The notes below the pieces were generated by a model that worked only from the letters and a program-made list of their open reading frames with translations, had not been told where the DNA came from and did no database searches. Positions 1 through 64,000 of a DNA stretch of 64,000 nucleotides are shown here, piece after piece (within the stretch, counting starts at the first letter, position 1; every line of letters starts with the position of its first letter). Source of the DNA: Acetobacter musti (GTDB lineage Bacteria; Pseudomonadota; Alphaproteobacteria; Acetobacterales; Acetobacteraceae); contig NZ_WOTB01000008.1 in NCBI RefSeq assembly GCF_011516835.1, positions 62,001 through 126,000 on the forward strand, read 5' to 3'. A program made the position numbers and the translations under genes.

Positions 1-1
1 G

Positions 2-1426
2 TTCAATCCGGCCACAGGAGAGGTCCAGGCTCAGGTCGCGCTTGGCGGGCAGAGCGATCTGGAAGCGGCCATTACTGCTGCGCAGAAAGCGTTCCCTGCC
101 TGGGCGGAGACGCCTCCCCTCACCCGCGCCCGCATTCTGTTCCGGGCGCGCGATCTGATCGAACAGCGTCAGGACGAACTGGCCGCCATGATCTCCGCCG
201 AGCATGGCAAGATCCATTCGGATGCGAAGGGTGAGGTCACGCGCGGTCTGGAGGTTGTGGAATTTGCAACGGCGGCGCCGGAGATTCTGAAAGGCGAGTT
301 CACCGAACAGGTCAGCCGGGGTGTCGACGCCTACACGATGCGTCAGCCGCTGGGGATTGCCGCGGGAATCACGCCGTTCAATTTCCCGGTGATGGTGCCG
401 CTGTGGATGGCGCCGATGGCGATTGCGACGGGCAACTGTTTCATTCTCAAACCGTCGGAGCGTGATCCTTCAGCGTCCGTGATGCTGGCGGATATTTTTA
501 AGGAAGCAGGTCTGCCTGACGGGGTGTTTCAGGTCGTGCATGGCGACAAGGACATGGTGAACGCCATTCTTGAGCATCCGGCCATTCAGGCGGTCAGTTT
601 TGTCGGCTCCACGCCGATCGCAAAACATGTTTACGCCACCGGCACGGCGCACGGGAAGCGGGTTCAGGCACTGGGTGGCGCGAAGAACCATGCCATCGTC
701 ATGCCGGACTGCGATCTGGACAAGACGGTGGATGCGCTGATCGGGGCGGCTTACGGCTCGGCCGGAGAGCGCTGCATGGCGATTTCGGTGGCTGTTGCGG
801 TAGGCCCGGTTGCTGATCCGCTGGTGAAGCGGCTGGCGGAGCGGGCTCGGTCTCTGAAAATCGGTGCCGGCACCGACAACAGTAACGAGATGGGGCCGCT
901 GGTGACCGGGCAGCATCTGGCGCGTGTGCGCGGGCTGGTGGATTCCGGTGTCGAGCAGGGCGCGACGCTGGTGGTGGACGGGCGCGATCATGTTGTTTCG
1001 GGTCATGAAAAGGGATTTTTCATTGGCGGATCGCTGTTCGATCATGTGACGCCGGAGATGCAGATTTACCGGGAGGAGATTTTCGGGCCGGTTCTGTGTG
1101 TGATGCGCGCGCCTGATTTCAACACGGCGCTGAAGCTCGTGAACGAGAGTCCTTTCGGCAACGGCACGGCAATTTTCACGCGTGACGGCGACACGGCGCG
1201 GGCGTTCACGCATGGGGTTCAGGCGGGCATGGTCGGGGTGAATGTGCCGATCCCTGTGCCGATGGCGTTCCATTCTTTCGGCGGCTGGAAGGATTCGCTG
1301 TTCGGAGATCATCACATGCACGGGCCGGAGGGCGTGCGGTTCTTTACGCGAATGAAGGCGGTGACCACGCGCTGGCCGGAGGGCATCCGGTCAGGCGCGG
1401 AGTTTGTGATGCCGACGCACGGGTAA
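2..1426 (+). CDS. mmsA: CoA-acylating methylmalonate-semialdehyde dehydrogenase, 5'-truncated by the window
   Basis: Aldehyde dehydrogenase superfamily enzyme that converts (methyl)malonate semialdehyde to propionyl-/acetyl-CoA in valine or inositol breakdown. The frame is open from base 2 ([16 protein letters not shown], the usual early part of the family), so the start lies outside the window; about 474 residues are visible and only the first few dozen seem missing. The cofactor-binding segment [15 protein letters not shown], the catalytic cysteine in [14 protein letters not shown], and the EEIFGPVL segment are all present; the GERCMA context is typical of MmsA/IolA rather than generic aldehyde dehydrogenases. 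The product could feed propionyl-CoA to the methylcitrate genes at 47.7-55.8 kb (inference). The first Met inside the window, at 188, is internal. Confidence 0.93.
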
Positions 1427-1529
1427 GATCTGGTTGTTGACCTGTCGGGCCGGAGGGCATCCGGGACCCGGCAGGGGGCTGCGCTTCGGTCCGGTTGTGG
1501 TGTTTTGAGAGGGATCAGGGGCTGCTACT

Positions 1530-1607
1530 CAGGGCTTTGCCCTGAAACCCACAAAGGGGCGCGGCCCCTTTGATCCTGGTTTGTTTTAATATGAGGGGAA
1601 GGGGCGG
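1530..1607 (+). repeat. Double-hairpin intergenic repeat, copy R1
   Basis: Two consecutive hairpins: CAGGGC-TTT-GCCCTG, then AAAGGGGC/GCCCCTTT, followed by GATCCTGGTTTGTT and a GGGG-rich tail. The same layout recurs at six other places in the window, always between genes. This copy lies between convergent mmsA and the DUF3297 gene, where it could act as a bidirectional terminator. Confidence 0.6.
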
Positions 1608-1610
1608 GTC

Positions 1611-1862
1611 TTATTCGGCGTCTTTGAACCAGACCTCGACCGGTCCTTTGATCTTCATCGCCATCGGCTTGCCGCGACGATCCAGCGTCTTGCCGACGGC
1701 GACGCGAACCCAGCCTTCGCTGATGCAGTATTCCTCGACATTGGTTTTTTCCACGCCCTTGAAGCGGACGCCGATGCCGCGTTCCAGCAGCGCCTCGTTG
1801 TAAAACGGGCTGTCGGGATCGACGGAGAGACGGTCGGGAGGAGTGGTTGTGGTTTCGCTCAT
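1611..1862 (-). CDS. DUF3297 family protein
   Basis: 83-residue cytosolic protein of unknown function. The core (PPDRLSVDPDSPFYNEALL, FKGVEKTNVEEYCISEGWV, GPVEVWFKD) matches my memory of the small DUF3297 family found in proteobacteria and its usual length. It lies 119 bp downstream of fabF on the same strand, after a GGCCGGCC/GGCCGGCC hairpin (1911-1938), so it may be partly uncoupled from the fab genes. No catalytic motif is visible. Confidence 0.85.
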   Translation of the reverse strand: MSETTTTPPDRLSVDPDSPFYNEALLERGIGVRFKGVEKTNVEEYCISEGWVRVAVGKTLDRRGKPMAMKIKGPVEVWFKDAE

Positions 1863-1910
1863 GAGAAAGTCTGTCCTGTTTCTGGACGGGCCGGACGGTC
1901 AGCACGGACC

Positions 1911-1938
1911 GGCCGGCCTTATGTCGTAGCGGCCGGCC
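1911..1938. terminator. Hairpin between fabF and the DUF3297 gene
   Basis: GGCCGGCC at 1911-1918 pairs with GGCCGGCC at 1931-1938 across a 12-base loop. There is no T-run, so termination is only a possibility; it may instead be a processing or mRNA stability structure between fabF and the downstream gene. Confidence 0.35.
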
Positions 1939-1981
1939 CGCTGATATGGGCGGCCGGGTCCCTGTTACCGGGCCTCTGGTC

Positions 1982-3289
1982 TCAGACGCCGCGGACGACG
2001 ATGCTGGCGTTGGTGCCGCCAAAGCCGAAACTGTTGGAGAGCGCGACCTTGACGTCACGCTCCTGCGCCTCGTGCGCGACACGGTCGATTGCGCTCTCAC
2101 GCGACGGATTGTCGAGATTGAGTGTCGGCGGCACAACCTTGTCGCGAATCGCGAGCATGGAGAACATCGCCTCCACGGCGCCTGCGGCGCCGAGCAGATG
2201 CCCGATCGCCGATTTGGTGGACGACATGGCGAGCTTGCCGGCATCGTCGCCAAACAGGCGCTCTACGGCCTCAAGCTCAAGGTCGTCCGCCATGGTCGAT
2301 GTGCCGTGCGCATTGACGTAGCCGACATCCGCGGGTGTGACGCCTGCGCTTTTCAGGGCGGTGTTCATGGCGCGGAACGCGCCTTCATGCCCTTCGGCGG
2401 GAGCGGTGATGTGATGGGCGTCACCGGACATGCCGTAGCCGATGATCTCACCGTAAATCTTCGCACCGCGTGCTTTGGCGTGCTCGTATTCCTCAAGCAC
2501 GACGATGCCCGCTCCTTCACCCATGACGAAGCCGTCACGGTCACGGTCCCAGGGGCGCGAGGCCTTCTGCGGCGTGTCATTGAAGGAGGTGGACAGCGCG
2601 CGGGCCGAGCAGAAACCGGCGATGCCGAGTTTGCAGACCGTTGCTTCCGCGCCGCCCGCGATCATGACGTCGGCGTCGCCGAGCATGATGAGGCGCGCCG
2701 CGTCGCCGATGGCGTGAACGCCTGTGGCGCAGGCCGTCACCGCGGAATGGTTCGGCCCCTTGAATCCATATTTGATCGAGACATTGCCCGATACGAGATT
2801 GGTCAGGGCGGACGGGATGAAGAAAGGCGAAAGACGCTTCGCCCGGCCCTCATAGACCGTGATCGATGCCTCGTAGATGGTCTGGAGGCCACCGATACCG
2901 GAGCCGATCATCACGCCGGTGGCGCAGCGATCTTCTTCCGATTCGGGTTTCCAGCCGGAATCCTCGACGGCTTCCGCCGCCGCGATCATTCCGAGATGGA
3001 TAAAGCGGTCCATCTTCTTCTGGTCTTTGACCGGAATCCAGTCAGAGATAGTCAGCTTCCCCTCGGCCGTCGGGCCTTCCGGCACTTCACCGGCGACATG
3101 CGCTGCAAGATCGCTCGGATCGAAGGTGTGGATGCGGTCGATACCGCTCTCACCTGCGACGAGGCGCTTCCAGACATTCCCGGTGCCGAGCCCGAGGGGA
3201 GTCACCATCCCCATGCCGGTGACGACGACGCGTCTCCGGCCCAAATCTGATCCAGCCGACTGCAGCAAGCTAGCCCGCTCCCTGTTCAC
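1982..3289 (-). CDS. fabF: Beta-ketoacyl-ACP synthase II
   Basis: Condensing enzyme of type II fatty acid elongation: malonyl-ACP plus acyl-ACP gives beta-ketoacyl-ACP. The thiolase-fold triad is intact: Cys187 in TACATGVHAIG, His328 in NAHGTST, His364 in IGHLLGAAG. At 435 residues it is slightly longer than usual because about 18 residues precede the normal RRVVVTGMGMVTPLG start. The assigned start is GTG at 3289; an in-frame TTG seven codons later has AGGGAG just upstream and is an alternative. It lies 52 bp behind acpP, as in most acpP-fabF pairs. Confidence 0.96.
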   Translation of the reverse strand: MNRERASLLQSAGSDLGRRRVVVTGMGMVTPLGLGTGNVWKRLVAGESGIDRIHTFDPSDLAAHVAGEVPEGPTAEGKLTISDWIPVKDQKKMDRFIHLGMIAAAEAVEDSGWKPESEEDRCATGVMIGSGIGGLQTIYEASITVYEGRAKRLSPFFIPSALTNLVSGNVSIKYGFKGPNHSAVTACATGVHAIGDAARLIMLGDADVMIAGGAEATVCKLGIAGFCSARALSTSFNDTPQKASRPWDRDRDGFVMGEGAGIVVLEEYEHAKARGAKIYGEIIGYGMSGDAHHITAPAEGHEGAFRAMNTALKSAGVTPADVGYVNAHGTSTMADDLELEAVERLFGDDAGKLAMSSTKSAIGHLLGAAGAVEAMFSMLAIRDKVVPPTLNLDNPSRESAIDRVAHEAQERDVKVALSNSFGFGGTNASIVVRGV

Positions 3290-3341
3290 GCGTTAATCCG
3301 GATCCGCAACTGATGCCTGGACCCTTTCGGACAAGACCGCC

Positions 3342-3581
3342 TCAGGCGGCCTTCTGTGCCTCGATGTAGTCGACCGCGTCCTTGACGGTGGCGATTTTCT
3401 CAGCCGCGTCTTCCGGGATCTCAACATTGAAAGCTTCTTCAAACGCCATCACCAGCTCGACGGTGTCGAGGCTGTCGGCGCCCAGATCGTCGATGAACGA
3501 CGCTTCCGGCGTAACCTTGCTTTCTTCGACGCCGAGGTGTTCGACAACGATTTTCTTAACCTTGTCAGCGATTTCGCTCAT
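3342..3581 (-). CDS. acpP: Acyl carrier protein
   Basis: 79-residue acidic carrier protein that holds growing acyl chains on phosphopantetheine. The attachment serine is in the [15 protein letters not shown] motif (about residue 37). A longer reading frame extends upstream to 3671, but the family length, the [10 protein letters not shown] start and an AGGAAG ribosome site about 10 bases upstream fix the start at 3581. It lies between fabG and fabF. A promoter-like pair (TTGGCG, 17-bp spacer, CTAAGC) lies about 130 bp upstream. Confidence 0.97.
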
Positions 3582-3706
3582 CTGTCTCTGCTTCCTGTAT
3601 GCCCAGGGGATACGGGCGATTGGCTGGCGCTCGTTCTGCCTGGCTGTCCGCCAGTTCAGGCCGCCAGGCACGGCAACCCATGTGTGCCCAACGAGGCTGC
3701 CGGGGC

Positions 3707-3735
3707 GCTTAGCACGGTTTTCTTACCATCGCCAA
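3707..3735 (-). promoter_or_regulatory. Candidate sigma-70 promoter of acpP-fabF
   Basis: On the minus strand TTGGCG (3730-3735) and CTAAGC (3707-3712) are separated by exactly 17 bases, about 125 bp upstream of the acpP start. The position inside the 295-bp fabG-acpP gap fits independent high-level acpP expression. The -10 match is moderate. Confidence 0.4.
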
Positions 3736-3876
3736 GGCGATAGAATAATCCGCTGATGCTTCGCTCCTCCGGCGACACCCGGAACATGGTTTCAATCCTG
3801 CCACGCAACGGCTCCGCATGGTAGTCCGGATCATATCGGAAAACGGCCGCGGAACCACGAATTTGCTGTCCTGTTC

Positions 3877-4620
3877 TCAGATCATCGCCATCCCGCCATT
3901 GACGTGCAGGGTGCTGCCGGTGACCCAGGCGGCCTCGTCCGACGCCAGATACAGCACGGCGGAGGCCACGTCCTCCGGTGTGCCCATCCGGCCCAGCGGA
4001 ATTGAGCCGACCAGCTTTTCTTTCTGCGCCTCGGGCAGCACGTCGGTCATCGGCGTGGCGATAAAGCCGGGGGCCACGACGTTCAGCGTGACGCCGCGCG
4101 GGCCGGCTTCCTGGGCGAGGGATTTGGTCATGCCGACGAGACCGGCCTTCGCGGCCGTGTAATTGGCCTGACCCGCATTGCCGGTGGACCCCACCACCGA
4201 GGCGATGTTGATGATCCGGCCGGCGCGGCGGCGCAGCATGCCTTTCAGGGCGGCGCGGCAGAGGCGGAAAGGCGAGGACAGGTCGACATTGAGAACCTTG
4301 TCCCAGTCCTCGTCCTTCATCCGGATGGCTAGCATGTCACGGGTGAGGCCTGCGTTGTTGACCAGAATATCGAGCGGCGCGCCGGCGGCTTCCTCGGCCC
4401 GTGCGATAAGCTGATCGGCGCTCGCCGGATCGGACAGATCTGCAGTGACGGCATGCACGCGCTCATTGCCGAGTTCCGCCGCGAGTTCGTTCAGAACGGA
4501 TTCGCGTGTGCCGGTGATGACGACGGTGGCGCCCTGCTGATGGAGCTGGCGGGCAATGGCGGCGCCGATGCCGCCAGTCGCACCGGTGACGAGAGCGACT
4601 CTGGAAGTGAGACTGAACAT
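3877..4620 (-). CDS. fabG: 3-oxoacyl-ACP reductase
   Basis: NADPH-dependent reductase of the first reductive step of fatty acid elongation. It is a classical short-chain dehydrogenase of 247 residues: GATGGIGAA cofactor loop near the N-terminus, NNAG at LVNNAGLTRDML, active-site Ser in NIASVVGSTGN, and YTAAK (Tyr/Lys) next to it. The C-terminus VTGSTLHVNGGMAMI is typical of FabG. Position between fabD and acpP supports FabG over a general SDR. Confidence 0.96.
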   Translation of the reverse strand: MFSLTSRVALVTGATGGIGAAIARQLHQQGATVVITGTRESVLNELAAELGNERVHAVTADLSDPASADQLIARAEEAAGAPLDILVNNAGLTRDMLAIRMKDEDWDKVLNVDLSSPFRLCRAALKGMLRRRAGRIINIASVVGSTGNAGQANYTAAKAGLVGMTKSLAQEAGPRGVTLNVVAPGFIATPMTDVLPEAQKEKLVGSIPLGRMGTPEDVASAVLYLASDEAAWVTGSTLHVNGGMAMI

Positions 4621-4851
4621 TCTGGCTGGTTGAATCCTGTCAGTGCTGAACTGTGTGGCGGGGGTATAGCAGACAGAGGCCGGTCAGGGGGAAGCATGGC
4701 TCCCTGCCCGTTTCTGGCGGGAGGATCGGAAAACCGGCAGGAATAAGCTATTGAGAAGAAACGGTTTTCTTAGATCCACAGTCTCCGGCGGCGTGTCGGG
4801 AACAATGCTCTGACACGCCTTATCCGCGATCAAAATTTCTGTCGCGAGATT

Positions 4852-5823
4852 TCAGAGACTCTGCAGAAAAGTCTCGATATCCGGCACCGTGCCGACCGCC
4901 TGCGTCTTCGCATCGGGTGCGATCCGGCGAATCAGCCCGGTCAGAACCTTGCCGGCGCCGAGTTCGACAAAGCTGTCGATCCCCATTGTCGTCATCGCCG
5001 CGACGCTCTCACGCCAGCGAACCGTGCCGCAGATCTGGCGGACGAGAAGATCGCGGATCGCGTCCGGGGACGTCACCTTCGCCGCCGTGACATTGGCGAC
5101 GACCGGCACGACCGGCTCCCTGATATCAGCCCTGTCGAGCGCTTCCGCCATTTCATCGGCTGCCGGACGCATCAGCGAGCTGTGGAACGGGGCTGAGACC
5201 GGCAGCTTCACCGCCCGTTTGACGCCCGCTTCCTTTGCGATGACGATGGCGCGGTCAATCGCTCCGATCTGGCCGGAAACGACGATCTGGCCGCCGCCAT
5301 TGTCATTTGCCAGCTCGATGATTTCCCGACGGTCGGGCTCGCCCTCTGTCTTCACCACTGCCGCGGCCTCGCAGATTTCAGCAGCTTTTTCCGGTGTGAC
5401 GCCGATCAGCGCCGCCATGCCGCCCTCCCCGGCCGGAACCGCGCGCTGCATGGCGCGACCACGCAGGCGGAGCAGTTTCGCGGTTTCGGCCACACCGAAG
5501 CTGCGGGCGGCGGCCAGCGCGGAGTATTCGCCGAGTGAATGTCCCGCCATCAGCGTGGCTGTCTGAGCGGGATCGAGTCCGCCTTCCCGTTCGAGAACCC
5601 GGATGACGGCCAGCGAGACCGCCATCAGCGCCGGCTGGGCGTTTTCCGTGCTGGTGAGCGTGTCCGCTGGTCCCTCGAAGATGATTTTCGAGAGATGCTC
5701 GCCCAGAGCATCATCGACTTCCTGAAAGACCTCCCGCGCGGCCGGAAAGGCGTCGGCGAGATCCTGTCCCATGCCGGGAAACTGGCTTCCCTGACCCGGG
5801 AAAACGAAAGCGTAGACTGGCAT
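4852..5823 (-). CDS. fabD: Malonyl CoA-ACP transacylase
   Basis: Loads malonate from CoA onto ACP for fatty acid synthesis. The 323-residue protein starts with the standard YAFVFPGQGSQFPGMG; the nucleophile is Ser in GHSLGEYSAL, and the partner His is in VSAPFHSSLM. It is the first gene of the fabD-fabG-acpP-fabF series; a 231-bp gap to fabG suggests a separate fabG promoter or leader. Confidence 0.96.
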   Translation of the reverse strand: MPVYAFVFPGQGSQFPGMGQDLADAFPAAREVFQEVDDALGEHLSKIIFEGPADTLTSTENAQPALMAVSLAVIRVLEREGGLDPAQTATLMAGHSLGEYSALAAARSFGVAETAKLLRLRGRAMQRAVPAGEGGMAALIGVTPEKAAEICEAAAVVKTEGEPDRREIIELANDNGGGQIVVSGQIGAIDRAIVIAKEAGVKRAVKLPVSAPFHSSLMRPAADEMAEALDRADIREPVVPVVANVTAAKVTSPDAIRDLLVRQICGTVRWRESVAAMTTMGIDSFVELGAGKVLTGLIRRIAPDAKTQAVGTVPDIETFLQSL

Positions 5824-6101
5824 CAGACTCTCCTGAGTATGCGGCCTTCCGGCCTGTCGCGGAAGGCTGGCCCGTTTGTCGGGCGGGCATCGGGCGCATC
5901 GAAAGACGCGATCCGGGCGATGATTTCGGGCGAGATGAAAGAAAATACCGGCGGAATGTCAATGCAGGGGTCTGGAAGGGGCCGGGCAGGTGCGTGCGGA
6001 GTTACGGGGGCAGGCATGGGTGCGGGCGCTGGTCAGGCTGGCCGGGAGCCGTCCGGGGTGGGATCTGCCGGGCGCGCTTTGCGGTCGCGGGGGCAGAATC
6101 G

Positions 6102-6614
6102 TCATCCCGGATGGCGCAGGCGCCAGAGAAGCACCAGAAGCACGTCCCAGAGTGTCGCCGGCGCCTCGCGCAGCCATTGCCAGAGCAGCACCGGCGCAGG
6201 CAGCCCCGTCTCCGCCAGCGCCGGGATTTTCACCACGGACCAGCCGAGCGCGCGCATCATGGCGACACAGCGCATCATGTGAAAATCGCTGGTCACGAGT
6301 CCGACGGGACCGGTCCAGCCCCGCGCGCGGAGAATGCGGGTGCAGATGATGGCAGAGTCGCAGGTGTCGGACGCCAGGGGCTCGGGGAGAATGGCGGTAT
6401 CCGGAACGCCCGCGTCGCGGAGGAGCGCCGTCATGATTTCGGCTTCCGTGCGGCCGGCCTGCGGGACGCCGCCTGTCGGGATATAAAGCGGCCGGACCGT
6501 CCCGCGCTGCCCGAAGCGAAGCGCGGCGGCAAGGCGCCTGATCAGCACCGGCGCGGGGGTTCCGTCCCCGTTCAGGGCCGCGCCGAAGATGATGACTGGG
6601 AAAGGCTGCGTCAC
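6102..6614 (-). CDS. YdcF/SanA family (DUF218) protein
   Basis: 170-residue protein with the DUF218 pattern: N-terminal VIIFGAALNGDGTPAPVLIRR, central PTGG, then SDTCDSAI, GLVTSDFHMMR. DUF218 proteins are linked to envelope integrity or nucleotide binding, but their reactions are mostly unknown. The version here lacks an N-terminal membrane segment; hydrophobic LLWQWLREAP and LWDVLLVLLW stretches occur at the C-terminus. It overlaps the upstream small gene by 4 bases (ATGA), which implies translational coupling. Confidence 0.8.
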   Translation of the reverse strand: MTQPFPVIIFGAALNGDGTPAPVLIRRLAAALRFGQRGTVRPLYIPTGGVPQAGRTEAEIMTALLRDAGVPDTAILPEPLASDTCDSAIICTRILRARGWTGPVGLVTSDFHMMRCVAMMRALGWSVVKIPALAETGLPAPVLLWQWLREAPATLWDVLLVLLWRLRHPG

Positions 6615-6919
6615 GATGGTCCGGCTGTGAAACTCAGCAGGCCGGTCGGCGTGAGAGTTTCGACGGTTTCCCGCCAGACCGCGCGGAACTGATCCGCGCC
6701 GACGCCCCGTGTTTCAAGCCGGGCGGCCAGATCCGCGACCGTGTTCTTCCCGTCGATCAGCGGAAAGATGCCGCGCGCCTGTGGCGGCAGCCGGACAATC
6801 CGGTCATTTTCCAGTCGCAGATCATGTGTCGCGGTCATGGCCATGGCGAGCGCGATGCCGTCAGTGCCGTTCAGGCGGGGAATCGTGGCGGGGTTCAGGG
6901 GGTCAGCGGGCATTTGCAT
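6611..6919 (-). CDS. Small protein with a PqqD-like (RRE-type) fold signature
   Basis: 102 residues. The pattern LENDRIVRLPPQARGIFPLIDGKNTVADLAARLE followed by WRETVETLTPTGLLSF resembles the winged-helix PqqD/RiPP recognition element layout (beta hairpin, then a 'LIDG..TV.DLA' helix). The resemblance is by eye only. It overlaps the DUF218 gene start. No strong ribosome site precedes the ATG at 6919; a second ATG lies two codons in. No RiPP precursor or maturase is nearby. Confidence 0.6.
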   Translation of the reverse strand: MQMPADPLNPATIPRLNGTDGIALAMAMTATHDLRLENDRIVRLPPQARGIFPLIDGKNTVADLAARLETRGVGADQFRAVWRETVETLTPTGLLSFTAGPS

Positions 6920-6990
6920 GGGCCGCAGTTAAGCGTTCAGCGGCCGCGTCATGCAAGCGCCGGGATCAGGTGGATAAAGCTTCGGTTTCT

Positions 6991-8031
6991 TCACTCCGCT
7001 GCCGTCGTCAGAGCGGTGATCTCCTGGCGGAAATCCTCTTTCATGCTGATCTTCTCCAGCTCCGGCAGCCATGTTGCGTCGATCGCCCGCAGCGACATCG
7101 CCGCGATCTCCTTCACGCCCATCGAGAGTTCTCTGGCCATCGTGACATAAGCCGCGCCGATATCGGTCCCGAACATGGGCGGATCGTCGGTGCAGGGAAC
7201 CAGAAACAGTCCGGCATCCCGCATCGCTCTCAGTGTGGTCCACCGCTTTTCCAGACGCTCCGGCACGCAGGTCTGCGGACAGACCGTAAACGGAACACCC
7301 CGTTCCCGGCAGCGGCAGACAAGGGCGGGGTCCGCCATAAGATTGTAGCCATGATCGATCCGGTCGCAGCCAAGCACATCCAGGCAGGTTTCGACATTTC
7401 GCGGCGGCGCCTGTTCGGGCGTCTGATTGTCCTCGCAGGCATGCGCCGTGCACCGGAGCCCGGACGAGCGGGCCAGGGCAAAGGCTTCCCGAAACAGTTC
7501 CGGCGGTCCTCTGAACTCCGCGCAGTCCATCCCGATCCCGATCACTTCGTCACGCGGATGGGCGATGACGTCCCTGACCATCGCCAGCGCGACATCCGGT
7601 CCGAGTTCGCGGTTGACAGCCGGGATCAGTCGGCCGGTGATTCCGAACTCCTCCTTCGCCGCACGGAGACCATCGATAAATCCGTCGACCATTGTCGCGT
7701 AATCGACACCGTGAGGATAATGGTAGTCCGGACTGAAGAAAAATTCGGCGTAGCGCAGGTTTCCCTTTCTGTATCCGTCTTCCAGAGCCTCCCGTGAGAC
7801 ACGCGCGAAATCATCCCGCGTGATCATGCATGCTCCGATCACCTCCAGACGGGACAGGAAGTCATAGAAATCCGAAAACCTGTAGAACGCATCGGGGTCC
7901 GTCACGGGAAGGGCGACCCCGTTCTTCGCCGCCAGAGACATCACCGTTTCCGCGCGCACTGAACCGGCCAGGTGGCAGTGCAGATCGATTTTCGGAATTT
8001 TCCTGATGATCTCATCATTATTCACTGTCAT
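6991..8031 (-). CDS. add: Adenosine/adenine deaminase family protein
   Basis: Metal-dependent amidohydrolase that deaminates adenosine (or adenine). The 346-residue protein has the zinc ligands HCHLAGS at residue ~18, catalytic Glu in TAHACED, His in DRIDHGYN, and the Asp pair in CTDDPPMFG. The CPQTCVP segment replaces the CP.SN seen in many members, so adenosine and adenine specificity cannot be told apart by eye. Its start codon shares one base with the stop of the upstream TetR gene (TAATG), so the two are co-expressed. Confidence 0.87.
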   Translation of the reverse strand: MTVNNDEIIRKIPKIDLHCHLAGSVRAETVMSLAAKNGVALPVTDPDAFYRFSDFYDFLSRLEVIGACMITRDDFARVSREALEDGYRKGNLRYAEFFFSPDYHYPHGVDYATMVDGFIDGLRAAKEEFGITGRLIPAVNRELGPDVALAMVRDVIAHPRDEVIGIGMDCAEFRGPPELFREAFALARSSGLRCTAHACEDNQTPEQAPPRNVETCLDVLGCDRIDHGYNLMADPALVCRCRERGVPFTVCPQTCVPERLEKRWTTLRAMRDAGLFLVPCTDDPPMFGTDIGAAYVTMARELSMGVKEIAAMSLRAIDATWLPELEKISMKEDFRQEITALTTAAE

Positions 8032-8666
8032 TATTCCTTTTCAGTGGGCGGAAATGCAGTTCCTCTCCGGCATGGCTCCTCATTGTCGTCGGCCGGGTCC
8101 GGTCCGCAGGTTTCCCGCAGGATCACTTCGATCGCCCAGCTGATGACTTTGCCGGCCTCCTTCCCGTCCATCCCGAACTCCTCCCGGAGCGTGAGCCAGG
8201 ACAGGACATTGTCCAGACAGGCGATGGCCGCCTCCGCGCGAAGCCGGTCCGGGGCGGACACGTCCGGCGCATCGAGCCACAGGGTTCTGCGTCTCTGAAA
8301 CGCCAGCCGGTTACGGAACGTGCTCCGCATCGAGCGTCCGACCCGTGTGACGGCCAGGATGCGGGCGAGGCTGGGCCGGGTATCGAATTTCGCGGCGGCG
8401 ACCCGGAAGCCTTCCACCAGTTCCCTGGCATTTTCGCCGGCGACGAGTCCGAACACTTCCGTGTTCAGCCAGTCCGCTGTTGCGCTGAGAAGATCATCCC
8501 GTGACGGGAAATGCCGGTAGACGGTCCTGAGCGAGACTCCGGCCTTCTTTGCAAGAGTCGCGGTGGAGACAGCGGCATCATCGCTTTCCTCGAGAAGAGC
8601 AATGAAACTTTCGATAATGCGCTGCCGGGTCTGGGTGGCGTATTCGTCACGGAGCATCTGACACAC
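8031..8666 (-). CDS. TetR family transcriptional regulator
   Basis: 211-residue repressor. The N-terminal helix-turn-helix covers residues ~20-60 (TLAKKAGVSLRTVYRHFPSRDDLL), the classical TetR signature, followed by an all-helical ligand domain. The start is GTG at 8666 or ATG at 8657; neither has a clear ribosome site. It is directly coupled to the adenosine deaminase gene, which suggests control of that gene by a purine-related or other ligand (inference). A perfect palindrome lies just upstream at 8678-8693. Confidence 0.88.
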   Translation of the reverse strand: MCQMLRDEYATQTRQRIIESFIALLEESDDAAVSTATLAKKAGVSLRTVYRHFPSRDDLLSATADWLNTEVFGLVAGENARELVEGFRVAAAKFDTRPSLARILAVTRVGRSMRSTFRNRLAFQRRRTLWLDAPDVSAPDRLRAEAAIACLDNVLSWLTLREEFGMDGKEAGKVISWAIEVILRETCGPDPADDNEEPCRRGTAFPPTEKE

Positions 8667-8677
8667 ACATGCAGTTG

Positions 8678-8693
8678 TGACACAGATGTGTCA
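8678..8693. promoter_or_regulatory. Perfect palindrome, candidate TetR operator
   Basis: TGACACA-GA-TGTGTCA: 7-bp perfect inverted repeat with a 2-bp centre, 12 bases upstream of the GTG start of the TetR gene. More copies of the core (TGACACAC at 8659-8666 and CGTGTCA at 8706-8712) flank it. Location and symmetry fit an autoregulatory operator. Confidence 0.6.
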
Positions 8694-8882
8694 TCAGAAC
8701 ATAATCGTGTCAAACCGAAAAATGCGACATCATCCGGATGACAGCCATCATTTGCACGACAGGGCTGCGGGCTGGTTCGTTTACGGCATAAAGACGGCTG
8801 TTAAAGACCGCCGGAGACATCGTGCGAACGGTGTCCCCGGCGGATGAATCAGGCGGTGGTCAGCGCTCAGGAAGCCGAAGCC

Positions 8883-9638
8883 TCAGCGCGGCAGCAGCTT
8901 TCCGCGCTGCCAGGACTCGGCCGCGTCGTCGGGTGTCATGCCCTCGTTGCGGACGGCGTCCTCAAGCGCGCTGACGACCTTGTTGCCAAGTGTCAGTTCG
9001 TCGAGTTCGTCGAGCATGTCGGTATCCGCCTCTTCACGGGCTGTTTTGCTGAACAGCAGCCGGGCGGTCAGCTCCCTGCCCGCCGCTCCCTGCGGGTCCG
9101 CGAGCGGGCGCATCGGAACCCGGTGAATCAAATAGTTTGGCGTGAAAAGCGGCGCCACAACGGGCTCACCGGCATCGATGGCCTCGGCGATCGCCGCGAA
9201 GGCCTCATCATCGGGCAGGGATTCGATGGTGAAGCCGGCCTCGGTCAGACGATATCCCGCCACCATCTGACGCACGCGGGGGATAAGGGATTCCGGTGTC
9301 AGCAGGTGGCGGGCGGCGTCGGAGCCGGCGAGATCCGCCATTGACTGCAGTCCGGCCAGCGGGCTGTCCGGGCGATCGGCGACGAAGAATCCGAATGCCG
9401 GGCGGTAGAGATTGCCCAGCGGTTCGACGGCGTCAGAGTCGAAAATGGTGTCCTCCGCCGGGTGCCAGGCCGTGGCGAACAGATCGATCTCGCTGCTGGC
9501 GAGCATGCGCGCGAGGTCTTCGGCGGACCCGGTGATATAATCCGGCTCGATTTCATACGCTTCGAGAACACGCGCCACGGCGGCCGCGACAGCGGCGTGC
9601 AGCGGGGTATTCCTGTAGGCGAGAGTCAGCGTTGTCAT
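8883..9638 (-). CDS. Glycine betaine-type (OpuAC) substrate-binding domain protein, no signal peptide
   Basis: 251 residues resembling the ligand-binding domain of glycine betaine/choline ABC systems (LTLAYRNTPLHAAVAAAVARVLE, SEIDLFATAWHPAED, PVVAPLFTPNYLIH). The start at 9638 (MTTLTLAYRN) begins directly in the mature domain; the longer frame to 9773 adds a charged, low-complexity extension, not a signal peptide. No permease or ATPase gene is adjacent. It follows the M13 protease gene by 71 bp on the same strand. It may be a cytosolic ligand-binding protein rather than a transporter part. Confidence 0.75.
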   Translation of the reverse strand: MTTLTLAYRNTPLHAAVAAAVARVLEAYEIEPDYITGSAEDLARMLASSEIDLFATAWHPAEDTIFDSDAVEPLGNLYRPAFGFFVADRPDSPLAGLQSMADLAGSDAARHLLTPESLIPRVRQMVAGYRLTEAGFTIESLPDDEAFAAIAEAIDAGEPVVAPLFTPNYLIHRVPMRPLADPQGAAGRELTARLLFSKTAREEADTDMLDELDELTLGNKVVSALEDAVRNEGMTPDDAAESWQRGKLLPR

Positions 9639-9709
9639 CGAGAGACGTCCTTTTCCGCGCCGTCCCGCCCCGTTCGAAGGCGGTCCGGCGTCCTGCTCAA
9701 ACCCGTACG

Positions 9710-11815
9710 TTACCAGATTTTTACGCGCGCGTCCGGGGCAAGGTAGAGAGACTGGCCAGGTTTCACGTTCCACGCCTTATACCAGGCATCGATGTTGTGC
9801 ATGGGCAGGTTGACGCGCGCCGCCGGGGCTGAATGCGGGTCGATCGTGGCGAGCTGACGCGCCCGGTCTTCCCGTACCTTCATGCGCCAGACCTGCGCCC
9901 AGCCGAGGAAGACGCGCTGCTCGCCGGTCAGCCCGTTCCGGATTTCTCCCGGTTTGCCGTTCAGCGAGGCGTGATAGGCGTCGAGCGCCAGGGTGAGGCC
10001 GCCCAGATCGGCGATGTTCTCGCCCATGGTGAGTTTGCCGTTCAGATGGACGCCCGGCAGAACCTCAAAGGCGTCGTACTGGGCGCCGAAACGGGCGCCG
10101 AGCTTTTCGAACCGCTCGGCGTCCGCTTTGGTCCACCAGTCGCTGAGGCGGCCGTGCTCGTCGAATTTACGGCCCTCGTCGTCGAAGCCGTGGGTCATTT
10201 CGTGACCGATGACACCGCCGATGGCGCCGTAATTGACCGCCGTATCCGCATTCGGATCGAAGAAAGGCGGCTGCAGGATCGAGGCCGGGAAGACGACCTC
10301 GTTGAAGACCGGATTGTTATAGGCGTTGACGGTCTGCGGGGTCATATCCCATTCGTCACGGTCGACGGGCTTTCCGAGATGGCCGAGCCAGTAGGTCCAC
10401 TCAAAGCCGCCGGCGCGGGCCGCGTTTCCGTAAGCGTCGCCGGCCTGGATGGTCAGCCCGTCATAGCCGCGCCATTTCTTCGGATACCCGATCTGGATTT
10501 CGAAATTGTCGAGCTTGGCGATGGCGTGCTGTTTCGTCGCGGGCTCCATCCAGCTGTTGTTCTCCAGACGGATGCGGAACGCGGCTTTCAGCTGCTTTGT
10601 CAGCGCATCCATCTTCGCCTTGCTCTCAGGCGGGAAATAACGATCGACGTAGATTTTGCCGAGCGCCCAGCCCATGGCGTTTTCCGTGACGTCCGCGCCG
10701 CGCTTCCAGCGGACCGCGAGCTGCGGCTGTCCGGCCAGGGTTTTGCGGTTGAAGTCGTAGGACGCGTTCACGAAGGGCGATGAGAGGTAGGTCGAGGCGC
10801 TGTTCGCGAGGTGGAAGGCCATCCATGCCTGCAGCACCGGCATCTTCGCCGCGCCGAAGATCTTCGCCTGCCCGATGATCGCGGACGGCTCGCCGACGAT
10901 CAGCTTCGCGGCATCGGCCTGCTGCGTGCTGATGCCGGCGCCGGAAAGCCATGAGACCCAGTCGAAGCCGGGAGCCTGAGAGACCAGTTCGGCGACCGAG
11001 CGGGCGTTGTAGGTTTTCTCGGGGTCGCGCATGTCGGCGCGCGCCCAGTGAACGTTGGCGATGGAGGTCTCCAGCGCGACGATATCGGCGGCGCAGGCGG
11101 CGGCGTCCGGCCAGCCGGCCAGACCGAGCATCTTCGTGATATAGGCCTGATAGGCCTGTTTCTTCGCGGCGAACTGCGGCTTCAGATAGTAATCCCGGTC
11201 AGGCATTCCGAGACCGGCCTGATCCACATACACGGCGAAACGCGTCGGATCCTTCGCATCCGGCATGATGCCCAGCGCAAAGCCGGTTGGCCGGAACGTT
11301 GTCTGACCGGTGCCGAGAAGACGGGCGAAGTCGGCCGGGGTCCGGACGGCGCGGATGGCATCGAGATCTGCCTTGAGCGGCGTTGCGCCGAGTTTCTCGA
11401 TCGCGCCCTCATCCATGAAGGTCGTGTAGAAGGCGGCGAGTTTCTCGTCGCTGGTCTGCGGTGTGTCGGTGGCCGGTTTCGGCAGGCTGGTCAGAATGTC
11501 CCGGACGCGCTGCTGCGAGAGTTCGCGCAGTTTGTCGAAGGCTCCGAACGAGGTGCGGTCGGCGGGGATGACGAGGGCCTGGACGGCCTTACCGTTCGCA
11601 TACTCGAAAAAATTGTCGCCGGGGCGAACGGCCGTATCGCGACCGGGAAGATCAAAACCCCATGGCCCGATGGCGACGCCCTGCGTCTGCGCCGTCGCGA
11701 CAGGGGCCGCGGGTGCGGATGTGACAAAGAGAAAAGAAGAGAAACAGGTTGCCAGCATCAGGCCACGAAAGGCCGTCTGGCGCATCGCAGCAGGACTGAA
11801 TTTTCCGGATAGCAT
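9710..11815 (-). CDS. M13 family metalloendopeptidase (neprilysin/PepO-like), secreted
   Basis: Zinc peptidase of 701 residues. The zinc site is VIGHEMTHGFDDEGR with the third ligand in GENIADLGG, both typical of M13. The C-terminal HSAPAARVN substrate-binding stretch is conserved. A signal peptide begins at an internal Met (TAFRGLMLATCFSSFLFVTSAPAAP), so export to the periplasm is expected. Start choice: 11815 (GGGGA upstream) or 11785 directly at the signal peptide; the open frame to 11914 adds an unlikely extension. Confidence 0.92.
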   Translation of the reverse strand: MLSGKFSPAAMRQTAFRGLMLATCFSSFLFVTSAPAAPVATAQTQGVAIGPWGFDLPGRDTAVRPGDNFFEYANGKAVQALVIPADRTSFGAFDKLRELSQQRVRDILTSLPKPATDTPQTSDEKLAAFYTTFMDEGAIEKLGATPLKADLDAIRAVRTPADFARLLGTGQTTFRPTGFALGIMPDAKDPTRFAVYVDQAGLGMPDRDYYLKPQFAAKKQAYQAYITKMLGLAGWPDAAACAADIVALETSIANVHWARADMRDPEKTYNARSVAELVSQAPGFDWVSWLSGAGISTQQADAAKLIVGEPSAIIGQAKIFGAAKMPVLQAWMAFHLANSASTYLSSPFVNASYDFNRKTLAGQPQLAVRWKRGADVTENAMGWALGKIYVDRYFPPESKAKMDALTKQLKAAFRIRLENNSWMEPATKQHAIAKLDNFEIQIGYPKKWRGYDGLTIQAGDAYGNAARAGGFEWTYWLGHLGKPVDRDEWDMTPQTVNAYNNPVFNEVVFPASILQPPFFDPNADTAVNYGAIGGVIGHEMTHGFDDEGRKFDEHGRLSDWWTKADAERFEKLGARFGAQYDAFEVLPGVHLNGKLTMGENIADLGGLTLALDAYHASLNGKPGEIRNGLTGEQRVFLGWAQVWRMKVREDRARQLATIDPHSAPAARVNLPMHNIDAWYKAWNVKPGQSLYLAPDARVKIW

Positions 11816-12052
11816 TCGGCTGAGATCCCCGACAGGATGATGGTGGCCGGCCAGCGCTGCCGCCACGCGTTTATTTGTTACAGTTATGCATAAGTCAGGT
11901 CGCTGCCGGGGCAAAGAGGGCCGGCACAGATTCTTCCAGGGCCGGATGTCAGGAAGCGATATCAGGGAACCGACGATCCGGAATCAGACGAATCGGGCCA
12001 GATGGGCCGATCGGATGGGACGGGTCAGACGAAACGGGTCAGACAGGCCGGC

Positions 12053-12883
12053 TCAGACGCCGGCGGCCATGGCGACTTTCGCCATGCTCTTTTGCCGCTG
12101 CCGGATCAGCGCATAGACAATTTTCGAAGCGATGGCATGGACGCGGCCATGGGGCCGGAAACCGATCGTTTTCAGGATCATGCCGGTCACCCGGTCGATA
12201 TGTTTCTGACGATAGGCCCGGAGCGCGCGCGACATGTAGCCGGCGATGCAGCGGCGGCGGTCATAGGGCACCGAAGGGGACTCGTTGGTTGTGTAAAAGG
12301 CGGAGGCGAGTTCGTCGTCCTCGCTCTCGGTGACACGTCCGATGGCGATGCGGGCGCGGGTCCAGGGGCCGAGCCGCTCACGCTTCAGATAACGGTGCAT
12401 ATGGTCGTAGAACAGCTTGAAATGCCGGTATTCGTCGGCGGCGATCTGCTTGCAGATGGCTTTCAGGAGCGGTTCTTCGGTTGCATCCGCGAGGGCGGAA
12501 TAGAAGGAGGAGGTGCCGGTCTCCACCATGCAGCGCGCGATCAGTTCGCCGGTGCGCGAACCCCGGACGGAGGCGGTCGCGTTCAGATCGATGTGATAGC
12601 TGGACCGGTAGCGTTCGAAAGCGGCGGGGTAATCCCAGGCGGGATCGGCCAGCATCGCCCAGCGGCCGAGCGCGTCGCCATGCTGGACCTCCTCGATCGC
12701 CCAGTTATCGGCCGCCGCCTGAAACGCCTCATCGTCGGCGAACACGCGGTTCAGATAGACGGCATAGTCCACACCGTTGCGTTCCACGACAGCAGCGGCC
12801 TTTACGATGGCGACCACATCCGGGTCGACATGCGCGGGGTCGAAACCGTCCCAGTTCAGCTGATCGATGTGCCAGTGCTTCAT
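12053..12883 (-). CDS. Ferritin-like diiron protein
   Basis: 276 residues, mostly helical. Four spaced motifs give a full diiron set: VERNGVDYAVYL, WAIEEVQHGDAL (ExxH), CMVETGTSSFY and IAADEYRHFKL (ExxH). This E-ExxH-E-ExxH order is that of acyl-ACP desaturase or ferritin-like oxidases. The basic C-terminal region (about 100 residues) is of unknown role. Substrate unknown. It stands alone, with 237 bp before the M13 gene and 218 bp to the PAS-EAL gene. Confidence 0.75.
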   Translation of the reverse strand: MKHWHIDQLNWDGFDPAHVDPDVVAIVKAAAVVERNGVDYAVYLNRVFADDEAFQAAADNWAIEEVQHGDALGRWAMLADPAWDYPAAFERYRSSYHIDLNATASVRGSRTGELIARCMVETGTSSFYSALADATEEPLLKAICKQIAADEYRHFKLFYDHMHRYLKRERLGPWTRARIAIGRVTESEDDELASAFYTTNESPSVPYDRRRCIAGYMSRALRAYRQKHIDRVTGMILKTIGFRPHGRVHAIASKIVYALIRQRQKSMAKVAMAAGV

Positions 12884-13101
12884 TCCGCTTTGTCCCTGCG
12901 TTAACCACGCTCACGCACGCCCGATGATCGCTCATCATGGTGGTCTTCATCCGGGGCCGCACACAGGCCCGGCCGGACGACAGGCGGCCGCCCGGCGTGA
13001 TTCCGGCTCTCCGCCTGCCTCCAAATGCGCGCGGCGTCAAGAAAGACACGGCGCCACACCGGCCCGTCAAGCCGCTTCCGGTTACTAACGCATCGCTGTG
13101 G

Positions 13102-14898
13102 TCAGGTGTTGCCGCTGGTCATGACGCGGGCCACGTTTCGCACGGGATGCTCCGCGGCGGCGGGGGCCGTCTGTGGCGGGGGCGCCGCAGACGGCGGTGA
13201 TGTCCGGCGCGCCCGGCTCCGGGCCTGAAGCTGCGCCTGGGCCGGAGAATTCTGAGACGGCGCGGACGCGCCTCTGGTCCGGTTGAGGGCTGCGAACAGC
13301 GCATCGGTCGTGACCGGTTTCCCGAAGAGCCATCCCTGTCCGCATTCGATCCCGAGATCCCGCGCCAGCGCGGCCTCGACGTCGGTTTCGATCATCTCGG
13401 CGACCGTGCGGCAACCCAGTTCGAAACCGCAGCGGGCAATCGCGCGGATGAGGATCCGGTCGCGGCCGCTGGTCATGGAGTTACGGAAGAAATCGCCATC
13501 TATCTTGATGTAATTGACCGGGAAACGGCGCAGATACTCGAAGCTCATGGCCCCTGCCCCGAAATCATCGAGACAGATCCGGTGCCCGCGCCGGAACAGT
13601 TTCTGCAGCAGCGCCGCCGGACGCTCGAAATCCGTGATGCCCCGTGTTTCCGTGATTTCGATCAGAAGCCGCGAGGGCGCGACCTTCGCGTCCGGCGCAT
13701 CGAGCAGATTCAGCAGGCGGTCGGCGAACTCAGGCGACTGCACGGAGCGGCCGGAAATGTTGAGCGCCACGCGGACGCCAGGCGGCATTTTCTGCAGCAG
13801 CCGGATCGTCTTGATGCAGTTGAGCAGATCGAATGTGTTGATCATGCCGATCTGCTCGGCGATTTTGATGAATTCACCGGTATTGGAGATGCCGCGCGCC
13901 ACGCCCTGCGCGAAACGGGTCAGAACCTCATAATGCTGAATGGCGCCGGTCTTGAGCGCGATGATCGGCTGCAGCACCTGAAAGAACGTGTCGTCCTCGA
14001 TGATGTTGCGACAGGCCGCGGCGAGACCGCGGTCACGCGAGATCGATGCGGCGAGACATTCCGGCAGGTTTTCGAAGGTGAAGGTGTCGGTTGCGTCTTT
14101 CGCGAAAGCCGTGAGAGCGAAATCGAGCGCGGATTCGATCTCCTTCGGTTCCATCAGCGACGAATCGAGCGGCAGCGAGCGGGTATAGGTCGAGGCGAGA
14201 AGCGAATCCGCCGCCGAGGCGATTTCGCGTTCGACGATGCCGGGCGATTTGCTTTCATCCCAGATATAGGCGAACGCGCCGTCATTGAGCCGGGTGACGG
14301 CGCCGCCCTCGCTGTGCGTTCTGAGGATGCCTTCCACCTCGGCGAGAAAGGCGCGGGCGAGCACGCTGTCATGCGGGGCCGCTGATTTCACCAGCTGTGG
14401 CAGGGACACCATGGTGATGCTGAACCGGGAGGGATCTCCGGCCTGCGGCGTCAGACGGCGGGCAAAATCGATGAAGGCGCTGCGTTCGAGCAGGCCGTCA
14501 CTCTCGGGGCAGACGACGAAGGCCCGGTCCATGATCGTGGCCGTGACCACGCGTTCGCCGGGTGTGGTGGACATGCCGAGAACGGCGGTGGTGGTCTCGG
14601 TTTCTCCGCGCAGGAAACGGACCGTGATGCGGTTCATTTTGCCGGTGTTGTCGAATTCCTCGACCGCGCGGCGAAAATAAACCCGGTCGGCCGGAACGAG
14701 CAGATCGAACACGGAAAGACCGCGCACTGCCTTCTGCTGATGACCGGTCAGTTTCTGGATCGCTCCGCCAACGTGACGGATGCGAAAGGCACGATCCACC
14801 TCGAACAGGACGTCCGCAGCGGCGAAAGCCAGCGCGGCAAGCTGCTCCAGCTTACGGTCCGTGGCTGTACCCGATTTGATCTCACCGTCGGCCGCCAT
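13102..14898 (-). CDS. PAS-EAL cyclic-di-GMP phosphodiesterase-like protein
   Basis: 598 residues. A PAS sensor domain (about 15-130: ADVLFEVDRAFRIRHVGG, LTGHQQKAVRGLSVFDLL) is followed by a degenerate GGDEF-like middle with no GGDEF motif, then an EAL domain (about 290-560). The signature Glu is in YEVLTRF instead of EAL; LNISG, EITETRG, LDDFGAGAMS, YIKIDG, and GQGWLFGKP are present, so metal and substrate residues look largely kept and activity is plausible. The C-terminal ~40 residues are Ala/Pro/Arg-rich. No transmembrane segment, so it is likely cytosolic. Divergent from bioB. Confidence 0.88.
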   Translation of the reverse strand: MAADGEIKSGTATDRKLEQLAALAFAAADVLFEVDRAFRIRHVGGAIQKLTGHQQKAVRGLSVFDLLVPADRVYFRRAVEEFDNTGKMNRITVRFLRGETETTTAVLGMSTTPGERVVTATIMDRAFVVCPESDGLLERSAFIDFARRLTPQAGDPSRFSITMVSLPQLVKSAAPHDSVLARAFLAEVEGILRTHSEGGAVTRLNDGAFAYIWDESKSPGIVEREIASAADSLLASTYTRSLPLDSSLMEPKEIESALDFALTAFAKDATDTFTFENLPECLAASISRDRGLAAACRNIIEDDTFFQVLQPIIALKTGAIQHYEVLTRFAQGVARGISNTGEFIKIAEQIGMINTFDLLNCIKTIRLLQKMPPGVRVALNISGRSVQSPEFADRLLNLLDAPDAKVAPSRLLIEITETRGITDFERPAALLQKLFRRGHRICLDDFGAGAMSFEYLRRFPVNYIKIDGDFFRNSMTSGRDRILIRAIARCGFELGCRTVAEMIETDVEAALARDLGIECGQGWLFGKPVTTDALFAALNRTRGASAPSQNSPAQAQLQARSRARRTSPPSAAPPPQTAPAAAEHPVRNVARVMTSGNT

Positions 14899-15089
14899 GG
14901 TCTCCGCGCAAAAAAACGTTTCGGCCTGACTTTGCCCAAAAGAGAATAATGAGAGTTTAATTTATATGGCGTCCCTGTATGACCTCATTCCGGTGCTCCC
15001 CCTTTAAATCGGGCTGTGAATCAGGGCGATTCCGTGCCAGACACCGACGACCCGCAGATTAAAGACACGCAGACAACAGGAATGCTTGC

Positions 15090-16124
15090 ATGGCCGATGG
15101 CAGCCCTTTCAGCGCCCCTTCTCCCGTGAACCGGAACGGCGCCCCCCGTCATGACGCCTCCCGGCCGGACGCGCTGCGCCATGACTGGACGCGTGAGGAC
15201 GTGCAGGCGCTTCTGGATCTGCCGTTTCCCGAACTGCTCTACCGGGCGCAGACCGCTCACCGCGCGCATTTCGACCCGGCCGAGGTCCAGATTTCGACCC
15301 TGCTGTCGATCAAGACCGGCGGCTGCCCGGAAGACTGCGCCTACTGCCCGCAGAGCTCCCGTCACGAGCAGAGCGTGAAGGCGGAAAGGCTGATGGCTGT
15401 CGACCGCGTGCTCATCGAGGCGAAGCGCGCGAAGGACGCCGGGGCGGCCCGTTTCTGCATGGGCGCGGCCTGGCGCTCGCCGAAAGACCACGATCTGGAG
15501 ACGGTCTGCGCGATGATTGAGGGCGTGAAGGGCCTCGGTCTCGAAACCTGCGTTACGCTCGGTATGCTGGACACGAGGCAGGCGCACCGTCTGCGCGATG
15601 CGGGGCTCGATTATTACAACCACAACATTGATACCTCGCCGGAATATTACGGTGAGATCATCTCCACCCGCACCTGGCAGGACCGCCTGGACACGCTGGA
15701 AAACGTCCGGGATGCCGGAATCAATGTCTGTTGCGGCGGCATTGTCGGCATGGGGGAAGGCGAAGGCGACCGGGCGGGCATGATCGCAACTCTGGCGTCC
15801 ATGCCGAAGCACCCGGAAAGCGTGCCGATCAATCTGCTGGTCCGTGTCGCGGGCACGCCGCTCAGCGACGCGGAAGAGGTCGATCCGATCGACTTTGTCC
15901 GGATCATCGCCGCCGCGCGTATTACGATGCCGGCCAGCCATGTGCGCCTCGCCGCCGGACGCGAGAACATGAACGACGAGACCCAGACCCTGTGTTTCCT
16001 CGCCGGCGCCAATTCGATCTTCTATGGCGAAAGGCTGCTCACCACGCCCAATCCTGCCGCGACGCGGGACCGGAAGCTGCTCGACAGGCTGGGCATGCGC
16101 ACTACGGTTGTCAGCGACGCCTGA
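15090..16124 (+). CDS. bioB: Biotin synthase
   Basis: Radical SAM enzyme that inserts sulfur into dethiobiotin, last step of biotin synthesis. 344 residues; the radical SAM cluster is Cys79, Cys83, Cys86 in [14 protein letters not shown], and the second cluster region ([39 protein letters not shown]) is intact, including the substrate Asn in YNHNID and AGANSIFYG near the end. A CAGGAA ribosome site lies upstream. No other bio gene is adjacent. Confidence 0.97.
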
Positions 16125-16362
16125 ACGCAGCCGCAGACGATCACGGGAATGATTCAAAGGGGTGGCCAGGGTGGCAGACCTCTGATTCTCTGAAGCCTTC
16201 TTCCGGGCCGGAAGGAATGCAGTGACAGACTGTCGGGCTTTACTCCGGCGCCCGCGCCTTCTTTCACCCGGTGCAATGCTGCTGCGATCCTGTCAGGCTG
16301 GACGCTGGCCGACGCTGTTTGCGACAAAACTCCGTTACGACGGGGGAACCGTGGAGAGGACG

Positions 16363-17226
16363 ATGCGGCAGGTCACAGCAGAACAGTCGCCTCTGTGGTC
16401 ATCGACGGCGGCCGGTGTGGCGCGGCTGCGTGCGTTGCATCAGGTTGTGGATGGTGGCGCGATCTTTCAGGACCCGCTGGCTTTGCGCATCCTCGGGCAT
16501 CAGGCCGCGCAGTATGAACGGAGTGCGCGTGAACACCCGGAGCGCGTGACCCCTTTTCGCCTGTTCATCGCCGCGCGCAGCCGGATCGCCGAGGACGCGC
16601 TGGCCGCCGCTGTGCAGCGGGGGGTGCGTCAGGTCGTCATTCTCGGCGCGGGGCTGGACACGTTCGGCCTGCGCAATCCCTTTCCGGAGGTCCGGGTCTT
16701 TGAGGTTGACCGGGCGGAAATGCAGGGCTTCAAACGGGACCGGATCGCCGCCGCCGGGCTGGACGAGCCGGAGATGCTCAGGTTCATCGCCACGGATTTC
16801 ACGCTCGGAACGCTGCGGGATACGCTGGGGGCTGGCGGTGTGGATCTTACGCAGCCGGTGTTTTTCATCTGGCTTGGGGTGATGATCTATCTCGATCAAG
16901 CCGCGATCGACGCCACGCTTGCCTGCGTGGCGGCCATTCCTGGCAGCGAAATCGTCTTCGATTACAGCGTCCCGCTGGAGAGTTTTTCCGATGCGACACG
17001 GCGCAATGTCGAAGAGCGGGCGCGCAGTGTGGCAGAGCGCGGCGAGGCCTGGGTCAGCCGGTTCTCTCCCGATGACATGCGGGCGCTGCTTGCCCGGCAC
17101 GGGCTCACCATTATGCAGGATCTCGACAAGGCGGCGATGAACCGGCGTTTCGGGCTTCCTGAACCTGCCGCGGACGAACGGGCCGGTTCGCATGTGGTCA
17201 TTGCCCGTGTGTCAGAGCCAGGCTGA
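16363..17226 (+). CDS. Class I SAM-dependent methyltransferase, leucine carboxyl methyltransferase-like
   Basis: 287 residues of the family with an O-methyltransferase/LCMT-type fold: TAAGVARLRALHQVV at the N-terminus, VVILGAGLDTFGLRNP as SAM motif I, VFEVDRAEMQGFKRDRI as motif II, VFFIWLGVMIYLD later. The start at 16363 has GGAGAGGA 4-11 bases upstream; the open frame reaching back to 16222 has no ribosome site and is poor sequence. The substrate is unknown; actinobacterial relatives modify polyketides or unknown acids. Confidence 0.85.
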   Translation: MRQVTAEQSPLWSSTAAGVARLRALHQVVDGGAIFQDPLALRILGHQAAQYERSAREHPERVTPFRLFIAARSRIAEDALAAAVQRGVRQVVILGAGLDTFGLRNPFPEVRVFEVDRAEMQGFKRDRIAAAGLDEPEMLRFIATDFTLGTLRDTLGAGGVDLTQPVFFIWLGVMIYLDQAAIDATLACVAAIPGSEIVFDYSVPLESFSDATRRNVEERARSVAERGEAWVSRFSPDDMRALLARHGLTIMQDLDKAAMNRRFGLPEPAADERAGSHVVIARVSEPG

Positions 17227-17263
17227 GACCGGTCAGGCCGAACGTTCCGATCGTTTTTAAGGC

Positions 17264-17380
17264 AAGGCGTTTGTATATTTTACAAATGAGGCGCTGTGGT
17301 TTTTCGGGGCTTTGCCCCGGACCCCACAAGGGGACGCGGTCCCTTTGATCCCCGTTTGTTAAATCAAAAGGGGTGATGGG
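17264..17380 (+). repeat. Double-hairpin intergenic repeat, copy R2
   Basis: Begins AAGGCGTTTGTATATTTTACAAA, then CGGGGC-TTT-GCCCCG hairpin, GGGAC/GTCCC hairpin, GATCCCCGTTTGTTAAATCAAAAGGGGTGA. Lies between convergent methyltransferase and OsmC genes. Confidence 0.65.
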
Positions 17381-17446
17381 GTCCGCGCGCCCGTCCGGTT
17401 CTGCGCTGGCCCGGTCCAGGCGTTGCAGGCCGGGACCGGGTGATAC

Positions 17447-17878
17447 TTACGCGTTCAGCGTCGCGTCCAGTGTGATCTCTGCTTTAAACAGTTTTGAAAC
17501 CGGGCAGCCGGCTTTGGCCTTTGCCGCCAGTTCGGCGAATTTCTCCTGGGTCGCGCCCGGAACCGTTCCCGTCAGCGCCAGATGGATCGCTGGAATGGCA
17601 AATCCTCCTTCCTGCTTTTCCAGGGAAACCGTCGCCTTCGTGTCGAGCGCGGTGGCCGTGAGACCGGCCTCGCCCAGAATCAGCGAAAGCGCCATCGTGA
17701 AGCAGGCGGCATGGGCGGCTCCGATCAGTTCCTCCGGATTGGAGCCCGGTTTGCCTTCGAACCGCGTGTTGAATCCGTAGGGCTGGTCTTTCAGAGCGCC
17801 GCTCTCGGTCGAGATCAGGCCCTTTCCTTCTTTGATGGTGCCCTCCCAGTGCGCGGTGCCGAATTTTTTGATGGTCAT
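17447..17878 (-). CDS. OsmC family peroxiredoxin
   Basis: 143-residue thiol peroxidase that reduces organic hydroperoxides. The two redox cysteines are in GAAHAACFTMALS and KAGCPVSKLF, and the N-terminus KKFGTAHWEGTIKEGKG is OsmC-like. The ribosome site GGAGAA lies 7 bases before the ATG. Divergent from mqo across 387 bp. Confidence 0.92.
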   Translation of the reverse strand: MTIKKFGTAHWEGTIKEGKGLISTESGALKDQPYGFNTRFEGKPGSNPEELIGAAHAACFTMALSLILGEAGLTATALDTKATVSLEKQEGGFAIPAIHLALTGTVPGATQEKFAELAAKAKAGCPVSKLFKAEITLDATLNA

Positions 17879-18265
17879 GGTCCGTTCTCCTGTCAGTAAC
17901 CGGAATTATGGTCTCCGGAATTCCTGTCTCTGTTGATTTCTGGCCTCGGGATGAAACGCCGGCAAGGGGGCCGGGGTTGCCGGCGCAGATCTGACGAGAG
18001 CGAAAGGCAGCCCTCGCGCACGGGTCTGCCTGCGGTCCGCTCGCAAAGAGATGATGTCGTGAAAAATGGCATTCGCGTGCATACCGGAGCCCATGCACGG
18101 TTCATGCCTGCCTCGCGGAACATGCCCGTCGCCCGGCCCGGCCGGTGTGCGACGAGGGATTTCCGTGTCCGGCATGCCTGTTCCGGTCGCCCCTGCCGGG
18201 CCATTATCCGGTCCTGCGGGGTTTTGCTCCACAGCCTGTCGCGCCTTACCTGTCCGGAGAGTCTC
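17879..18265. other. Divergent regulatory gap osmC-like / mqo
   Basis: 387 bases without a supported gene. It must hold both promoters. A direct repeat CCGGAATT at 17900-17907 and 17915-17922 (15-bp period) lies just upstream of the OsmC start. The mqo frame stays open through this region, but the residues are Arg-rich and not part of the family. Confidence 0.5.
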
Positions 18266-19762
18266 ATGAGTGCTGCCACGACCGAAGTCCGTTCCTCGAC
18301 GGACGTTGTCCTGATCGGCGGAGGAGTAATGAGTGCCACGCTCGGCACCTTCCTCAACACGCTGCAGCCGGACTGGACAATCGACATGTTCGAGCGCCTG
18401 GACGACGTGGCACAGGAAAGCTCGAATGCGTGGAACAACGCCGGAACAGGCCATTCCGCTCTGTGCGAGCTGAACTACACCACCGAGAACAAAGACGGCA
18501 GCATCGACATCAGCAAGGCCGTCAACGTCAACGAGCAGTTCCAGGTTTCCCGCCAGTTCTGGTCCTTTCTGGTAAAAAGTGGCGAAATCCCCAATCCGCG
18601 CGATTTCATCACGCCCGTGCCTCATATGAGCTTCGTCTGGGGCAATGCGAATGTCGATTTCCTGCGCCGCCGCTACGAAGCCCTGAAAGACCATCCGCTT
18701 TTCGCCGGCATGCGTTACTCGGAAGATCCGGAGCAGCTGAAGCAGTGGATGCCGCTGGTGATGCGGGACCGGATTCCCGGTCAGAAGCTGGCCGCGACGT
18801 GGATTCCGTCGGGCTCGGACGTCAATTTCGGTGCCCTCACCCACATTCTGTTCGGTTCTCTGAAGAAAAAGCCCGGCATCGCTCTGCATACCGGCCACGA
18901 GGTTGAGGACATCAGACGCGGTCCGGACGGGCGCTGGGAGATTAAGGTCAAAACGCTGAGCACCGGTCAGAGCCGGACGATCAGCACGCGTTTCGTCTTT
19001 ATCGGCGCCGGCGGCGCGGCTCTCCCGCTTCTTCAGAAAACCGGCATCCCTGAATCGCATGGAGTTGGCGGCTTCCCGGTCAGCGGCCAGTTCCTGCGCT
19101 GCAAGAACCCGGACGTTATCGCGGCTCACCGCGCCAAGGTTTACGGCAAAGCCTCAGTGGGCGCGCCGCCGATGTCGGTCCCGCATCTCGATACCCGCGT
19201 GATTAACGGTCAGGCGTCGCTGCTGTTCGGCCCGTACGCCGGTTTCTCCACGCGCTTCCTCAAGAAAGGATCGCTGTTCGATCTGCCGCTCTCCATCCGT
19301 GGCAACAATATCGGGGCCATCATGGCCGTGGCCCGCAGCAACTGGCCGCTGACGAAATATCTGATCCAGCAGGTCATGCAGAGCAACGCTGACCGCATGC
19401 GGGCGCTGCGTGACTTTGTGCCGGATGCGCGTGATGAGGACTGGGAGCTGATTGTCGCCGGCCAGCGTGTGCAGGTCATCAAGGCCGATCCGAAGAAGGG
19501 TGGCGTGCTGCAGTTCGGAACGGAAGTTATCAGCTCCGCCGATGGCAGTGTCGCCGCTCTGCTCGGCGCGTCGCCGGGGGCTTCGACAGCAGCGCCGATC
19601 ATGCTGACGGTTCTGAAGAAATGCTTCCCGCAGCAGCTTCCGGGCTGGGAAGCGAAGCTGAAGGAGATGGTCCCGTCCTATGGGACCAGGCTCGCGGATA
19701 ATCCGGCTTTCTGCGCGAAGATTCATGAGGAGACGACTGCGGCGCTGCAGCTGGAAAGCTGA
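18266..19762 (+). CDS. mqo: Malate:quinone oxidoreductase
   Basis: FAD-dependent, membrane-associated enzyme that oxidises L-malate to oxaloacetate and passes electrons to quinone; used in the TCA cycle of acetic acid bacteria. 498 residues, full length. Dinucleotide site VVLIGGGVMSATLGTFL near the N-terminus; NNAGTGHSALCELNYT, GVGGFPVSGQFLRCKNP and LFGPYAGFSTRFLKKGSLFDL are family hallmarks; the C-terminus GASPGASTAAPIML is typical. Start chosen at 18266 with CCGGAGA 6-12 bases upstream; the open frame to 17933 is not coding. Confidence 0.97.
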   Translation: MSAATTEVRSSTDVVLIGGGVMSATLGTFLNTLQPDWTIDMFERLDDVAQESSNAWNNAGTGHSALCELNYTTENKDGSIDISKAVNVNEQFQVSRQFWSFLVKSGEIPNPRDFITPVPHMSFVWGNANVDFLRRRYEALKDHPLFAGMRYSEDPEQLKQWMPLVMRDRIPGQKLAATWIPSGSDVNFGALTHILFGSLKKKPGIALHTGHEVEDIRRGPDGRWEIKVKTLSTGQSRTISTRFVFIGAGGAALPLLQKTGIPESHGVGGFPVSGQFLRCKNPDVIAAHRAKVYGKASVGAPPMSVPHLDTRVINGQASLLFGPYAGFSTRFLKKGSLFDLPLSIRGNNIGAIMAVARSNWPLTKYLIQQVMQSNADRMRALRDFVPDARDEDWELIVAGQRVQVIKADPKKGGVLQFGTEVISSADGSVAALLGASPGASTAAPIMLTVLKKCFPQQLPGWEAKLKEMVPSYGTRLADNPAFCAKIHEETTAALQLES

Positions 19763-19769
19763 TGCCTGT

Positions 19770-19804
19770 GGCTCTGCCGGCGGGTGAAAAGACCGCTGGC
19801 AGAG
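19770..19804. terminator. Stem-loop after mqo
   Basis: GCTCTGCCGGCGG (19770-19782) pairs with CCGCTGGCAGAGC (19792-19804) with one mismatch and a 9-base loop, starting 8 bases after the mqo stop. No T-run follows; likely a terminator or 3'-end stabiliser. Confidence 0.55.
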
Positions 19805-20160
19805 CGGTATGAAGCGCCAGCGTTGTTTTCAGGTGAGCCTGTTTGTCCGGTTGTCTTTTCCGGTGCCGGTCGTTCGCCGGTGATTTCCGGCGTGGACGTC
19901 TGTTCCGCCGGATGGACGTTCAGATTTTTGGCACATCAGATGGCTGGAGAGATATGACACGCCAACGGGTGCAATGCTGATGTCTGCCGCGATTTCCGGT
20001 GTCAGTAACGGCTCCGCCTGTTCAGCGGATGGTTTTTTCTTCGGCTGATGCCGCTTCCGGGTTCATGGGGAACGGTAAAAGCTGCGTTCGTAATCCGGGG
20101 GCTGTCTCCGGCCGGGCTGCGCGTCCGGCCGGTTTTTCCGCGTCTGCAAGACAGCGCGGA
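19805..20160. other. Gap between mqo and minE
   Basis: 356 bases between convergent genes. Several short GC-rich runs (GCCGGTCG, CGCCGGTGATTTCCGGCG) could fold, but no gene, RNA gene or repeat copy is supported. Confidence 0.4.
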
Positions 20161-20439
20161 TCAGGCTTTTTCCGGTTTTCCGTCCGTCAGTCCTGGCACT
20201 TCAATGTCGATTTCGAGCATTGAGCAGCTTGCGCCGCGATCCAGTTTGACCTGGACCTTGTCCTGATCGACCGAGACGTGTTTGCGGATAACTTCCATGA
20301 TCTCCTTCTGGAGCTGGAGCAGAAGGTCCGACTTGCCCTCACCGACGCTGGTGCGCTCATGCGCGAGCAGGATCTGCAGGCGGTCGCGCGCGACCGGAGC
20401 CGATGATTTTTTCTGAAAAAGGCTGGAGAGGAAGCTCAT
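20161..20439 (-). CDS. minE: Cell division topological specificity factor MinE
   Basis: 92 residues, usual MinE length. N-terminal amphipathic [11 protein letters not shown] (membrane/MinD-binding), anti-MinCD segment [14 protein letters not shown], and the dimerisation part with [17 protein letters not shown]. It drives pole-to-pole oscillation of MinD so the division site stays mid-cell. Start overlaps the minD stop by 4 bases. Confidence 0.96.
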
Positions 20440-21251
20440 GCCGCACCTCTTTTGAAGAGCCAGTCAAACAGGCCCTTCTTTTCCGTCGGGACCGTGACGT
20501 CGATTTTTTCGCCGATCAGACGCCGCGCTGCTTCCATATAGGCACGGGCCGGGGCGCTGTCAGGAGCCGCAAGCGTGACCGGTGCGCCGACATTCGAGGC
20601 GCTGAGGACTTCCTGGCTCTCTGGAATGATGCCGATCAGCGGAATGGAGAGGATCTCAAGCACGTCATCGACGCTGAGCATCTCGCCGCGTGCGGCGCGG
20701 GCCGGGTCATAACGGGTCAGCAGCAGATGCTTGGGCATCTTCTCGCCGGCCTTCGCCTTCTCTGTGGTGCTGTCGAGCATGCCGATGATGCGGTCGCTGT
20801 CACGCACGGAGGAGACTTCCGGGTTGGTGACGATCACGGCCTGGTCGGCATGCGCCATGGCGAGCTGCGCGCCGCGCTCGATGCCGGCCGGGCTGTCACA
20901 GACCACCCAGTCGAACTTCTCTTTCAGCTCGGCCATGACTTTCGCCACGCCTTCCGCTGTGAGCGCGTCCTTGTCGCGGGTCTGGGAAGCCGGAAGCAGG
21001 GACAGATTTTCGAGCCGTTTGTCCTTGATCAGCGCCTGGGCGAGTTTCGCGTCACCCTGAATGACATTGACCAGATCGAAGACAACCCGCCGTTCGGCGC
21101 CCATGACAAGATCGAGGTTCCGCAGACCGACATCGAAATCGACAACGACGACGGACTTTCCGGTTTTGGCCAGTGCCGCACCGAGTGCCGCAGTCGTGGT
21201 TGTCTTTCCCACACCGCCCTTACCCGATGTAACGACGAGAACCTGCGCCAT
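20436..21251 (-). CDS. minD: Septum site-determining ATPase MinD
   Basis: 271-residue ParA-type ATPase that recruits MinC to the membrane. Deviant Walker [13 protein letters not shown] at residues ~9-20, [17 protein letters not shown], and the C-terminal amphipathic membrane helix [12 protein letters not shown]. Overlaps minE; 131 bp behind minC. Confidence 0.97.
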
Positions 21252-21382
21252 AAATCATTCGTCCTTATGCTTTTTTCAATGTACGCCCGGCGAGAGCAAT
21301 TGATCTGGCTGTGTAATGTGACCTCAGGCCTCCGGCAATGTAAAACCGAAGACCTTACAGAAAGTTATTCACGGAACGTTCT

Positions 21383-22114
21383 TCATGTCAGAGGCCGGAG
21401 GGTCAGCGTCTCGTCGACCAGCATGGCCTGGGCCGGTTTGCCGGTCAGCGCCGCGGGCATTTCCTCGGCGATCGCATAAAACCCGTCAATCGCCAGCAGT
21501 TCGGGCTCCATCACGCGGGCAAAGATCCGCGCATCGGGCCGGCCGACAATCCCCGCGATCGCCCGTCCCCGCAATGTGCCGTAAACATGGATCGACCCGC
21601 CCGCCGAGACTTCCGCGCCGGAGGCGACCGAGCCCAGCACGATGACATCTCCCTCCGCCCAGACGATCTGCTGGCCGGAACGGACCGGCTCCTCGATGAC
21701 CAGCGATCCGGGCGCCAGTGGCGGCGGCTCAACGGAATCATCGGGAATATCGGCCTCCGGTGAGATCCGCCCCCCCGCGAAACCCTCCGGCCAGTCCCAG
21801 GACGCGAAGACCGGTTCCTCCCGGTCCGCCCCTTCGATGCCGATGACATGAATGCCCCGGCCCGTCAGCGCCGGCAGGAAATCCGCCAGTCCCTCCGTGT
21901 CGGGCGCGACGAGGCTGAGGTCGAGGATGATGGGCTTGCCGGCAAAAAAGCCGGCCGAGCGGCTGACCTGGACATCCAGCGCTTCCAGCCAGACATCCAG
22001 CGGAGCCTCGGGGGTCAGGACCAGGGCGAGAAATGAACGCCCCCCTGCCCTGATTCTTGGCAGGGTCCCCGGATCCGCGGTTGCAGAGGACGAGTTCGCT
22101 GTCGGGGCACTCAC
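21383..22114 (-). CDS. minC: Septum site-determining protein MinC
   Basis: 243 residues. Inhibitor of FtsZ ring assembly. N-terminal domain (LDVWLEALDVQVSRSAGFFAGKP) and C-terminal beta-helical domain with DVIVLGSVASGAEVSAGGSIHVYGTLRGRA, a MinC hallmark. A Pro/acidic linker (~120-140) joins the two. Start is GTG at 22114 with GAAAGAG upstream. First gene of minC-minD-minE. Confidence 0.95.
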   Translation of the reverse strand: MSAPTANSSSATADPGTLPRIRAGGRSFLALVLTPEAPLDVWLEALDVQVSRSAGFFAGKPIILDLSLVAPDTEGLADFLPALTGRGIHVIGIEGADREEPVFASWDWPEGFAGGRISPEADIPDDSVEPPPLAPGSLVIEEPVRSGQQIVWAEGDVIVLGSVASGAEVSAGGSIHVYGTLRGRAIAGIVGRPDARIFARVMEPELLAIDGFYAIAEEMPAALTGKPAQAMLVDETLTLRPLT

Positions 22115-22309
22115 GGTTCGGACGCTCTTTCATCACGTTTGCGACGCCGCCGGAGACGGACATCGTTGCTCCGTTACGGTCGTATACCGGGGAAAACCGG
22201 CTGTCGAGCATCATCCTTACGGTACATTAATCCTGATCGCGATTATGGTACGCATGCGCTCCTTCATACGGGCTGGCGCAGACTCTGCGGATCGCTTAAA
22301 TCGGTACTC

Positions 22310-22978
22310 ATGCGGATACTCCATCATTTTCCTCTTTCCCCTTATTGTCGCAAAGTCCGGCTGACACTGGGCGAGAAGCGCCTGCCCTATGAGCCGCTGA
22401 CGGAGCGGTTCTGGGAGCAGCGGCCCGAATTCGCGCGGATCAATCCGGCGCGCGAGGTGCCTGTTCTGGTCGAGGATAACGGTCTGACGATCCCGGACTC
22501 GAACGTCATCTGCGAGTATCTTGAGGAAGCCTATGCGGACCCCTGCCTGCTGGGCCGCACCCTGGCCGAGCGCGTCGAGGTCCGGCGTCTGGAAGCCTGG
22601 TTCGACCATAAATTCGCCCGCGACGTCACCAGCAACATTCTCGGCGAGAAAGTCTTCAAGCGGCTGAGCGGGCGCGGCAATCCGGACGGCAATGCGCTCC
22701 GCGTCGGCTACGCCAATATCCGCCCGCATCTGGACTATATCGGTCAGCTTGCCGAAGCCAGAACCTGGCTGGCCGGTGGCTTTCTGTCTCTCGCGGATTT
22801 CGCCGCCGCCGCTCATCTTTCCTGCCTGGACTTCCTTGGCGAGATCGACTGGAGCAAATCCCCGGCTGCCCGCGACTGGTATGCCCGGATCAAATCGCGC
22901 CCCTGCTTCCGGGCGCTGCTGAACGACCGTGTGCCCGGCATCAATCCGCCGAGTTATTACGGAAATCTGGATTTTTAG
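22310..22978 (+). CDS. Glutathione S-transferase family protein
   Basis: 222 residues with thioredoxin-like N-terminal domain (LHHFPLSPYCRKVRLTLGEK; VPVLVEDNGLTIPDSNVICEYLEE, the glutathione-binding IPDS) and a helical C-terminal domain (AGGFLSLADFAAAAHLSCLDF). The active-site position SPYCRK has Cys, as in omega/beta-like classes. The start at 22310 is chosen from the fold start; the frame upstream to 22139 is Arg-rich and has no homology I recognise. Weak ribosome site. Divergent from minC. Confidence 0.88.
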   Translation: MRILHHFPLSPYCRKVRLTLGEKRLPYEPLTERFWEQRPEFARINPAREVPVLVEDNGLTIPDSNVICEYLEEAYADPCLLGRTLAERVEVRRLEAWFDHKFARDVTSNILGEKVFKRLSGRGNPDGNALRVGYANIRPHLDYIGQLAEARTWLAGGFLSLADFAAAAHLSCLDFLGEIDWSKSPAARDWYARIKSRPCFRALLNDRVPGINPPSYYGNLDF

Positions 22979-23017
22979 GGCGGGTCGTCAGTCGGGCGGA
23001 TGTGAAAGCGGGATTAT

Positions 23018-23096
23018 TCGGGGCTTTGCCCCGAACCCCACAAAGGGACGCCGTCCCTTTGATCCCGGTTTGTTAAATCAAAAGGGGTGAAGGGGT
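23018..23096 (+). repeat. Double-hairpin intergenic repeat, copy R3
   Basis: CGGGGC-TTT-GCCCCG hairpin, AAAGGGAC/GTCCCTTT hairpin, then GATCCCGGTTTGTTAAATC and AAAAGGGGTGAAGGGG. Closest to R2 in sequence. Located just after the GST gene. Confidence 0.65.
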
Positions 23097-23477
23097 TGTC
23101 GTGTGCAGCACGCCTTCGCGTGACGTCCCATTCCGGGTGCAGAGCCCTGCCCGTAATAAATATAATCGTTGCACATTGCGCCATACAGAAAGCTGCCTGC
23201 TTTTCCTGAAGCTGCTGCGCCGCCTGTAAATCCGGGCAGCATCAGCCGGAACCCGGGTGCTCGCCGGTTTCGATCCGGCCCGCGAATGTCTTACGAATGA
23301 AAACTCCTGTCAGAGCGTCTGCCGGGCCATCCCGGACCTGGTGTTTTCCGGCGTCAGACCCGTCGGCGACACATGAACCGGATGAAGAGCTTGCGGGCAC
23401 ATGGCTGACCGACGCATCATGGCGCTACAGGCACGCACAGGTTCGGGCCGGCAGCGGAATGATGAGGGGACTGGCCT
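23097..23477. other. Gap before the Smr gene
   Basis: 381 bases. Contains the tail of repeat R3 (GGGTGCAGAGCCCTGCCCG), a short AT-rich run at about 23155-23170 (AATAAATATAATCG), and otherwise no supported gene; small frames here have no recognisable protein features. Confidence 0.4.
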
Positions 23478-24197
23478 GTGCGGCGCAGAACCATGCGCGA
23501 GGAAGAGCGGGAACTGTGGGCGCGGTTCGCCCGCGGTGTGAAGCCGCTCGTGCAGGCGGGCGCGCCGAAGATTCCTCCCGCGACAACCACGCCCCCTGCC
23601 CGGCAGGACGCGGTGGTTCCGTCAGGTTCCGGGTTGATTTCCGGACCGGATTCCGCAGCGGGCTTCGCGCCGGCGGCACGTGTTCCTGAACGTCGCGCGG
23701 ACCGGCAGCAGTCCGCGCCTGTCGCGCTCTCTGGCGGTACCATGTCTTTTCTGACTGCCGGTCTGACTGCCGGCGAAATCGCCGTTGCCGCGCATCTCCG
23801 GAAACGGGTGGTGCAGCGCAGGCGTAAAGCGTTACCATCGGAGGCGCTGCAGATCGGATCGCCGCAGGCCGGGCTCGACACCGGAAGCTGGAAGCGTCTG
23901 TCACGTGGCCAGACCCAGGTGGAACGCCGCCTCGACCTGCATGGCATGACAGCCCAGGCCGCCTTTCTGCGGCTGCGTGAATTTCTCACCGTATCGCATC
24001 GGGAGGGCGTGCGCTGCGTCGAGATCGTGACGGGCCTCGGTTCTGGTCCGGAGGGCGGAATTCTGCGTCGCGAACTGCCGTTCTGGCTCGGCCGGGACGA
24101 TCTGCGCCGGCTGGTTCTCGCCGTCACCCATGCGCATGACGCCAATCGCGGCGCGGTTCGCGTCCTGCTGCGCCGGCGCTCGGGCGCACGGCGATGA
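23478..24197 (+). CDS. Smr/MutS2 C-terminal domain protein
   Basis: 239 residues. A low-complexity Pro/Ala-rich N-terminal half leads into a C-terminal Smr domain (about 145-235): RRLDLHGMTAQAAFLRLREFL with the LDLHG signature, VEIVTGLGSGPEGGILRRELPFWL with the TGxGS-like loop. Smr domains nick or bind nucleic acid. Start GTG at 23478 has GAGGGGA 7-13 bases upstream; ATG at 23493 is an alternative. Next gene starts about 23 bp after the stop. Confidence 0.85.
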   Translation: MRRRTMREEERELWARFARGVKPLVQAGAPKIPPATTTPPARQDAVVPSGSGLISGPDSAAGFAPAARVPERRADRQQSAPVALSGGTMSFLTAGLTAGEIAVAAHLRKRVVQRRRKALPSEALQIGSPQAGLDTGSWKRLSRGQTQVERRLDLHGMTAQAAFLRLREFLTVSHREGVRCVEIVTGLGSGPEGGILRRELPFWLGRDDLRRLVLAVTHAHDANRGAVRVLLRRRSGARR

Positions 24198-24219
24198 CGC
24201 GGCTCCGCTCCCGCGGCAG

Positions 24220-25323
24220 ATGCAGATTCTGCGGCCAGTAACGTCCATGCAGCAGATCAGCCCGCCCGGTCTCGCGGAAGCACGCCGCGCCTATGCCGCG
24301 CTGACGTGGCGACGCATCTGCGTTCTTGCCGGGCTGGCTGCCCTGCTGCTCACGAGTTTTCTGATCGATCTCTCGCTCGGCCCGGCGCATCTGTCGTTCT
24401 CCGTTATGATTCACACCATGCTCAGCGGCAATGACGGCAGTCCGGCCTCCATCGTGATGTGGAATCTGCGCCTGCCCTTTGCGGTGATGGCCATTCTGAC
24501 CGGCGTCGCGCTCGGACTGGCCGGAGCGGAAATGCAGACCGTTCTCGACAATCCGCTGGCCAGCCCTTTCACGCTCGGGCTTTCCGCCGCCTCCGCTTTC
24601 GGCGCGTCGCTGGCGATCGTGCTTGGCTGGCATTTCCCGGTCTCATTTTTCGGCCCGTATTCCGGCAATGAATGGATCGTCGCGGTCAACGCCTTCGTCT
24701 TCGCCATCGGAGCCGCCCTGCTGCTCGACCTCGTCGCACGCTGGCGCGGCGCGGCGACCGGCACGGTGGTGCTGTTCGGAATCGCGCTGGTTTTTACTTT
24801 CCAGGCGCTCGTCGCGCTGCTCCAGTTCGTCGCGACGGAGGACGCCCTGCAGGAACTCGTCTTCTGGACCATGGGCAGCGTCACCCGCGCTTCCTGGCCG
24901 AAGGTCGCGGTGCTGGCGACGGCCTGCGCCGTGATCCTGCCCTGGTCCCTGCGCTCGGCCTGGGCGCTGACCGCGCTGCGGATGGGCGAGGACCGGGCCG
25001 CCAGTCTCGGGGTCGATGTGCCCCGCATACGGCTCGCCTCCCTTCTGCGTGTCAGCATCCTCGCCGCCCTGGCCGTGGCTTTTTCCGGCACGATCGCCTT
25101 TGTCGGACTGGTCGCGCCCCATATCGCGCGTCGTCTGCTCGGAGAAGATCACCGTGTCTTCCTGCCCGGAAGCGCGCTGACCGGCGGGCTGATCATGTCC
25201 GCAGCCTCCATCGCGGCTAAAAATCTCGTTACGGGCGCGGTGCTGCCGGTTGGGATCGTTACGGCCCTTGTCGGCATCCCGTTCTTTCTGATCATCGTCC
25301 TTCGCCAGAGCAGGCTGCCATGA
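24220..25323 (+). CDS. FecCD-type ABC transporter permease (iron/siderophore or B12 class)
   Basis: About 367 residues with 9-10 hydrophobic segments. FecCD hallmarks: WNLRLPFAVMAILTGVALGLAGAEMQTVLDNPLASPFTLGLS and the C-terminal GTIAFVGLVAPHIARRLLGEDHRVFLP. The start is uncertain (24220 or 24247; the frame opens at 24130 inside the Smr gene). Its stop overlaps the ATPase gene start by 4 bases. No binding-protein gene is adjacent, so the substrate is open; iron-chelate is most usual. Confidence 0.9.
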   Translation: MQILRPVTSMQQISPPGLAEARRAYAALTWRRICVLAGLAALLLTSFLIDLSLGPAHLSFSVMIHTMLSGNDGSPASIVMWNLRLPFAVMAILTGVALGLAGAEMQTVLDNPLASPFTLGLSAASAFGASLAIVLGWHFPVSFFGPYSGNEWIVAVNAFVFAIGAALLLDLVARWRGAATGTVVLFGIALVFTFQALVALLQFVATEDALQELVFWTMGSVTRASWPKVAVLATACAVILPWSLRSAWALTALRMGEDRAASLGVDVPRIRLASLLRVSILAALAVAFSGTIAFVGLVAPHIARRLLGEDHRVFLPGSALTGGLIMSAASIAAKNLVTGAVLPVGIVTALVGIPFFLIIVLRQSRLP

Positions 25324-26141
25324 GTCTGGAGCGCGGCCAGCGGGACGATGCGATGGCTCTGCGGGCCGGGCCGCTGACGGGCCGGCGTGGCAGGCGGATC
25401 GTACTGGATCGTGTCGAACCCGGCCCGCTCGCCTCTGGTACGATCACTGCGCTGCTGGGCGCGAATGGCAGCGGCAAATCGACTCTGCTCCGCGCTCTGG
25501 CCGGTCTTTTTCCTGTCGATGGACCGGTCTGGCTCGGCCCGCACGATCTCGCCGCCATGCGCGCGCCGGAACGCGCCCGCTACTGCGCCTATATGCCGCA
25601 GACCCTGCCGCCCCCGATCCACATGCAGGCCATTGAGACCGTAATGGTCTCGATGCGGGCCGGAGGCGGGTCCGGCGGCGCCCGTTTTGGTGGCGACGAG
25701 GCCATCGGCACCGCTCTCGGTGTGCTGGAGCGGCTCGGGATCGCCGATCTGGCGCTGCGATTTCTCGATGAGTTGTCCGGTGGCCAGCGCCAGCTCGTCG
25801 GACTCGCCCAGGCGCTGGCCCGCTCCCCTGCCCTGCTGCTGCTCGACGAACCGCTCAGCGCCCTGGATCTGCGGCATCAGTTCGAGGTGATGGCTTTTCT
25901 CCGCCGGGAAACCGAGACACGCGGCATGGTGACGGTCCTGGTGCTGCACGATCTCGGAATGGCTCTGCGCCGCGCGGACTCCGCCGTGATGCTCCATGAC
26001 GGGCGCATGATCGGCTCCGGCCCGGTCGGAGATGTTGTCACTCCGGCAGTCCTCGCCGCCGCGTTCGGCGTAAAGGCCCGCGTGGAGCGCAGCCCCGAAG
26101 GAGACCCGATGGTTCTGGTGGACGGCGTGACAGGCTCCTGA
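25320..26141 (+). CDS. ABC transporter ATP-binding protein, FepC/FhuC type
   Basis: 273 residues. Walker A LLGANGSGKSTLL (~42-54), Q-loop YMPQTLPPP, signature LSGGQRQLVGLAQ, Walker B PALLLLDEPLSALD, switch His in VLVLHDLGMAL. The Gln-loop/YMPQ and the short C-terminus fit the iron-chelate/B12 importer class. ATGA-overlapped with the FecCD permease. Confidence 0.92.
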   Translation: MSLERGQRDDAMALRAGPLTGRRGRRIVLDRVEPGPLASGTITALLGANGSGKSTLLRALAGLFPVDGPVWLGPHDLAAMRAPERARYCAYMPQTLPPPIHMQAIETVMVSMRAGGGSGGARFGGDEAIGTALGVLERLGIADLALRFLDELSGGQRQLVGLAQALARSPALLLLDEPLSALDLRHQFEVMAFLRRETETRGMVTVLVLHDLGMALRRADSAVMLHDGRMIGSGPVGDVVTPAVLAAAFGVKARVERSPEGDPMVLVDGVTGS

Positions 26142-26327
26142 TCCGTCCCGGGTCTGATCTTCGGGTCTGGCAGGGTTTCGCGGTCCGTCCGGCAACGCCT
26201 GGTTAACGAAAAAAGGTGAGATGCTACAGAGAGCACTGTCCGCCTGACCTGCGGCGGCACAGGTTCCGTCTCCATCCCGGACGGAGCCATCCTGGCGTAA
26301 CCGCCTTGCAGACAGACCGGAGCGAAG

Positions 26328-27749
26328 ATGACAGTCCACGGGACCCGGAAGCCGGAAGATTTCAGCTATCTGATGACCGCTCCGGGGCACATTCTCGCCG
26401 TTTCCGATCGCGGGCTGATCCAGATTCCTCTGCAGGAGGCCAGTGATCTGAGGCGGCTGATCACGCTGCATGAGACCGGGAACCGTACCGACCTCATGGT
26501 CGGCGCATCGGCCCGGCTGATCTTTGATCCCGCGACCCGTGGGTTCGGGCGGACCCTGCCCTGCGGCGCCATCACCGTGACGCAGGAAAAAGACCGCGAC
26601 TTTCTGCGTCTGAGTATCTCCGGCGAGACACTTCACGTCCCGCCCGGATCGCTGGCCGGAGCCAATCCGGCTTTCAGCATCCTGGAGCCCGGCGATGAAA
26701 GCGGGGTCCTTCGGCGGCTTGCTCCGGCGGCGCTCCGGACCCTGGTGACGCTGTCCCGCCAGGCTCTGCTGATCAACAATGAGACAACTCCGTCCCGTTT
26801 TTCGGCCGGTGGCTCAGGGAACAGAAAACTCCGCTTCGGTCATTATGATATTCCGATCGAGGATATCCTGGCCTCATCTGATGAGCTGCCCCGGGATATG
26901 CCGGGAAATCTGCCGGAGGAGTTTGTCTTCTTCAACGGCTGGCTTCCGAACCGGGCCGTGGTGTTCAGCCCCGCCATATTCTTCGTCGTCTTCTGGCAGG
27001 GCAATGTGCTGGATCAGTTCCGTGCCTCGCTGACCAGCCTGAGGCAATCTGGCCAGTACGGCGACCAGTATGACGGAACTGTCGTCGTCATGACCAATAA
27101 CGATCTGCAGCTCATGAACCGTCTCTGTCAGGAATGCGGGATCAGAAATGTCCGCTTCCTTCAGATGGGCGCCGTGGACGCGACAGACTGCGTCGCCGCC
27201 CGGTTCTATGCCCTCTCTTCCGGTATGCTGGATGAGTTCGCTCCTGTTCTCTACGCCGATGCCGATGTGATCTTCGACCGGCCGGTCGGCGATATTCTTG
27301 TCGAGGCGCGTCGCTCACATGGCATCAGCGCCCAGCTTGAGCTGCACACAGCATTCCGGCGGGATTATTCGGTTGGTGGCACGCTTTATGAGGAAGTTCC
27401 TTTTCCGGTCGGAGAAGACGTGCACGGTTTCTGTTCCGGTCTGTTTACCGTGCCGTCAGCACGCCGGTTCCGGCCGGTTTTTCAGGCCATGCATGAGGCT
27501 CTCCGGACATATCTGGGCACGAGCGGACGTGAGAGCATTCCGTTCAGCGATCAGAGTATTTTCAACTATGTGCTGCGCCGTTTCGATCTGTTCACGGAAG
27601 ATCCGATCACGCGCTGCACACGGGTCTGGGCTCCGGACATGCCGGTTCAGGGCCGCGGGTTTGTCCATTTCTGGCCGGCGAAACATGACAAGGTGCCGGC
27701 GATGCAGGCCTTTCTTGCACGGCTTATTTCTGAAAGCTCCGGATCATGA
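26328..27749 (+). CDS. Glycosyltransferase-like protein with DxD motif, function unknown
   Basis: 473 residues. The C-terminal half (about 200-465) looks like a GT-A nucleotide-sugar fold: a VVFWQGNVLDQFRASLTSLR start, VVVMTNNDLQLM, and FAPVLYADADVIFDRP, where DAD matches the metal-binding DxD motif; later GFCSGLFTVPSARRF and SDQSIFNYVLRR resemble GT8-type patterns. The N-terminal ~190 residues (AVSDRGLIQIPLQEASDLRR, RLIFDPATRGFGR) match nothing I know. Good ribosome site GGAGCGAAG. No signal peptide. Confidence 0.65.
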   Translation: MTVHGTRKPEDFSYLMTAPGHILAVSDRGLIQIPLQEASDLRRLITLHETGNRTDLMVGASARLIFDPATRGFGRTLPCGAITVTQEKDRDFLRLSISGETLHVPPGSLAGANPAFSILEPGDESGVLRRLAPAALRTLVTLSRQALLINNETTPSRFSAGGSGNRKLRFGHYDIPIEDILASSDELPRDMPGNLPEEFVFFNGWLPNRAVVFSPAIFFVVFWQGNVLDQFRASLTSLRQSGQYGDQYDGTVVVMTNNDLQLMNRLCQECGIRNVRFLQMGAVDATDCVAARFYALSSGMLDEFAPVLYADADVIFDRPVGDILVEARRSHGISAQLELHTAFRRDYSVGGTLYEEVPFPVGEDVHGFCSGLFTVPSARRFRPVFQAMHEALRTYLGTSGRESIPFSDQSIFNYVLRRFDLFTEDPITRCTRVWAPDMPVQGRGFVHFWPAKHDKVPAMQAFLARLISESSGS

Positions 27750-27932
27750 CATCGGGATGACGATCCTCTGATCCGTTTCACGTTCAGACCGGCTGGCTGA
27801 CGGAGGGGCACAGTCCGGGCTGTTCGTGTCGCTTTTTGTATGGTGCAAACCGGGGACAGAGCAGGATTTTGCTCCGCCCTGGGAACGAGGTCTTTACGCG
27901 AAGCGTGCTGCGTACGACGCCTGTTTATTTTC

Positions 27933-28185
27933 GGGACTGGCTCAAAAGAATTCCTGTGAAGTCTGCTTTAAATGTCAGGATGTTTCTGGTGAAGATTTTC
28001 AGGAAAGCTTCGGAAGACACCACCTTTTTAAAAAAAGGCGGCACCCAAAAACTTTTTATTGTTTTTGATCAAAGGTTTGTCGAGAGGTGCTTTTTGCAAG
28101 CTGGCTGAGTCGGGCCGAGGGACAGAACAAAAAACATAACATCATCAGTTCGTTATGAAAGGTTTTGTCCCTTTGAAGCAGTCTC
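27933..28185 (+). mobile_element. MITE-like element, copy 1
   Basis: 253-bp non-coding element. Left end GGGACTGGCTCAAAAG, right end CTTTGAAGCAGTCTC (inverted repeats). Internal marks shared with copies 2 and 3: a CCxCCTTTTT...AAAAAGGCGG hairpin, AAAAACTTTTTATTG, and CATAAC...GTTATG. Flanks read GTTTATTTTC | element | TTAACAAACC, i.e. it sits inside the tail of repeat R4. No transposase inside. Confidence 0.65.
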
Positions 28186-28285
28186 TTAACAAACCGGGAT
28201 CAAAGGGACCGCGTCCTTTTGTGGGGTTCGGGGCAAAGCACCGAAAAGCCACCGTGCCCGTATCCGCAAATATACAAATGCTTTT
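28186..28285 (-). repeat. Double-hairpin intergenic repeat, copy R4 (inverted)
   Basis: Reverse-oriented copy: AACAAACCGGGATCAAAGGG, GGGACCGCGTCC, GGGGTTCGGGGCAAAGCACCG, and AAATATACAAATG at its far end (28268-28280), matching the R2/R5 start. Its distal tail is split by MITE copy 1. Lies just downstream of ltrA-like gene. Confidence 0.65.
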
Positions 28286-28315
28286 GAAAACGACTGATCG
28301 GGACAGAGCGTCCCG

Positions 28316-29491
28316 TCACAGCAGACTGCGCTCTCGTCCCGCCTTTTCTCCGGCTCCCACACTCAGCAGAACAAGCGTCACCAGCGCCGCGACGGCCAGC
28401 ATCGAAAGATGCGGTCCGGCCAGGGCCGGAATCGCGAGAAGTGCGGTCCCGAGAAAATGCGAACGCGGAAAACGTCCGCAGGCTACGCGTTTATAGACGG
28501 CACTGGCCAGAAGGTAGATCGCCGGCCCCGCAATCATGACGACGGTATGCGATCCTTCCGCCGGCTCCATCGGATTTTCAAGCAGCAGATCGGTGCCGAC
28601 GGCCGTGACGATAATGCCGCTGATCAGAACGGCATGGATGTAGTGGAAATACGCGCCGATGCGGCCCGGATCGTCCGAACGCGTAATGGCACGCTCCGCG
28701 TCCTCGACGGACGTGCCGAAATACAGCCACCACATGGCGATCGTGCAGAGAAAACTCACGGCGAATGCGCCAAGGACCGGAAGGGACCAGGTCTTCGCCT
28801 CCGCCATCGACAGCCCGGAGGCCATGATCGTCTCGCCCAGCGCCACGATCGTGAAAAGCTGGCAGCGTTCCACCAGATGTCCGCCGTCGATCGTCCAGTC
28901 CCGCGTCCGCGACCGGCCCAGTCCGGGCAGCGGAAAGCCGAACATCGGGGAGACATACTCGCAAAGCACGGCGATGCTCCACAATGACAGCCGCCAGGCC
29001 GGCGCTGCCAGGCCGCCGGCGATCCAGAAGCAGGCGGCAATGCACATCCATCCGAGGATACGGCGGTAATTCGGCGCCAGCGGATGAGAGGCCGGGAGCT
29101 GAAAGACGATGAACGCCGCCCGGCCGACCTGCATCCCGGCATAACACAGCGCGAATTCGAGACCGCGCTCCGCCCAGGCTTCGGGAGCGGAGGCTCCCAC
29201 CAGCAGGGCCAGCGCCATCGTTGCGAAAATCAGTCCGCGGATCGCCGGTGTGCGGGGGTCGAACCAGTTCGTCACCCAGGCCGCATATTGCCAGCCGAGC
29301 CAGGCCGCGAACCAGAGTATGGCTGTCTGCAGGGCACCGATGGGCGTCAGGTGATGCAGCAGGCCGTGACTGATCTGCGTGATGGCGAACACGTAGACCA
29401 GGTCAAAGAAAAGCTCTTCGTTCGTGACCGGCGCGTGCCGGCCGTCCCGTCTGCGCAGCAGTGGATGAAACCCGACGACATTCGTGCTCAT
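28316..29491 (-). CDS. Low temperature requirement protein A (LtrA) family membrane protein
   Basis: 391 residues with about ten hydrophobic segments. The N-terminal VTNEELFFDLVYVFAITQISH is the LtrA signature; HLVERCQLFTIVALGETI is the second conserved block. Role: integral membrane protein first linked to low-temperature growth in Listeria; biochemical function unknown. Start at 29491 (CCGGAG 6-11 bases upstream) rather than 29527. The gene is bracketed by inverted R4/R5 repeats and direct MITE copies 1 and 2. Confidence 0.9.
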   Translation of the reverse strand: MSTNVVGFHPLLRRRDGRHAPVTNEELFFDLVYVFAITQISHGLLHHLTPIGALQTAILWFAAWLGWQYAAWVTNWFDPRTPAIRGLIFATMALALLVGASAPEAWAERGLEFALCYAGMQVGRAAFIVFQLPASHPLAPNYRRILGWMCIAACFWIAGGLAAPAWRLSLWSIAVLCEYVSPMFGFPLPGLGRSRTRDWTIDGGHLVERCQLFTIVALGETIMASGLSMAEAKTWSLPVLGAFAVSFLCTIAMWWLYFGTSVEDAERAITRSDDPGRIGAYFHYIHAVLISGIIVTAVGTDLLLENPMEPAEGSHTVVMIAGPAIYLLASAVYKRVACGRFPRSHFLGTALLAIPALAGPHLSMLAVAALVTLVLLSVGAGEKAGRERSLL

Positions 29492-29610
29492 GAAAACTCC
29501 GGCCAGAGAAAATCGCGAAAGGCGCATAAAAACGGCCCGCAGCGATCGCGGGCCGGATCTCAGGGCTTATAGCAAATTCCGCGCATTCTGCCCGTCACGG
29601 GACGAAACAA

Positions 29611-29717
29611 AAGGCGTTTGTATACTTTGCAGAGACAGGCGAGGTGACCTGACCCCGAACTCTGCAAAGGAATACAGCCCCTTTGATCCCGGTTTGTTGA
29701 AATAAACGGGTGAAGGA
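29611..29717 (+). repeat. Double-hairpin intergenic repeat, copy R5
   Basis: Starts AAGGCGTTTGTATACTTTGCA like R2; first hairpin decayed (GACCCCGAACTCTGC), then CAGCCCCTTTGATCCCGGTTTGTTGAAATAAACGGGTGAAGG. Upstream of ltrA-like gene, opposite orientation to R4. Confidence 0.55.
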
Positions 29718-29776
29718 CAGAGCCCTGCTTTGTCTCCTGTTTGCGAAATACGTAAAAGCCGGGCGGAACAGGCTTA

Positions 29777-30018
29777 GGGACTGCTTCAAAAGCCTGCTCG
29801 TGAAACTGCCGGACAATTATGAAGACGTTTCTGGTGACGCTTTTTCCGGAAAGCTTCAGGAAACGCCGCCTCCTTTCAAAAAGGCGGCACCCAGAAACTT
29901 TTATGTTTTTTTCAAAGATTTATCGTGGAGGCCTCTCTGAGGCGGACAGAGGGCCTGAATTCAGAAAAACATAACATCATCAATCTGTTATGGGCATTCA
30001 AGGCTTTTAAACAGTCTC
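29777..30018 (+). mobile_element. MITE-like element, copy 2
   Basis: 242-bp element with GGGACTGCTTCAAAAGCC at the left and GGCTTTTAAACAGTCTC at the right end; flanked on both sides by TTA (29774-29776 and 30019-30021), a plausible target duplication. The right TTA is the stop codon (TAA on the minus strand) of the neighbouring SDR gene. Internal CCGCCTcctttcAAAAAGGCGG hairpin and CATAAC...GTTATG as in the other copies. Confidence 0.7.
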
Positions 30019-30792
30019 TTACTTCGTCGTATAGCCGCCATTCACAAGAATGGTCTGGCCCGTCATCCACCAGCCTTCGGAAACCATGAACCGGATATAG
30101 GGCGCGATATCCTCGATATCGGTCAGGCCGGTCCGGCTGAATGGCGAAAGCGCCGCCGCCGATTTGTGATAGGCCACCGCGTCCGCGCCTTCCTGACCGT
30201 AGAAAAACGGCGTATCCATCGGTCCCGGTCCGATGGCGTTCACCGAAATGCCCCGCTCGCCAAATTCCTTCGAGGCCGCGCGGGTAAAATGTTCCACGGG
30301 TGATTTCGAGCCGGCATAGGTCGAATAGAACGGCGTGTAGGCTCCGAGCAGGGAGGTCACGACGGTGACGAGCTTACCGTTATCGTTCAGATGTTTACCG
30401 GCCTCCTTGATAAAGAAATAGGCCGCCTTCGTGTTGATGGCGAACATGCTGTCGAACTCATCCTCCGTCGTCTCGAGGATCGGTTTTTTCAGCACTTTGC
30501 CCACCGTGTTGATGGCGATATCGGGTTTGCCGACAGCCGCGATCGCGTCCACGAACAGTTTCGTATTCGCGGACGCCGTGGTGAGATCGCCCTGCAGGGC
30601 CACGGCCTTTACCCCTTTCTCCGTGAGCGCCGCCACAACCTTCCCGGCTTCCGCTTTCGTTTCGTCGCCATGATGGTGGATGGCGATCGCTGCGACACCG
30701 TTATCGGCAAGATCGTGTGCAATCAATGCGCCGAGATTCTTCGCGCCGCCTGTGATCAGCGCTGTTTTTCCTTTGAGACTATGATCGGCCAT
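30019..30792 (-). CDS. Short-chain dehydrogenase/reductase (SDR)
   Basis: 257 residues. Cofactor site ALITGGAKNLGALIA, INTVGK in place of NNAG, VVTSLLGAYTPFYSTYAGSK with Ser, Tyr and Lys (YAGSK), and C-terminal MTGQTILVNGGYTT. Substrate unknown. Start at 30792 has GGAGGGAAG upstream; the frame to 30846 is an extension. Divergent from a LysR gene that probably controls it. The stop codon abuts MITE copy 2. Confidence 0.9.
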   Translation of the reverse strand: MADHSLKGKTALITGGAKNLGALIAHDLADNGVAAIAIHHHGDETKAEAGKVVAALTEKGVKAVALQGDLTTASANTKLFVDAIAAVGKPDIAINTVGKVLKKPILETTEDEFDSMFAINTKAAYFFIKEAGKHLNDNGKLVTVVTSLLGAYTPFYSTYAGSKSPVEHFTRAASKEFGERGISVNAIGPGPMDTPFFYGQEGADAVAYHKSAAALSPFSRTGLTDIEDIAPYIRFMVSEGWWMTGQTILVNGGYTTK

Positions 30793-30880
30793 GTCTGCTT
30801 CCCTCCGGGTTCCGGGCGGCATCCGGCCACCCTTTGATCCTGCCACATTATCGTTCGTTATTTGCCAATAAATCCGCTAT

Positions 30881-30953
30881 TGTCAGACAACACCTGTCAG
30901 ATTTTACGAACAGTCCGACAGGAGCGCCGCTGAACAGAGCCATCACTGACAGG
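30881..30953. promoter_or_regulatory. Cluster of TGTCAG sites between SDR and LysR genes
   Basis: TGTCAGA at 30881, CCTGTCAG at 30893-30900, CCGACAGG at 30915-30922 and CTGACAGG at 30946-30953 (perfect inverse of the second). Such spaced half-sites in a divergent LysR promoter suggest the regulator binding region. Confidence 0.45.
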
Positions 30954-30961
30954 AACGCAGC

Positions 30962-31873
30962 GTGGACCGTATCGATCTGTTCCGGATTTTCGTTCGTGTC
31001 GTTGACACCGCCAGTTTCTCGCGTGCCGCTGCCTCGCTGAGCATGCCGCGATCCTCGGTTTCCACCGCCGTGCAGGAGCTGGAATCCCGCCTCGGCACGC
31101 GCCTGCTGGCCCGCACCACCCGGTCCGTCGCGCCGACGCCGGACGGACGGGCGTTCTACGATCACGCCAGCCGTCTGATCGCCGATATCGAGGAAGCGGA
31201 ATCTCTCTTCCGGCGGGATCGTGCGTCGCCTCGCGGAACGTTGCGTGTCGATATGCCTGGCCGTATCGGCAGGCTGATCGTGGCCCCGGCACTGCCGGAG
31301 TTTCTGTCGCGCTATCCGGAAATCGATATTGAACTCGGCGTGACCGACCGCGCGGTAAATCTTATCGAGGATGGCGTGGACTGCGTTGTCCGTGTCGGGC
31401 CACTCCCGGATTCCAGTCTGATCGCGCGAAAGATCGGCATGCTGGAGCTGATCAGTGTCGCCAGCCCCGCTTATCTCGCGGAATATGGGACACCGGCCTC
31501 ACCCGAAGATCTGGCCCGGCATCTGGCGGTTCGCTACGCTTCCCCGTCCACTGGTCGCGTGGAGGAGTGGGAATGGGTGGAAGGCGGGCAGCTCCATACG
31601 CTGCCTGTGTCCGGCCGCGTGACGGTCACCAGCGCGGAAGCCCTGATTGCCTGCGCCCTCGCCGGAACGGGGCTGATCCAGATTCCCGCCTATGATGTGA
31701 GGCCGCATCTCGATGCCGGCACGCTGATCCGGATTCTTCCGGCTTACCGTGCCGAACCGCTGCCGATCACGCTGCTTTACCCGCACCGCCGCCATCTTTC
31801 CGCGCGTCTCCAGGTTTTCGCGGACTGGCTCGTGGACCTTCTCGTCGCGGCGACATCGGCACGTCCGTTATGA
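30962..31873 (+). CDS. LysR family transcriptional regulator
   Basis: 303 residues. Winged HTH at residues 1-60 (FVRVVDTASFSRAAASLSMPRSSVSTAVQELESRLGTRLL), then a periplasmic-binding-like effector domain (GTLRVDMPGRIGRLIVAPALPEFLSRYPEIDIEL). Start GTG at 30962 with CAGGA upstream. It sits back-to-back with the SDR gene, the usual LysR-target layout. Confidence 0.93.
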   Translation: MDRIDLFRIFVRVVDTASFSRAAASLSMPRSSVSTAVQELESRLGTRLLARTTRSVAPTPDGRAFYDHASRLIADIEEAESLFRRDRASPRGTLRVDMPGRIGRLIVAPALPEFLSRYPEIDIELGVTDRAVNLIEDGVDCVVRVGPLPDSSLIARKIGMLELISVASPAYLAEYGTPASPEDLARHLAVRYASPSTGRVEEWEWVEGGQLHTLPVSGRVTVTSAEALIACALAGTGLIQIPAYDVRPHLDAGTLIRILPAYRAEPLPITLLYPHRRHLSARLQVFADWLVDLLVAATSARPL

Positions 31874-31897
31874 CTGATGGAGCGGGGTGCCGGGAGA

Positions 31898-32156
31898 GAG
31901 GCTGTTTCAAACGTCTGTTTATAAAATTCCCTTTAATTTACAGAGATGTTTCTGATGAAGCTTTGTTTGGACAGTTTCGGGGAATACCGCCTTTTTGAAA
32001 AAAGGCGGTGCCAAAAACTTTTATTGTTTTTAAAGAGTTGTCGGGAGATGCTCTTTGAGTCCGGGTGAGGCGGACAGAAGGCCGGAAGCTAAAAAAAACA
32101 TAACGCTTTCAGTTTGTTATGAAATTTTGTGCTTTCAGGGCTTTTGAAACAGTTTC
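31898..32156 (+). mobile_element. MITE-like element, copy 3
   Basis: 259 bp. Left end GAGGCTGTTTCAAA, right end CTTTTGAAACAGTTTC. Internal CCGCCTTTTTGAAAAAAGGCGG hairpin (perfect), AAAAACTTTTATTG, CATAACgctttcagttTGTTATG. No clear target duplication. Lies between the LysR gene and the hydrolase gene and takes up most of the 354-bp gap. Confidence 0.65.
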
Positions 32157-32227
32157 AGGAAGCGCGCTTCCTGAAACCGCCCGTCACGTCTCCATAAGGA
32201 CACGAATAAGACCCTGCTCCCGGCATT

Positions 32228-33127
32228 ATGATGCGGACCGTGCGGCTATCCGGCGATATGATTTCCGCCATCGCTGTCAGATCTGAGAGGTTTCCAGGCA
32301 CCGTGCTTCTGAATGTGATTGAACGTGGCCCGGAAGGGTCCGCCAGTGGCCGTCCTCCCGTTGTGTTTTTGCACGGTCTGTTCGGACGAGGGCGTAATTT
32401 TGGATTTTTCCAGCGCAGCCTTTCCGCCACATACCGCACGCTCGCCCTGGATCTGCGCAATCACGGCGACAGCCCGCATGGGCCGATGGATTATCCGACA
32501 CTCGCCGCCGATGTTCGCGAAACGCTCGCCGCTCACAACGCCCTGCCCGCTATCGTAATCGGCCATTCGATGGGCGGCAAAACGGCGATGATGCTCGCTC
32601 TTACCGCTCCCGCGGATGTTGTGGCCCTCATGGTCGCCGATATCGCTCCGGGAGAAGGCGGCCTCGCGCATACCCAGGACATTGCCCAGGGCCTCGTGGC
32701 CCTGCCGATGCCCGCGTCTCTCGATCTGTCAGGCGCGGCCGCCTGGATGGCGCCTGTCGTCAGAGACAAGGCCGTGCGCGACCTTATGATTCAGAATCTG
32801 CAGCTTGGAGAGCATCCGCGCTGGCGGATCGGCCTGCGGGAAATCCGCGATGCGCTGGACACGATTGTCGGCTGGCCGGCACTTCCGCAGGGCACGCATT
32901 ATGATGGTCCGACCCTCTTCGTCGCCGGCGGTGAGTCCCGTTACATCCAGCCGGAAAACTATCCTGAAATGCGCCGGCTTTTCCCGCATTACCGGCTTGA
33001 AGTGATACCGGGCGCCGGCCACTGGCTGCATGCGCAGAAACCGAAAGAGTTCCTTGCTATTACGGAACAGTTTGTAAGCAGTGTTCAGGATCGTACGAGC
33101 CCGTCTCAGGTTCAAACTCAGGACTGA
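32228..33127 (+). CDS. Alpha/beta fold hydrolase (YbfF-like esterase)
   Basis: 299 residues. Oxyanion HG in VVFLHGLFGRGRNFGFF, nucleophile Ser in VIGHSMGGKTAMMLAL, Asp in the later strand region and His in IPGAGHWLHAQKP. The DLRNHGDSPH segment is typical of YbfF/ABHD11-type esterases. Substrate unknown. Start could also be 32258; no strong ribosome site for either. Confidence 0.88.
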   Translation: MMRTVRLSGDMISAIAVRSERFPGTVLLNVIERGPEGSASGRPPVVFLHGLFGRGRNFGFFQRSLSATYRTLALDLRNHGDSPHGPMDYPTLAADVRETLAAHNALPAIVIGHSMGGKTAMMLALTAPADVVALMVADIAPGEGGLAHTQDIAQGLVALPMPASLDLSGAAAWMAPVVRDKAVRDLMIQNLQLGEHPRWRIGLREIRDALDTIVGWPALPQGTHYDGPTLFVAGGESRYIQPENYPEMRRLFPHYRLEVIPGAGHWLHAQKPKEFLAITEQFVSSVQDRTSPSQVQTQD

Positions 33128-33315
33128 TAGCCGGAATATGCCGGTTGCGGCGAGCTCGATGGCCGGGAAGGCAGTCAGGCGGCGCAGGTCATCCCCTGAA
33201 TCCTTACCGATGTAAAACGTGCTTTGCACTCAGGCTGTCTCATCAGATCTGGCACAGGCATCTGGCGGCCGCTTTACCGTTCCGGTGGTCTGTACAACGG
33301 CCCAGCTATTCGCCA

Positions 33316-34707
33316 TCATTTCAGTTTACGGATGGTGTCGGGCTGTTCTGTCGCCGCAAGGATCGCGCTTTCTATACGGTTGCTGAGTAAACGGCCGAAA
33401 CAGAGCAGCAAAACAAATCCTGTTGCTGCGACACCGGTGTTGAGCAGCCAGAAGCGGGCCGGACCCAGGGGCTCGTACAGGGTGCCCAGCCATCCCTTGC
33501 ACAGATTGGCGACGAAATAGCTCATATAGGCGACGCCCATGGCAGTTGAACGAAGCCTGAGCGGGGAGGCCCGTGAGACCAGCGCCAGGGTGGGTGGCCA
33601 GTAGAAATTCAGCGCGACGCCGAAGCCTGCGATGGCTGCCAGCGGGATGAGTGGGCTGACGAGCGCGGAGCCCGCCGTGACGTCGCCCAGACACAGCAGC
33701 AGCGAACAGGCCGTGGCGAGGCCTGCGCCGGTCCGGATCTTGCCGACTGCGTCCGGCTCCCTGCCCTGCGCCGCCTGCCACCGCCAGAAGGCGAGCAGCG
33801 GCGGGACGGACAGCACGCTGATCAGCGCGTCGACCGAGTTGAACCATGGCGCCGGGATGTGGCCGAACGGGGTCGTGAGTCTCACCCGTTCGCTGATCCA
33901 GATCTGGCCAGCCGCGAAGCACTGATAATAGGCGATGGTCTGAAAGATGGTGATCAGCACGACCGGCACCAGCGCCCGCAACGCGGCGCGCGACGCCGGC
34001 GACACGGGCGGGAGGGTGGTGCGATTGCGGCGCACCGGCGGATCGGCAGGGAAATACCGGAAACCGGCGAGGTAGCAGCCGATGCTCAGCAGCATGAGGG
34101 CGCCCGACAGAGCAAAGCCGGCGTGCCATCCGTAAAACTGCGCCAGCGCGCCGCAGACAAGCGGGCCGAGCGTCGCGCCGACATTGATGCCGGTGTAGAA
34201 GATGACATAGCCGCGGGTGCGTCGTTCCTCGTCCTCAGGCGGGTAGAGGGTGCCGACCTGGGCGGAGATATTGCCTTTGAGGCAGCCGGTACCGCAGACC
34301 AGTAGCAGAAGAGCGATCAGGAAACTGGTGTCGAACGCCATGGCGAAGTGTCCTGCCGCCAGCAGCAGTCCGCCCAGCAGGACGGTGCGCCGGACGCCCA
34401 GCACGTGATCGGCGAGAAGACCACCCAGCACAGGAGTGAAATAGACGAAGGCGGTGTAAAGCCCGAAGATCTGCGCGGCGAGCGCCCTGGGCGTCAGCGG
34501 TCCGGTCAGCAGTTCCAGCGCCGCGCGCATGCCGTGCATGCCGGTCACGGCATCGATGTTTCCGGGAAGGAGTATGCGTCTGACCATGTAGAGCATGACG
34601 AGCGAGGTCATGCCGTAATAGCTGAATCTCTCCCATGCTTCCGTCAGGAACAGATAGCGAAGTCCGCGTGGGTGGGTCTGAATGGCTGACACGCTGACTC
34701 TGACCAT
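33316..34707 (-). CDS. POT family proton-dependent oligopeptide transporter
   Basis: 463 residues, about 12-14 membrane segments. POT marks: EAWERFSYYGM (ExxER region) near the start, GTGCLKGNISAQVGTLY, and FYTGINVGATLGPLVCG. Imports di-/tripeptides with protons. GGAGCCTC ribosome site upstream of the ATG. Convergent with the hydrolase gene. Confidence 0.92.
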   Translation of the reverse strand: MVRVSVSAIQTHPRGLRYLFLTEAWERFSYYGMTSLVMLYMVRRILLPGNIDAVTGMHGMRAALELLTGPLTPRALAAQIFGLYTAFVYFTPVLGGLLADHVLGVRRTVLLGGLLLAAGHFAMAFDTSFLIALLLLVCGTGCLKGNISAQVGTLYPPEDEERRTRGYVIFYTGINVGATLGPLVCGALAQFYGWHAGFALSGALMLLSIGCYLAGFRYFPADPPVRRNRTTLPPVSPASRAALRALVPVVLITIFQTIAYYQCFAAGQIWISERVRLTTPFGHIPAPWFNSVDALISVLSVPPLLAFWRWQAAQGREPDAVGKIRTGAGLATACSLLLCLGDVTAGSALVSPLIPLAAIAGFGVALNFYWPPTLALVSRASPLRLRSTAMGVAYMSYFVANLCKGWLGTLYEPLGPARFWLLNTGVAATGFVLLLCFGRLLSNRIESAILAATEQPDTIRKLK

Positions 34708-34862
34708 GAGGCTCCTGTCGGGCAGATGTTCTGGTTACAGAACGTCTGATGCGCCGCAGCAGGCTTCGGGTAAAGATGCGTCTTCCTGCCGGCCGGCCGT
34801 TTCGGAATGTTAAGGTGGTTTGCTTCCGGAAAAGCAGCCGTCTCCGCGCAGGATATGATCGC

Positions 34863-34899
34863 AAAAAAAGCCACCGGCCCGGAGGCTGGCGGCTTTTTT
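34863..34899. terminator. Bidirectional-looking terminator after rpsI
   Basis: AAAAAAAGCCACCGGCC - CGGA - GGCTGGCGGCTTTTTT. Strong GC stem with A-run on one side and T-run on the other, 38 bp beyond the rpsI stop on the minus strand. Confidence 0.85.
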
Positions 34900-34936
34900 G
34901 CAAAACCCGGCTCTGGAGGGAGCAGGCGTTCCGGAC

Positions 34937-35428
34937 TCAGCGCTTGCTGAACTGGAACGAACGACGGGCCTTGGCCTTACCGTATTTCTTACGCTCGACC
35001 TGACGGGAGTCACGGGTCAGGAACCCGGCTGCCTTCAGGATGCTGCGCAGGCCCGGCTCGTAATGCGTCAGCGCGCGGCTGATGCCGTGACGAACCGCAC
35101 CGGCCTGACCGGACAGACCGCCGCCCGTCACCGTGCAGACGACGTCGAACTGGTTGTAGCGGTCAGCCACGAGGAAAGGCTGGGTCAGCAGCATGCGCAG
35201 AACCGGGCGGGCGAAATAGGTGCCGACCGGACGGCCGTTCACGCTGATGTCGCCTTTGCCGGGCTTGATCCACACGCGGGCGACCGATTCCTTACGACGG
35301 CCTGTCGCATAGGAGCGGCCCTGCGCGTCGCGCTTTACTTCATAGACAGGCGCTTCCGGAGCCAGAGTCGCCGGGGCGACGTCTTTCAGGTCAGCCAGTG
35401 TGCCTGTGCGTTCCAGGGTTTCAGACAT
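34937..35428 (-). CDS. rpsI: 30S ribosomal protein S9
   Basis: 163 residues. [40 protein letters not shown], and the basic C-terminus [19 protein letters not shown] that reaches the P-site tRNA. A ~35-residue N-terminal extension (acidic/Ala-rich) is common in Acetobacteraceae/Rhodospirillales S9. Follows rplM by 5 bp. Confidence 0.98.
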
Positions 35429-35433
35429 GGTTA

Positions 35434-35913
35434 TCAGACCCCACTCTTCGCGATGGCGGTGTTTTTACGGTTCATGGCCGCGACATCCAGTTTCACCGGA
35501 GCCTGCCCGTCATGCGGGTGAGCCGGGCCGGCATAGACATGCAGGTTACGCATCTGGGCGCGCTGCAGCGGGCCGCGCGTGATCATACGCTCGACAGCCT
35601 TCTCGACCACTTCGCCCGGGTTCTTGCCCGTGAGGCGCTGGGTGATCGTGCGCTCCTTGATGCCGCCCGGATAGCCGGTGTGGTAATGGAACAGCTTCTG
35701 GCCGACCTTGTTGCCGGTCAGCTTGATCTTCTCCGCGTTGACGACGACGACGTGGTCGCCGCAATCGACATGCGGAGTAAACTGCGGCTTGTGCTTGCCG
35801 CGGAGGCGCTGGGCGATGATGGTGGCGAGGCGGCCAAGAACGATGCCTTCGGCGTCGATCAGGATCCAGTTCTTCGTCACCTCCGCCGGTTTAAGCGAGA
35901 GCGTGGTCTTCAT
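35434..35913 (-). CDS. rplM: 50S ribosomal protein L13
   Basis: 159 residues, normal length. [57 protein letters not shown] are diagnostic. First gene of the rplM-rpsI operon; promoter candidate at 35958-35986. Confidence 0.98.
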
Positions 35914-35957
35914 TTCTCTTCAGTCCGTCCAGAAATCTTGAGCGGTTTGGGTGGCGC

Positions 35958-35986
35958 CTTATGCTCATCCGGGTGAGGAACGTCAA
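35958..35986 (-). promoter_or_regulatory. Candidate sigma-70 promoter of rplM-rpsI
   Basis: Minus-strand TTGACG (35981-35986), 17-bp spacer, CATAAG (35958-35963), about 45 bp upstream of the rplM start. Spacing is ideal and -35 matches five of six consensus bases. Confidence 0.6.
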
Positions 35987-36050
35987 GCGCAATCGCACCT
36001 TAAACACGGGGTTCTGACGTTTTTTGCCATTTTTTCTGTCGTTTTTGCTA

Positions 36051-36066
36051 CGGTAACATATTACCG
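36051..36066. promoter_or_regulatory. Palindrome CGGTAA-CATA-TTACCG
   Basis: Perfect 6-bp arms around a 4-bp centre in the 333-bp gap between divergent rplM and the anchored-protein gene. Operator-like; the binding protein is unknown. The rest of the gap holds the rplM promoter and T-rich runs at 36020-36045. Confidence 0.45.
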
Positions 36067-36246
36067 CAATTTTTCGCCGTGCGGAAATGCCTCTCCCGGC
36101 GCTCGGCGAAACGCCTGAAAAACACAGGGAAAAATTGCGCCGCATATGGGCACCGCATTCTGGCGCCTTACACTGGCATGGTGCTCCTCCGCCCTGTTCC
36201 TGTTAGGAAAGACGGACGATCACCGATCCGAGAGACCCGCACCCAT

Positions 36247-37881
36247 ATGACCAGCCGCAAAGTCCTGAACACCAGACTCCTGATCACCGCCCTTCTGTCA
36301 GCCACGGCCCTTATTGGTCTCGGAGGAGCCGGCTGGGTCTGGATGCACAGGAAAGCGGATGACGAACTGACGGCGCAGCTCACACAGCTGCGCAGCCAGC
36401 TGCCGCCAGGCACGGAATTCACCTGGCGCCGCGCCGTCGCTATGCCGGTCAGTCATGGTGCGCGGCTGATGGATGTGACGCTTAAGCAGCCGATGGGCAC
36501 CATCACGGCGGCGGCCCTGGAACTCGTCGGCGCCCATCAGAAAGCCGCAGCGGCGGATCATCCGGGCAGGCCTCTGCTTCAGTTCGATCACGTGCTTGCC
36601 CATACGCTGCATGTGAACGTCGCGTCAGGCGACGTCGATATCCGGCGTCTGGCTCTGGATGGCCTCACCCTGCCCGGCGATTCCAGCCAGACCGCCGCTC
36701 TGGCGATTGATCACGGGGAACTCGCCGGTCTCTCTGCTCATGCGCCACAGATGCAGATTACCCTCACGGCCGGTTCCGCGACGCTGGATCAGTACGGGAT
36801 CGGCCGCCCTTCCCGGCTGGTCGTGCAGCAGTTCGCTCTGAAAGGCGACGCCCACCCGGCCCGCACCGTCGCCGCCGACCGCTTCTCTCTGGATGGCAGT
36901 GACCTCGCTTCCCGCATCCTCGGGCGTCTGCATGGCGAAGCCGTACCCGAGCGGGACGGCACGGAGAATATCCGGCTCGATAAATTCTCGCTCAGCGGTG
37001 TGGTCGGCAATCCCGGCAGCCCGGTCGTTCCCATTTTCGGCATCGAGCGCCTGACGAGCTTCAGCAACATCTCGGATCAGAAAAGCCAGCTTGCCGTCAG
37101 CCTCACGCATTTCCGCATCTGGCCCTCCGGCCCGCAGCTGCAGATCCTCCAGACGCTGGGCTACAGCCGGTTCGATTCCTCCGTCGTGCTGACCGGTCTG
37201 ATGGATCGCAGCGCCGGAGCCATGCATGTGTCGCAGTTCGACCTCAACGCTCCGGGGTTTGGTCGTCTCGATCTGTCCGGCGATCTGGTCAATGTTCCGG
37301 GCTCGACTGAAGACGTGCTGACCGGAAGCACGCCGCCCCCGAACGTCACCCATCTGGATATCACTTGGCGGGACGGCGGTCTCGTCGGTCGCATCCTGAA
37401 GAACTCGGCTATCGCCCAGGGCGTCGATCCGGACGCCTATGTCCCGCTCCTGCAGCGCTCTTTCGCGCCACCGGGCACGCCGCCGGACAGCGTCGGCGCC
37501 CAGCTCGGCAATTATATCGTCAGTCCGGATTCCGGCCCGCTCATAGCCACGATCGCTCCTCCGCAGCCCATGCCGCTGCCGGCGGTCATTTCGCTTCTGT
37601 CGATGGCGACCCGCCAGGGCTTCGCCGGAGTGATCGGTCTGACCCTGCGCGCGCCGGGGGCGGCCGCCGGAACACCGGGGCCCGCGCCTGATCCCGACAT
37701 GACGACGGACGAGCCGGTCGATCCTGATATCCTCAAAGCGCCGCCGCCGAACCAGCCTCTGCCCGGCGCGTCTCCCGCGCAGCCTTCCGCTCCTGCGCCT
37801 GACAAACCTTCCGCCGCGCCGGTTCCGGCGCCCGTTCCGACGCCTGCTCCGTCACAGGCCCCAGGCCCTTCGCACCCGTGA
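36247..37881 (+). CDS. Membrane-anchored periplasmic protein with proline-rich tail (DUF2125-like?)
   Basis: 544 residues. One N-terminal hydrophobic segment (residues ~9-30: LLITALLSATALIGLGGAGWVWM) then a long, soluble, beta-rich region with repeated 'LALDGL/FSLDGSD/DKFSLSG' patterns as in AsmA/DUF2125-like periplasmic proteins, and a Pro/Ala-rich C-terminus from about residue 480. The family is only suggested. Start chosen at 36247, directly before the anchor; an open frame goes back to 36079. The stop overlaps the next gene's GTG (GTGA). Confidence 0.7.
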   Translation: MTSRKVLNTRLLITALLSATALIGLGGAGWVWMHRKADDELTAQLTQLRSQLPPGTEFTWRRAVAMPVSHGARLMDVTLKQPMGTITAAALELVGAHQKAAAADHPGRPLLQFDHVLAHTLHVNVASGDVDIRRLALDGLTLPGDSSQTAALAIDHGELAGLSAHAPQMQITLTAGSATLDQYGIGRPSRLVVQQFALKGDAHPARTVAADRFSLDGSDLASRILGRLHGEAVPERDGTENIRLDKFSLSGVVGNPGSPVVPIFGIERLTSFSNISDQKSQLAVSLTHFRIWPSGPQLQILQTLGYSRFDSSVVLTGLMDRSAGAMHVSQFDLNAPGFGRLDLSGDLVNVPGSTEDVLTGSTPPPNVTHLDITWRDGGLVGRILKNSAIAQGVDPDAYVPLLQRSFAPPGTPPDSVGAQLGNYIVSPDSGPLIATIAPPQPMPLPAVISLLSMATRQGFAGVIGLTLRAPGAAAGTPGPAPDPDMTTDEPVDPDILKAPPPNQPLPGASPAQPSAPAPDKPSAAPVPAPVPTPAPSQAPGPSHP

Positions 37882-38831
37882 CAGCGACCGTTCATGTCAT
37901 CGGCGCCGGCGGACGGTCGGGCGCGGCGCTCTGCCGCGCTCTGCTGGCCAGCGGCAGGAATGTCGTGCCCGTCATCCGCGATCGCGACCGTTACCAGGCG
38001 GGTCTCACCCGGGCGGGTCTTTCCCCGGCCGGTCTTATCTCTGATGGTCTTGCATCTGGCGGGCAGGCACCGGAAAACGGTGTTCTCGCCGAACCACGTC
38101 TCGCGGACCTTGCGGGGCCGGTGTCCGGGCTGCGCGGCGCACTTGAGGACGCCTCGGTCGTCGTCTGCACGACTCATGCGCGCAATATTCCCGCAGTGCT
38201 GGTCGCGGCTCCGGCCCGTGCGACCCTGATCGCGCTGGGCAGCACCCGCAAATTCACCCGCTGGCCGGACGCGCATGGAAACGGCGTGCTTCAGGGCGAA
38301 CACGCTTTGCTGACATCGGGGCGCAACGGCGTCATCCTGCATCCGACGATGATTTACGGCGCTGAGGGCGAAAACAATGTCCGGCGCCTTGCCGCGCTCC
38401 TGCGCCGGCTGCCGGTTGTTCCCCTGCCCGGCGGGGGTCGCGCGCTCGTCCAGCCGATCCATCAGAGCGACGTGACAGCCAGCCTTCTTGCCGCGATCGG
38501 CAAACCATGGGACGGCCCGCACAGCCTCGTCATCGCCGGCGCTGCCCCCGTCGCCTACCGGGATTTCGTGCATCTGGTTGCACGGGCCGCCGGTCTTGCG
38601 ATCCGTCCCGTCATGTCCGTTCCTGTCGCGCCGCTGATCGCGGCAGCCACGCTCACCCGGGTCATTCCCGGTCTGCCCGATATCGGTCCGGCGGAAATTC
38701 GCCGGCTGCTGGAGGACAAGGCGTTCAGCATCACTCCGATGGTGGACACTCTCGGTGTGATGCCGATTTCTCTGGAAGCGGGGCTGATGCGGCTGTTTCG
38801 GGGAAATGCCTCCGAGCAGAAGGGGCGTTAA
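37878..38831 (+). CDS. NAD(P)-binding NmrA/extended-SDR-like protein
   Basis: 317 residues. N-terminal Rossmann motif VHVIGAGGRSGAALCRALL; IALGSTRKFTRWPDAHG and VILHPTMIYGAEGENNVRRL resemble NDUFA9/NmrA-type atypical SDRs, which often bind cofactor without clear catalysis. Starts with GTG overlapping the preceding stop by 4 bases, so translation is coupled. Confidence 0.85.
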   Translation: MTATVHVIGAGGRSGAALCRALLASGRNVVPVIRDRDRYQAGLTRAGLSPAGLISDGLASGGQAPENGVLAEPRLADLAGPVSGLRGALEDASVVVCTTHARNIPAVLVAAPARATLIALGSTRKFTRWPDAHGNGVLQGEHALLTSGRNGVILHPTMIYGAEGENNVRRLAALLRRLPVVPLPGGGRALVQPIHQSDVTASLLAAIGKPWDGPHSLVIAGAAPVAYRDFVHLVARAAGLAIRPVMSVPVAPLIAAATLTRVIPGLPDIGPAEIRRLLEDKAFSITPMVDTLGVMPISLEAGLMRLFRGNASEQKGR

Positions 38832-38947
38832 GCGGATTTTTCGGAAAGACGCGGGGTGCGTTCCGGGGAATCCGGATGGCGAAATGCTCTGGATATTTCT
38901 GATGATTTACTTAGTTTTTTATCCAGAGGCATCTATCGGGCCGCCTG

Positions 38948-39700
38948 TTATGCTTTTTGCCCCAGCACCCCGGCCAGTGGTGCAAGATAACTCGCCAGCC
39001 TGATCCGCACCGGCATCAGATAGACATTTCCGCCCTCTTCACGGATCTCGCGGACAGCCCGCTCGGCGAACGCGATATTGGCGTCCAGGGTCGGCTCAAA
39101 ATCACGTGGAAAAACGATGTGATTGGTCGTCTCCCAGTACGAACGTGACTTCGGGCCGATCACCGGCGAGAACCCCCAGAAAACTGTCTCGTCCCGAAGC
39201 CAGTCCCGGCAGAGATCCAGCATCCGGCTGTCGAAGACGGGCTGCGTGAAAAATCCGCAGGCTCCCGCATCCTTCTTTCGCGCCACGTCTTCAAGCTCCC
39301 TGTAGGGCGCCCGACGATAGGGATCGAAAGCCGCATAAACAGCGAGATGCGGTGCTTCCCGCCGATAGCGCCGGATCACACTTTCCGACGTGTTTGGCCA
39401 GGTGCGGTGTCCCAGATCCGCCGGGGGGTCGCCCTGAATCACGAGAATTTCGGTCAGTCCCGGCACATCGAGACCCGGAAGCGGTCCGTTCGGGTCAATA
39501 TCGATGGCGCGGATATGCGGAACGACGGAACTGAACTGACCGGCGACCATTCGCGCGGCCTCCCAGCTGCGCAGATCGAAACGTATAATATCAGGGATAT
39601 TGATCATGCTGACGGCGGGCAGGCAGTCACGCAGTTCGGCGGCCTCGCGCCGGATCGTCTCCTCGTCACGGGCGACGAGTTCTACGGAAACACGGCTCAT
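38948..39700 (-). CDS. Methylenetetrahydrofolate reductase-like protein
   Basis: About 250 residues, a TIM-barrel MetF-like protein: SVELVARDEETIRREAAEL start, ILVIQGDPPADLG (folate reductase 'GDPP' motif), KKDAGACGFFTQPVFDSRML (the 'AGA.FFITQ..FD' motif). Shorter than standard MetF (~290-300). Could serve methionine/one-carbon metabolism or another folate-linked task. Start ATG 39700 chosen; GTG 39712 is possible. Confidence 0.8.
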   Translation of the reverse strand: MSRVSVELVARDEETIRREAAELRDCLPAVSMINIPDIIRFDLRSWEAARMVAGQFSSVVPHIRAIDIDPNGPLPGLDVPGLTEILVIQGDPPADLGHRTWPNTSESVIRRYRREAPHLAVYAAFDPYRRAPYRELEDVARKKDAGACGFFTQPVFDSRMLDLCRDWLRDETVFWGFSPVIGPKSRSYWETTNHIVFPRDFEPTLDANIAFAERAVREIREEGGNVYLMPVRIRLASYLAPLAGVLGQKA

Positions 39701-39792
39701 GATGCGCCACACTGTGAAATCGTTATCATGCGCGAAGTCTAGCGCATCAGCCGGAACGGCGGAACGCCCGTTATATCAGAGCGCCGGTTATA

Positions 39793-40062
39793 TCAGACCG
39801 GAAGTTCGCCGGGTCCGGAAAGACCGGTCAGCCGTGCGAAAAACCGTCTGAACGGGCCGGGCCTGACCTGTTCGCTTCCGGTCAGGGGGGCGGCGGAAAG
39901 GGGAACGACAATGCCCGACCGGAGGGGAACCACGACATTCTTGGATGACAGGCGCCTTTGAGCAGGTCTGTCCGGATCATCACGACCTGACGGTGGCATA
40001 AGATCCCGCCCGAGATGCTGTTGCCAGGCCATAAGCTGGAAATACGTGATAACGCCGGACAT
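39793..40062 (-). CDS. Small hypothetical protein
   Basis: 89 residues (MSGVITYFQLMAWQQHLGRD...). AGGAGAAGGGG precedes the ATG at 40062, which is the main support. Basic, Pro/Arg-rich C-terminus (VRPGPFRRFFARL). No family recognised. Confidence 0.45.
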   Translation of the reverse strand: MSGVITYFQLMAWQQHLGRDLMPPSGRDDPDRPAQRRLSSKNVVVPLRSGIVVPLSAAPLTGSEQVRPGPFRRFFARLTGLSGPGELPV

Positions 40063-40237
40063 CACCCCTTCTCCTGTTTGCCGTTATACGAAGATACAAC
40101 GTGTTACAGATATAGAGGGTTCCACGCCCGGACACACGTAAAAGACGCTTGCGTAACCGGCGATGAATAAACACATTGGCAACCAGTGTTGGTTTACGAC
40201 GCGTAAAGACAGATTTTCCTGACGGAGGATTAGGAAG

Positions 40238-40900
40238 ATGCGTTTCTTCGGAAAGATCGTGAAAGCGGCATTGCCTCTTAAATCAGGCGCCATCGCGGCA
40301 GGCCTTCTGACGGCCGCTCTGGCCGGCGGTGCCGCACTGCCTGCTCCGGCGCGGGCACAGGCCGTCATTCAGGTGGTCGACAGTCAGGGCCGTCCTGTCG
40401 GCGTTCTGCTGAAAACGCCGGGTGCTGCGGCTCTTCCATCCGGCTTCGCCTCTCCTGTGGCGGGTTTTGAGGCGCTTGACCGCATGATGGCGCGTCAGAT
40501 GGCTGCTATGGAAGAAGAGCAGAAGCAAATGATCGCCCTGATGAAGCAGGGATCAGTGAATCAGGCCGCCGCCGCGACGCATGCTCTTGATGTGAATTCA
40601 GTGCATGGCCGTGCCGCTCCCGGTGGCAGCGTTTATCAGTCCGTCACCATGGTCAGCTGGAGCGGTAACGGCGCAACCTGCGCGCAGACCGTCACGCAGT
40701 CGCAAAACGGCAATGCCGCGCCGGTCGTCCACGTATCCGCTACCGGAAGCGCGGATCGCTGCGGGAAGATCATGTCGGGGCGTAACATCCCTGAGATGGC
40801 AGCGCCTTCCGGAGCAACGCGGCATCCGGACCTGATCCCGGCTGTCGACCGTGGCCCGGCCGCTCTGAAGCCTGATGCGGACCGGTCAGACAGGCTCTGA
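40238..40900 (+). CDS. Secreted hypothetical protein
   Basis: 220 residues. Signal peptide at 1-41 (KSGAIAAGLLTAALAGGAALPAPARAQA), a Met/Gln-rich helix (MMARQMAAMEEEQKQMIALM, ~86-105), and a C-terminal part with two cysteines (GATCAQTV, ADRCGK) that could form a disulfide. Strong ribosome site GGAGGATTAGGAAG. No known function. Confidence 0.8.
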   Translation: MRFFGKIVKAALPLKSGAIAAGLLTAALAGGAALPAPARAQAVIQVVDSQGRPVGVLLKTPGAAALPSGFASPVAGFEALDRMMARQMAAMEEEQKQMIALMKQGSVNQAAAATHALDVNSVHGRAAPGGSVYQSVTMVSWSGNGATCAQTVTQSQNGNAAPVVHVSATGSADRCGKIMSGRNIPEMAAPSGATRHPDLIPAVDRGPAALKPDADRSDRL

Positions 40901-40932
40901 TTCCGTCTTGTGGGGCGGGTGTGAAGCTGGTT

Positions 40933-41048
40933 TCGGAGTTTTGCCCCGAGCCCCACAAAGGGACGGGTCCCTTTAATCCCGGTTTTGTTAGGCAAAAGGG
41001 GTGAAGGGGGCCGCGCCCCCTTCCGGGTGCAGGGCAGCGCCCTGCTCA
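40933..41048 (+). repeat. Double-hairpin intergenic repeat, copy R6
   Basis: TTTTGCCCCGAGCCCCACAAAGGG, GGGACGGGTCCC hairpin, TTTAATCCCGGTTTTGTTAGGCAAAAGGGGTGA, then extra hairpins GGGGGCCGCGCCCCC and GGGCAGCGCCC. Between convergent genes. Confidence 0.65.
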
Positions 41049-41126
41049 GCCTCCTGCCCCGCAACTACTAAATCACCTGAGAAAACAGCCTGTTCCGTTA
41101 TATTTCCCAGGCCTGTGAGACGAATC

Positions 41127-42392
41127 TTACGCCGCCCGTCGCACCCGCTCTGCAAGCCACAGAGCGGCACCCATCGCAACCGTCAGCATCGCCAGCGTGA
41201 AGCCTGTAATTCCCGGCCAGCGCCATGAGCTCCAGAACCAGCCACCCGCTGAACCCGCGATGCCCGCCCCCATGTAATAACAGAGCAGATAAAGCGACGA
41301 GGCGTGTCCACGATCCGTCTTCGCCAGACGTCCGACCCAGCCGCTGGCGACGGCATGAGACGCGAAAAACCCGATCGTCAGCAGCGAGATCCCGATGACG
41401 ATCACCGGCACGGAGGCGGTCATGGTCAGTAGAATCCCGGTCATCATCGTGACGATCCCGGCCGGAAGCACACGCTGCCGTCCGATCCTGTCCGACAGAA
41501 TTCCCGCCAGTGACGATGCCCCGACTCCGAAAATATAGACCGAAAACAGAAGTCCCTGCTGGGTCTGGCTGAAATCAAACGGCGGCGCGGTCAGCCGGTA
41601 TCCCGCGTAATTGAAGATAGTGACAAACGCTCCCATCAGCAGCGCGCCGGTCAGATACACCGCCGGCAGCGCCGAGCGGAACAGATGGTTCGCCCAGGCC
41701 GTCATATGATAGCGCGCGCCCAGTCTCCCGCGCGGCAGGAAATGCCGGGAGCGGGGCAGCAGCACAATGAACGCCACCGCCGCAGCCAGATCCACCGCGC
41801 CCATCAGGCCCATTGCGGCCCGCCAGCCGACATACTCGGTCAGAACCCCGCAACCGATCCGCCCGATCATGCCGCCCAGCGCGTTGCCGGCGATGTAGAG
41901 CCCCATCGCCGCCGCGAGTTCCGCCGGTTCGATCTCCTCCGCGAGATAGGTCATGGCCACTGCCGGAACGCCGCCCAGCGTGGCTCCCTCCAGCGCACGC
42001 AGCACCAGCATCACCGTCCAGTCCGGCGCGATTCCGGCTGCGATATTGAGCACGGAAGACGCCAGCAGTGCCGCGAATATCAGCTCGCGGCGCCCGAACC
42101 GTTCCGCCAGCGGCGCCGCGAACAGAATGGCGATGGCAAGGCTGATCGTCGAAACCGACAGGGACAGCGAACTGGAGGCGGGTGTGATCCCGAACGCGTC
42201 CGAGAACACGGGCAGAAGCGGCTGCACGCAGTAAAGCAGCGAGAATGTCGCGAAGCCGGACAGAAACAGCGCCAGGCTGGCGCGACGATATTCCGGCATG
42301 GCCCGCGTCATGCGCGGTGTCCCGTGAGACGGCACAGGAGGACTCACCGGACGGGCCGGCGTCCGGTCTGCAAGGGCGGCGCTGATACGCAT
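41127..42392 (-). CDS. MFS transporter (YnfM-like)
   Basis: 421 residues, about 12 membrane segments. Motif A-like AAPLAERFGRRELIF; ALEGATLGGVPAVAMTYLAEEIEP is the YnfM/arabinose-efflux-like signature. Exporter of unknown compound. The translation start may be later (42311, MTRAMPEYRR). Divergent from a LysR gene by about 80 bp. Confidence 0.87.
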   Translation of the reverse strand: MRISAALADRTPARPVSPPVPSHGTPRMTRAMPEYRRASLALFLSGFATFSLLYCVQPLLPVFSDAFGITPASSSLSLSVSTISLAIAILFAAPLAERFGRRELIFAALLASSVLNIAAGIAPDWTVMLVLRALEGATLGGVPAVAMTYLAEEIEPAELAAAMGLYIAGNALGGMIGRIGCGVLTEYVGWRAAMGLMGAVDLAAAVAFIVLLPRSRHFLPRGRLGARYHMTAWANHLFRSALPAVYLTGALLMGAFVTIFNYAGYRLTAPPFDFSQTQQGLLFSVYIFGVGASSLAGILSDRIGRQRVLPAGIVTMMTGILLTMTASVPVIVIGISLLTIGFFASHAVASGWVGRLAKTDRGHASSLYLLCYYMGAGIAGSAGGWFWSSWRWPGITGFTLAMLTVAMGAALWLAERVRRAA

Positions 42393-42472
42393 AACGCGGA
42401 GCTAGCTCTGTCAGAGACTATCTGTCCAATATATAATATATCCCGTTGCGATATCTTCCGGAGATACCAGAA

Positions 42473-43393
42473 ATGGAACTGCGGCATCTCCGTTACTTCG
42501 TCGCCGTGGCCGACGAGCGGAACTTCACCCGCGCCGCCGCCCGGCTTGGCATCGGTCAGCCGCCGCTGAGCCAGCAGATCCGCGATCTGGAGCGTGAACT
42601 CGGCGTCACCCTCTTCCTCAGACGCCCTCAGGGCGCCGAACTCACGCCCGCCGGCATCGTCTTTCTCAGTGAGGCCCGCTCCGTCCTGGAAACCGCGCAA
42701 CGCGCCCGTATGAATGCCGTGCTCGCTCAGCAGGGACAGATCGGGCGCCTGCGCCTCGGCTACGCTTCCTCCGTCGCGCTGCATCCGCTGGTCAGCGACA
42801 CCATCCGGCGCTTTCGGCGCCTCTGGCCCGACGTGGTCCTCCAGATCGACGAGGGAAACTCGCGGGAGCTGATCGGCCGCCTGCACGAGGATCGGGCGGA
42901 TGCCGTTTTTATCCGCCCCGGGCCAGCCGACCCGCATGAGACACGCCTGCTGCGCCTCTCCGGCGAGCCGATGCGCGCCGTGCTTCCCGCCGGCCATCCC
43001 CTCGTGAGGGGCGCTGACAGCCGGGACAGTATTCCCCTGGCATTACTTGCAAAGGAACCATTTGTCCTGTTTGAACGCGCTGTCGGGCTGAGCCTGTTCG
43101 ATGCTATTCTTTCCGCCTGCCGGGAAGCCGGTTTTGAACCGACGGTCGTGCAGGAAGCGCCACAGATTTCTTCGGTGGTGAATCTGGTTGCGGCAGGACT
43201 TGGTGTTTCGGTCGTGCCGGAATCCATCACACAGCTGCATCTGGCTGGTGTGGTTTATCGCCCGATCCGGCCTCCGGCGCCGCTGGCCAGCCTTGGACTG
43301 GCGGCGGCGGCGGGAAAATCATCGGTGATCGTGGATAATCTGTTCGGCCTGATGGAACGGGAGAGCAGGGCCGGCGCTCTCCCGCCTTCATGA
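42473..43393 (+). CDS. LysR family transcriptional regulator
   Basis: 306 residues. HTH: MELRHLRYFVAVADERNFTRAAARLGIGQPPLSQQIRDLERELG, the BenM/CatR-like subclass. Effector domain with GRLRLGYASSVALHPLVSDT. Start at 42473 with GGAGA 9 bases upstream. Back-to-back with the YnfM-like transporter, its likely target. Confidence 0.93.
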   Translation: MELRHLRYFVAVADERNFTRAAARLGIGQPPLSQQIRDLERELGVTLFLRRPQGAELTPAGIVFLSEARSVLETAQRARMNAVLAQQGQIGRLRLGYASSVALHPLVSDTIRRFRRLWPDVVLQIDEGNSRELIGRLHEDRADAVFIRPGPADPHETRLLRLSGEPMRAVLPAGHPLVRGADSRDSIPLALLAKEPFVLFERAVGLSLFDAILSACREAGFEPTVVQEAPQISSVVNLVAAGLGVSVVPESITQLHLAGVVYRPIRPPAPLASLGLAAAAGKSSVIVDNLFGLMERESRAGALPPS

Positions 43394-43396
43394 GAG

Positions 43397-45853
43397 TCAG
43401 AACGATGTCGAGACAGTGCCCGTCATGTTGAAGCGTGGCATCACATAGAACTGCGCACCGCTTCCTGCCGCTGACATGGTGCCGTCAAGCAGCATTGTCG
43501 GGTTCAGGTTGGTGGCGATGCCTTTCGGCAGGGTCCGCACGATCGAGCCTGTGATGTTGTTGAAGTTCAGGCGGAAGGTCGGGGATTTGAGGAAGCCGAA
43601 CGGTCTGAAGTGATAGCCGATTGCGATGCTGTCCGACACGAAGCCGGGCATCCGCTCATCGCCAACCATGGTGACCGACTGCGGGCCGATATACTTAATG
43701 CCGACATTGCCGAAGAAATGGCTGTCATCGTAGGCAAGGTTGAACGACGCGGACACTTTCGGCGCCATGACGGCCTGCTTGCCTTTGGTGTGCATGTAGG
43801 TGTTGACCGTCTGGCCGGCTGCGTTTTCGTAGGAATACGGGACGTTCGAGTCCATATGCGCATCGAGATACTCGAAGCCGAAGAACGGCGCCCAGTGATG
43901 CCACGGATGCGTGCTGAACTGGAGATCGAAACCACGCGCCGTCTGGTTACCGGCATTGATCAGGCCGGTCTGGTTCGCGCCGACATAGGTGGTCAGCAGG
44001 CGGTTGGTGATGGCGTAGTTGAAGAATGACAGATCGGCGATCACGATCGGTCCGTTATACCGGTAGCCGATTTCTTCCTTGATGGAATACTGGTTCTTCT
44101 GCAGCTGTCCGGAGCTGTTGCCGACAAGGCTCGTCGGATCGGGCTGGCGGAAATCGCCCTCCGCGTTCACGTAGATCTGGTGCTGGTCATTGAACCGGTA
44201 CGCGATCGACAGATGCGGCAGAGGCGCCGTGCTGTTTTCGCTGAGACGGCTCTTACCGCTGACGCCGCCGCTTCCGGAGTTGAAGTTCGTCTTTTCCCAG
44301 TAATTCGTCATCGCGTATTTGAAGCCGGCGTCGACGACCAGTTTGTCGTTCAGGTATTTCGCCGTATCGCCGATGAACAGGGAGTGGATTTCATAACCAC
44401 CGTCAATTGTGGTGTTCGCCGGCAGAAGCGATCCGTTCGCGCCGACCGTGAAGAGGCGATAGGCCTGCGCGTTCGGGCTCGGGTTCGCTCCGTTCGCCAT
44501 GGTCAGGCTGGTCGGAAGGCTGAAGGTGGAATCGTTGTTTTCATACCAGTAACCAAGGAAGAAATGGTTATGCCGGTCGATATCGACGCCAAGTTTGGCT
44601 GTCGCGCCGACGATGGTGTCGGCATTCTGCTGGTAATAGGATGTCAGCGGCGTGCCCGCGGCAACCGCGTTCCCCTGATAATTGACATAGCCGTCCGCGG
44701 CGGTGGACGTACCGGCCGGACTGCCATCCCAGCCGCGACCGAGGTTGAAATAGGGTGTCAGGTCGAAGGTCACGCGCCGCGAGATGACGATATGCTGCGG
44801 CGCGGAAATGAACAGCTGGTTCCAGTGGTCGATATTGTTCTTCCAGTAATTGCTGTTCGAGGGTTCGGCACTGCGGCCGTAACCATTACCGGTATGCTTG
44901 TAATCGTAGAACTCGGCCGCTGTCGGGTAATTGTCGATCGTGAAGTCTTCGTAGTTCCAGGACATGAAGAAGTTGTTCTGAGATCCGTTATCCCAGTTCT
45001 TCTGCAGTCCGTAATCTATATGGTGACGTTCGTTGCTGCCTGCCCCCATCCACGAACGCGCATGCGTGTGGGAATAGGACAGATAGTTCCGGACACCCGT
45101 ATTGCCGATCTCGCCGCTCTCAAGCCGCACGAATTCGCGGGAAAGATTATTGCTTCCGTACGAGAAATCCATCATCCCGCCGGCCTTTGCGTCCGGCGTG
45201 TGGGTCCGTTCGTCCATCACGCCGGCGGCGGCGGAGGTTGTCGGCAGATCGACAGAGGAACTGCCCGGCGTGACCGTGACGCTCTCGACATCCTCGGAAT
45301 CGGCCGTCTCGTTGATGTAATTGGCGTTCGTCGTCGGCGCGCCGTTGAGCATCAGGCCCATGTCGAGATCCGTCAGGCTGCGGATTTCGATCGCGCCGCC
45401 CTGCATTCCGGAGCTGTCGGCGTTGATGGCGTTCATGCTGGGCGAAAGCTTCGCCAGATCGAGCACGGTGCTCGTCGGGCTCTGCATGTTGATATAGGCT
45501 TTCGAGATCGTCTGGACGTTGTGCGGCGCCGTTTCCACCCGCATCATACCGCCGCCGCCTTCCCGCGCATGGCGGGAAATGCTGACGGTCACATCCTCGG
45601 AGCCCTGCGATTCGACATGGTCCGGACGATGCCGGACGGCGGAAGGCGCCCCTTTCATCGGGACATTCTTACCGGATGCCTGCGCCGGATGATGACCGAC
45701 ACGATGCGGCTGCTTCGAAGTGTCCGGTTTCGTGGCGGCGGAGGCCGAAGAGGCCGCCCACACGAGACTGGCCGCACAGGCAAGCCCCGTCGAACATCTG
45801 AGCAGCGAGCGCATACGAATGCGCCGGCGACGAACCGAATTTACAGCAGCCAT
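43397..45853 (-). CDS. TonB-dependent outer membrane receptor
   Basis: 818 residues. Signal peptide (LLRCSTGLACAASLVWAASSASAA), a His/Pro-rich ~60-residue stretch, plug domain (ETAPHNVQTISKAYI, GGAIEIRSLTDLDMGLMLNG, VESVTVTPGSSSVDLP), and a 22-strand-type barrel ending in aromatic Phe (SGAGAQFYVMPRFNMTGTVSTSF, last residue F). Ligand not evident; such receptors take up siderophores or other large nutrients. It lies alone, next to a LysR and the prp regulator. Confidence 0.92.
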   Translation of the reverse strand: MAAVNSVRRRRIRMRSLLRCSTGLACAASLVWAASSASAATKPDTSKQPHRVGHHPAQASGKNVPMKGAPSAVRHRPDHVESQGSEDVTVSISRHAREGGGGMMRVETAPHNVQTISKAYINMQSPTSTVLDLAKLSPSMNAINADSSGMQGGAIEIRSLTDLDMGLMLNGAPTTNANYINETADSEDVESVTVTPGSSSVDLPTTSAAAGVMDERTHTPDAKAGGMMDFSYGSNNLSREFVRLESGEIGNTGVRNYLSYSHTHARSWMGAGSNERHHIDYGLQKNWDNGSQNNFFMSWNYEDFTIDNYPTAAEFYDYKHTGNGYGRSAEPSNSNYWKNNIDHWNQLFISAPQHIVISRRVTFDLTPYFNLGRGWDGSPAGTSTAADGYVNYQGNAVAAGTPLTSYYQQNADTIVGATAKLGVDIDRHNHFFLGYWYENNDSTFSLPTSLTMANGANPSPNAQAYRLFTVGANGSLLPANTTIDGGYEIHSLFIGDTAKYLNDKLVVDAGFKYAMTNYWEKTNFNSGSGGVSGKSRLSENSTAPLPHLSIAYRFNDQHQIYVNAEGDFRQPDPTSLVGNSSGQLQKNQYSIKEEIGYRYNGPIVIADLSFFNYAITNRLLTTYVGANQTGLINAGNQTARGFDLQFSTHPWHHWAPFFGFEYLDAHMDSNVPYSYENAAGQTVNTYMHTKGKQAVMAPKVSASFNLAYDDSHFFGNVGIKYIGPQSVTMVGDERMPGFVSDSIAIGYHFRPFGFLKSPTFRLNFNNITGSIVRTLPKGIATNLNPTMLLDGTMSAAGSGAQFYVMPRFNMTGTVSTSF

Positions 45854-46097
45854 GACCCCCCCCAGGAGCAGAAATGCCCGAATACCCGTGCCTCTTCATC
45901 CCGGGCGTCCCCCCTCAGAAATACCCGGGAGTCTGAAACACAACGGCTCAAAAACTACACAACGTCCGGTTTCGTATCAATCCGAAGTGAGAACATTCGC
46001 ACCTTCTCCGGCACAGTGTGGCTTTACGGCAACCATCCCGCTCCTGGCCGGGTGCTGACGATCTTCAGTGTCCTGCCGTCTTTCGGGTCATCATCCG

Positions 46098-47582
46098 TCA
46101 GCCCGGCGCGGGCGCCATATGGTAAGGCACAACACCGCGCTCCTCGCCGCCGGCATCGATCTGAAATCCGGCCGCCGGGATCGCGCGGTGGCGACAGTCT
46201 GTCCGGATGCAGGCCCGGCAACCCGGTCCGATCGGGATGATCATCCGCTCATCGGACAGATCCAGCCCGGCTGAATAAACCAGTTCCGGCGCGTGCGCGA
46301 CCGAACAACCCAGAACGACAGCGACACTGCGGGGGCGATCGAAATACGACACACCGGCATGTCCGACCGTGCGGGCGACGTTCAGGAACACCGCGTCATC
46401 CGTCGTGCGCGACACCTGCACGTGAAGCTGTCCTGGGGCGGAAAATGCCCGGAACACATTCCACAGCGAACATAATCCGCCGAAGCGCGGCAGGCTGAAT
46501 CGGGTTGCGCTGTGACTTTTGAGAATATTGCCCGCAATATCCGTTTTGATGAAATAGAACGGGATGCCTTCCTCGCCCGGTCGCTGCATGGTCGAAAGGC
46601 GGTGACAGACCTGTTCGAAACTCACGCCGAACTGGCGCTGAAGCTGATCGAGATCGTGCTTCCGGTCACGGGCGGCCTGCCGGAAACGGCGGTAGGGCAG
46701 CAGAAGCGCGCCGGCAAAGTAGTTCCCCATCCCCACACGCGCCAGATCGCGCGCATCCGCCGTCGCCAGCCCGGAGCGCCTGACCGCCCGGTCCAGCTGA
46801 CGCGCATAGTCGAGGCGCCCGATCACCTGCCCCATGCAGAACACGCTGCTTTCGGACGGAACGCCGTCGGCCATCAGCAGACGCCGGCCCCGGCGGTCGA
46901 AACGCCAGATCACCGCCCGGCTGTCCAGATCCGGATCGGTCACGACGCGGATGCCATGCCGGTCGCTCAGATACCGCACCAGACTGGCGGCCAGAATTCC
47001 CTCCCGCAGCATCTCGGATTCGTAAAGTTCCTCCGCACAGCGGTCGATTTCATCGAAATAGTTATTCTCGCGCTGAACCCAGTCACCCACGGCGTCATAG
47101 GGCGCGACCGGCACCTGTCCCGCACCCGGCCGCTCTTCCGGAGGCAATCCTGCCGCTCCCCGCGCTGCTTCTGAGAAAACGCGACTCTCTGCACCTGAAT
47201 GTCCGGTATGACGGGCGGCACGATACGCATGGTAAAGCGTCGCGAAACATTCCGCGAGCGCCGGGGCCGCACGGATCGCCGCCTGCAGATCCGTCGGACG
47301 CAGGGAGGCCGAACGAAAAAGCGGATCGCCCAGAATCTCGCGAAGCGCCTGAATCTGACGGATTTCATCGCTGTCGCCGAACCAGGCGGCGGAGACACCG
47401 AACAGATTGCAAAGTTTTACCATTAATGGTGCCGGAACGGGCCGCTGGTCATTTTCGATCTGATTGAGATAGCTCGGAGACAGTCCAAGCTCAGCCGCCA
47501 GCGCCTGCTGTGTCTGGCCGCCACGACTGCGAAGCTCGCGAATCCGGGAGCCCGCAAACACCTTTCCCGCACGTTTCGACAT
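46098..47582 (-). CDS. XRE-type short-chain acyl-CoA regulator (PrpR/ScfR/RamB family)
   Basis: 494 residues. HTH at ~10-65 ([38 protein letters not shown]), then an IrrE/ImmA-like middle ([22 protein letters not shown]) and a C-terminal DUF2083-type domain with Cys cluster [18 protein letters not shown]. In the mycobacterial PrpR relative this region binds acyl-CoA and an iron-sulfur cluster. Start at 47582 (MSKRAGKVF). It is divergent from prpD, so it likely controls the prp/acs genes in response to propionyl- or short acyl-CoA (inference). Confidence 0.9.
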
Positions 47583-47583
47583 C

Positions 47584-47600
47584 TTCGCAACCTTCGCAAA
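47584..47600. promoter_or_regulatory. Tandem TTCGCAA sites upstream of the PrpR-like gene
   Basis: TTCGCAA at 47584-47590 and TTCGCAAA at 47593-47600 (minus strand TTTGCGAAGGTTGCGAA), a 9-bp period, immediately before the regulator start and within the divergent regulator/prpD promoter. Resembles the TTTGCAAA-like sites of RamB-type regulators. Confidence 0.5.
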
Positions 47601-47700
47601 AACAGTCGTTACACTCGCTCGAATTCGCCCGACTGACCATAGTCCGCGCCGCAAACTCCGTCATACTCCGGTCTGTATTCAGGAACAGGGCGTCATCGCT

Positions 47701-49215
47701 ATGCAGACTTACGAAATCAGGGTTCATCCGGAAAAAGACCGCCTTCCCCGCGAGAAGCAGCTCGCCTGGTATATCGCGGAGGTCGCCGCCGATCCCGTCG
47801 CCGTCGAACCCGCCGTCACAGAGATGATCATCAACCGGATCATCGACAACGCCTCCGTCGCCATCGCCTCCGTCAACCGCCACACCGTCACCACCGCCCG
47901 CGCCGAAGCCATTGCCCATGCCCGCCCCGGCGGCGCGACGCTTTTCGGCTGCGGTCCGGATATCCGCGTTCATGCCGAATGGGCCGCCTGGGCCAACGGA
48001 ACCGCCGTGCGCGAGCTGGATTTCCACGATACCTTTCTTGCGGCGGAATACTCGCATCCCGGCGATAACATTCCCGCCATCCTCGCGGTGGCCCAGCAGT
48101 GCAGACGATCCGGAAAAGATCTCATCCGGGGCATCGCCACGGGCTATGAGATTCAGATCGACCTTGTGCGCGGCATCTGCCTGCATGCCCACAAGATCGA
48201 CCATGTCGCTCATCTCGGCCCGTCCGTCGCCGCCGGGATCGGCACGCTGCTTGATCTGCCGGCGGAGACGATCCTGCAGTCCATTCAGCATGCGCTGCAT
48301 GTGACGACGGCGACGCGCCAAAGCCGCAAAGGCGAGATTTCCTCCTGGAAAGCGTATGCGCCGGCGCATGCGGGCAAGCTGGCGGTCGAGGCGGTGGACC
48401 GCGCCATGCTCGGCGAAACGTCGCCTGCGCCGATCTATGAAGGTGAGGACGGCGTCATCGCATGGATGCTGGATGGGAAAGACGCGCGCTATTTCGTCCG
48501 TCTTCCGGAAGCCGGTGAGCCGAAGCGCGCCATTCTGGACAGCTACACGAAAGAGCATTCGGCGGAATATCAGAGCCAGGCTCTGATCGATCTGGCTTTC
48601 CGGCTGGGTAAACAGGTGAAAAACTGGGACGACGTGAAGGATGTTCTGATCGAGACCAGCCATCACACGCATTACGTCATCGGCACCGGCTCGAACGATC
48701 CGCAGAAATTCGATCCGGACGCCTCGCGCGAGACGCTGGATCACTCGATCATGTATATTGTCGCGGTCGCTCTGCAGGACGGCTCCTGGCACCATGTGAA
48801 ATCCTATGCGCCTGAAAGAGCGCATCGCGCGGACACCGTTCGTCTGTGGAAGAAAATCCACACGATCGAGGACCCGGCCTGGACGGAGCGTTATCATGCG
48901 ACCGATCCGGCTGTGAAAGCCTTTGGCGGTCGCATCACCATCACGATGAACGATGGTTCCGTCATCGCCGATGAACTCGCTGTCGCGAATGCTCATCCAC
49001 TTGGCGCAACGTCCTGGACACGCCCGGATTATATCAGAAAGTTCCGCACGCTGACGGAAGGGATCATCGATCCGAAAGAGGCCGATCGCTTCCTTGCCCT
49101 TGTCCAGCGTCTGCCTGAGCTGACGGCGGAGGAACTGTGCGGGCTTGAAATCGCGCTTCCTGCCGGTGAACTGAAGAAAAATTCCAATACCGGAATCTTC
49201 GGATACGGACAGTAA
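47701..49215 (+). CDS. prpD: 2-methylcitrate dehydratase
   Basis: MmgE/PrpD family, 504 residues. Dehydrates 2-methylcitrate to 2-methylaconitate. [34 protein letters not shown] (the 'NG...LD(F/Y)DD' region), [17 protein letters not shown] and [12 protein letters not shown]-type segments are conserved. First gene of the prp group; divergent from its regulator. No acnD/prpF alternative genes are present. Confidence 0.95.
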
Positions 49216-49241
49216 GCACAGCGTTCAGAGCCGCCACAGCA

Positions 49242-49350
49242 ACGGGGCTCTGCCCCATCCTCCGGCAGAAGGCGCGCCTTCTGCACCTCGGTTTATTGAC
49301 CAGGCCGGGATTGAAGGGGCCGCGCCCTCTCGCGGGGTTCGGGGCGGAAT
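49242..49350 (+). repeat. Double-hairpin intergenic repeat, copy R7 (diverged)
   Basis: ACGGGGC-TCT-GCCCC hairpin, GCAGAAGGCGCGCCTTCTGC hairpin, CTCGGTTTATTGACCAGGCCGGGATTGAAGGGGCC, then GCGGGGTTCGGGGC. Same layout as R1-R6 but diverged. Sits between prpD and prpC, and may reduce read-through. Confidence 0.5.
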
Positions 49351-49385
49351 CCTGAGACAGAAGAACGAGAAAGAGGAGCCGTCAG

Positions 49386-50558
49386 ATGACATATACCTCT
49401 CACGACAAACGCCCGAAGAAGTCCGTCGCGCTTTCCGGCGTGGCGGCGGGGACCACGGAACTGTGCACGGTCGGCCACAGCGGAAACGACCTGCACTATC
49501 GCGGCTATGACATCAAAGATCTTGCGGAGCACTGCGAGTATGAGGAGGTGGCGCATCTTCTCATCCACGGCCATCTGCCCGACGCGGCGGAGCTTGCGGC
49601 GTACAAGGCCCATCTCCGTTCCCTGCGCGGTCTGCCGGAAGGTGTGAAGCGTGTGCTGGAGGATATTCCCGCCGCCGCGCATCCCATGGATGTAATGCGC
49701 ACCGCCATGTCCGCCTTTGGCTGCATTCTGCCCGAACGCCGTGACATGACCCCGGTGGGTGCGCGGGAAATCGCTGATCGCAGCATCGCTTCTCTCGGAT
49801 CGATCCTGCTGTACTGGTATCATTTCGCGACCAACGGCAAACGCATCAACGTGGAAACCGATGATGACAGCATCGGCGGGCATTTTCTCCACCTGCTGCA
49901 TGGAGAGGCCCCGCCGGATGAATGGGTCCGGGCGATGCATGTCTCCCTGATCCTTTACGCGGAACATGAGTTCAACGCATCCACCTTCGCCTGTCGTGTT
50001 GTCGCCGGAACCGGGTCGGACATGTATTCCGCTCTCTGCGCCGGCATCGGCGCTCTGCGCGGGCCGAAGCATGGCGGCGCGAATGAGGTGGCGCTGGAAA
50101 TTCAGCAGCGTTACCTCACCCCGGATGCGGCGGAGGCGGATATCCGTCGCCGCATCGAAAACCGCGAGGTCATCATCGGGTTTGGGCATCCGGTCTACAC
50201 CATTGCTGATCCGCGCAACGAGATCATCAAACGCACCGCACATGCGCTGTCGCGCCGTGCCGGTTCGATGCGGCTTTATAACGTCGCCGCTCGCCTTGAA
50301 ACCGTCATGGCCGACACCAAGAAGATGTTTCCCAATCTCGACTGGTTCAGCGCCGTTTCTTACAACATGATGCGGATTCCGACAGCGATGTTCACGCCGG
50401 TTTTCGTCATCGCCCGCAGCGCCGGCTGGTGCGCGCATGTCATCGAACAGCGCGAAAACGGAAAAATCATTCGTCCGTCAGCCGAATATACTGGCCCCGA
50501 AGACCGGGCCTTTGTTCCCATGCATCAGCGCGGCAGCGCTCTGGAGGAAGCAGCATGA
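49386..50558 (+). CDS. prpC: 2-methylcitrate synthase
   Basis: 390 residues, citrate synthase fold; condenses propionyl-CoA with oxaloacetate. Catalytic His in [10 protein letters not shown]-adjacent region, [16 protein letters not shown] (His), and Asp region [48 protein letters not shown] is typical of PrpC. Ribosome site GAGGAG. Overlaps prpB by 4 bases. Confidence 0.95.
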
Positions 50559-51469
50559 CCTATCTCGTCGGGGCTGACTGCCCGAATCTTCCCGCTGGTC
50601 AGCGGTTCAGGGCGCTTCTTGAACGGCCGGGCATTCTCCGGCTGCCCGGCGCCCATAATGGTCAGGCCGGTCTGCAGGCGAAAGATGCCGGGTTCGAGGC
50701 GCTTTATCTGTCGGGTGCGGCCATGACGGCCAGCATGGGCCTGCCGGATCTCGGGATCATCACCATTGATCAGGTGGCGTTCTTCATCCGGCAGATCGTG
50801 CATGCGACGGGTCTGCCTCTGCTCGTGGATGGCGATACGGGATATGGAGAAATCCTGAATGTCATGAACATGGTTCGCGTTTTCGAGGATGCAGGCGCCG
50901 GCGCGGTTCATCTCGAAGACCAGCTTCTGCCCAAGAAATGCGGCCATCTGAACGACAAGAAGCTTGCTTCGGCTCATGACATGGCGATGAAGGTCGATGC
51001 CGCGCGGCGCGCTTCCCGCGATATCGTCATCATCGCCCGGACCGACGCCGCGGCGAGCGAAGGGATCGACGGTGCTGTCGCCCGCGCGAAAGCCTATGTT
51101 GCGGCCGGGGCGGATGCGATTTTTCCCGAGGCTCTGACCACGGCGGACATGTTCCGCGAATTTGCCCGCCGCATGCCTGGCGTGAAACTGCTCGCCAACA
51201 TGACCGAATTCGGACGCACGCCGTTCTTCACTGCCAGTGAGTTCGAGTCCATGGGCTACAGCATGGTGATCTGGCCTGTCAGTTCCCTGCGTGTTGCCAA
51301 CAAGGCTCAGGCTGAGCTTTATGCCACGCTGAAACGCTATGACAGCACGGAAGGCATGGTGGACCGCATGCAGACGCGGGAGGAGCTTTACCGCACGCTT
51401 CGCTACCATGAATACGAGGCGCTGGATCGCGGCATTGTCGAAACCGTCCTGCCCACGATCGACAGATAA
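50555..51469 (+). CDS. prpB: 2-methylisocitrate lyase
   Basis: 304 residues of the PEP mutase/ICL superfamily; cleaves 2-methylisocitrate to pyruvate and succinate. Mg-binding [14 protein letters not shown], catalytic [18 protein letters not shown] (KKCGH), and [12 protein letters not shown]. Start at 50555 (ATGA overlap with the prpC stop) with GGAGGAAG upstream; the open frame back to 50429 is internal to prpC. Confidence 0.96.
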
Positions 51470-51531
51470 AAACAGCGTCTTTCCGGAAAACACATAAGAA
51501 CAGCAAAGTCCGGAAAAACCCGTACAGATCA

Positions 51532-51564
51532 CCGCGCGGCCTCACAGGCCGCGCGGACCGTTTT
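51532..51564 (+). terminator. Strong hairpin between prpB and the first acs gene
   Basis: CCGCGCGGCC - TCACA - GGCCGCGCGG, a perfect 10-bp stem, followed by ACCGTTTT, ending 3 bases before the AGGAG ribosome site of the next gene. Could be a terminator, partial attenuator, or RNA processing site that separates prpDCB and acs expression. Confidence 0.65.
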
Positions 51565-51579
51565 CAGGAGAACAGACCA

Positions 51580-53538
51580 GTGTCCGACACGATGGAGCGC
51601 ACCACACTCTGGGACATCACAGGCGTTGACCCGGATAAGGCCCGTGCGGTTGCCGCCATGCGAAGACAGGTCGCCACAGATCCGGATCGTTTCTGGCTGG
51701 ATCAGGCGAAACGCATCGCATGGGACACGTTTCCCACTGTCGCCTGCAACACCAGTTTCGATGGCGATGTCTCCATCCGCTGGTATGAGGACGGGACTCT
51801 GAATGCCTCCGTCAGCTGTCTCGACCGGCATCTGGCCACGCGTGGCGATCAGACCGCGCTGATCTGGCAGGGGGATGACGCCGCCATCTCCCGGAAACTG
51901 ACATTTCGTGAACTGCACTCGGAAGTCTGCCGCTTCGCCAATGTTCTGTGCGGTCTCGGCGTCAGACGTGGTGACCGTGTGGCTATTCATCTGCCCATGG
52001 TCACGGAAGGGTTCGTCGCCATGCTGGCCTGCGCCCGCATTGGTGCGGTTCATGTCGTACTGTTCGGCGGGTTCTCGCCTGAGGGGATCGGAGAACGTCT
52101 GATCGACAGCGGCGCGGTGGCCGTTGTCACCTGCGACACCGCGCGGCGCGGCGCAAAACGCGTGCCGCACAAGGAGACGATTGACGCCGCTCTGAGCCAT
52201 GCGGGTACGATCGGAGCGGTCCGGAATGTCATCGTCGTGCGGGTCACCGGCGATGATGTGCCGATGAAGGAGGGCCGCGATCACGATTACACGGCGCTTG
52301 TCGCACAGGCTTCTCCTGAGTGCGTTCCGGAAATCATGCGGGCCGAAGATCCGCTTTTCCTGCTTTATACATCCGGCAGCACAGGAAAACCGAAAGCTAT
52401 CGTCCATACCACCGGTGGCTACATGGTCTGGGCCACCTACACCGTTGACGTCACCTTCCCTTCCGAACCGGACACCACGCACTGGTGCACGGCTGACGTC
52501 GCGTGGATCACCGGACATACCTTCGTCGTTTACGGTCCGCTTTCGAACGGCACCACAACCCTTATTTACGAAGGTCTGCCCGGCTGGCCTCAGGCCGGCC
52601 GCTGGTGGGATATCATCGACCGTTACAACGTCTCGAGTTTTTTCACCGCGCCGACCGCCATCCGTTCCCTGATGCGGGATGGCGACGATCTGCCGCGTCG
52701 TTACTCCCTCGCCTCCCTGCGCCGTCTGGCGTCGGCGGGCGAACCGATCAGCGCCGACGCCTGGCTATGGTTTTATGAGGAAATCGGTCAGAAACGCTGC
52801 CCGGTCATCGATATGTGGTGGCAGACCGAAACCGCAGGCCCCATGCTGAGCGCCATTGCCGGGGCGCAGCCTCTGAAGCCCGGCTGGGCCACGACACCAA
52901 TCCCCGGTCTTTTCGCCTCGATCACGAATGAAAAAGGCGAGGTTGTGACCCCGGAAGGTGAGGCGGAAGGCTGTCTGTGCTTCGACAGCTCCTGGCCGGG
53001 ACAGGCGCGGACAATCTGGGGCGATCACAAAAGATTTCGCGAAACCTATTTCACCTTCAGCCCCGGCCGTTATTTCTCCGGTGACGGCGCGCGCCGCGAT
53101 GAATACGGCAATCTGATGATTACCGGCCGCATGGACGATGTGATCAATGTCTCCGGGCATCGCATCGGCACGGCCGAGATCGAGGATGCGGTCGCGACCG
53201 ATCATTCCATCGCGGAAGCGGCGGCTGTCGGGATCAGTCACGATCTGAAGGGTCAGGGCATTGTCGTTTTCGTCGTGGCCCGTTCGGAGAAAGTTGCGCC
53301 GCCTGTCGGGGATCTTGCCCGGATCATCAGCGAACGCGTGGGACGCTATGCGGCGCCGGAGCGTGTTTATCTGGTGAACGAACTGCCCAAGACCCGTTCG
53401 GGGAAAATCGTTCGTCGCCTGCTGCGAAAAATCGCGTCCGGCGAAACAGACAGTCTGGGCGATCTGTCTTCTCTCGCTGATTCATCCGTTGTTCCCGCTC
53501 TGATCGCTCAGGTTACGGCACAGAGCGGCGCGGGCTGA
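51580..53538 (+). CDS. acs: Acetyl-CoA (acetate/propionate) synthetase, copy 1
   Basis: 652 residues, ANL family, AMP-forming; makes acyl-CoA from acetate or propionate with ATP. P-loop LLYTSGSTGKPKAIVH, WITGHTFVVYGPL, DMWWQTETAGPML (the Trp of the WWQTET motif is the acetate-type gate in Acs), SGHRIGTAEIEDA, and the catalytic Lys in PKTRSGKIVRRLLRKIA, which is also the usual acetylation site. Start GTG 51580 with AGGAG. Context in a prp cluster suggests propionate may be a substrate. Next gene is a close paralog. Confidence 0.92.
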   Translation: MSDTMERTTLWDITGVDPDKARAVAAMRRQVATDPDRFWLDQAKRIAWDTFPTVACNTSFDGDVSIRWYEDGTLNASVSCLDRHLATRGDQTALIWQGDDAAISRKLTFRELHSEVCRFANVLCGLGVRRGDRVAIHLPMVTEGFVAMLACARIGAVHVVLFGGFSPEGIGERLIDSGAVAVVTCDTARRGAKRVPHKETIDAALSHAGTIGAVRNVIVVRVTGDDVPMKEGRDHDYTALVAQASPECVPEIMRAEDPLFLLYTSGSTGKPKAIVHTTGGYMVWATYTVDVTFPSEPDTTHWCTADVAWITGHTFVVYGPLSNGTTTLIYEGLPGWPQAGRWWDIIDRYNVSSFFTAPTAIRSLMRDGDDLPRRYSLASLRRLASAGEPISADAWLWFYEEIGQKRCPVIDMWWQTETAGPMLSAIAGAQPLKPGWATTPIPGLFASITNEKGEVVTPEGEAEGCLCFDSSWPGQARTIWGDHKRFRETYFTFSPGRYFSGDGARRDEYGNLMITGRMDDVINVSGHRIGTAEIEDAVATDHSIAEAAAVGISHDLKGQGIVVFVVARSEKVAPPVGDLARIISERVGRYAAPERVYLVNELPKTRSGKIVRRLLRKIASGETDSLGDLSSLADSSVVPALIAQVTAQSGAG

Positions 53539-53573
53539 GTTTGCCGGCCGGTGCGGCGGACCTGCCCCGTAGC

Positions 53574-53611
53574 GGAAAAGCTCGTCGTGGCTTTGCGCGA
53601 CGAGCCTTTCC
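53574..53611. terminator. Hairpin between the two acs genes
   Basis: GCTCGTCG (53580-53587) pairs with CGACGAGC (53598-53605), loop TGGCTTTGCG, and GGAAA/TTTCC extend the stem. Typical terminator shape with a short pyrimidine tail, so the second acs probably has its own promoter in the 270-bp gap. Confidence 0.6.
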
Positions 53612-53808
53612 GGTTAATGCGATCAGAACCTTTGCGGGGTTCGCGGCGAAGTCCGGACACCGCTCCGTAAGACAATTCTTCCCTCGTCCCGCAAACAATG
53701 CTCTAACTGACGCACACGGAATGTGTCGCCGGACATCCCATCGGCGCCGCGTCCCGCGATAAGAAAAACAGAGGCGAACCCGCCCTGATGCGTCAGGAGA
53801 AGAAACAG

Positions 53809-55761
53809 GTGACCGACATTTCGGACCGCCCGGTAATCCGCAACCTCGCTGACGTCGATCCGGTCAGAGCACAGCAGGTTGCCGCCCTGCGCGCCCATGC
53901 CCTGTCCGATCCAGAAGCGTTCTGGCTTGAACAGGCGCAGCGGATCGACTGGGCGACCTTCCCGACCGCCGCCTCGGCCGCATCCTTCGACGGCGACGTC
54001 TCGATCCGCTGGTATGAGGACGGAACCCTCAACGCCTCCGTCAGCTGTCTCGACCGGCATCTGGAGACACGCGGCGACCAGCCTGCCCTGATATGGCAGG
54101 CCGACGATGCGGCTGTCTCCCGTACCCTGACATTCCGTGAGTTGCACGCCGAAGTCTGCCGCCTTGCCAACGCCCTGCGCGGCCTCGGTGTAAAACGCGG
54201 TGACCGTGTCGCGATCCATCTGCCGATGGTCGTCGAAGGCGTTGCCGCCATGCTTGCCTGCGCCCGCATCGGTGCGATTCATGTTGTGCTGTTCGGTGGT
54301 TTTTCGCCCGAGGGCATCGGCGAGCGCCTGATCGACAGCGGCGCCGTCGCGGTCATTACCTGCGATTTCAGCCGTCGCGGCGCCAAACGCATCCCGCACA
54401 AAACAACCGTCGACGCCGCTCTCGCCCACGCCGGAACCATCGGCGCGGTGAAGAACGTCATTGTCGTGCAGGTCACCGGCGACGCTGTTCCCATGACGGA
54501 AGGCCGCGACCACGACTACACCACTCTCGTCTCGCCGCAGGAAACGGAATGCGCGCCGGAAATCATGCGGGCGGAAGATGTTCTTTTCCTGCTTTACACC
54601 TCCGGCAGCACCGGAAAACCGAAAGCCATGGTGCATGCCACAGGCGGCTACATGGTCTGGGCCGCCTGCACGACCGACTGGACGCTGTCTCCTCAGCCTG
54701 GAAAAATCCACTGGTGCACAGCCGATATCGCATGGATCACCGGGCATACCTATGTGGTTTATGGTCCGCTGCTGAGCGGTACCACGACGCTGATTTATGA
54801 AGGGCTGCTCGGCTGGCCGCAGCCCGGTCGCTGGTGGGACATCGTGGACCGCTATCAGGTTTCCTGCCTTTACACCGCGCCGACCGCCATCCGCGCCCTG
54901 ATGCGCGACGGCGACGACGTTCCCCGCGAATACTCCCTCGCCTCGCTGGAACGGCTGGCCTGCGCCGGGGAGCCGATCAGCCCGGACGCCTGGGAATGGT
55001 TCTACACCGTGATCGGCCAGCAGCGCTGTCCGGTCGCCGATATGTGGTGGCAGACGGAAACCGGCGGCGGCATGCTCTGCGTCATTCCCGGCGCGCAGCC
55101 CATGAAACCCGGCTGGGCCACGACCCCGCTGCCCGGCCTGTCCGCAGTCCTCACGAACGAAAAAGGCGAGATCATCGAAGGCGCCACCGAAGGTGCTCTC
55201 TGTTTCACGCAGTCCTGGCCCGGTCAGGCAAGGACGATCTGGGGCGACCATAAACGCTTCCGTGAAACCTATTTCACCTTCAGCCCCGGTAAATACTTCG
55301 CCGGGGACGGCGCCCGGCGGGATGAGAACGGTTATTACATGATCACCGGCCGCATGGATGACGTGATCAATGTGTCCGGTCACCGTATCGGCACGGCTGA
55401 GATCGAAGACGCGCTGGCGACCTGTCACTCTGTCTCGGAGGCTGCCGCTGTCGGGATAAATCATGACCTGAAAGGCCAGGGTATCGTCGTCTTCGTCGTG
55501 GCGCGATCCGCGAAAGTCGCCCCGCCGGTCGACGAACTGTCCCGCGTCATCTGCGAACGCGTCGGACGCTATGCGGCGCCGGAACGCATCTATCTCGTAA
55601 AGGACATGCCCAAAACCCGGTCCGGAAAGATCGTCCGTCGCCTGCTGCGAAAAATCGCATCCGGCGAAACGGAAAATCTCGGTGATCTCTCCGCGCTGGC
55701 GGACCCCGCCGTCATACCGGCGCTGATTGCGGCCGTCGGAGAGCAGACTATCACCGGGTAA
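53809..55761 (+). CDS. acs: Acetyl-CoA (acetate/propionate) synthetase, copy 2
   Basis: 650 residues, a close paralog of copy 1 with all ANL motifs (LLYTSGSTGKPKAMVH, DMWWQTETGGGML, SGHRIGTAEIEDA, PKTRSGKIVRRLLRKIA). The start is taken as GTG 53809 since AGGAGAAGAAACA lies before it, exactly as in copy 1 (AGGAGAACAGACCA-GTG); ATG 53788 is an alternative. Differences near the acyl pocket (TETGGG vs TETAGP) suggest different acyl preference. Confidence 0.92.
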   Translation: MTDISDRPVIRNLADVDPVRAQQVAALRAHALSDPEAFWLEQAQRIDWATFPTAASAASFDGDVSIRWYEDGTLNASVSCLDRHLETRGDQPALIWQADDAAVSRTLTFRELHAEVCRLANALRGLGVKRGDRVAIHLPMVVEGVAAMLACARIGAIHVVLFGGFSPEGIGERLIDSGAVAVITCDFSRRGAKRIPHKTTVDAALAHAGTIGAVKNVIVVQVTGDAVPMTEGRDHDYTTLVSPQETECAPEIMRAEDVLFLLYTSGSTGKPKAMVHATGGYMVWAACTTDWTLSPQPGKIHWCTADIAWITGHTYVVYGPLLSGTTTLIYEGLLGWPQPGRWWDIVDRYQVSCLYTAPTAIRALMRDGDDVPREYSLASLERLACAGEPISPDAWEWFYTVIGQQRCPVADMWWQTETGGGMLCVIPGAQPMKPGWATTPLPGLSAVLTNEKGEIIEGATEGALCFTQSWPGQARTIWGDHKRFRETYFTFSPGKYFAGDGARRDENGYYMITGRMDDVINVSGHRIGTAEIEDALATCHSVSEAAAVGINHDLKGQGIVVFVVARSAKVAPPVDELSRVICERVGRYAAPERIYLVKDMPKTRSGKIVRRLLRKIASGETENLGDLSALADPAVIPALIAAVGEQTITG

Positions 55762-55873
55762 TGAAACGGAACCCACCCGTCACAGGATGTTGCCATTCGT
55801 TACGTGTGCCTTAACACCTTCTCAACGCCTGACGGAAGAGAATGGAACTGTTCCAGTAACAGGAGTTCAGTTC

Positions 55874-56137
55874 GTGTCCTCTTCCATCTCCGGCGTTTCC
55901 GGTACGTCCCTCACCAGCCTGTACGACACGTCATCGGCCAGTTCGTCCTCGTCGGCCGGCAGTTCCTCCTCCACATCATCTTCTTCGTCCGACACGACGA
56001 CGGAAACCGTGAACAGCGACGGCACCATCACTATCACCGTGACAGACGCCTCGGGCAACGTCGTTTCGAAAACCACCGAAGGCTCGGCAAGCCAGTCGGC
56101 CAGTTCCGATGACGGCTCGCTCGACACATATGCCTGA
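55874..56137 (+). CDS. Small serine-rich protein
   Basis: 87 residues, nearly half Ser/Thr/Asp (SSASSSSSAGSSSSTSS..., then TVNSDGTITITVTDASGNVV). Start GTG at 55874 has AGGAG 8 bases upstream. No signal peptide, no known fold; the 'SDGTITITVTDASGNVVSKT' part looks like a beta-hairpin repeat. Low complexity, so weaker evidence than for other genes. Confidence 0.5.
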   Translation: MSSSISGVSGTSLTSLYDTSSASSSSSAGSSSSTSSSSSDTTTETVNSDGTITITVTDASGNVVSKTTEGSASQSASSDDGSLDTYA

Positions 56138-56365
56138 TCGGGTCGCCTGACCCGGATGCCGGCACTCCGGCGCCTGACCGGGGCGACCGCCTTGCCCGGC
56201 TTCTGCGCCCCGTGCTTTTCTCCGGCACACTGACAGGCCCGGCGATATTTGTCCGACACTGTCAGCTGGCGAGGATCTCAGGCGGGCAGCGCCGCTTTTC
56301 CGGCCGGGGCCGCCCTTCATGTGTCGGAAAAGATATTCCGTTTCCAGTAATATCCCGGATCAGCC

Positions 56366-57166
56366 TCAACTGGTCTGTTCAGTCCCTTCTGAGACCGCCG
56401 AGACCAGGTTCCACGGAACGACCGCGCCATCCAGACGCCGCACATCCACCTTATAAACATCCCGCATGGCGGCATCCGTCATGACATCTTCCGGTCGTCC
56501 GCAGCCTGCAAGCCGCCCTTCCTGAAGAAGCGCCACCCGGTCGCAGAAACGTGCCGCGAGCGTCAGGTCGTGAAGAACGACTGTCACGCTCATGCCTTTT
56601 CGCGCCAGTGACCGGAAAAGCGCCATCACGGAAAGCGCATGTGCCGGGTCCAGCGCTGCAATCGGCTCATCCGCAAGGAGATAGGGCGCTTCCACCGCCA
56701 GAGCCCGCGCCAGCAGCACGCGGGCCAGTTCGCCCCCGGACAGCGCCGAAGCCGGTCGTTCCCGCAACGGTATCGTGCCTGTTTCCTCCATCGCCCGGAT
56801 GATCGCATCCTGATCCGCCGCATCGCCCCCGAACGGCAGCCGTCCGAGAGACACCAGATCATGCACCGCCATAGGCGGCGGTTCTCCACCATTCTGCGGC
56901 ATGAACGCAATCTGCGTTGCACGACGGCGGGACGACATCGCCGCAAGCGGCTCGTCATCCAGAACAACGCTGCCGGCATCGGGTTGCCGCAGGCCGGCCA
57001 GGACACGCAGCAGGCTGCTTTTGCCTGCCCCGTTCGGGCCGATCAGCCCCAGCACCTCTCCCCGGCGCGCCGTCAGCGACACATCGTGCAGAACCGTCAT
57101 ACCGCCGAGCGACAGGCTGATACGCCCGGCACACAGCCCTTCCGGCGCCCCGGCCGTCCCGCTCAT
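56366..57166 (-). CDS. btuD: ABC transporter ATP-binding protein, B12 importer
   Basis: 266 residues. Walker A GPNGAGKSSLL, FMPQNGGEPPPMAV Q-loop, SALSGGELARVLLARAL signature, Walker B YLLADEPIAALDPAH, switch His in VVLHDLTLAARF. Last gene of the riboswitch-led operon; start overlaps the permease stop by 4 bases. Substrate assigned from the riboswitch. Confidence 0.85.
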   Translation of the reverse strand: MSGTAGAPEGLCAGRISLSLGGMTVLHDVSLTARRGEVLGLIGPNGAGKSSLLRVLAGLRQPDAGSVVLDDEPLAAMSSRRRATQIAFMPQNGGEPPPMAVHDLVSLGRLPFGGDAADQDAIIRAMEETGTIPLRERPASALSGGELARVLLARALAVEAPYLLADEPIAALDPAHALSVMALFRSLARKGMSVTVVLHDLTLAARFCDRVALLQEGRLAGCGRPEDVMTDAAMRDVYKVDVRRLDGAVVPWNLVSAVSEGTEQTS

Positions 57167-58170
57167 GTTACGGTCCGTTTCAGACGGATCACCCGCCAGA
57201 AAAACAGCGGTGCCCCGGCAAGCGCCGTCAGCACTCCGACATGGAGTTCCGAACTTGTCGGAATTACCCGCGCCAGCCCGTCAGCGAAGAGAAGCAGCAT
57301 CGCCCCGCCCAGAAAGGACGGGACCAGCAGCCGCCCCGGACGATATCCCGTCAGAGGCCGCAGCAGATGTGGCACGACCAGCCCGACAAACCCGATCGCG
57401 CCTGACACCGCCACGCAGGACCCGACGGCGAGCGCCGCGCCGACGACGATCCGCATCTGCGCCCCGAACAGGCCGCTGCTGCGAAATCCGAGACTTTCGG
57501 CAACATCCTCTCCGAGCGTCAGCGCATCCAGCGTGCGCCGCACCGAAAACATGAGCGTGCCGCCCGCGACAATCCCCGGCAGACACAGCCACACATGAGT
57601 CATCGTCCGGTCGGCGAGAGAGCCCATCAGCCAGTGCATGATTTCAAAAGACGCATATGGACTCGGCATGAGATTGAGTGTCAGAGACGTCATCGCAGCA
57701 AAAAAACTGGTCAGCGCCGCCCCGGCCAGAAGCAGGGCCATTGTGCCGCCCTGCCCCACCAGTCCGATAAGCGCCGCGACAGCGAAAAGCGCCCCGGCCA
57801 GCCCCCCGGCAGGCAGAGCCAGCGCGACACGGGCCGAGAGTCCGGTATAAAACGTCACCACCGCCCCGAGCGCCGCGCCGCCGGAAACGCCAAGCAGACC
57901 CGGATCGGCAAGCGGATTGCGAAGATATCCCTGCAGAACCGCTCCCGAAAGCCCCAGCGTTCCGCCGATCAGCACCGCAAGCAGTGCGCGCGGCAGCCGG
58001 AGCTGCCCGAGAATGATCGCGCCGATACTGTGTCGTCCCGCGAGAAGATCACGAAAAGCATCTGTAATATCAAGGGATGTTTCTCCCCACAGGAGGGCGC
58101 AGACGAACAGGATGACAAGCCCGGCTGAGAGGGCGGCGATCAGAAAACGATCCGGGTGGCGATCCGTCAT
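57163..58170 (-). CDS. btuC: FecCD/BtuC-type ABC permease, B12 importer
   Basis: 335 residues, ~10 membrane segments. LRLPRALLAVLIGGTLGLSGAVLQGYLRNPLADPGLLGVSGGAALG and GAIGFVGLVVPHLLRPLTG are the BtuC/FecCD hallmarks. ATGA overlaps with both neighbours. Part of the btuB-F-C-D operon. Confidence 0.87.
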   Translation of the reverse strand: MTDRHPDRFLIAALSAGLVILFVCALLWGETSLDITDAFRDLLAGRHSIGAIILGQLRLPRALLAVLIGGTLGLSGAVLQGYLRNPLADPGLLGVSGGAALGAVVTFYTGLSARVALALPAGGLAGALFAVAALIGLVGQGGTMALLLAGAALTSFFAAMTSLTLNLMPSPYASFEIMHWLMGSLADRTMTHVWLCLPGIVAGGTLMFSVRRTLDALTLGEDVAESLGFRSSGLFGAQMRIVVGAALAVGSCVAVSGAIGFVGLVVPHLLRPLTGYRPGRLLVPSFLGGAMLLLFADGLARVIPTSSELHVGVLTALAGAPLFFWRVIRLKRTVT

Positions 58171-59027
58171 CGGCTGGCCTCCAGTGCCTGGCGGGCTTTG
58201 ACCAGCGCCTCAAGCGCATCGAGCGTCCCCGGCAGGCCACAAAGCCAGCGCGCCGCGGGAACGACGAGCCGGTGCGGACCGGAAAACGCGCTCCGCAGAG
58301 CCGGACTGTTCAGCATCGCTCCGGCCAGTGAAACACCGCTGTCGGAAGGGTCGGGGATCAGCAGGTCTGGCCGGCCGGCGATCAGAACTTCCATCGGCAG
58401 GGTCTGCGTGTATCCGTCACCATGTGTCACCGTGAAATTGACGAATCCCGCGTGACGCAGCACGTCGTCCGGCAGGGAATCCCGCCCCGTCAGCCAGCCA
58501 TTCGCCGTATAGATCGCCGCGACGGGCGCGCCGGCGGCGGGTGACGTGGAAAGACGCGCCAGGCGCGCGCCGAACGCCCGGATCAGCGCCTCGCCCCGCT
58601 CCGGCGCGCCCAGCAGTTCCGCCATACGCCGGATCTGTTCAGGGATTTCGGCCAGACTGCTGACCGGCGCGAACGTCTCCACCCGCGCGCCCACCGACCG
58701 GGCGGCAAGCAGGGCGGTTTCAGTCGTGAACGTCCCGCCGAGAACGAGATCGGGTTTCTGAGCCAGCAGGACTTCGGCATCCGGACGAATCACCGGAAAA
58801 TGCCGCGCCTGATCACAAAGCATCGCACTGGAACAGTCCCGCGACAGCACCGTCAGCCCCGCGATCTGCTCCGGTCGCGCCAGCAGCATCAGCAGCTGGT
58901 CCGTGCAGAGATTGAGAGAAATAACGCGGGTCGGCGCTTTTCCCTGAGCCATGTCGGCAAACGATGTCCCGAACGCGAGCAGTCCGGAAAGCGCGGCCAC
59001 GACACTGTTCCGGACCGCGCGCCGCAT
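58167..59027 (-). CDS. btuF: Periplasmic substrate-binding protein, B12 importer
   Basis: 286 residues. Signal peptide (VVAALSGLLAFGTSFADMAQG), class III periplasmic fold: RVISLNLCTDQLLMLLARPEQIAGLT, ALLAARSVGARVETFAPVSSLAEI. One base separates the btuB stop from its ATG. A glutamate/arginine contact set cannot be judged by eye. Confidence 0.85.
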   Translation of the reverse strand: MRRAVRNSVVAALSGLLAFGTSFADMAQGKAPTRVISLNLCTDQLLMLLARPEQIAGLTVLSRDCSSAMLCDQARHFPVIRPDAEVLLAQKPDLVLGGTFTTETALLAARSVGARVETFAPVSSLAEIPEQIRRMAELLGAPERGEALIRAFGARLARLSTSPAAGAPVAAIYTANGWLTGRDSLPDDVLRHAGFVNFTVTHGDGYTQTLPMEVLIAGRPDLLIPDPSDSGVSLAGAMLNSPALRSAFSGPHRLVVPAARWLCGLPGTLDALEALVKARQALEASR

Positions 59028-59028
59028 T

Positions 59029-61128
59029 TCAGTAGCTCAGTGTAAAGCCGGCATAGCCGCCGCGACCTGGCTGCAGATACCCCAGTGAAGGTTCATACTG
59101 CCGGTTCAGCAGATTATCCGCGCGGACAAATACGGTGACATAACGGTTGATCTTATAGTTCGCGGCGATATCGATCGTGAAATAGCCGTGTCCTTTCGCG
59201 CAGGTGGCGCAGGTTGCATAACCGATGACCGGAAGGTCGCGCCAGCCGCTGGTGTAGAGGATGTTGCCGGAGAATGTCAGATTCCGGACGGGTGTCCATG
59301 TCGTGTTGAAATTGAATTTATGCTGCGGACGGCGCTGAAGTTCACCACCTGTCGACTCATCCCGCGTGTGCGTCCAGGTGTAGTTCAGATTAAATGCCAG
59401 GCTCTCAAGCGCTTTCCAGTTCAGGAACGCCTCGACGCCATACATCCGCGCTTTCGCGACATTGGCGTAAGAGTAAATGTAATTTCCTGAATCGATCGCG
59501 AGTGAGGACTGGATCAGATTCTGCACGCGGTTGTCATACCAGGTCGCGCCGAAATTCAGATGATTGTTCAGAAGTTTCTGCTCGACGCCGGCATCGTAGC
59601 CGATCAGCTTCTCGGCCCGGAGTTTCGGATTTCCGACTTCCGCGTAGCCTGCACCGACCTGACTGGCGAAGAGCTGATACAGTGACGGGCCGTGAAAACC
59701 CGAGCCGGCGCTGGCCTTGATGATCGTGCCGGTTCCGGGGACATGAATTGCCGGGGCCACGCGCCATGTCACATGGTTGCCGTAGCGGGAGTTCGCATCG
59801 TAACGGATGTTGGCAGCACCATAGAGAATCTTATTCCAGTTGCCCTGATACTGTCCGTATCCGGCGGTCGTATCCATGCTGGCCGAGTTGTTGTACCCGC
59901 TGTCCCATTCGCTGGCCGGAGTGTGGCTGGTGTTGAACGTGTCGTGGAAATGCTCCGCGCCGATCAGCAGAGAACCATACTGTCTGAGATTGAATGTGCC
60001 GTGCCAGTCAATTTTCAGGCGTGACGAGCGGTAGTAATCCGGGTCCGGATTAGCCGGGCTGCCATAATAGGTTCCCGTCTCCGTCCAGCGGTTGCGGTTG
60101 GTCATGTAGCCCAGCCCGATCACCTGCTCGAAAAAACCGCCGCCGGATACGAGATGCGCCGTGCCGCGGACCACGGCCTCGTTGCTGTTGTTTTGCTCTC
60201 TGAGGCCGGAATAGCCGTATTCATTCTCGCTCTGCAGATCGTAGAGGGAATAGGAGTGATAATTGCTCTGCACCAGCCGCGATGTCAGGCCGACATCGAA
60301 ATTATCCGTGACATCGTAACCGAGACGGATATTCGCGCTTCTGTTGTCGTTCCGGTTGCCTTCATGCCGCTGCCGCCAGTCGGCGCCGTAGGCCCGCTCC
60401 GCATAGGCCGGAATGCTGTTGAATCCATCCATACGGTAGTGTGACAGATCGATATTGTAATGGAAGCGGCCCGCGCTGCCCCTTGCTCCGAACGCCTGAT
60501 TGAATGTGCCGTAAGCGCCGCCTTCGATACGTACGAATGGCTTAAACCGTCCCTGCCCCTGTGCGGTCGTGATATCGATGACGCCGGCCATGGCGTCCGC
60601 GCCGTAAAGGCCGCTCTGCGGTCCGCGCAGAATCTCGATCCGTCCCATGCCGTCAGTCGTGAACTGGGCGGGATCGAATGAACCTGCGGGCGTGCTGCCG
60701 TCGTTGATGTCCATGCCGTCCAGGCGAACCTTTACCTGGTTCGCATTCCCCCCGCGCATGAAAATCGATGACGTGGCGCCGGGGCCGCCGGACTGGACCA
60801 CATTCATGCCCACCTGACGGGCGAGAATATCCGACAATCCGCGACGCTGCTGGGTCTGGATCTGCTCTTCCGTGATGATCGTCATGCTGGTGCCGATCTC
60901 ATCGGCCGGGGTCGGGCGGCGCGCGGCACTCACCGTAATCTGTTCCGGCAGGCCTGTATTCACCACTGTCTTCGGTTTTGCCGGGACTTTTGCCTCACCC
61001 GTTACGGGGGCACCGGACGTCTGTTTCTTTCCGGTGTTCTGCCGGGCCGGTGTATCGGCGCGAGCCTCATGCAGAACAAGCGCTGGCAGAAAGGTGGAGG
61101 CAATCAGAAAACTACGGAAAACAGACAT
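59029..61128 (-). CDS. btuB: TonB-dependent receptor, BtuB-like vitamin B12 receptor
   Basis: 699 residues. Signal peptide, TonB-box-like PEQITVSAARRPTPADEIG, plug with GMNVVQSGGPGATSSIFMRGGNANQVKVRLDGMDIND and GRIEILRGPQSGLYGADAMAGVIDITT, barrel to the C-terminal Phe-rich YAGFTLSY. The upstream cobalamin riboswitch is the main support for the ligand. First gene of the operon. Confidence 0.9.
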   Translation of the reverse strand: MSVFRSFLIASTFLPALVLHEARADTPARQNTGKKQTSGAPVTGEAKVPAKPKTVVNTGLPEQITVSAARRPTPADEIGTSMTIITEEQIQTQQRRGLSDILARQVGMNVVQSGGPGATSSIFMRGGNANQVKVRLDGMDINDGSTPAGSFDPAQFTTDGMGRIEILRGPQSGLYGADAMAGVIDITTAQGQGRFKPFVRIEGGAYGTFNQAFGARGSAGRFHYNIDLSHYRMDGFNSIPAYAERAYGADWRQRHEGNRNDNRSANIRLGYDVTDNFDVGLTSRLVQSNYHSYSLYDLQSENEYGYSGLREQNNSNEAVVRGTAHLVSGGGFFEQVIGLGYMTNRNRWTETGTYYGSPANPDPDYYRSSRLKIDWHGTFNLRQYGSLLIGAEHFHDTFNTSHTPASEWDSGYNNSASMDTTAGYGQYQGNWNKILYGAANIRYDANSRYGNHVTWRVAPAIHVPGTGTIIKASAGSGFHGPSLYQLFASQVGAGYAEVGNPKLRAEKLIGYDAGVEQKLLNNHLNFGATWYDNRVQNLIQSSLAIDSGNYIYSYANVAKARMYGVEAFLNWKALESLAFNLNYTWTHTRDESTGGELQRRPQHKFNFNTTWTPVRNLTFSGNILYTSGWRDLPVIGYATCATCAKGHGYFTIDIAANYKINRYVTVFVRADNLLNRQYEPSLGYLQPGRGGYAGFTLSY

Positions 61129-61144
61129 GGCGTTTTACAGGTCT

Positions 61145-61190
61145 CGCGGTCACGTTAGCTGCCACGAGAACGCATCATCGCCAGACCGCG
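61145..61190 (-). promoter_or_regulatory. Hairpin in the riboswitch expression platform
   Basis: CGCGGTC (61145-61151) and GACCGCG (61184-61190) form a 7-bp stem between the aptamer and the btuB start; it could mask or expose the start region depending on the aptamer state. Confidence 0.35.
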
Positions 61191-61254
61191 TCATAAGACA
61201 GTCAGCGATATCGCCCGCCAGAACACCCCGTCCAGCGTTTCCCGGTCGCAACCA

Positions 61255-61451
61255 ATGATGACGGCAGGTTTCCTGGCTCGCGGCGTTGTTCCCTGCGCAA
61301 CCTTCCCGGGAGAGACCTTCCCAGTGGCCCGGACCAGACTGTCCGGTTACAGCGCAGTCATACCGCTTACAGTTGCGGGGACAGCCGCAGCTTTGGACGT
61401 CTCCATCCGCACTGCATTCCCTTTTGACCCCGGATCAGCGGGGCACCGTCG
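61255..61451 (-). promoter_or_regulatory. Cobalamin (adenosylcobalamin-type) riboswitch
   Basis: Read on the minus strand: GGTGCCCC...AAAAGGGAA near the 5' side, GCTGTCCCCGCAACTGTAAGCGG in the core, CCACTGGGAAGG, and the B12 box GCGAGCCAGGAAACCTGCC near the 3' side. All in the right order and spacing for the cobalamin aptamer. Upstream of btuB; B12 binding should reduce expression of the importer. Confidence 0.93.
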
Positions 61452-61456
61452 CGGCC

Positions 61457-61485
61457 TTATCTCTGCCCCGATCTGTTTCTGTCAA
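61457..61485 (-). promoter_or_regulatory. Promoter of the btu operon
   Basis: Minus-strand TTGACA (61480-61485, perfect -35), 17-bp spacer, AGATAA (61457-61462). The predicted transcription start at about 61450 falls exactly at the 5' end of the riboswitch aptamer. Confidence 0.75.
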
Positions 61486-61792
61486 GAAACCGTTCCGCAT
61501 ATCTCACCGGACAGGCCGGTCCGCAGACCTCTGCCCGGCAAGGCCGCCGGTTCCGGGCGCCGCCGTCCAGGGGTGTTATATCTGATGAACATAACTCAGG
61601 TGTTGCGCCAGAGGATCGTCCGGCGAACGAAAATCCATCACCGGGATCAGCGTCCGGCCTGTTGTCCCGGTGGATCACCCACAAAACAGAGTGGCCATGC
61701 ACCGGAACCTGGAAAATCCGCATCCGGACGTGCAGCGGATCACTGGCCGCCAGTCATCGGCGGCGGTCACCACCAGCCGAAAAGGATTCCTC
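61486..61792. other. Gap upstream of the btu promoter
   Basis: About 307 bases between the btu promoter and the stop of the unknown 439-residue gene. No gene, repeat copy or clear operator seen. Confidence 0.4.
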
Positions 61793-63112
61793 TCAGAGCT
61801 CGTTCCAGGGTTGCAGACCACGAACCGTCTCCTTCTGCACGCGCCGGACCGACGGTCGCTCATCCGCGGGCGGCGGCAGCAGGGCGAGATAATCCACCAG
61901 CAGCGCGGACGGCCTGCGAAGATCGATCAGCGATTCCGCCGTCCGCATCCGTTCAACGATGGACAGGCCAAGATGAACGTCATCCAGCACGCGCTTCGCC
62001 AGACGTTTGAGCGAGTCCCGGTAATCCGCCGGACGCGACAGGCCCCCGCCGATCGAGGCCAGATTCCGCAGACGCCGGTTGCCCCGCTCGAACGCAATCA
62101 TCAGGGAGTCAGGCCAGGACGCCCGCGGCCAGTGAATCAGCAGATCTTCCGCCACCAGCAGATCGAACTGCAGCCGGCATGCACGCGCCGCCACGCTCCT
62201 GAGCTGCGCGGCGGGAAGCACGTGCACAGAGCAGCGATTCGCAAAGCGGATCAGAGACAGAATAGTGGCCAGGTCCGGCACCTCCAGCCACAATGTCACG
62301 CGACGTCCCTCCCGCGCCACGGCTTTTACCCCTTTCAGGTCTTGCAGAATCTTCGTGCAACGCGCCTCAAAAAGCGGGAAAACCTCCGCCAGCGCCTCAT
62401 CGCAGGCGGCGACATAACGGCCCTTATGCGCGAAGGACAGCGCAACGGTCCGCGCCGCCGGGAGCACGATGTCGATCTCATTGCGCGCCGCGAGAAGCAG
62501 CGGCATCGCGAACGTCCAGGCCAGTATCCCTGTGCCGGCGATACGGGTCAGCGCGGCCAGCAGTCCGGACCGGTCCGCCACGGCCGGCACAGGGCTGCTC
62601 CCGTGCGGAAACAGGAGTGGCGCCTCGGCGAACAGGACTGCAAGCGATGGCAACAACCCGGTAATGTCGGTGGTCTTCAGCCCGGCCGTCACCGCCATCT
62701 CGTCCAGCACGGTCGGCGGCACAGGACGCGACAGCACCGCCGCCGCCCGCGCCCAGAGCAGTTCGGACGCACGCTGCACCGGGTCGGCCCATTCCGGCTC
62801 TTCCAGCGGGTCACGCGCCGGCAGCCTGCTCCCGTTTCCCGATTCAATCAGCCGCAGAACCAGATCGGCCTCAGGGTAACAGTCGAACATCCAGATCCGC
62901 AGGGGTTCGAGCAGCGTATCCGGAATGCGGGTCGTCGATTCCTTCAGGGACCGGCGCCACTGCGCGGACGGCACGACCAGCGGCCAGAGCGGCCGGAACA
63001 GCAGATCGAACGGCATAATGCCCGGCCCGGCAACGGAGACTTCAGCTTCCTCGTCGCCGGCGGACCGGGAAAGGAACGACGCACGGCTCGTCGCGGACAG
63101 TCCCATTTTCAC
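61793..63112 (-). CDS. Hypothetical protein, 439 residues
   Basis: Leu/Ala/Arg-rich, mostly helical, no signal peptide. Scattered blocks such as SAQWRRSLKESTTRIPDTLLEPL, LLLAARNEIDIVLPAARTVALSFAHKGRY, and LASIGGGLSRPADYRDSLKRLAKRV show no motif I recognise. The start overlaps the stop of the upstream unknown gene by 4 bases (63109-63112), so they are co-translated and probably functionally linked. Confidence 0.7.
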   Translation of the reverse strand: MKMGLSATSRASFLSRSAGDEEAEVSVAGPGIMPFDLLFRPLWPLVVPSAQWRRSLKESTTRIPDTLLEPLRIWMFDCYPEADLVLRLIESGNGSRLPARDPLEEPEWADPVQRASELLWARAAAVLSRPVPPTVLDEMAVTAGLKTTDITGLLPSLAVLFAEAPLLFPHGSSPVPAVADRSGLLAALTRIAGTGILAWTFAMPLLLAARNEIDIVLPAARTVALSFAHKGRYVAACDEALAEVFPLFEARCTKILQDLKGVKAVAREGRRVTLWLEVPDLATILSLIRFANRCSVHVLPAAQLRSVAARACRLQFDLLVAEDLLIHWPRASWPDSLMIAFERGNRRLRNLASIGGGLSRPADYRDSLKRLAKRVLDDVHLGLSIVERMRTAESLIDLRRPSALLVDYLALLPPPADERPSVRRVQKETVRGLQPWNEL

Positions 63113-63999
63113 GCTCTCCCCGCATCGAGTGCGATTTCAGCGCGGAGCAGCCGCTCATTGCGCTCCGAAAGCCAGACGGCATAATCGATTTCCTGCGGCC
63201 AGCCGGAGAGTCCGGGCCGGGGCGTGTTCGCGCCCGGCATGTCCTGCGTTCCGGCACTGTTCCGGTGACCCAGCACCTGGGCAAGCGCCGCGATATCCGC
63301 CACCGCATGCGCCCGGCAGGGTGCGCGCGCCACTTCCCGCGCCATCAGGCAGAAGCGGTTCCAGCCGGCAAGCAGACCGAGATCAGCTGCAAACGGATTA
63401 CGCGCCGGGACCAGCGCGGTAAGGCGATCCGGCATGACCAGAAGCTCCGCCAGACTGGTATAAAGCGCCTCGATCCGGGTCAGGGCGTCTTCAGCCAGAC
63501 GCAGACACCGCCCCGCGCTGGTGCCGTTATAATCCGGTGGCAGAATGTCGGACAGGCCGCCGATCACCTCGCGCATCAGCGCCAGCCGGGGCGGAACCCG
63601 TGCCTCCGGCACGCCTCCCTTCTCCGGTGCACCATTTCGCTCCGGCCGCTGAGGCGAAAAGCGGGGCCTGAATGGCTGCCTCACCGGACGGGGAGCCCCG
63701 GAACCGGAAGATGTAGGACGAAACGAACCGGAACGGGAAGACGTGGCAGGCCTGAGTATGGAAGACAGGTCGGACGGGGCGATCCCGGTCTGGAGAAGCA
63801 CACCGGCCAGCCAGTCCGGCAGATCGGGCGATGCTCCGCGCGGGATGAACATGGAAACGAGCTGGTCGCGCAGCACCCGCTGGCGGCGGCCCGCCACATC
63901 GGCCACCCGGCGCGCGAGAACCTGGGCCTCCCGGCCGGCAAAGCCCGAGAGCGCTGTCGCGCGGGCGCTGTCCTGCACATCCCGCACCGTCACCGGCTT
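63109..63999 (-). CDS. Hypothetical protein, possibly 5'-truncated at the window edge
   Basis: At least 294 residues. An in-frame GTG lies at 63993 (MTVRDVQDSARATALS) but the frame stays open to the window end (KP before it), so the true start may be outside. Helical N-terminal part (GREAQVLARRVADVAGRRQRVLRDQLVSMF), a Pro/Arg/Ser-rich linker (~85-125), and a C-terminal helical part (LAEDALTRIEALYTSLAELLVMPDRL). No family recognised. Coupled to the next gene by an ATGA overlap. Confidence 0.65.
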   Translation of the reverse strand, partial: KPVTVRDVQDSARATALSGFAGREAQVLARRVADVAGRRQRVLRDQLVSMFIPRGASPDLPDWLAGVLLQTGIAPSDLSSILRPATSSRSGSFRPTSSGSGAPRPVRQPFRPRFSPQRPERNGAPEKGGVPEARVPPRLALMREVIGGLSDILPPDYNGTSAGRCLRLAEDALTRIEALYTSLAELLVMPDRLTALVPARNPFAADLGLLAGWNRFCLMAREVARAPCRAHAVADIAALAQVLGHRNSAGTQDMPGANTPRPGLSGWPQEIDYAVWLSERNERLLRAEIALDAGRA

Positions 64000-64000
64000 C

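Follow-up and report, generated by a model that had tools for sequence, protein, structure and literature searches.

A predicted cobalamin riboswitch with a covarying expression platform precedes a btuBFCD-type import operon in Acetobacter musti

Results

Four import genes behind a predicted cobalamin riboswitch

The window, a stretch of 64,000 nucleotides from Acetobacter musti (contig NZ_WOTB01000008.1), carries on its minus strand four transport genes that are preceded by a structured leader and a candidate promoter. The features are listed in the direction of transcription, together with the evidence on which each assignment is based.

61480 to 61485, minus strand: -35 element TTGACA (exact string; TTGAC is conserved before P1 in relatives)
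61456 to 61462, minus strand: -10 region, AGATAA (N17; 61462-61457) or, better, GATAAG (N18; 61461-61456) (sequence)
61450, minus strand: predicted transcription start at the first base of P1 (GACGGU) (promoter geometry)
61246 to 61465, minus strand: cobalamin riboswitch aptamer RF00174, the outermost bases of which overlap the promoter (Rfam match)
61376 to 61380, minus strand: L5 loop CCCCG, predicted partner of L13 (conservation)
61263 to 61281, minus strand: B12 box GCGAGCCAGGAAACCUGCC (Rfam match and sequence)
61240 to 61252, minus strand: platform strand A GUUGCGACCGGGA, candidate antisequestor directly 3' of P1 (RNAalifold and covariation)
61216 to 61237, minus strand: P13 hairpin with the L13 loop CGGGG at 61230-61226, complementary to L5 (covariation)
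61158 to 61169, minus strand: platform strand B UCUCGUGGCAGC, which pairs with A or C (covariation)
61142 to 61149, minus strand: strand C CCGCGAGA, 3' hairpin arm before the btuB start and candidate ribosome-binding region (covariation)
59029 to 61128, minus strand: btuB, TonB-dependent receptor, 699 aa (Pfam plug and barrel)
58167 to 59027, minus strand: btuF-like periplasmic binding protein, 286 aa (PF01497)
57163 to 58170, minus strand: btuC-like FecCD permease, 335 aa (PF01032)
56366 to 57166, minus strand: btuD-like ABC ATPase, 266 aa (PF00005)

The order btuB-btuF-btuC-btuD and the tight joints given in the initial annotation of this DNA are correct: btuB and btuF are separated by a single base (TGA-A-ATG), and btuF/btuC as well as btuC/btuD overlap as ATGA. 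The PF01497, PF01032 and PF00005 genes stand together and all exceed the Pfam cut-offs, which makes them an importer of the FecCD or BtuCD type.

The match to RF00174 at 61465-61246 (minus strand) reached 106.9 bits against a gathering score of 31.5 (E 8.8e-26), covered the model completely (1-189) and was the sole Rfam match above the gathering score in the 64-kb window. This covariance search bears out the cobalamin riboswitch that had been proposed from the letters of the DNA, and the proposed span of 61255-61485 agrees with the match to about 10 bases. The sequence GCGAGCCAGGAAACCUGCC at 61263 to 61281 was recognised through what we take to be the consensus of the B12 box. Between the aptamer and btuB lies a stretch of 117 nt. 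We infer from the sequence that the leader RNA is a cobalamin riboswitch, presumably of the AdoCbl type.

Distribution of the locus among relatives

RF00174 was found in 51 of the 61 genomes searched. Relatives of BtuB with an E-value of 1e-60 or better were present in 18 of 41 genomes, and all 18 had RF00174 just upstream (15 from the same genus, the window included, and three from the same class). For a broader comparison we used 49 named loci, which are the 50 from the BtuB alignment minus a Flavobacteriales locus with 25% identity (L103). The B12 box was detected upstream of btuB in 48 of them; the motif missed L101, which is among the eight loci tested with RF00174, all eight of which carry it. 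All four genes, btuB, btuF, btuC and btuD, were present at 40 of the 49 loci. Seven Acetobacter loci (L087, L088, L089, L091, L092, L095 and L096) have btuB with the riboswitch or B12 box, and the sequence stored for them gave no match to btuFCD; that stored for L086 and L094 ends within the locus.

Several other arrangements were seen alongside. In four same-genus genomes, cobalamin riboswitches occur as pairs that face apart with about 100-130 bp between them (G004:C176:46932-47449, G008:C2:34543-35074, G023:C7:176826-177348 and G010:C200:8068-8615), which suggests two divergent B12-controlled units in each case. Upstream of the riboswitch in the window, two overlapping open reading frames of 439 and 294 aa (61793-63112 and 63109-63993, both on the minus strand) gave no Pfam or NCBIfam match. 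Both are conserved upstream of btuB in A. fallax (76 and 69% identity) and A. oeni (62 and 55%).

The Komagataeibacter medellinensis plasmid pGXY010, typed as conjugative, contains five cobalamin riboswitches within 18 kb (L052; NC_016037.1, 135256-153352), at 1806-2039 (+), 7663-7881 (+), 12769-13006 (+), 16152-16386 (-) and 17797-18041 (-) of that locus. RF00174 stands upstream of btuB there as well, and two of the riboswitches lie in front of genes with a MetE annotation. The counterparts of these genes in the Novacetimonas copy (L053) have PF08267, the N-terminal domain of MetE, as their only match and stand in pairs with Rieske oxygenase genes. Such pairs could be a B12-independent methyl-transfer route, and they differ from MesD/MesX as these appear in passages of PMC7857596. 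One PF08267-type protein had its sole match in the genome of the window at the metE locus. Divergent to btuB in L052 and L053 lies cobQ, for cobyric acid synthase, and in L053 also a DUF6925 gene. Public records give the product of the btuC orthologues on both plasmids (10938-11945 in L052, 8938-9945 in L053) as 'iron ABC transporter permease'.

Predicted promoter and transcription start

The string TTGACA-N17-AGATAA, which the initial annotation had read as the promoter, is found exactly at 61485-61457 (minus strand) and occurs once in the window. By itself it is weak evidence, since three sites with up to two mismatches were counted against 1.06 expected, a number that 6 of 100 shuffles reached. 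Its two halves fared differently. The -35 element is perfect and has a conserved spacing in relatives, whereas AGATAA matches TATAAT at one of six positions and fits poorly as the -10 element; GATAAG at N18 matches at four of six. A sigma-70 scan of 60900-62000 reported no site.

The comparison with relatives appears to be far stronger evidence for the predicted promoter than the string alone. Of the 15 btuB loci from the same genus, among them that of the window, 12 have TTGAC 35-38 nt upstream of the first base of P1; the exceptions are L037, with TTGAC at 46, and L045 and L046, which are without it. Across the 49 named Acetobacteraceae loci it lies 34-38 nt upstream of P1 in 43, although these are not independent events because the loci are related and some perhaps represent one species twice. 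The six exceptions are L090 (TTGAC at 46), L098 and L099 (none), and L076, L079 and L101, in which the P1 motif (L076, L079) or the B12-box motif (L101) failed. On both strands of the same-genus loci, the background frequency is 98 TTGAC per 147,598 positions. As for the -10 region, A. oeni (L059) has the identical AGATAAG at the identical spacing, A. fallax (L097) has TAGAAA at N16, and in seven Gluconacetobacter loci the hexamer at N16 is TATGAA or TATGTA. Several further Acetobacter have an A+T-rich hexamer closer to the -35 element, for instance GATAAG at N14 in L039. TTGACA also occurs upstream of the aptamer in the leader of metE in the genome of the window.

Promoter geometry offers a good prediction of the transcription start: it would fall near position 61450, where the P1 strand GACGGU begins. 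The RF00174 match begins 15 nt upstream of this position and extends over the -10 region, so that its first bases would be untranscribed.

A conserved expression platform between aptamer and btuB

The architecture had been described as complete. The -35 element, the riboswitch and the operon of that description stood, but it had left out a conserved expression platform, which occupies 61252-61142 between the aptamer and the btuB start. We aligned 47 distinct platforms drawn from 63 of 64 leaders, and three helices show covariation. In P13, 99.1% of cells are paired, six of the seven pairs change on both sides, and 64 double-change cells compare with 12.9 in shuffles. The helix of strands B and C is paired in 96.8% of cells (17 double-change cells against 2.9), and that of strands A and B in 99.1% (11 against 1.8). 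None of 500 shuffles reached the observed number for any of the three helices, in tests that ignore kinship among the leaders. Other statistics are less distinct. Four B:C pairs show double changes, a number reached by 17 of 500 shuffles, while 4 of 500 reached the number of double-change pairs in A:B. The number of pair types is no higher than expected by chance in either helix (reached by 447 of 500 shuffles for B:C and 203 of 500 for A:B). When A:B is slid by -3 columns, 77.2% of cells are still paired; its inner half, GUUGC:GCAAC, is near-invariant with two double-change cells and is still 99.1% paired after the same shift.

Unconstrained RNAalifold picked A:B together with P13 and thereby gave B the partner A instead of C. 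As A and C both pair with the shared strand B, the two helices are mutually exclusive, and one of them lies next to the btuB start. The central four bases of A, B and C read CGGG/CUCG/CGAG in 29 leaders, CGAG/CUCG/CGAG in five, CAGG/CCUG/CAGG in three and CAGG/CCUG/CGGG in two. With G-U allowed, 42 of the 47 leaders retain all four pairs in both alternatives. A, B and C thus change together, so that A mimics C in the manner expected of a sequestor-antisequestor pair.

Folding energies point the other way. When the platform was folded by itself under constraints, A:B came out ahead in just 8 of the 47 leaders; for the window, B:C was favoured by 4.3 kcal/mol. The energy of the whole leader of the window was ordinary in comparison to shuffled sequences (z -1.36). 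Both observations count against a switch between A:B and B:C.

The loop sequence CGGGG of L13 is kept in 46 of 47 leaders and CCCC of L5 in all 47, and the two are complementary. Since both are invariant, covariation cannot speak to the predicted kissing interaction between them. The strand on the side of the start codon contains AGGA in L039 and GAGG in L033; in the window, strand C has only GAGA, 13 nt upstream of the AUG, so that a clear Shine-Dalgarno sequence is missing.

Similarity of the gene products to known transporters

Among the 25 models listed for BtuB, the two best were TIGR01779 (TonB-B12; 233 bits, cut-off 599.7) and NF007926 (192.2 bits, cut-off 836), both of which stayed below cut-off. 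Its plug domain matched E. coli BtuB best among solved structures (1.5e-29), followed by the colicin I receptor as the next type (6.7e-18). We therefore classify the protein as BtuB-like by similarity and context, with the equivalog cut-off not reached.

The importer components are less distinctive. For BtuC, the best of 16 models was NF003001 (BtuC PRK03784; 199.2 bits, cut-off 334), and among solved permeases FhuB (4.4e-41) and HmuU (2.5e-40) scored slightly above BtuC (7e-37). The top model for BtuD was a heme ABC ATPase (234 bits, cut-off 261), followed by the corrinoid ABC ATPase NF007082 (214.1 bits, cut-off 537); NF002981 gave 135.7 bits (cut-off 281). The NCBIfam matches of BtuF included no B12 model, and its sequence profile was closer to heme binders (1.3e-13) than to the best BtuF (1.8e-6). 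An alignment-based structural model of BtuF (pLDDT 85.3; a single-sequence model was poor, with 37.4) showed the fold shared by heme, B12 and siderophore binding proteins. Foldseek ranked heme binders first and the first BtuF at 14, while a second structural comparison gave nearly equal values for the heme binder RhuT (Z 22.7) and BtuF 5m29 (Z 21.7). In the sequence alignment, the GYQR/GYMR stretch of the heme binders RhuT and HmuT, the tyrosine of which we take to be the axial heme ligand, is without counterpart in this BtuF. In A. fallax the family models gave the same outcome as in the window, with B12 models best for BtuB and BtuC, both below cut-off.

Two possible deciders between B12 and heme were dropped: the BtuF model, with heme binders first in Foldseek and a near tie in the second comparison, and the family models, the best of which are B12 models for BtuB and BtuC yet below cut-off. 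A BtuF probe over genome contigs returned 77 pattern matches and no relative.

Overall, BtuF, BtuC and BtuD resemble B12 importers no more closely than importers of heme or iron. The statement in the initial annotation that the riboswitch fixes the substrate as B12 was too strong, because a riboswitch tells how genes are controlled and not what is carried. For the three proteins, neither family models nor solved relatives allow a choice between B12 and heme or iron chelates.

B12-related gene content of the genome

The genome contains one RF00174 match besides that of the window. It precedes metE (L001 1501-1699, minus strand, on G000:C14), which was recognised from its translation and by a match to the MetE N-terminal domain at the same place. 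On the opposite strand of this locus lies an open reading frame of 345 aa that by eye resembles an ArsR-type regulator fused to a methyltransferase. Further, metH exceeded its cut-off, cobQ is present and an adenosyltransferase family match was found. CobN and CobS gave no match in the genome (assembly 99.95% complete), CobM/CbiF a single match below cut-off, and class II ribonucleotide reductase, looked for as a B12 user, only matches below cut-off. These genes look like the set carried by a B12 scavenger that has a B12-independent alternative.

Discussion

The locus most probably combines a promoter, an AdoCbl-type riboswitch, a translational switch between A:B and B:C, and a btuBFCD operon for the import of cobalamin or other corrinoids, a combined reading that we hold with considerable confidence. 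A housekeeping-type promoter would start the btuBFCD mRNA at the P1 stem or a few bases off. At low cobalamin, strand A, 3' of P1, would pair with B and leave the region before the btuB start open; A:B could form first because B is transcribed ahead of C. The outer membrane receptor and the ABC importer would then be made. At sufficient cobalamin, the bound aptamer would hold P13 through the L5-L13 kissing loop and disfavour A:B, upon which B:C would pair beside the start codon and close the start region. Translation of btuB would drop and that of the remaining operon likewise, with Rho perhaps helping. When made, the importer would bring in cobalamin or other corrinoids for the methionine synthase MetH.

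The direction of this switch, with the ligand turning the operon off, would follow that of E. coli btuB, from which it is taken by analogy. There, according to passages of PMC11162775, the ON state is a helix of anti-Shine-Dalgarno and anti-anti-Shine-Dalgarno strands, and in the OFF state the Shine-Dalgarno sequence is sequestered and Rho then ends transcription. The sequestor and antisequestor scheme is treated in general in passages of PMC2258182, the kissing loop and corrinoid selectivity of cobalamin riboswitches in passages of PMC9600662; the sole riboswitch passage seen in PMC6528568 concerns c-di-GMP.

The platform may be a variant of this lineage, and our searches of open-licence literature found no description of this platform for acetic acid bacteria. 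We tentatively suggest, as a possibility that we ourselves regard with some doubt, that Acetobacteraceae btuB leaders share a lineage-specific platform in which A mimics C, both compete for B, and A:B encloses P13. The ligand would act through the topological incompatibility of A:B with the L5-L13 kiss, and no strand of the aptamer would serve as antisequestor.

As for the cargo, it is very likely that the operon imports B12, judging by the riboswitch that precedes btuB in relatives, the similarity of BtuB and the gene content of a B12 scavenger. A rather unlikely but still sizeable alternative is that the importer carries other corrinoids, such as cobinamide, other cobamides or cobyric acid, to at least the same extent as cobalamin. 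The presence of cobQ in the genome, and divergent to btuBFCD on the Komagataeibacter and Novacetimonas plasmids, would fit this alternative, as would the acceptance of several corrinoids by many cobalamin riboswitches (passages of PMC9600662). Without a CobS match in the genome, however, the remaking of cobinamide into cobalamin looks incomplete, and specificity is not readable from sequence.

We consider it unlikely that the riboswitch mainly terminates transcription when cobalamin is bound, either by an intrinsic hairpin in the leader or by Rho on untranslated mRNA. The E. coli btuB riboswitch does trigger Rho-dependent termination (passages of PMC11162775), and the window has a terminator-like site at 61220-61203 (minus strand). 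This site has, however, only six pairs, three of them G-C; its 5' arm shares bases with P13, and the 3' arm falls within a variable part of the platform. Terminator-like sites on both strands of the region numbered three, compared to 0.9 (sd 1.0) by chance, and covariation favours the hairpin adjoining the start codon. An intrinsic terminator as the main output was dropped to a minor rival, with the one weak site on the minus strand.

Import of heme or an iron chelate under mere control by cobalamin is highly improbable: in sequence and in Foldseek, heme binders are the solved proteins nearest to the binding protein, the permease leans slightly the same way, the best ATPase model is that of a heme importer and database products read 'iron ABC transporter permease', but BtuB is nearest to B12 receptors by a wide margin, BtuF nearly ties with heme binders in the second structural comparison, the binding protein lacks the GYQR/GYMR stretch of RhuT and HmuT, and riboswitch and operon are kept together across genera.

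Taking cobalamin import under translational control as the preferred reading, genes labelled 'iron ABC transporter' in public records gain a functional interpretation, most likely as B12 carriers. The acetic acid bacterium looks like a B12 scavenger in which, by analogy, ample B12 would switch off both import and metE. The covarying three-strand platform could serve as a clean, testable example of how an aptamer is coupled to translation outside the enterobacteria. The finding opens no new type of system; it is an ordinary B12-sensing switch before a B12 import operon.

Among related systems, Komagataeibacter and Novacetimonas plasmids carry the same four genes in the same order, with a BtuB 79% identical to that of the window, yet unlike in the window these operons are plasmid-borne and divergent to cobQ. 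In E. coli, we take the location of btuFCD to differ from the btuB operon, whereas here btuFCD belong to the same operon. Compared to E. coli btuB, furthermore, the Shine-Dalgarno sequence is weak and the function predicted, strand A lies directly 3' of P1, and A:B encloses P13. The common features are the position of the cobalamin aptamer before btuB, as in the AdoCbl riboswitch of E. coli, and an anti-Shine-Dalgarno strand that pairs exclusively with either the Shine-Dalgarno or the anti-anti-Shine-Dalgarno strand, the equivalent of A, B and C here (passages of PMC11162775, which also gives a kissing loop in E. coli btuB through the cited title of Lussier et al. 2015). A plasmid of Methylobacterium extorquens CM4, also an alphaproteobacterium, has btuB after a cobalamin riboswitch and btuF, btuC and btuD in the next locus tags; passages of PMC3621897 on it mention no expression platform, and its BtuB is only 33.8% identical to that of the window. 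A riboswitch and btuB with btuF, btuC and btuD beside them is thus an arrangement already published for M. extorquens CM4 (passages of PMC3621897).
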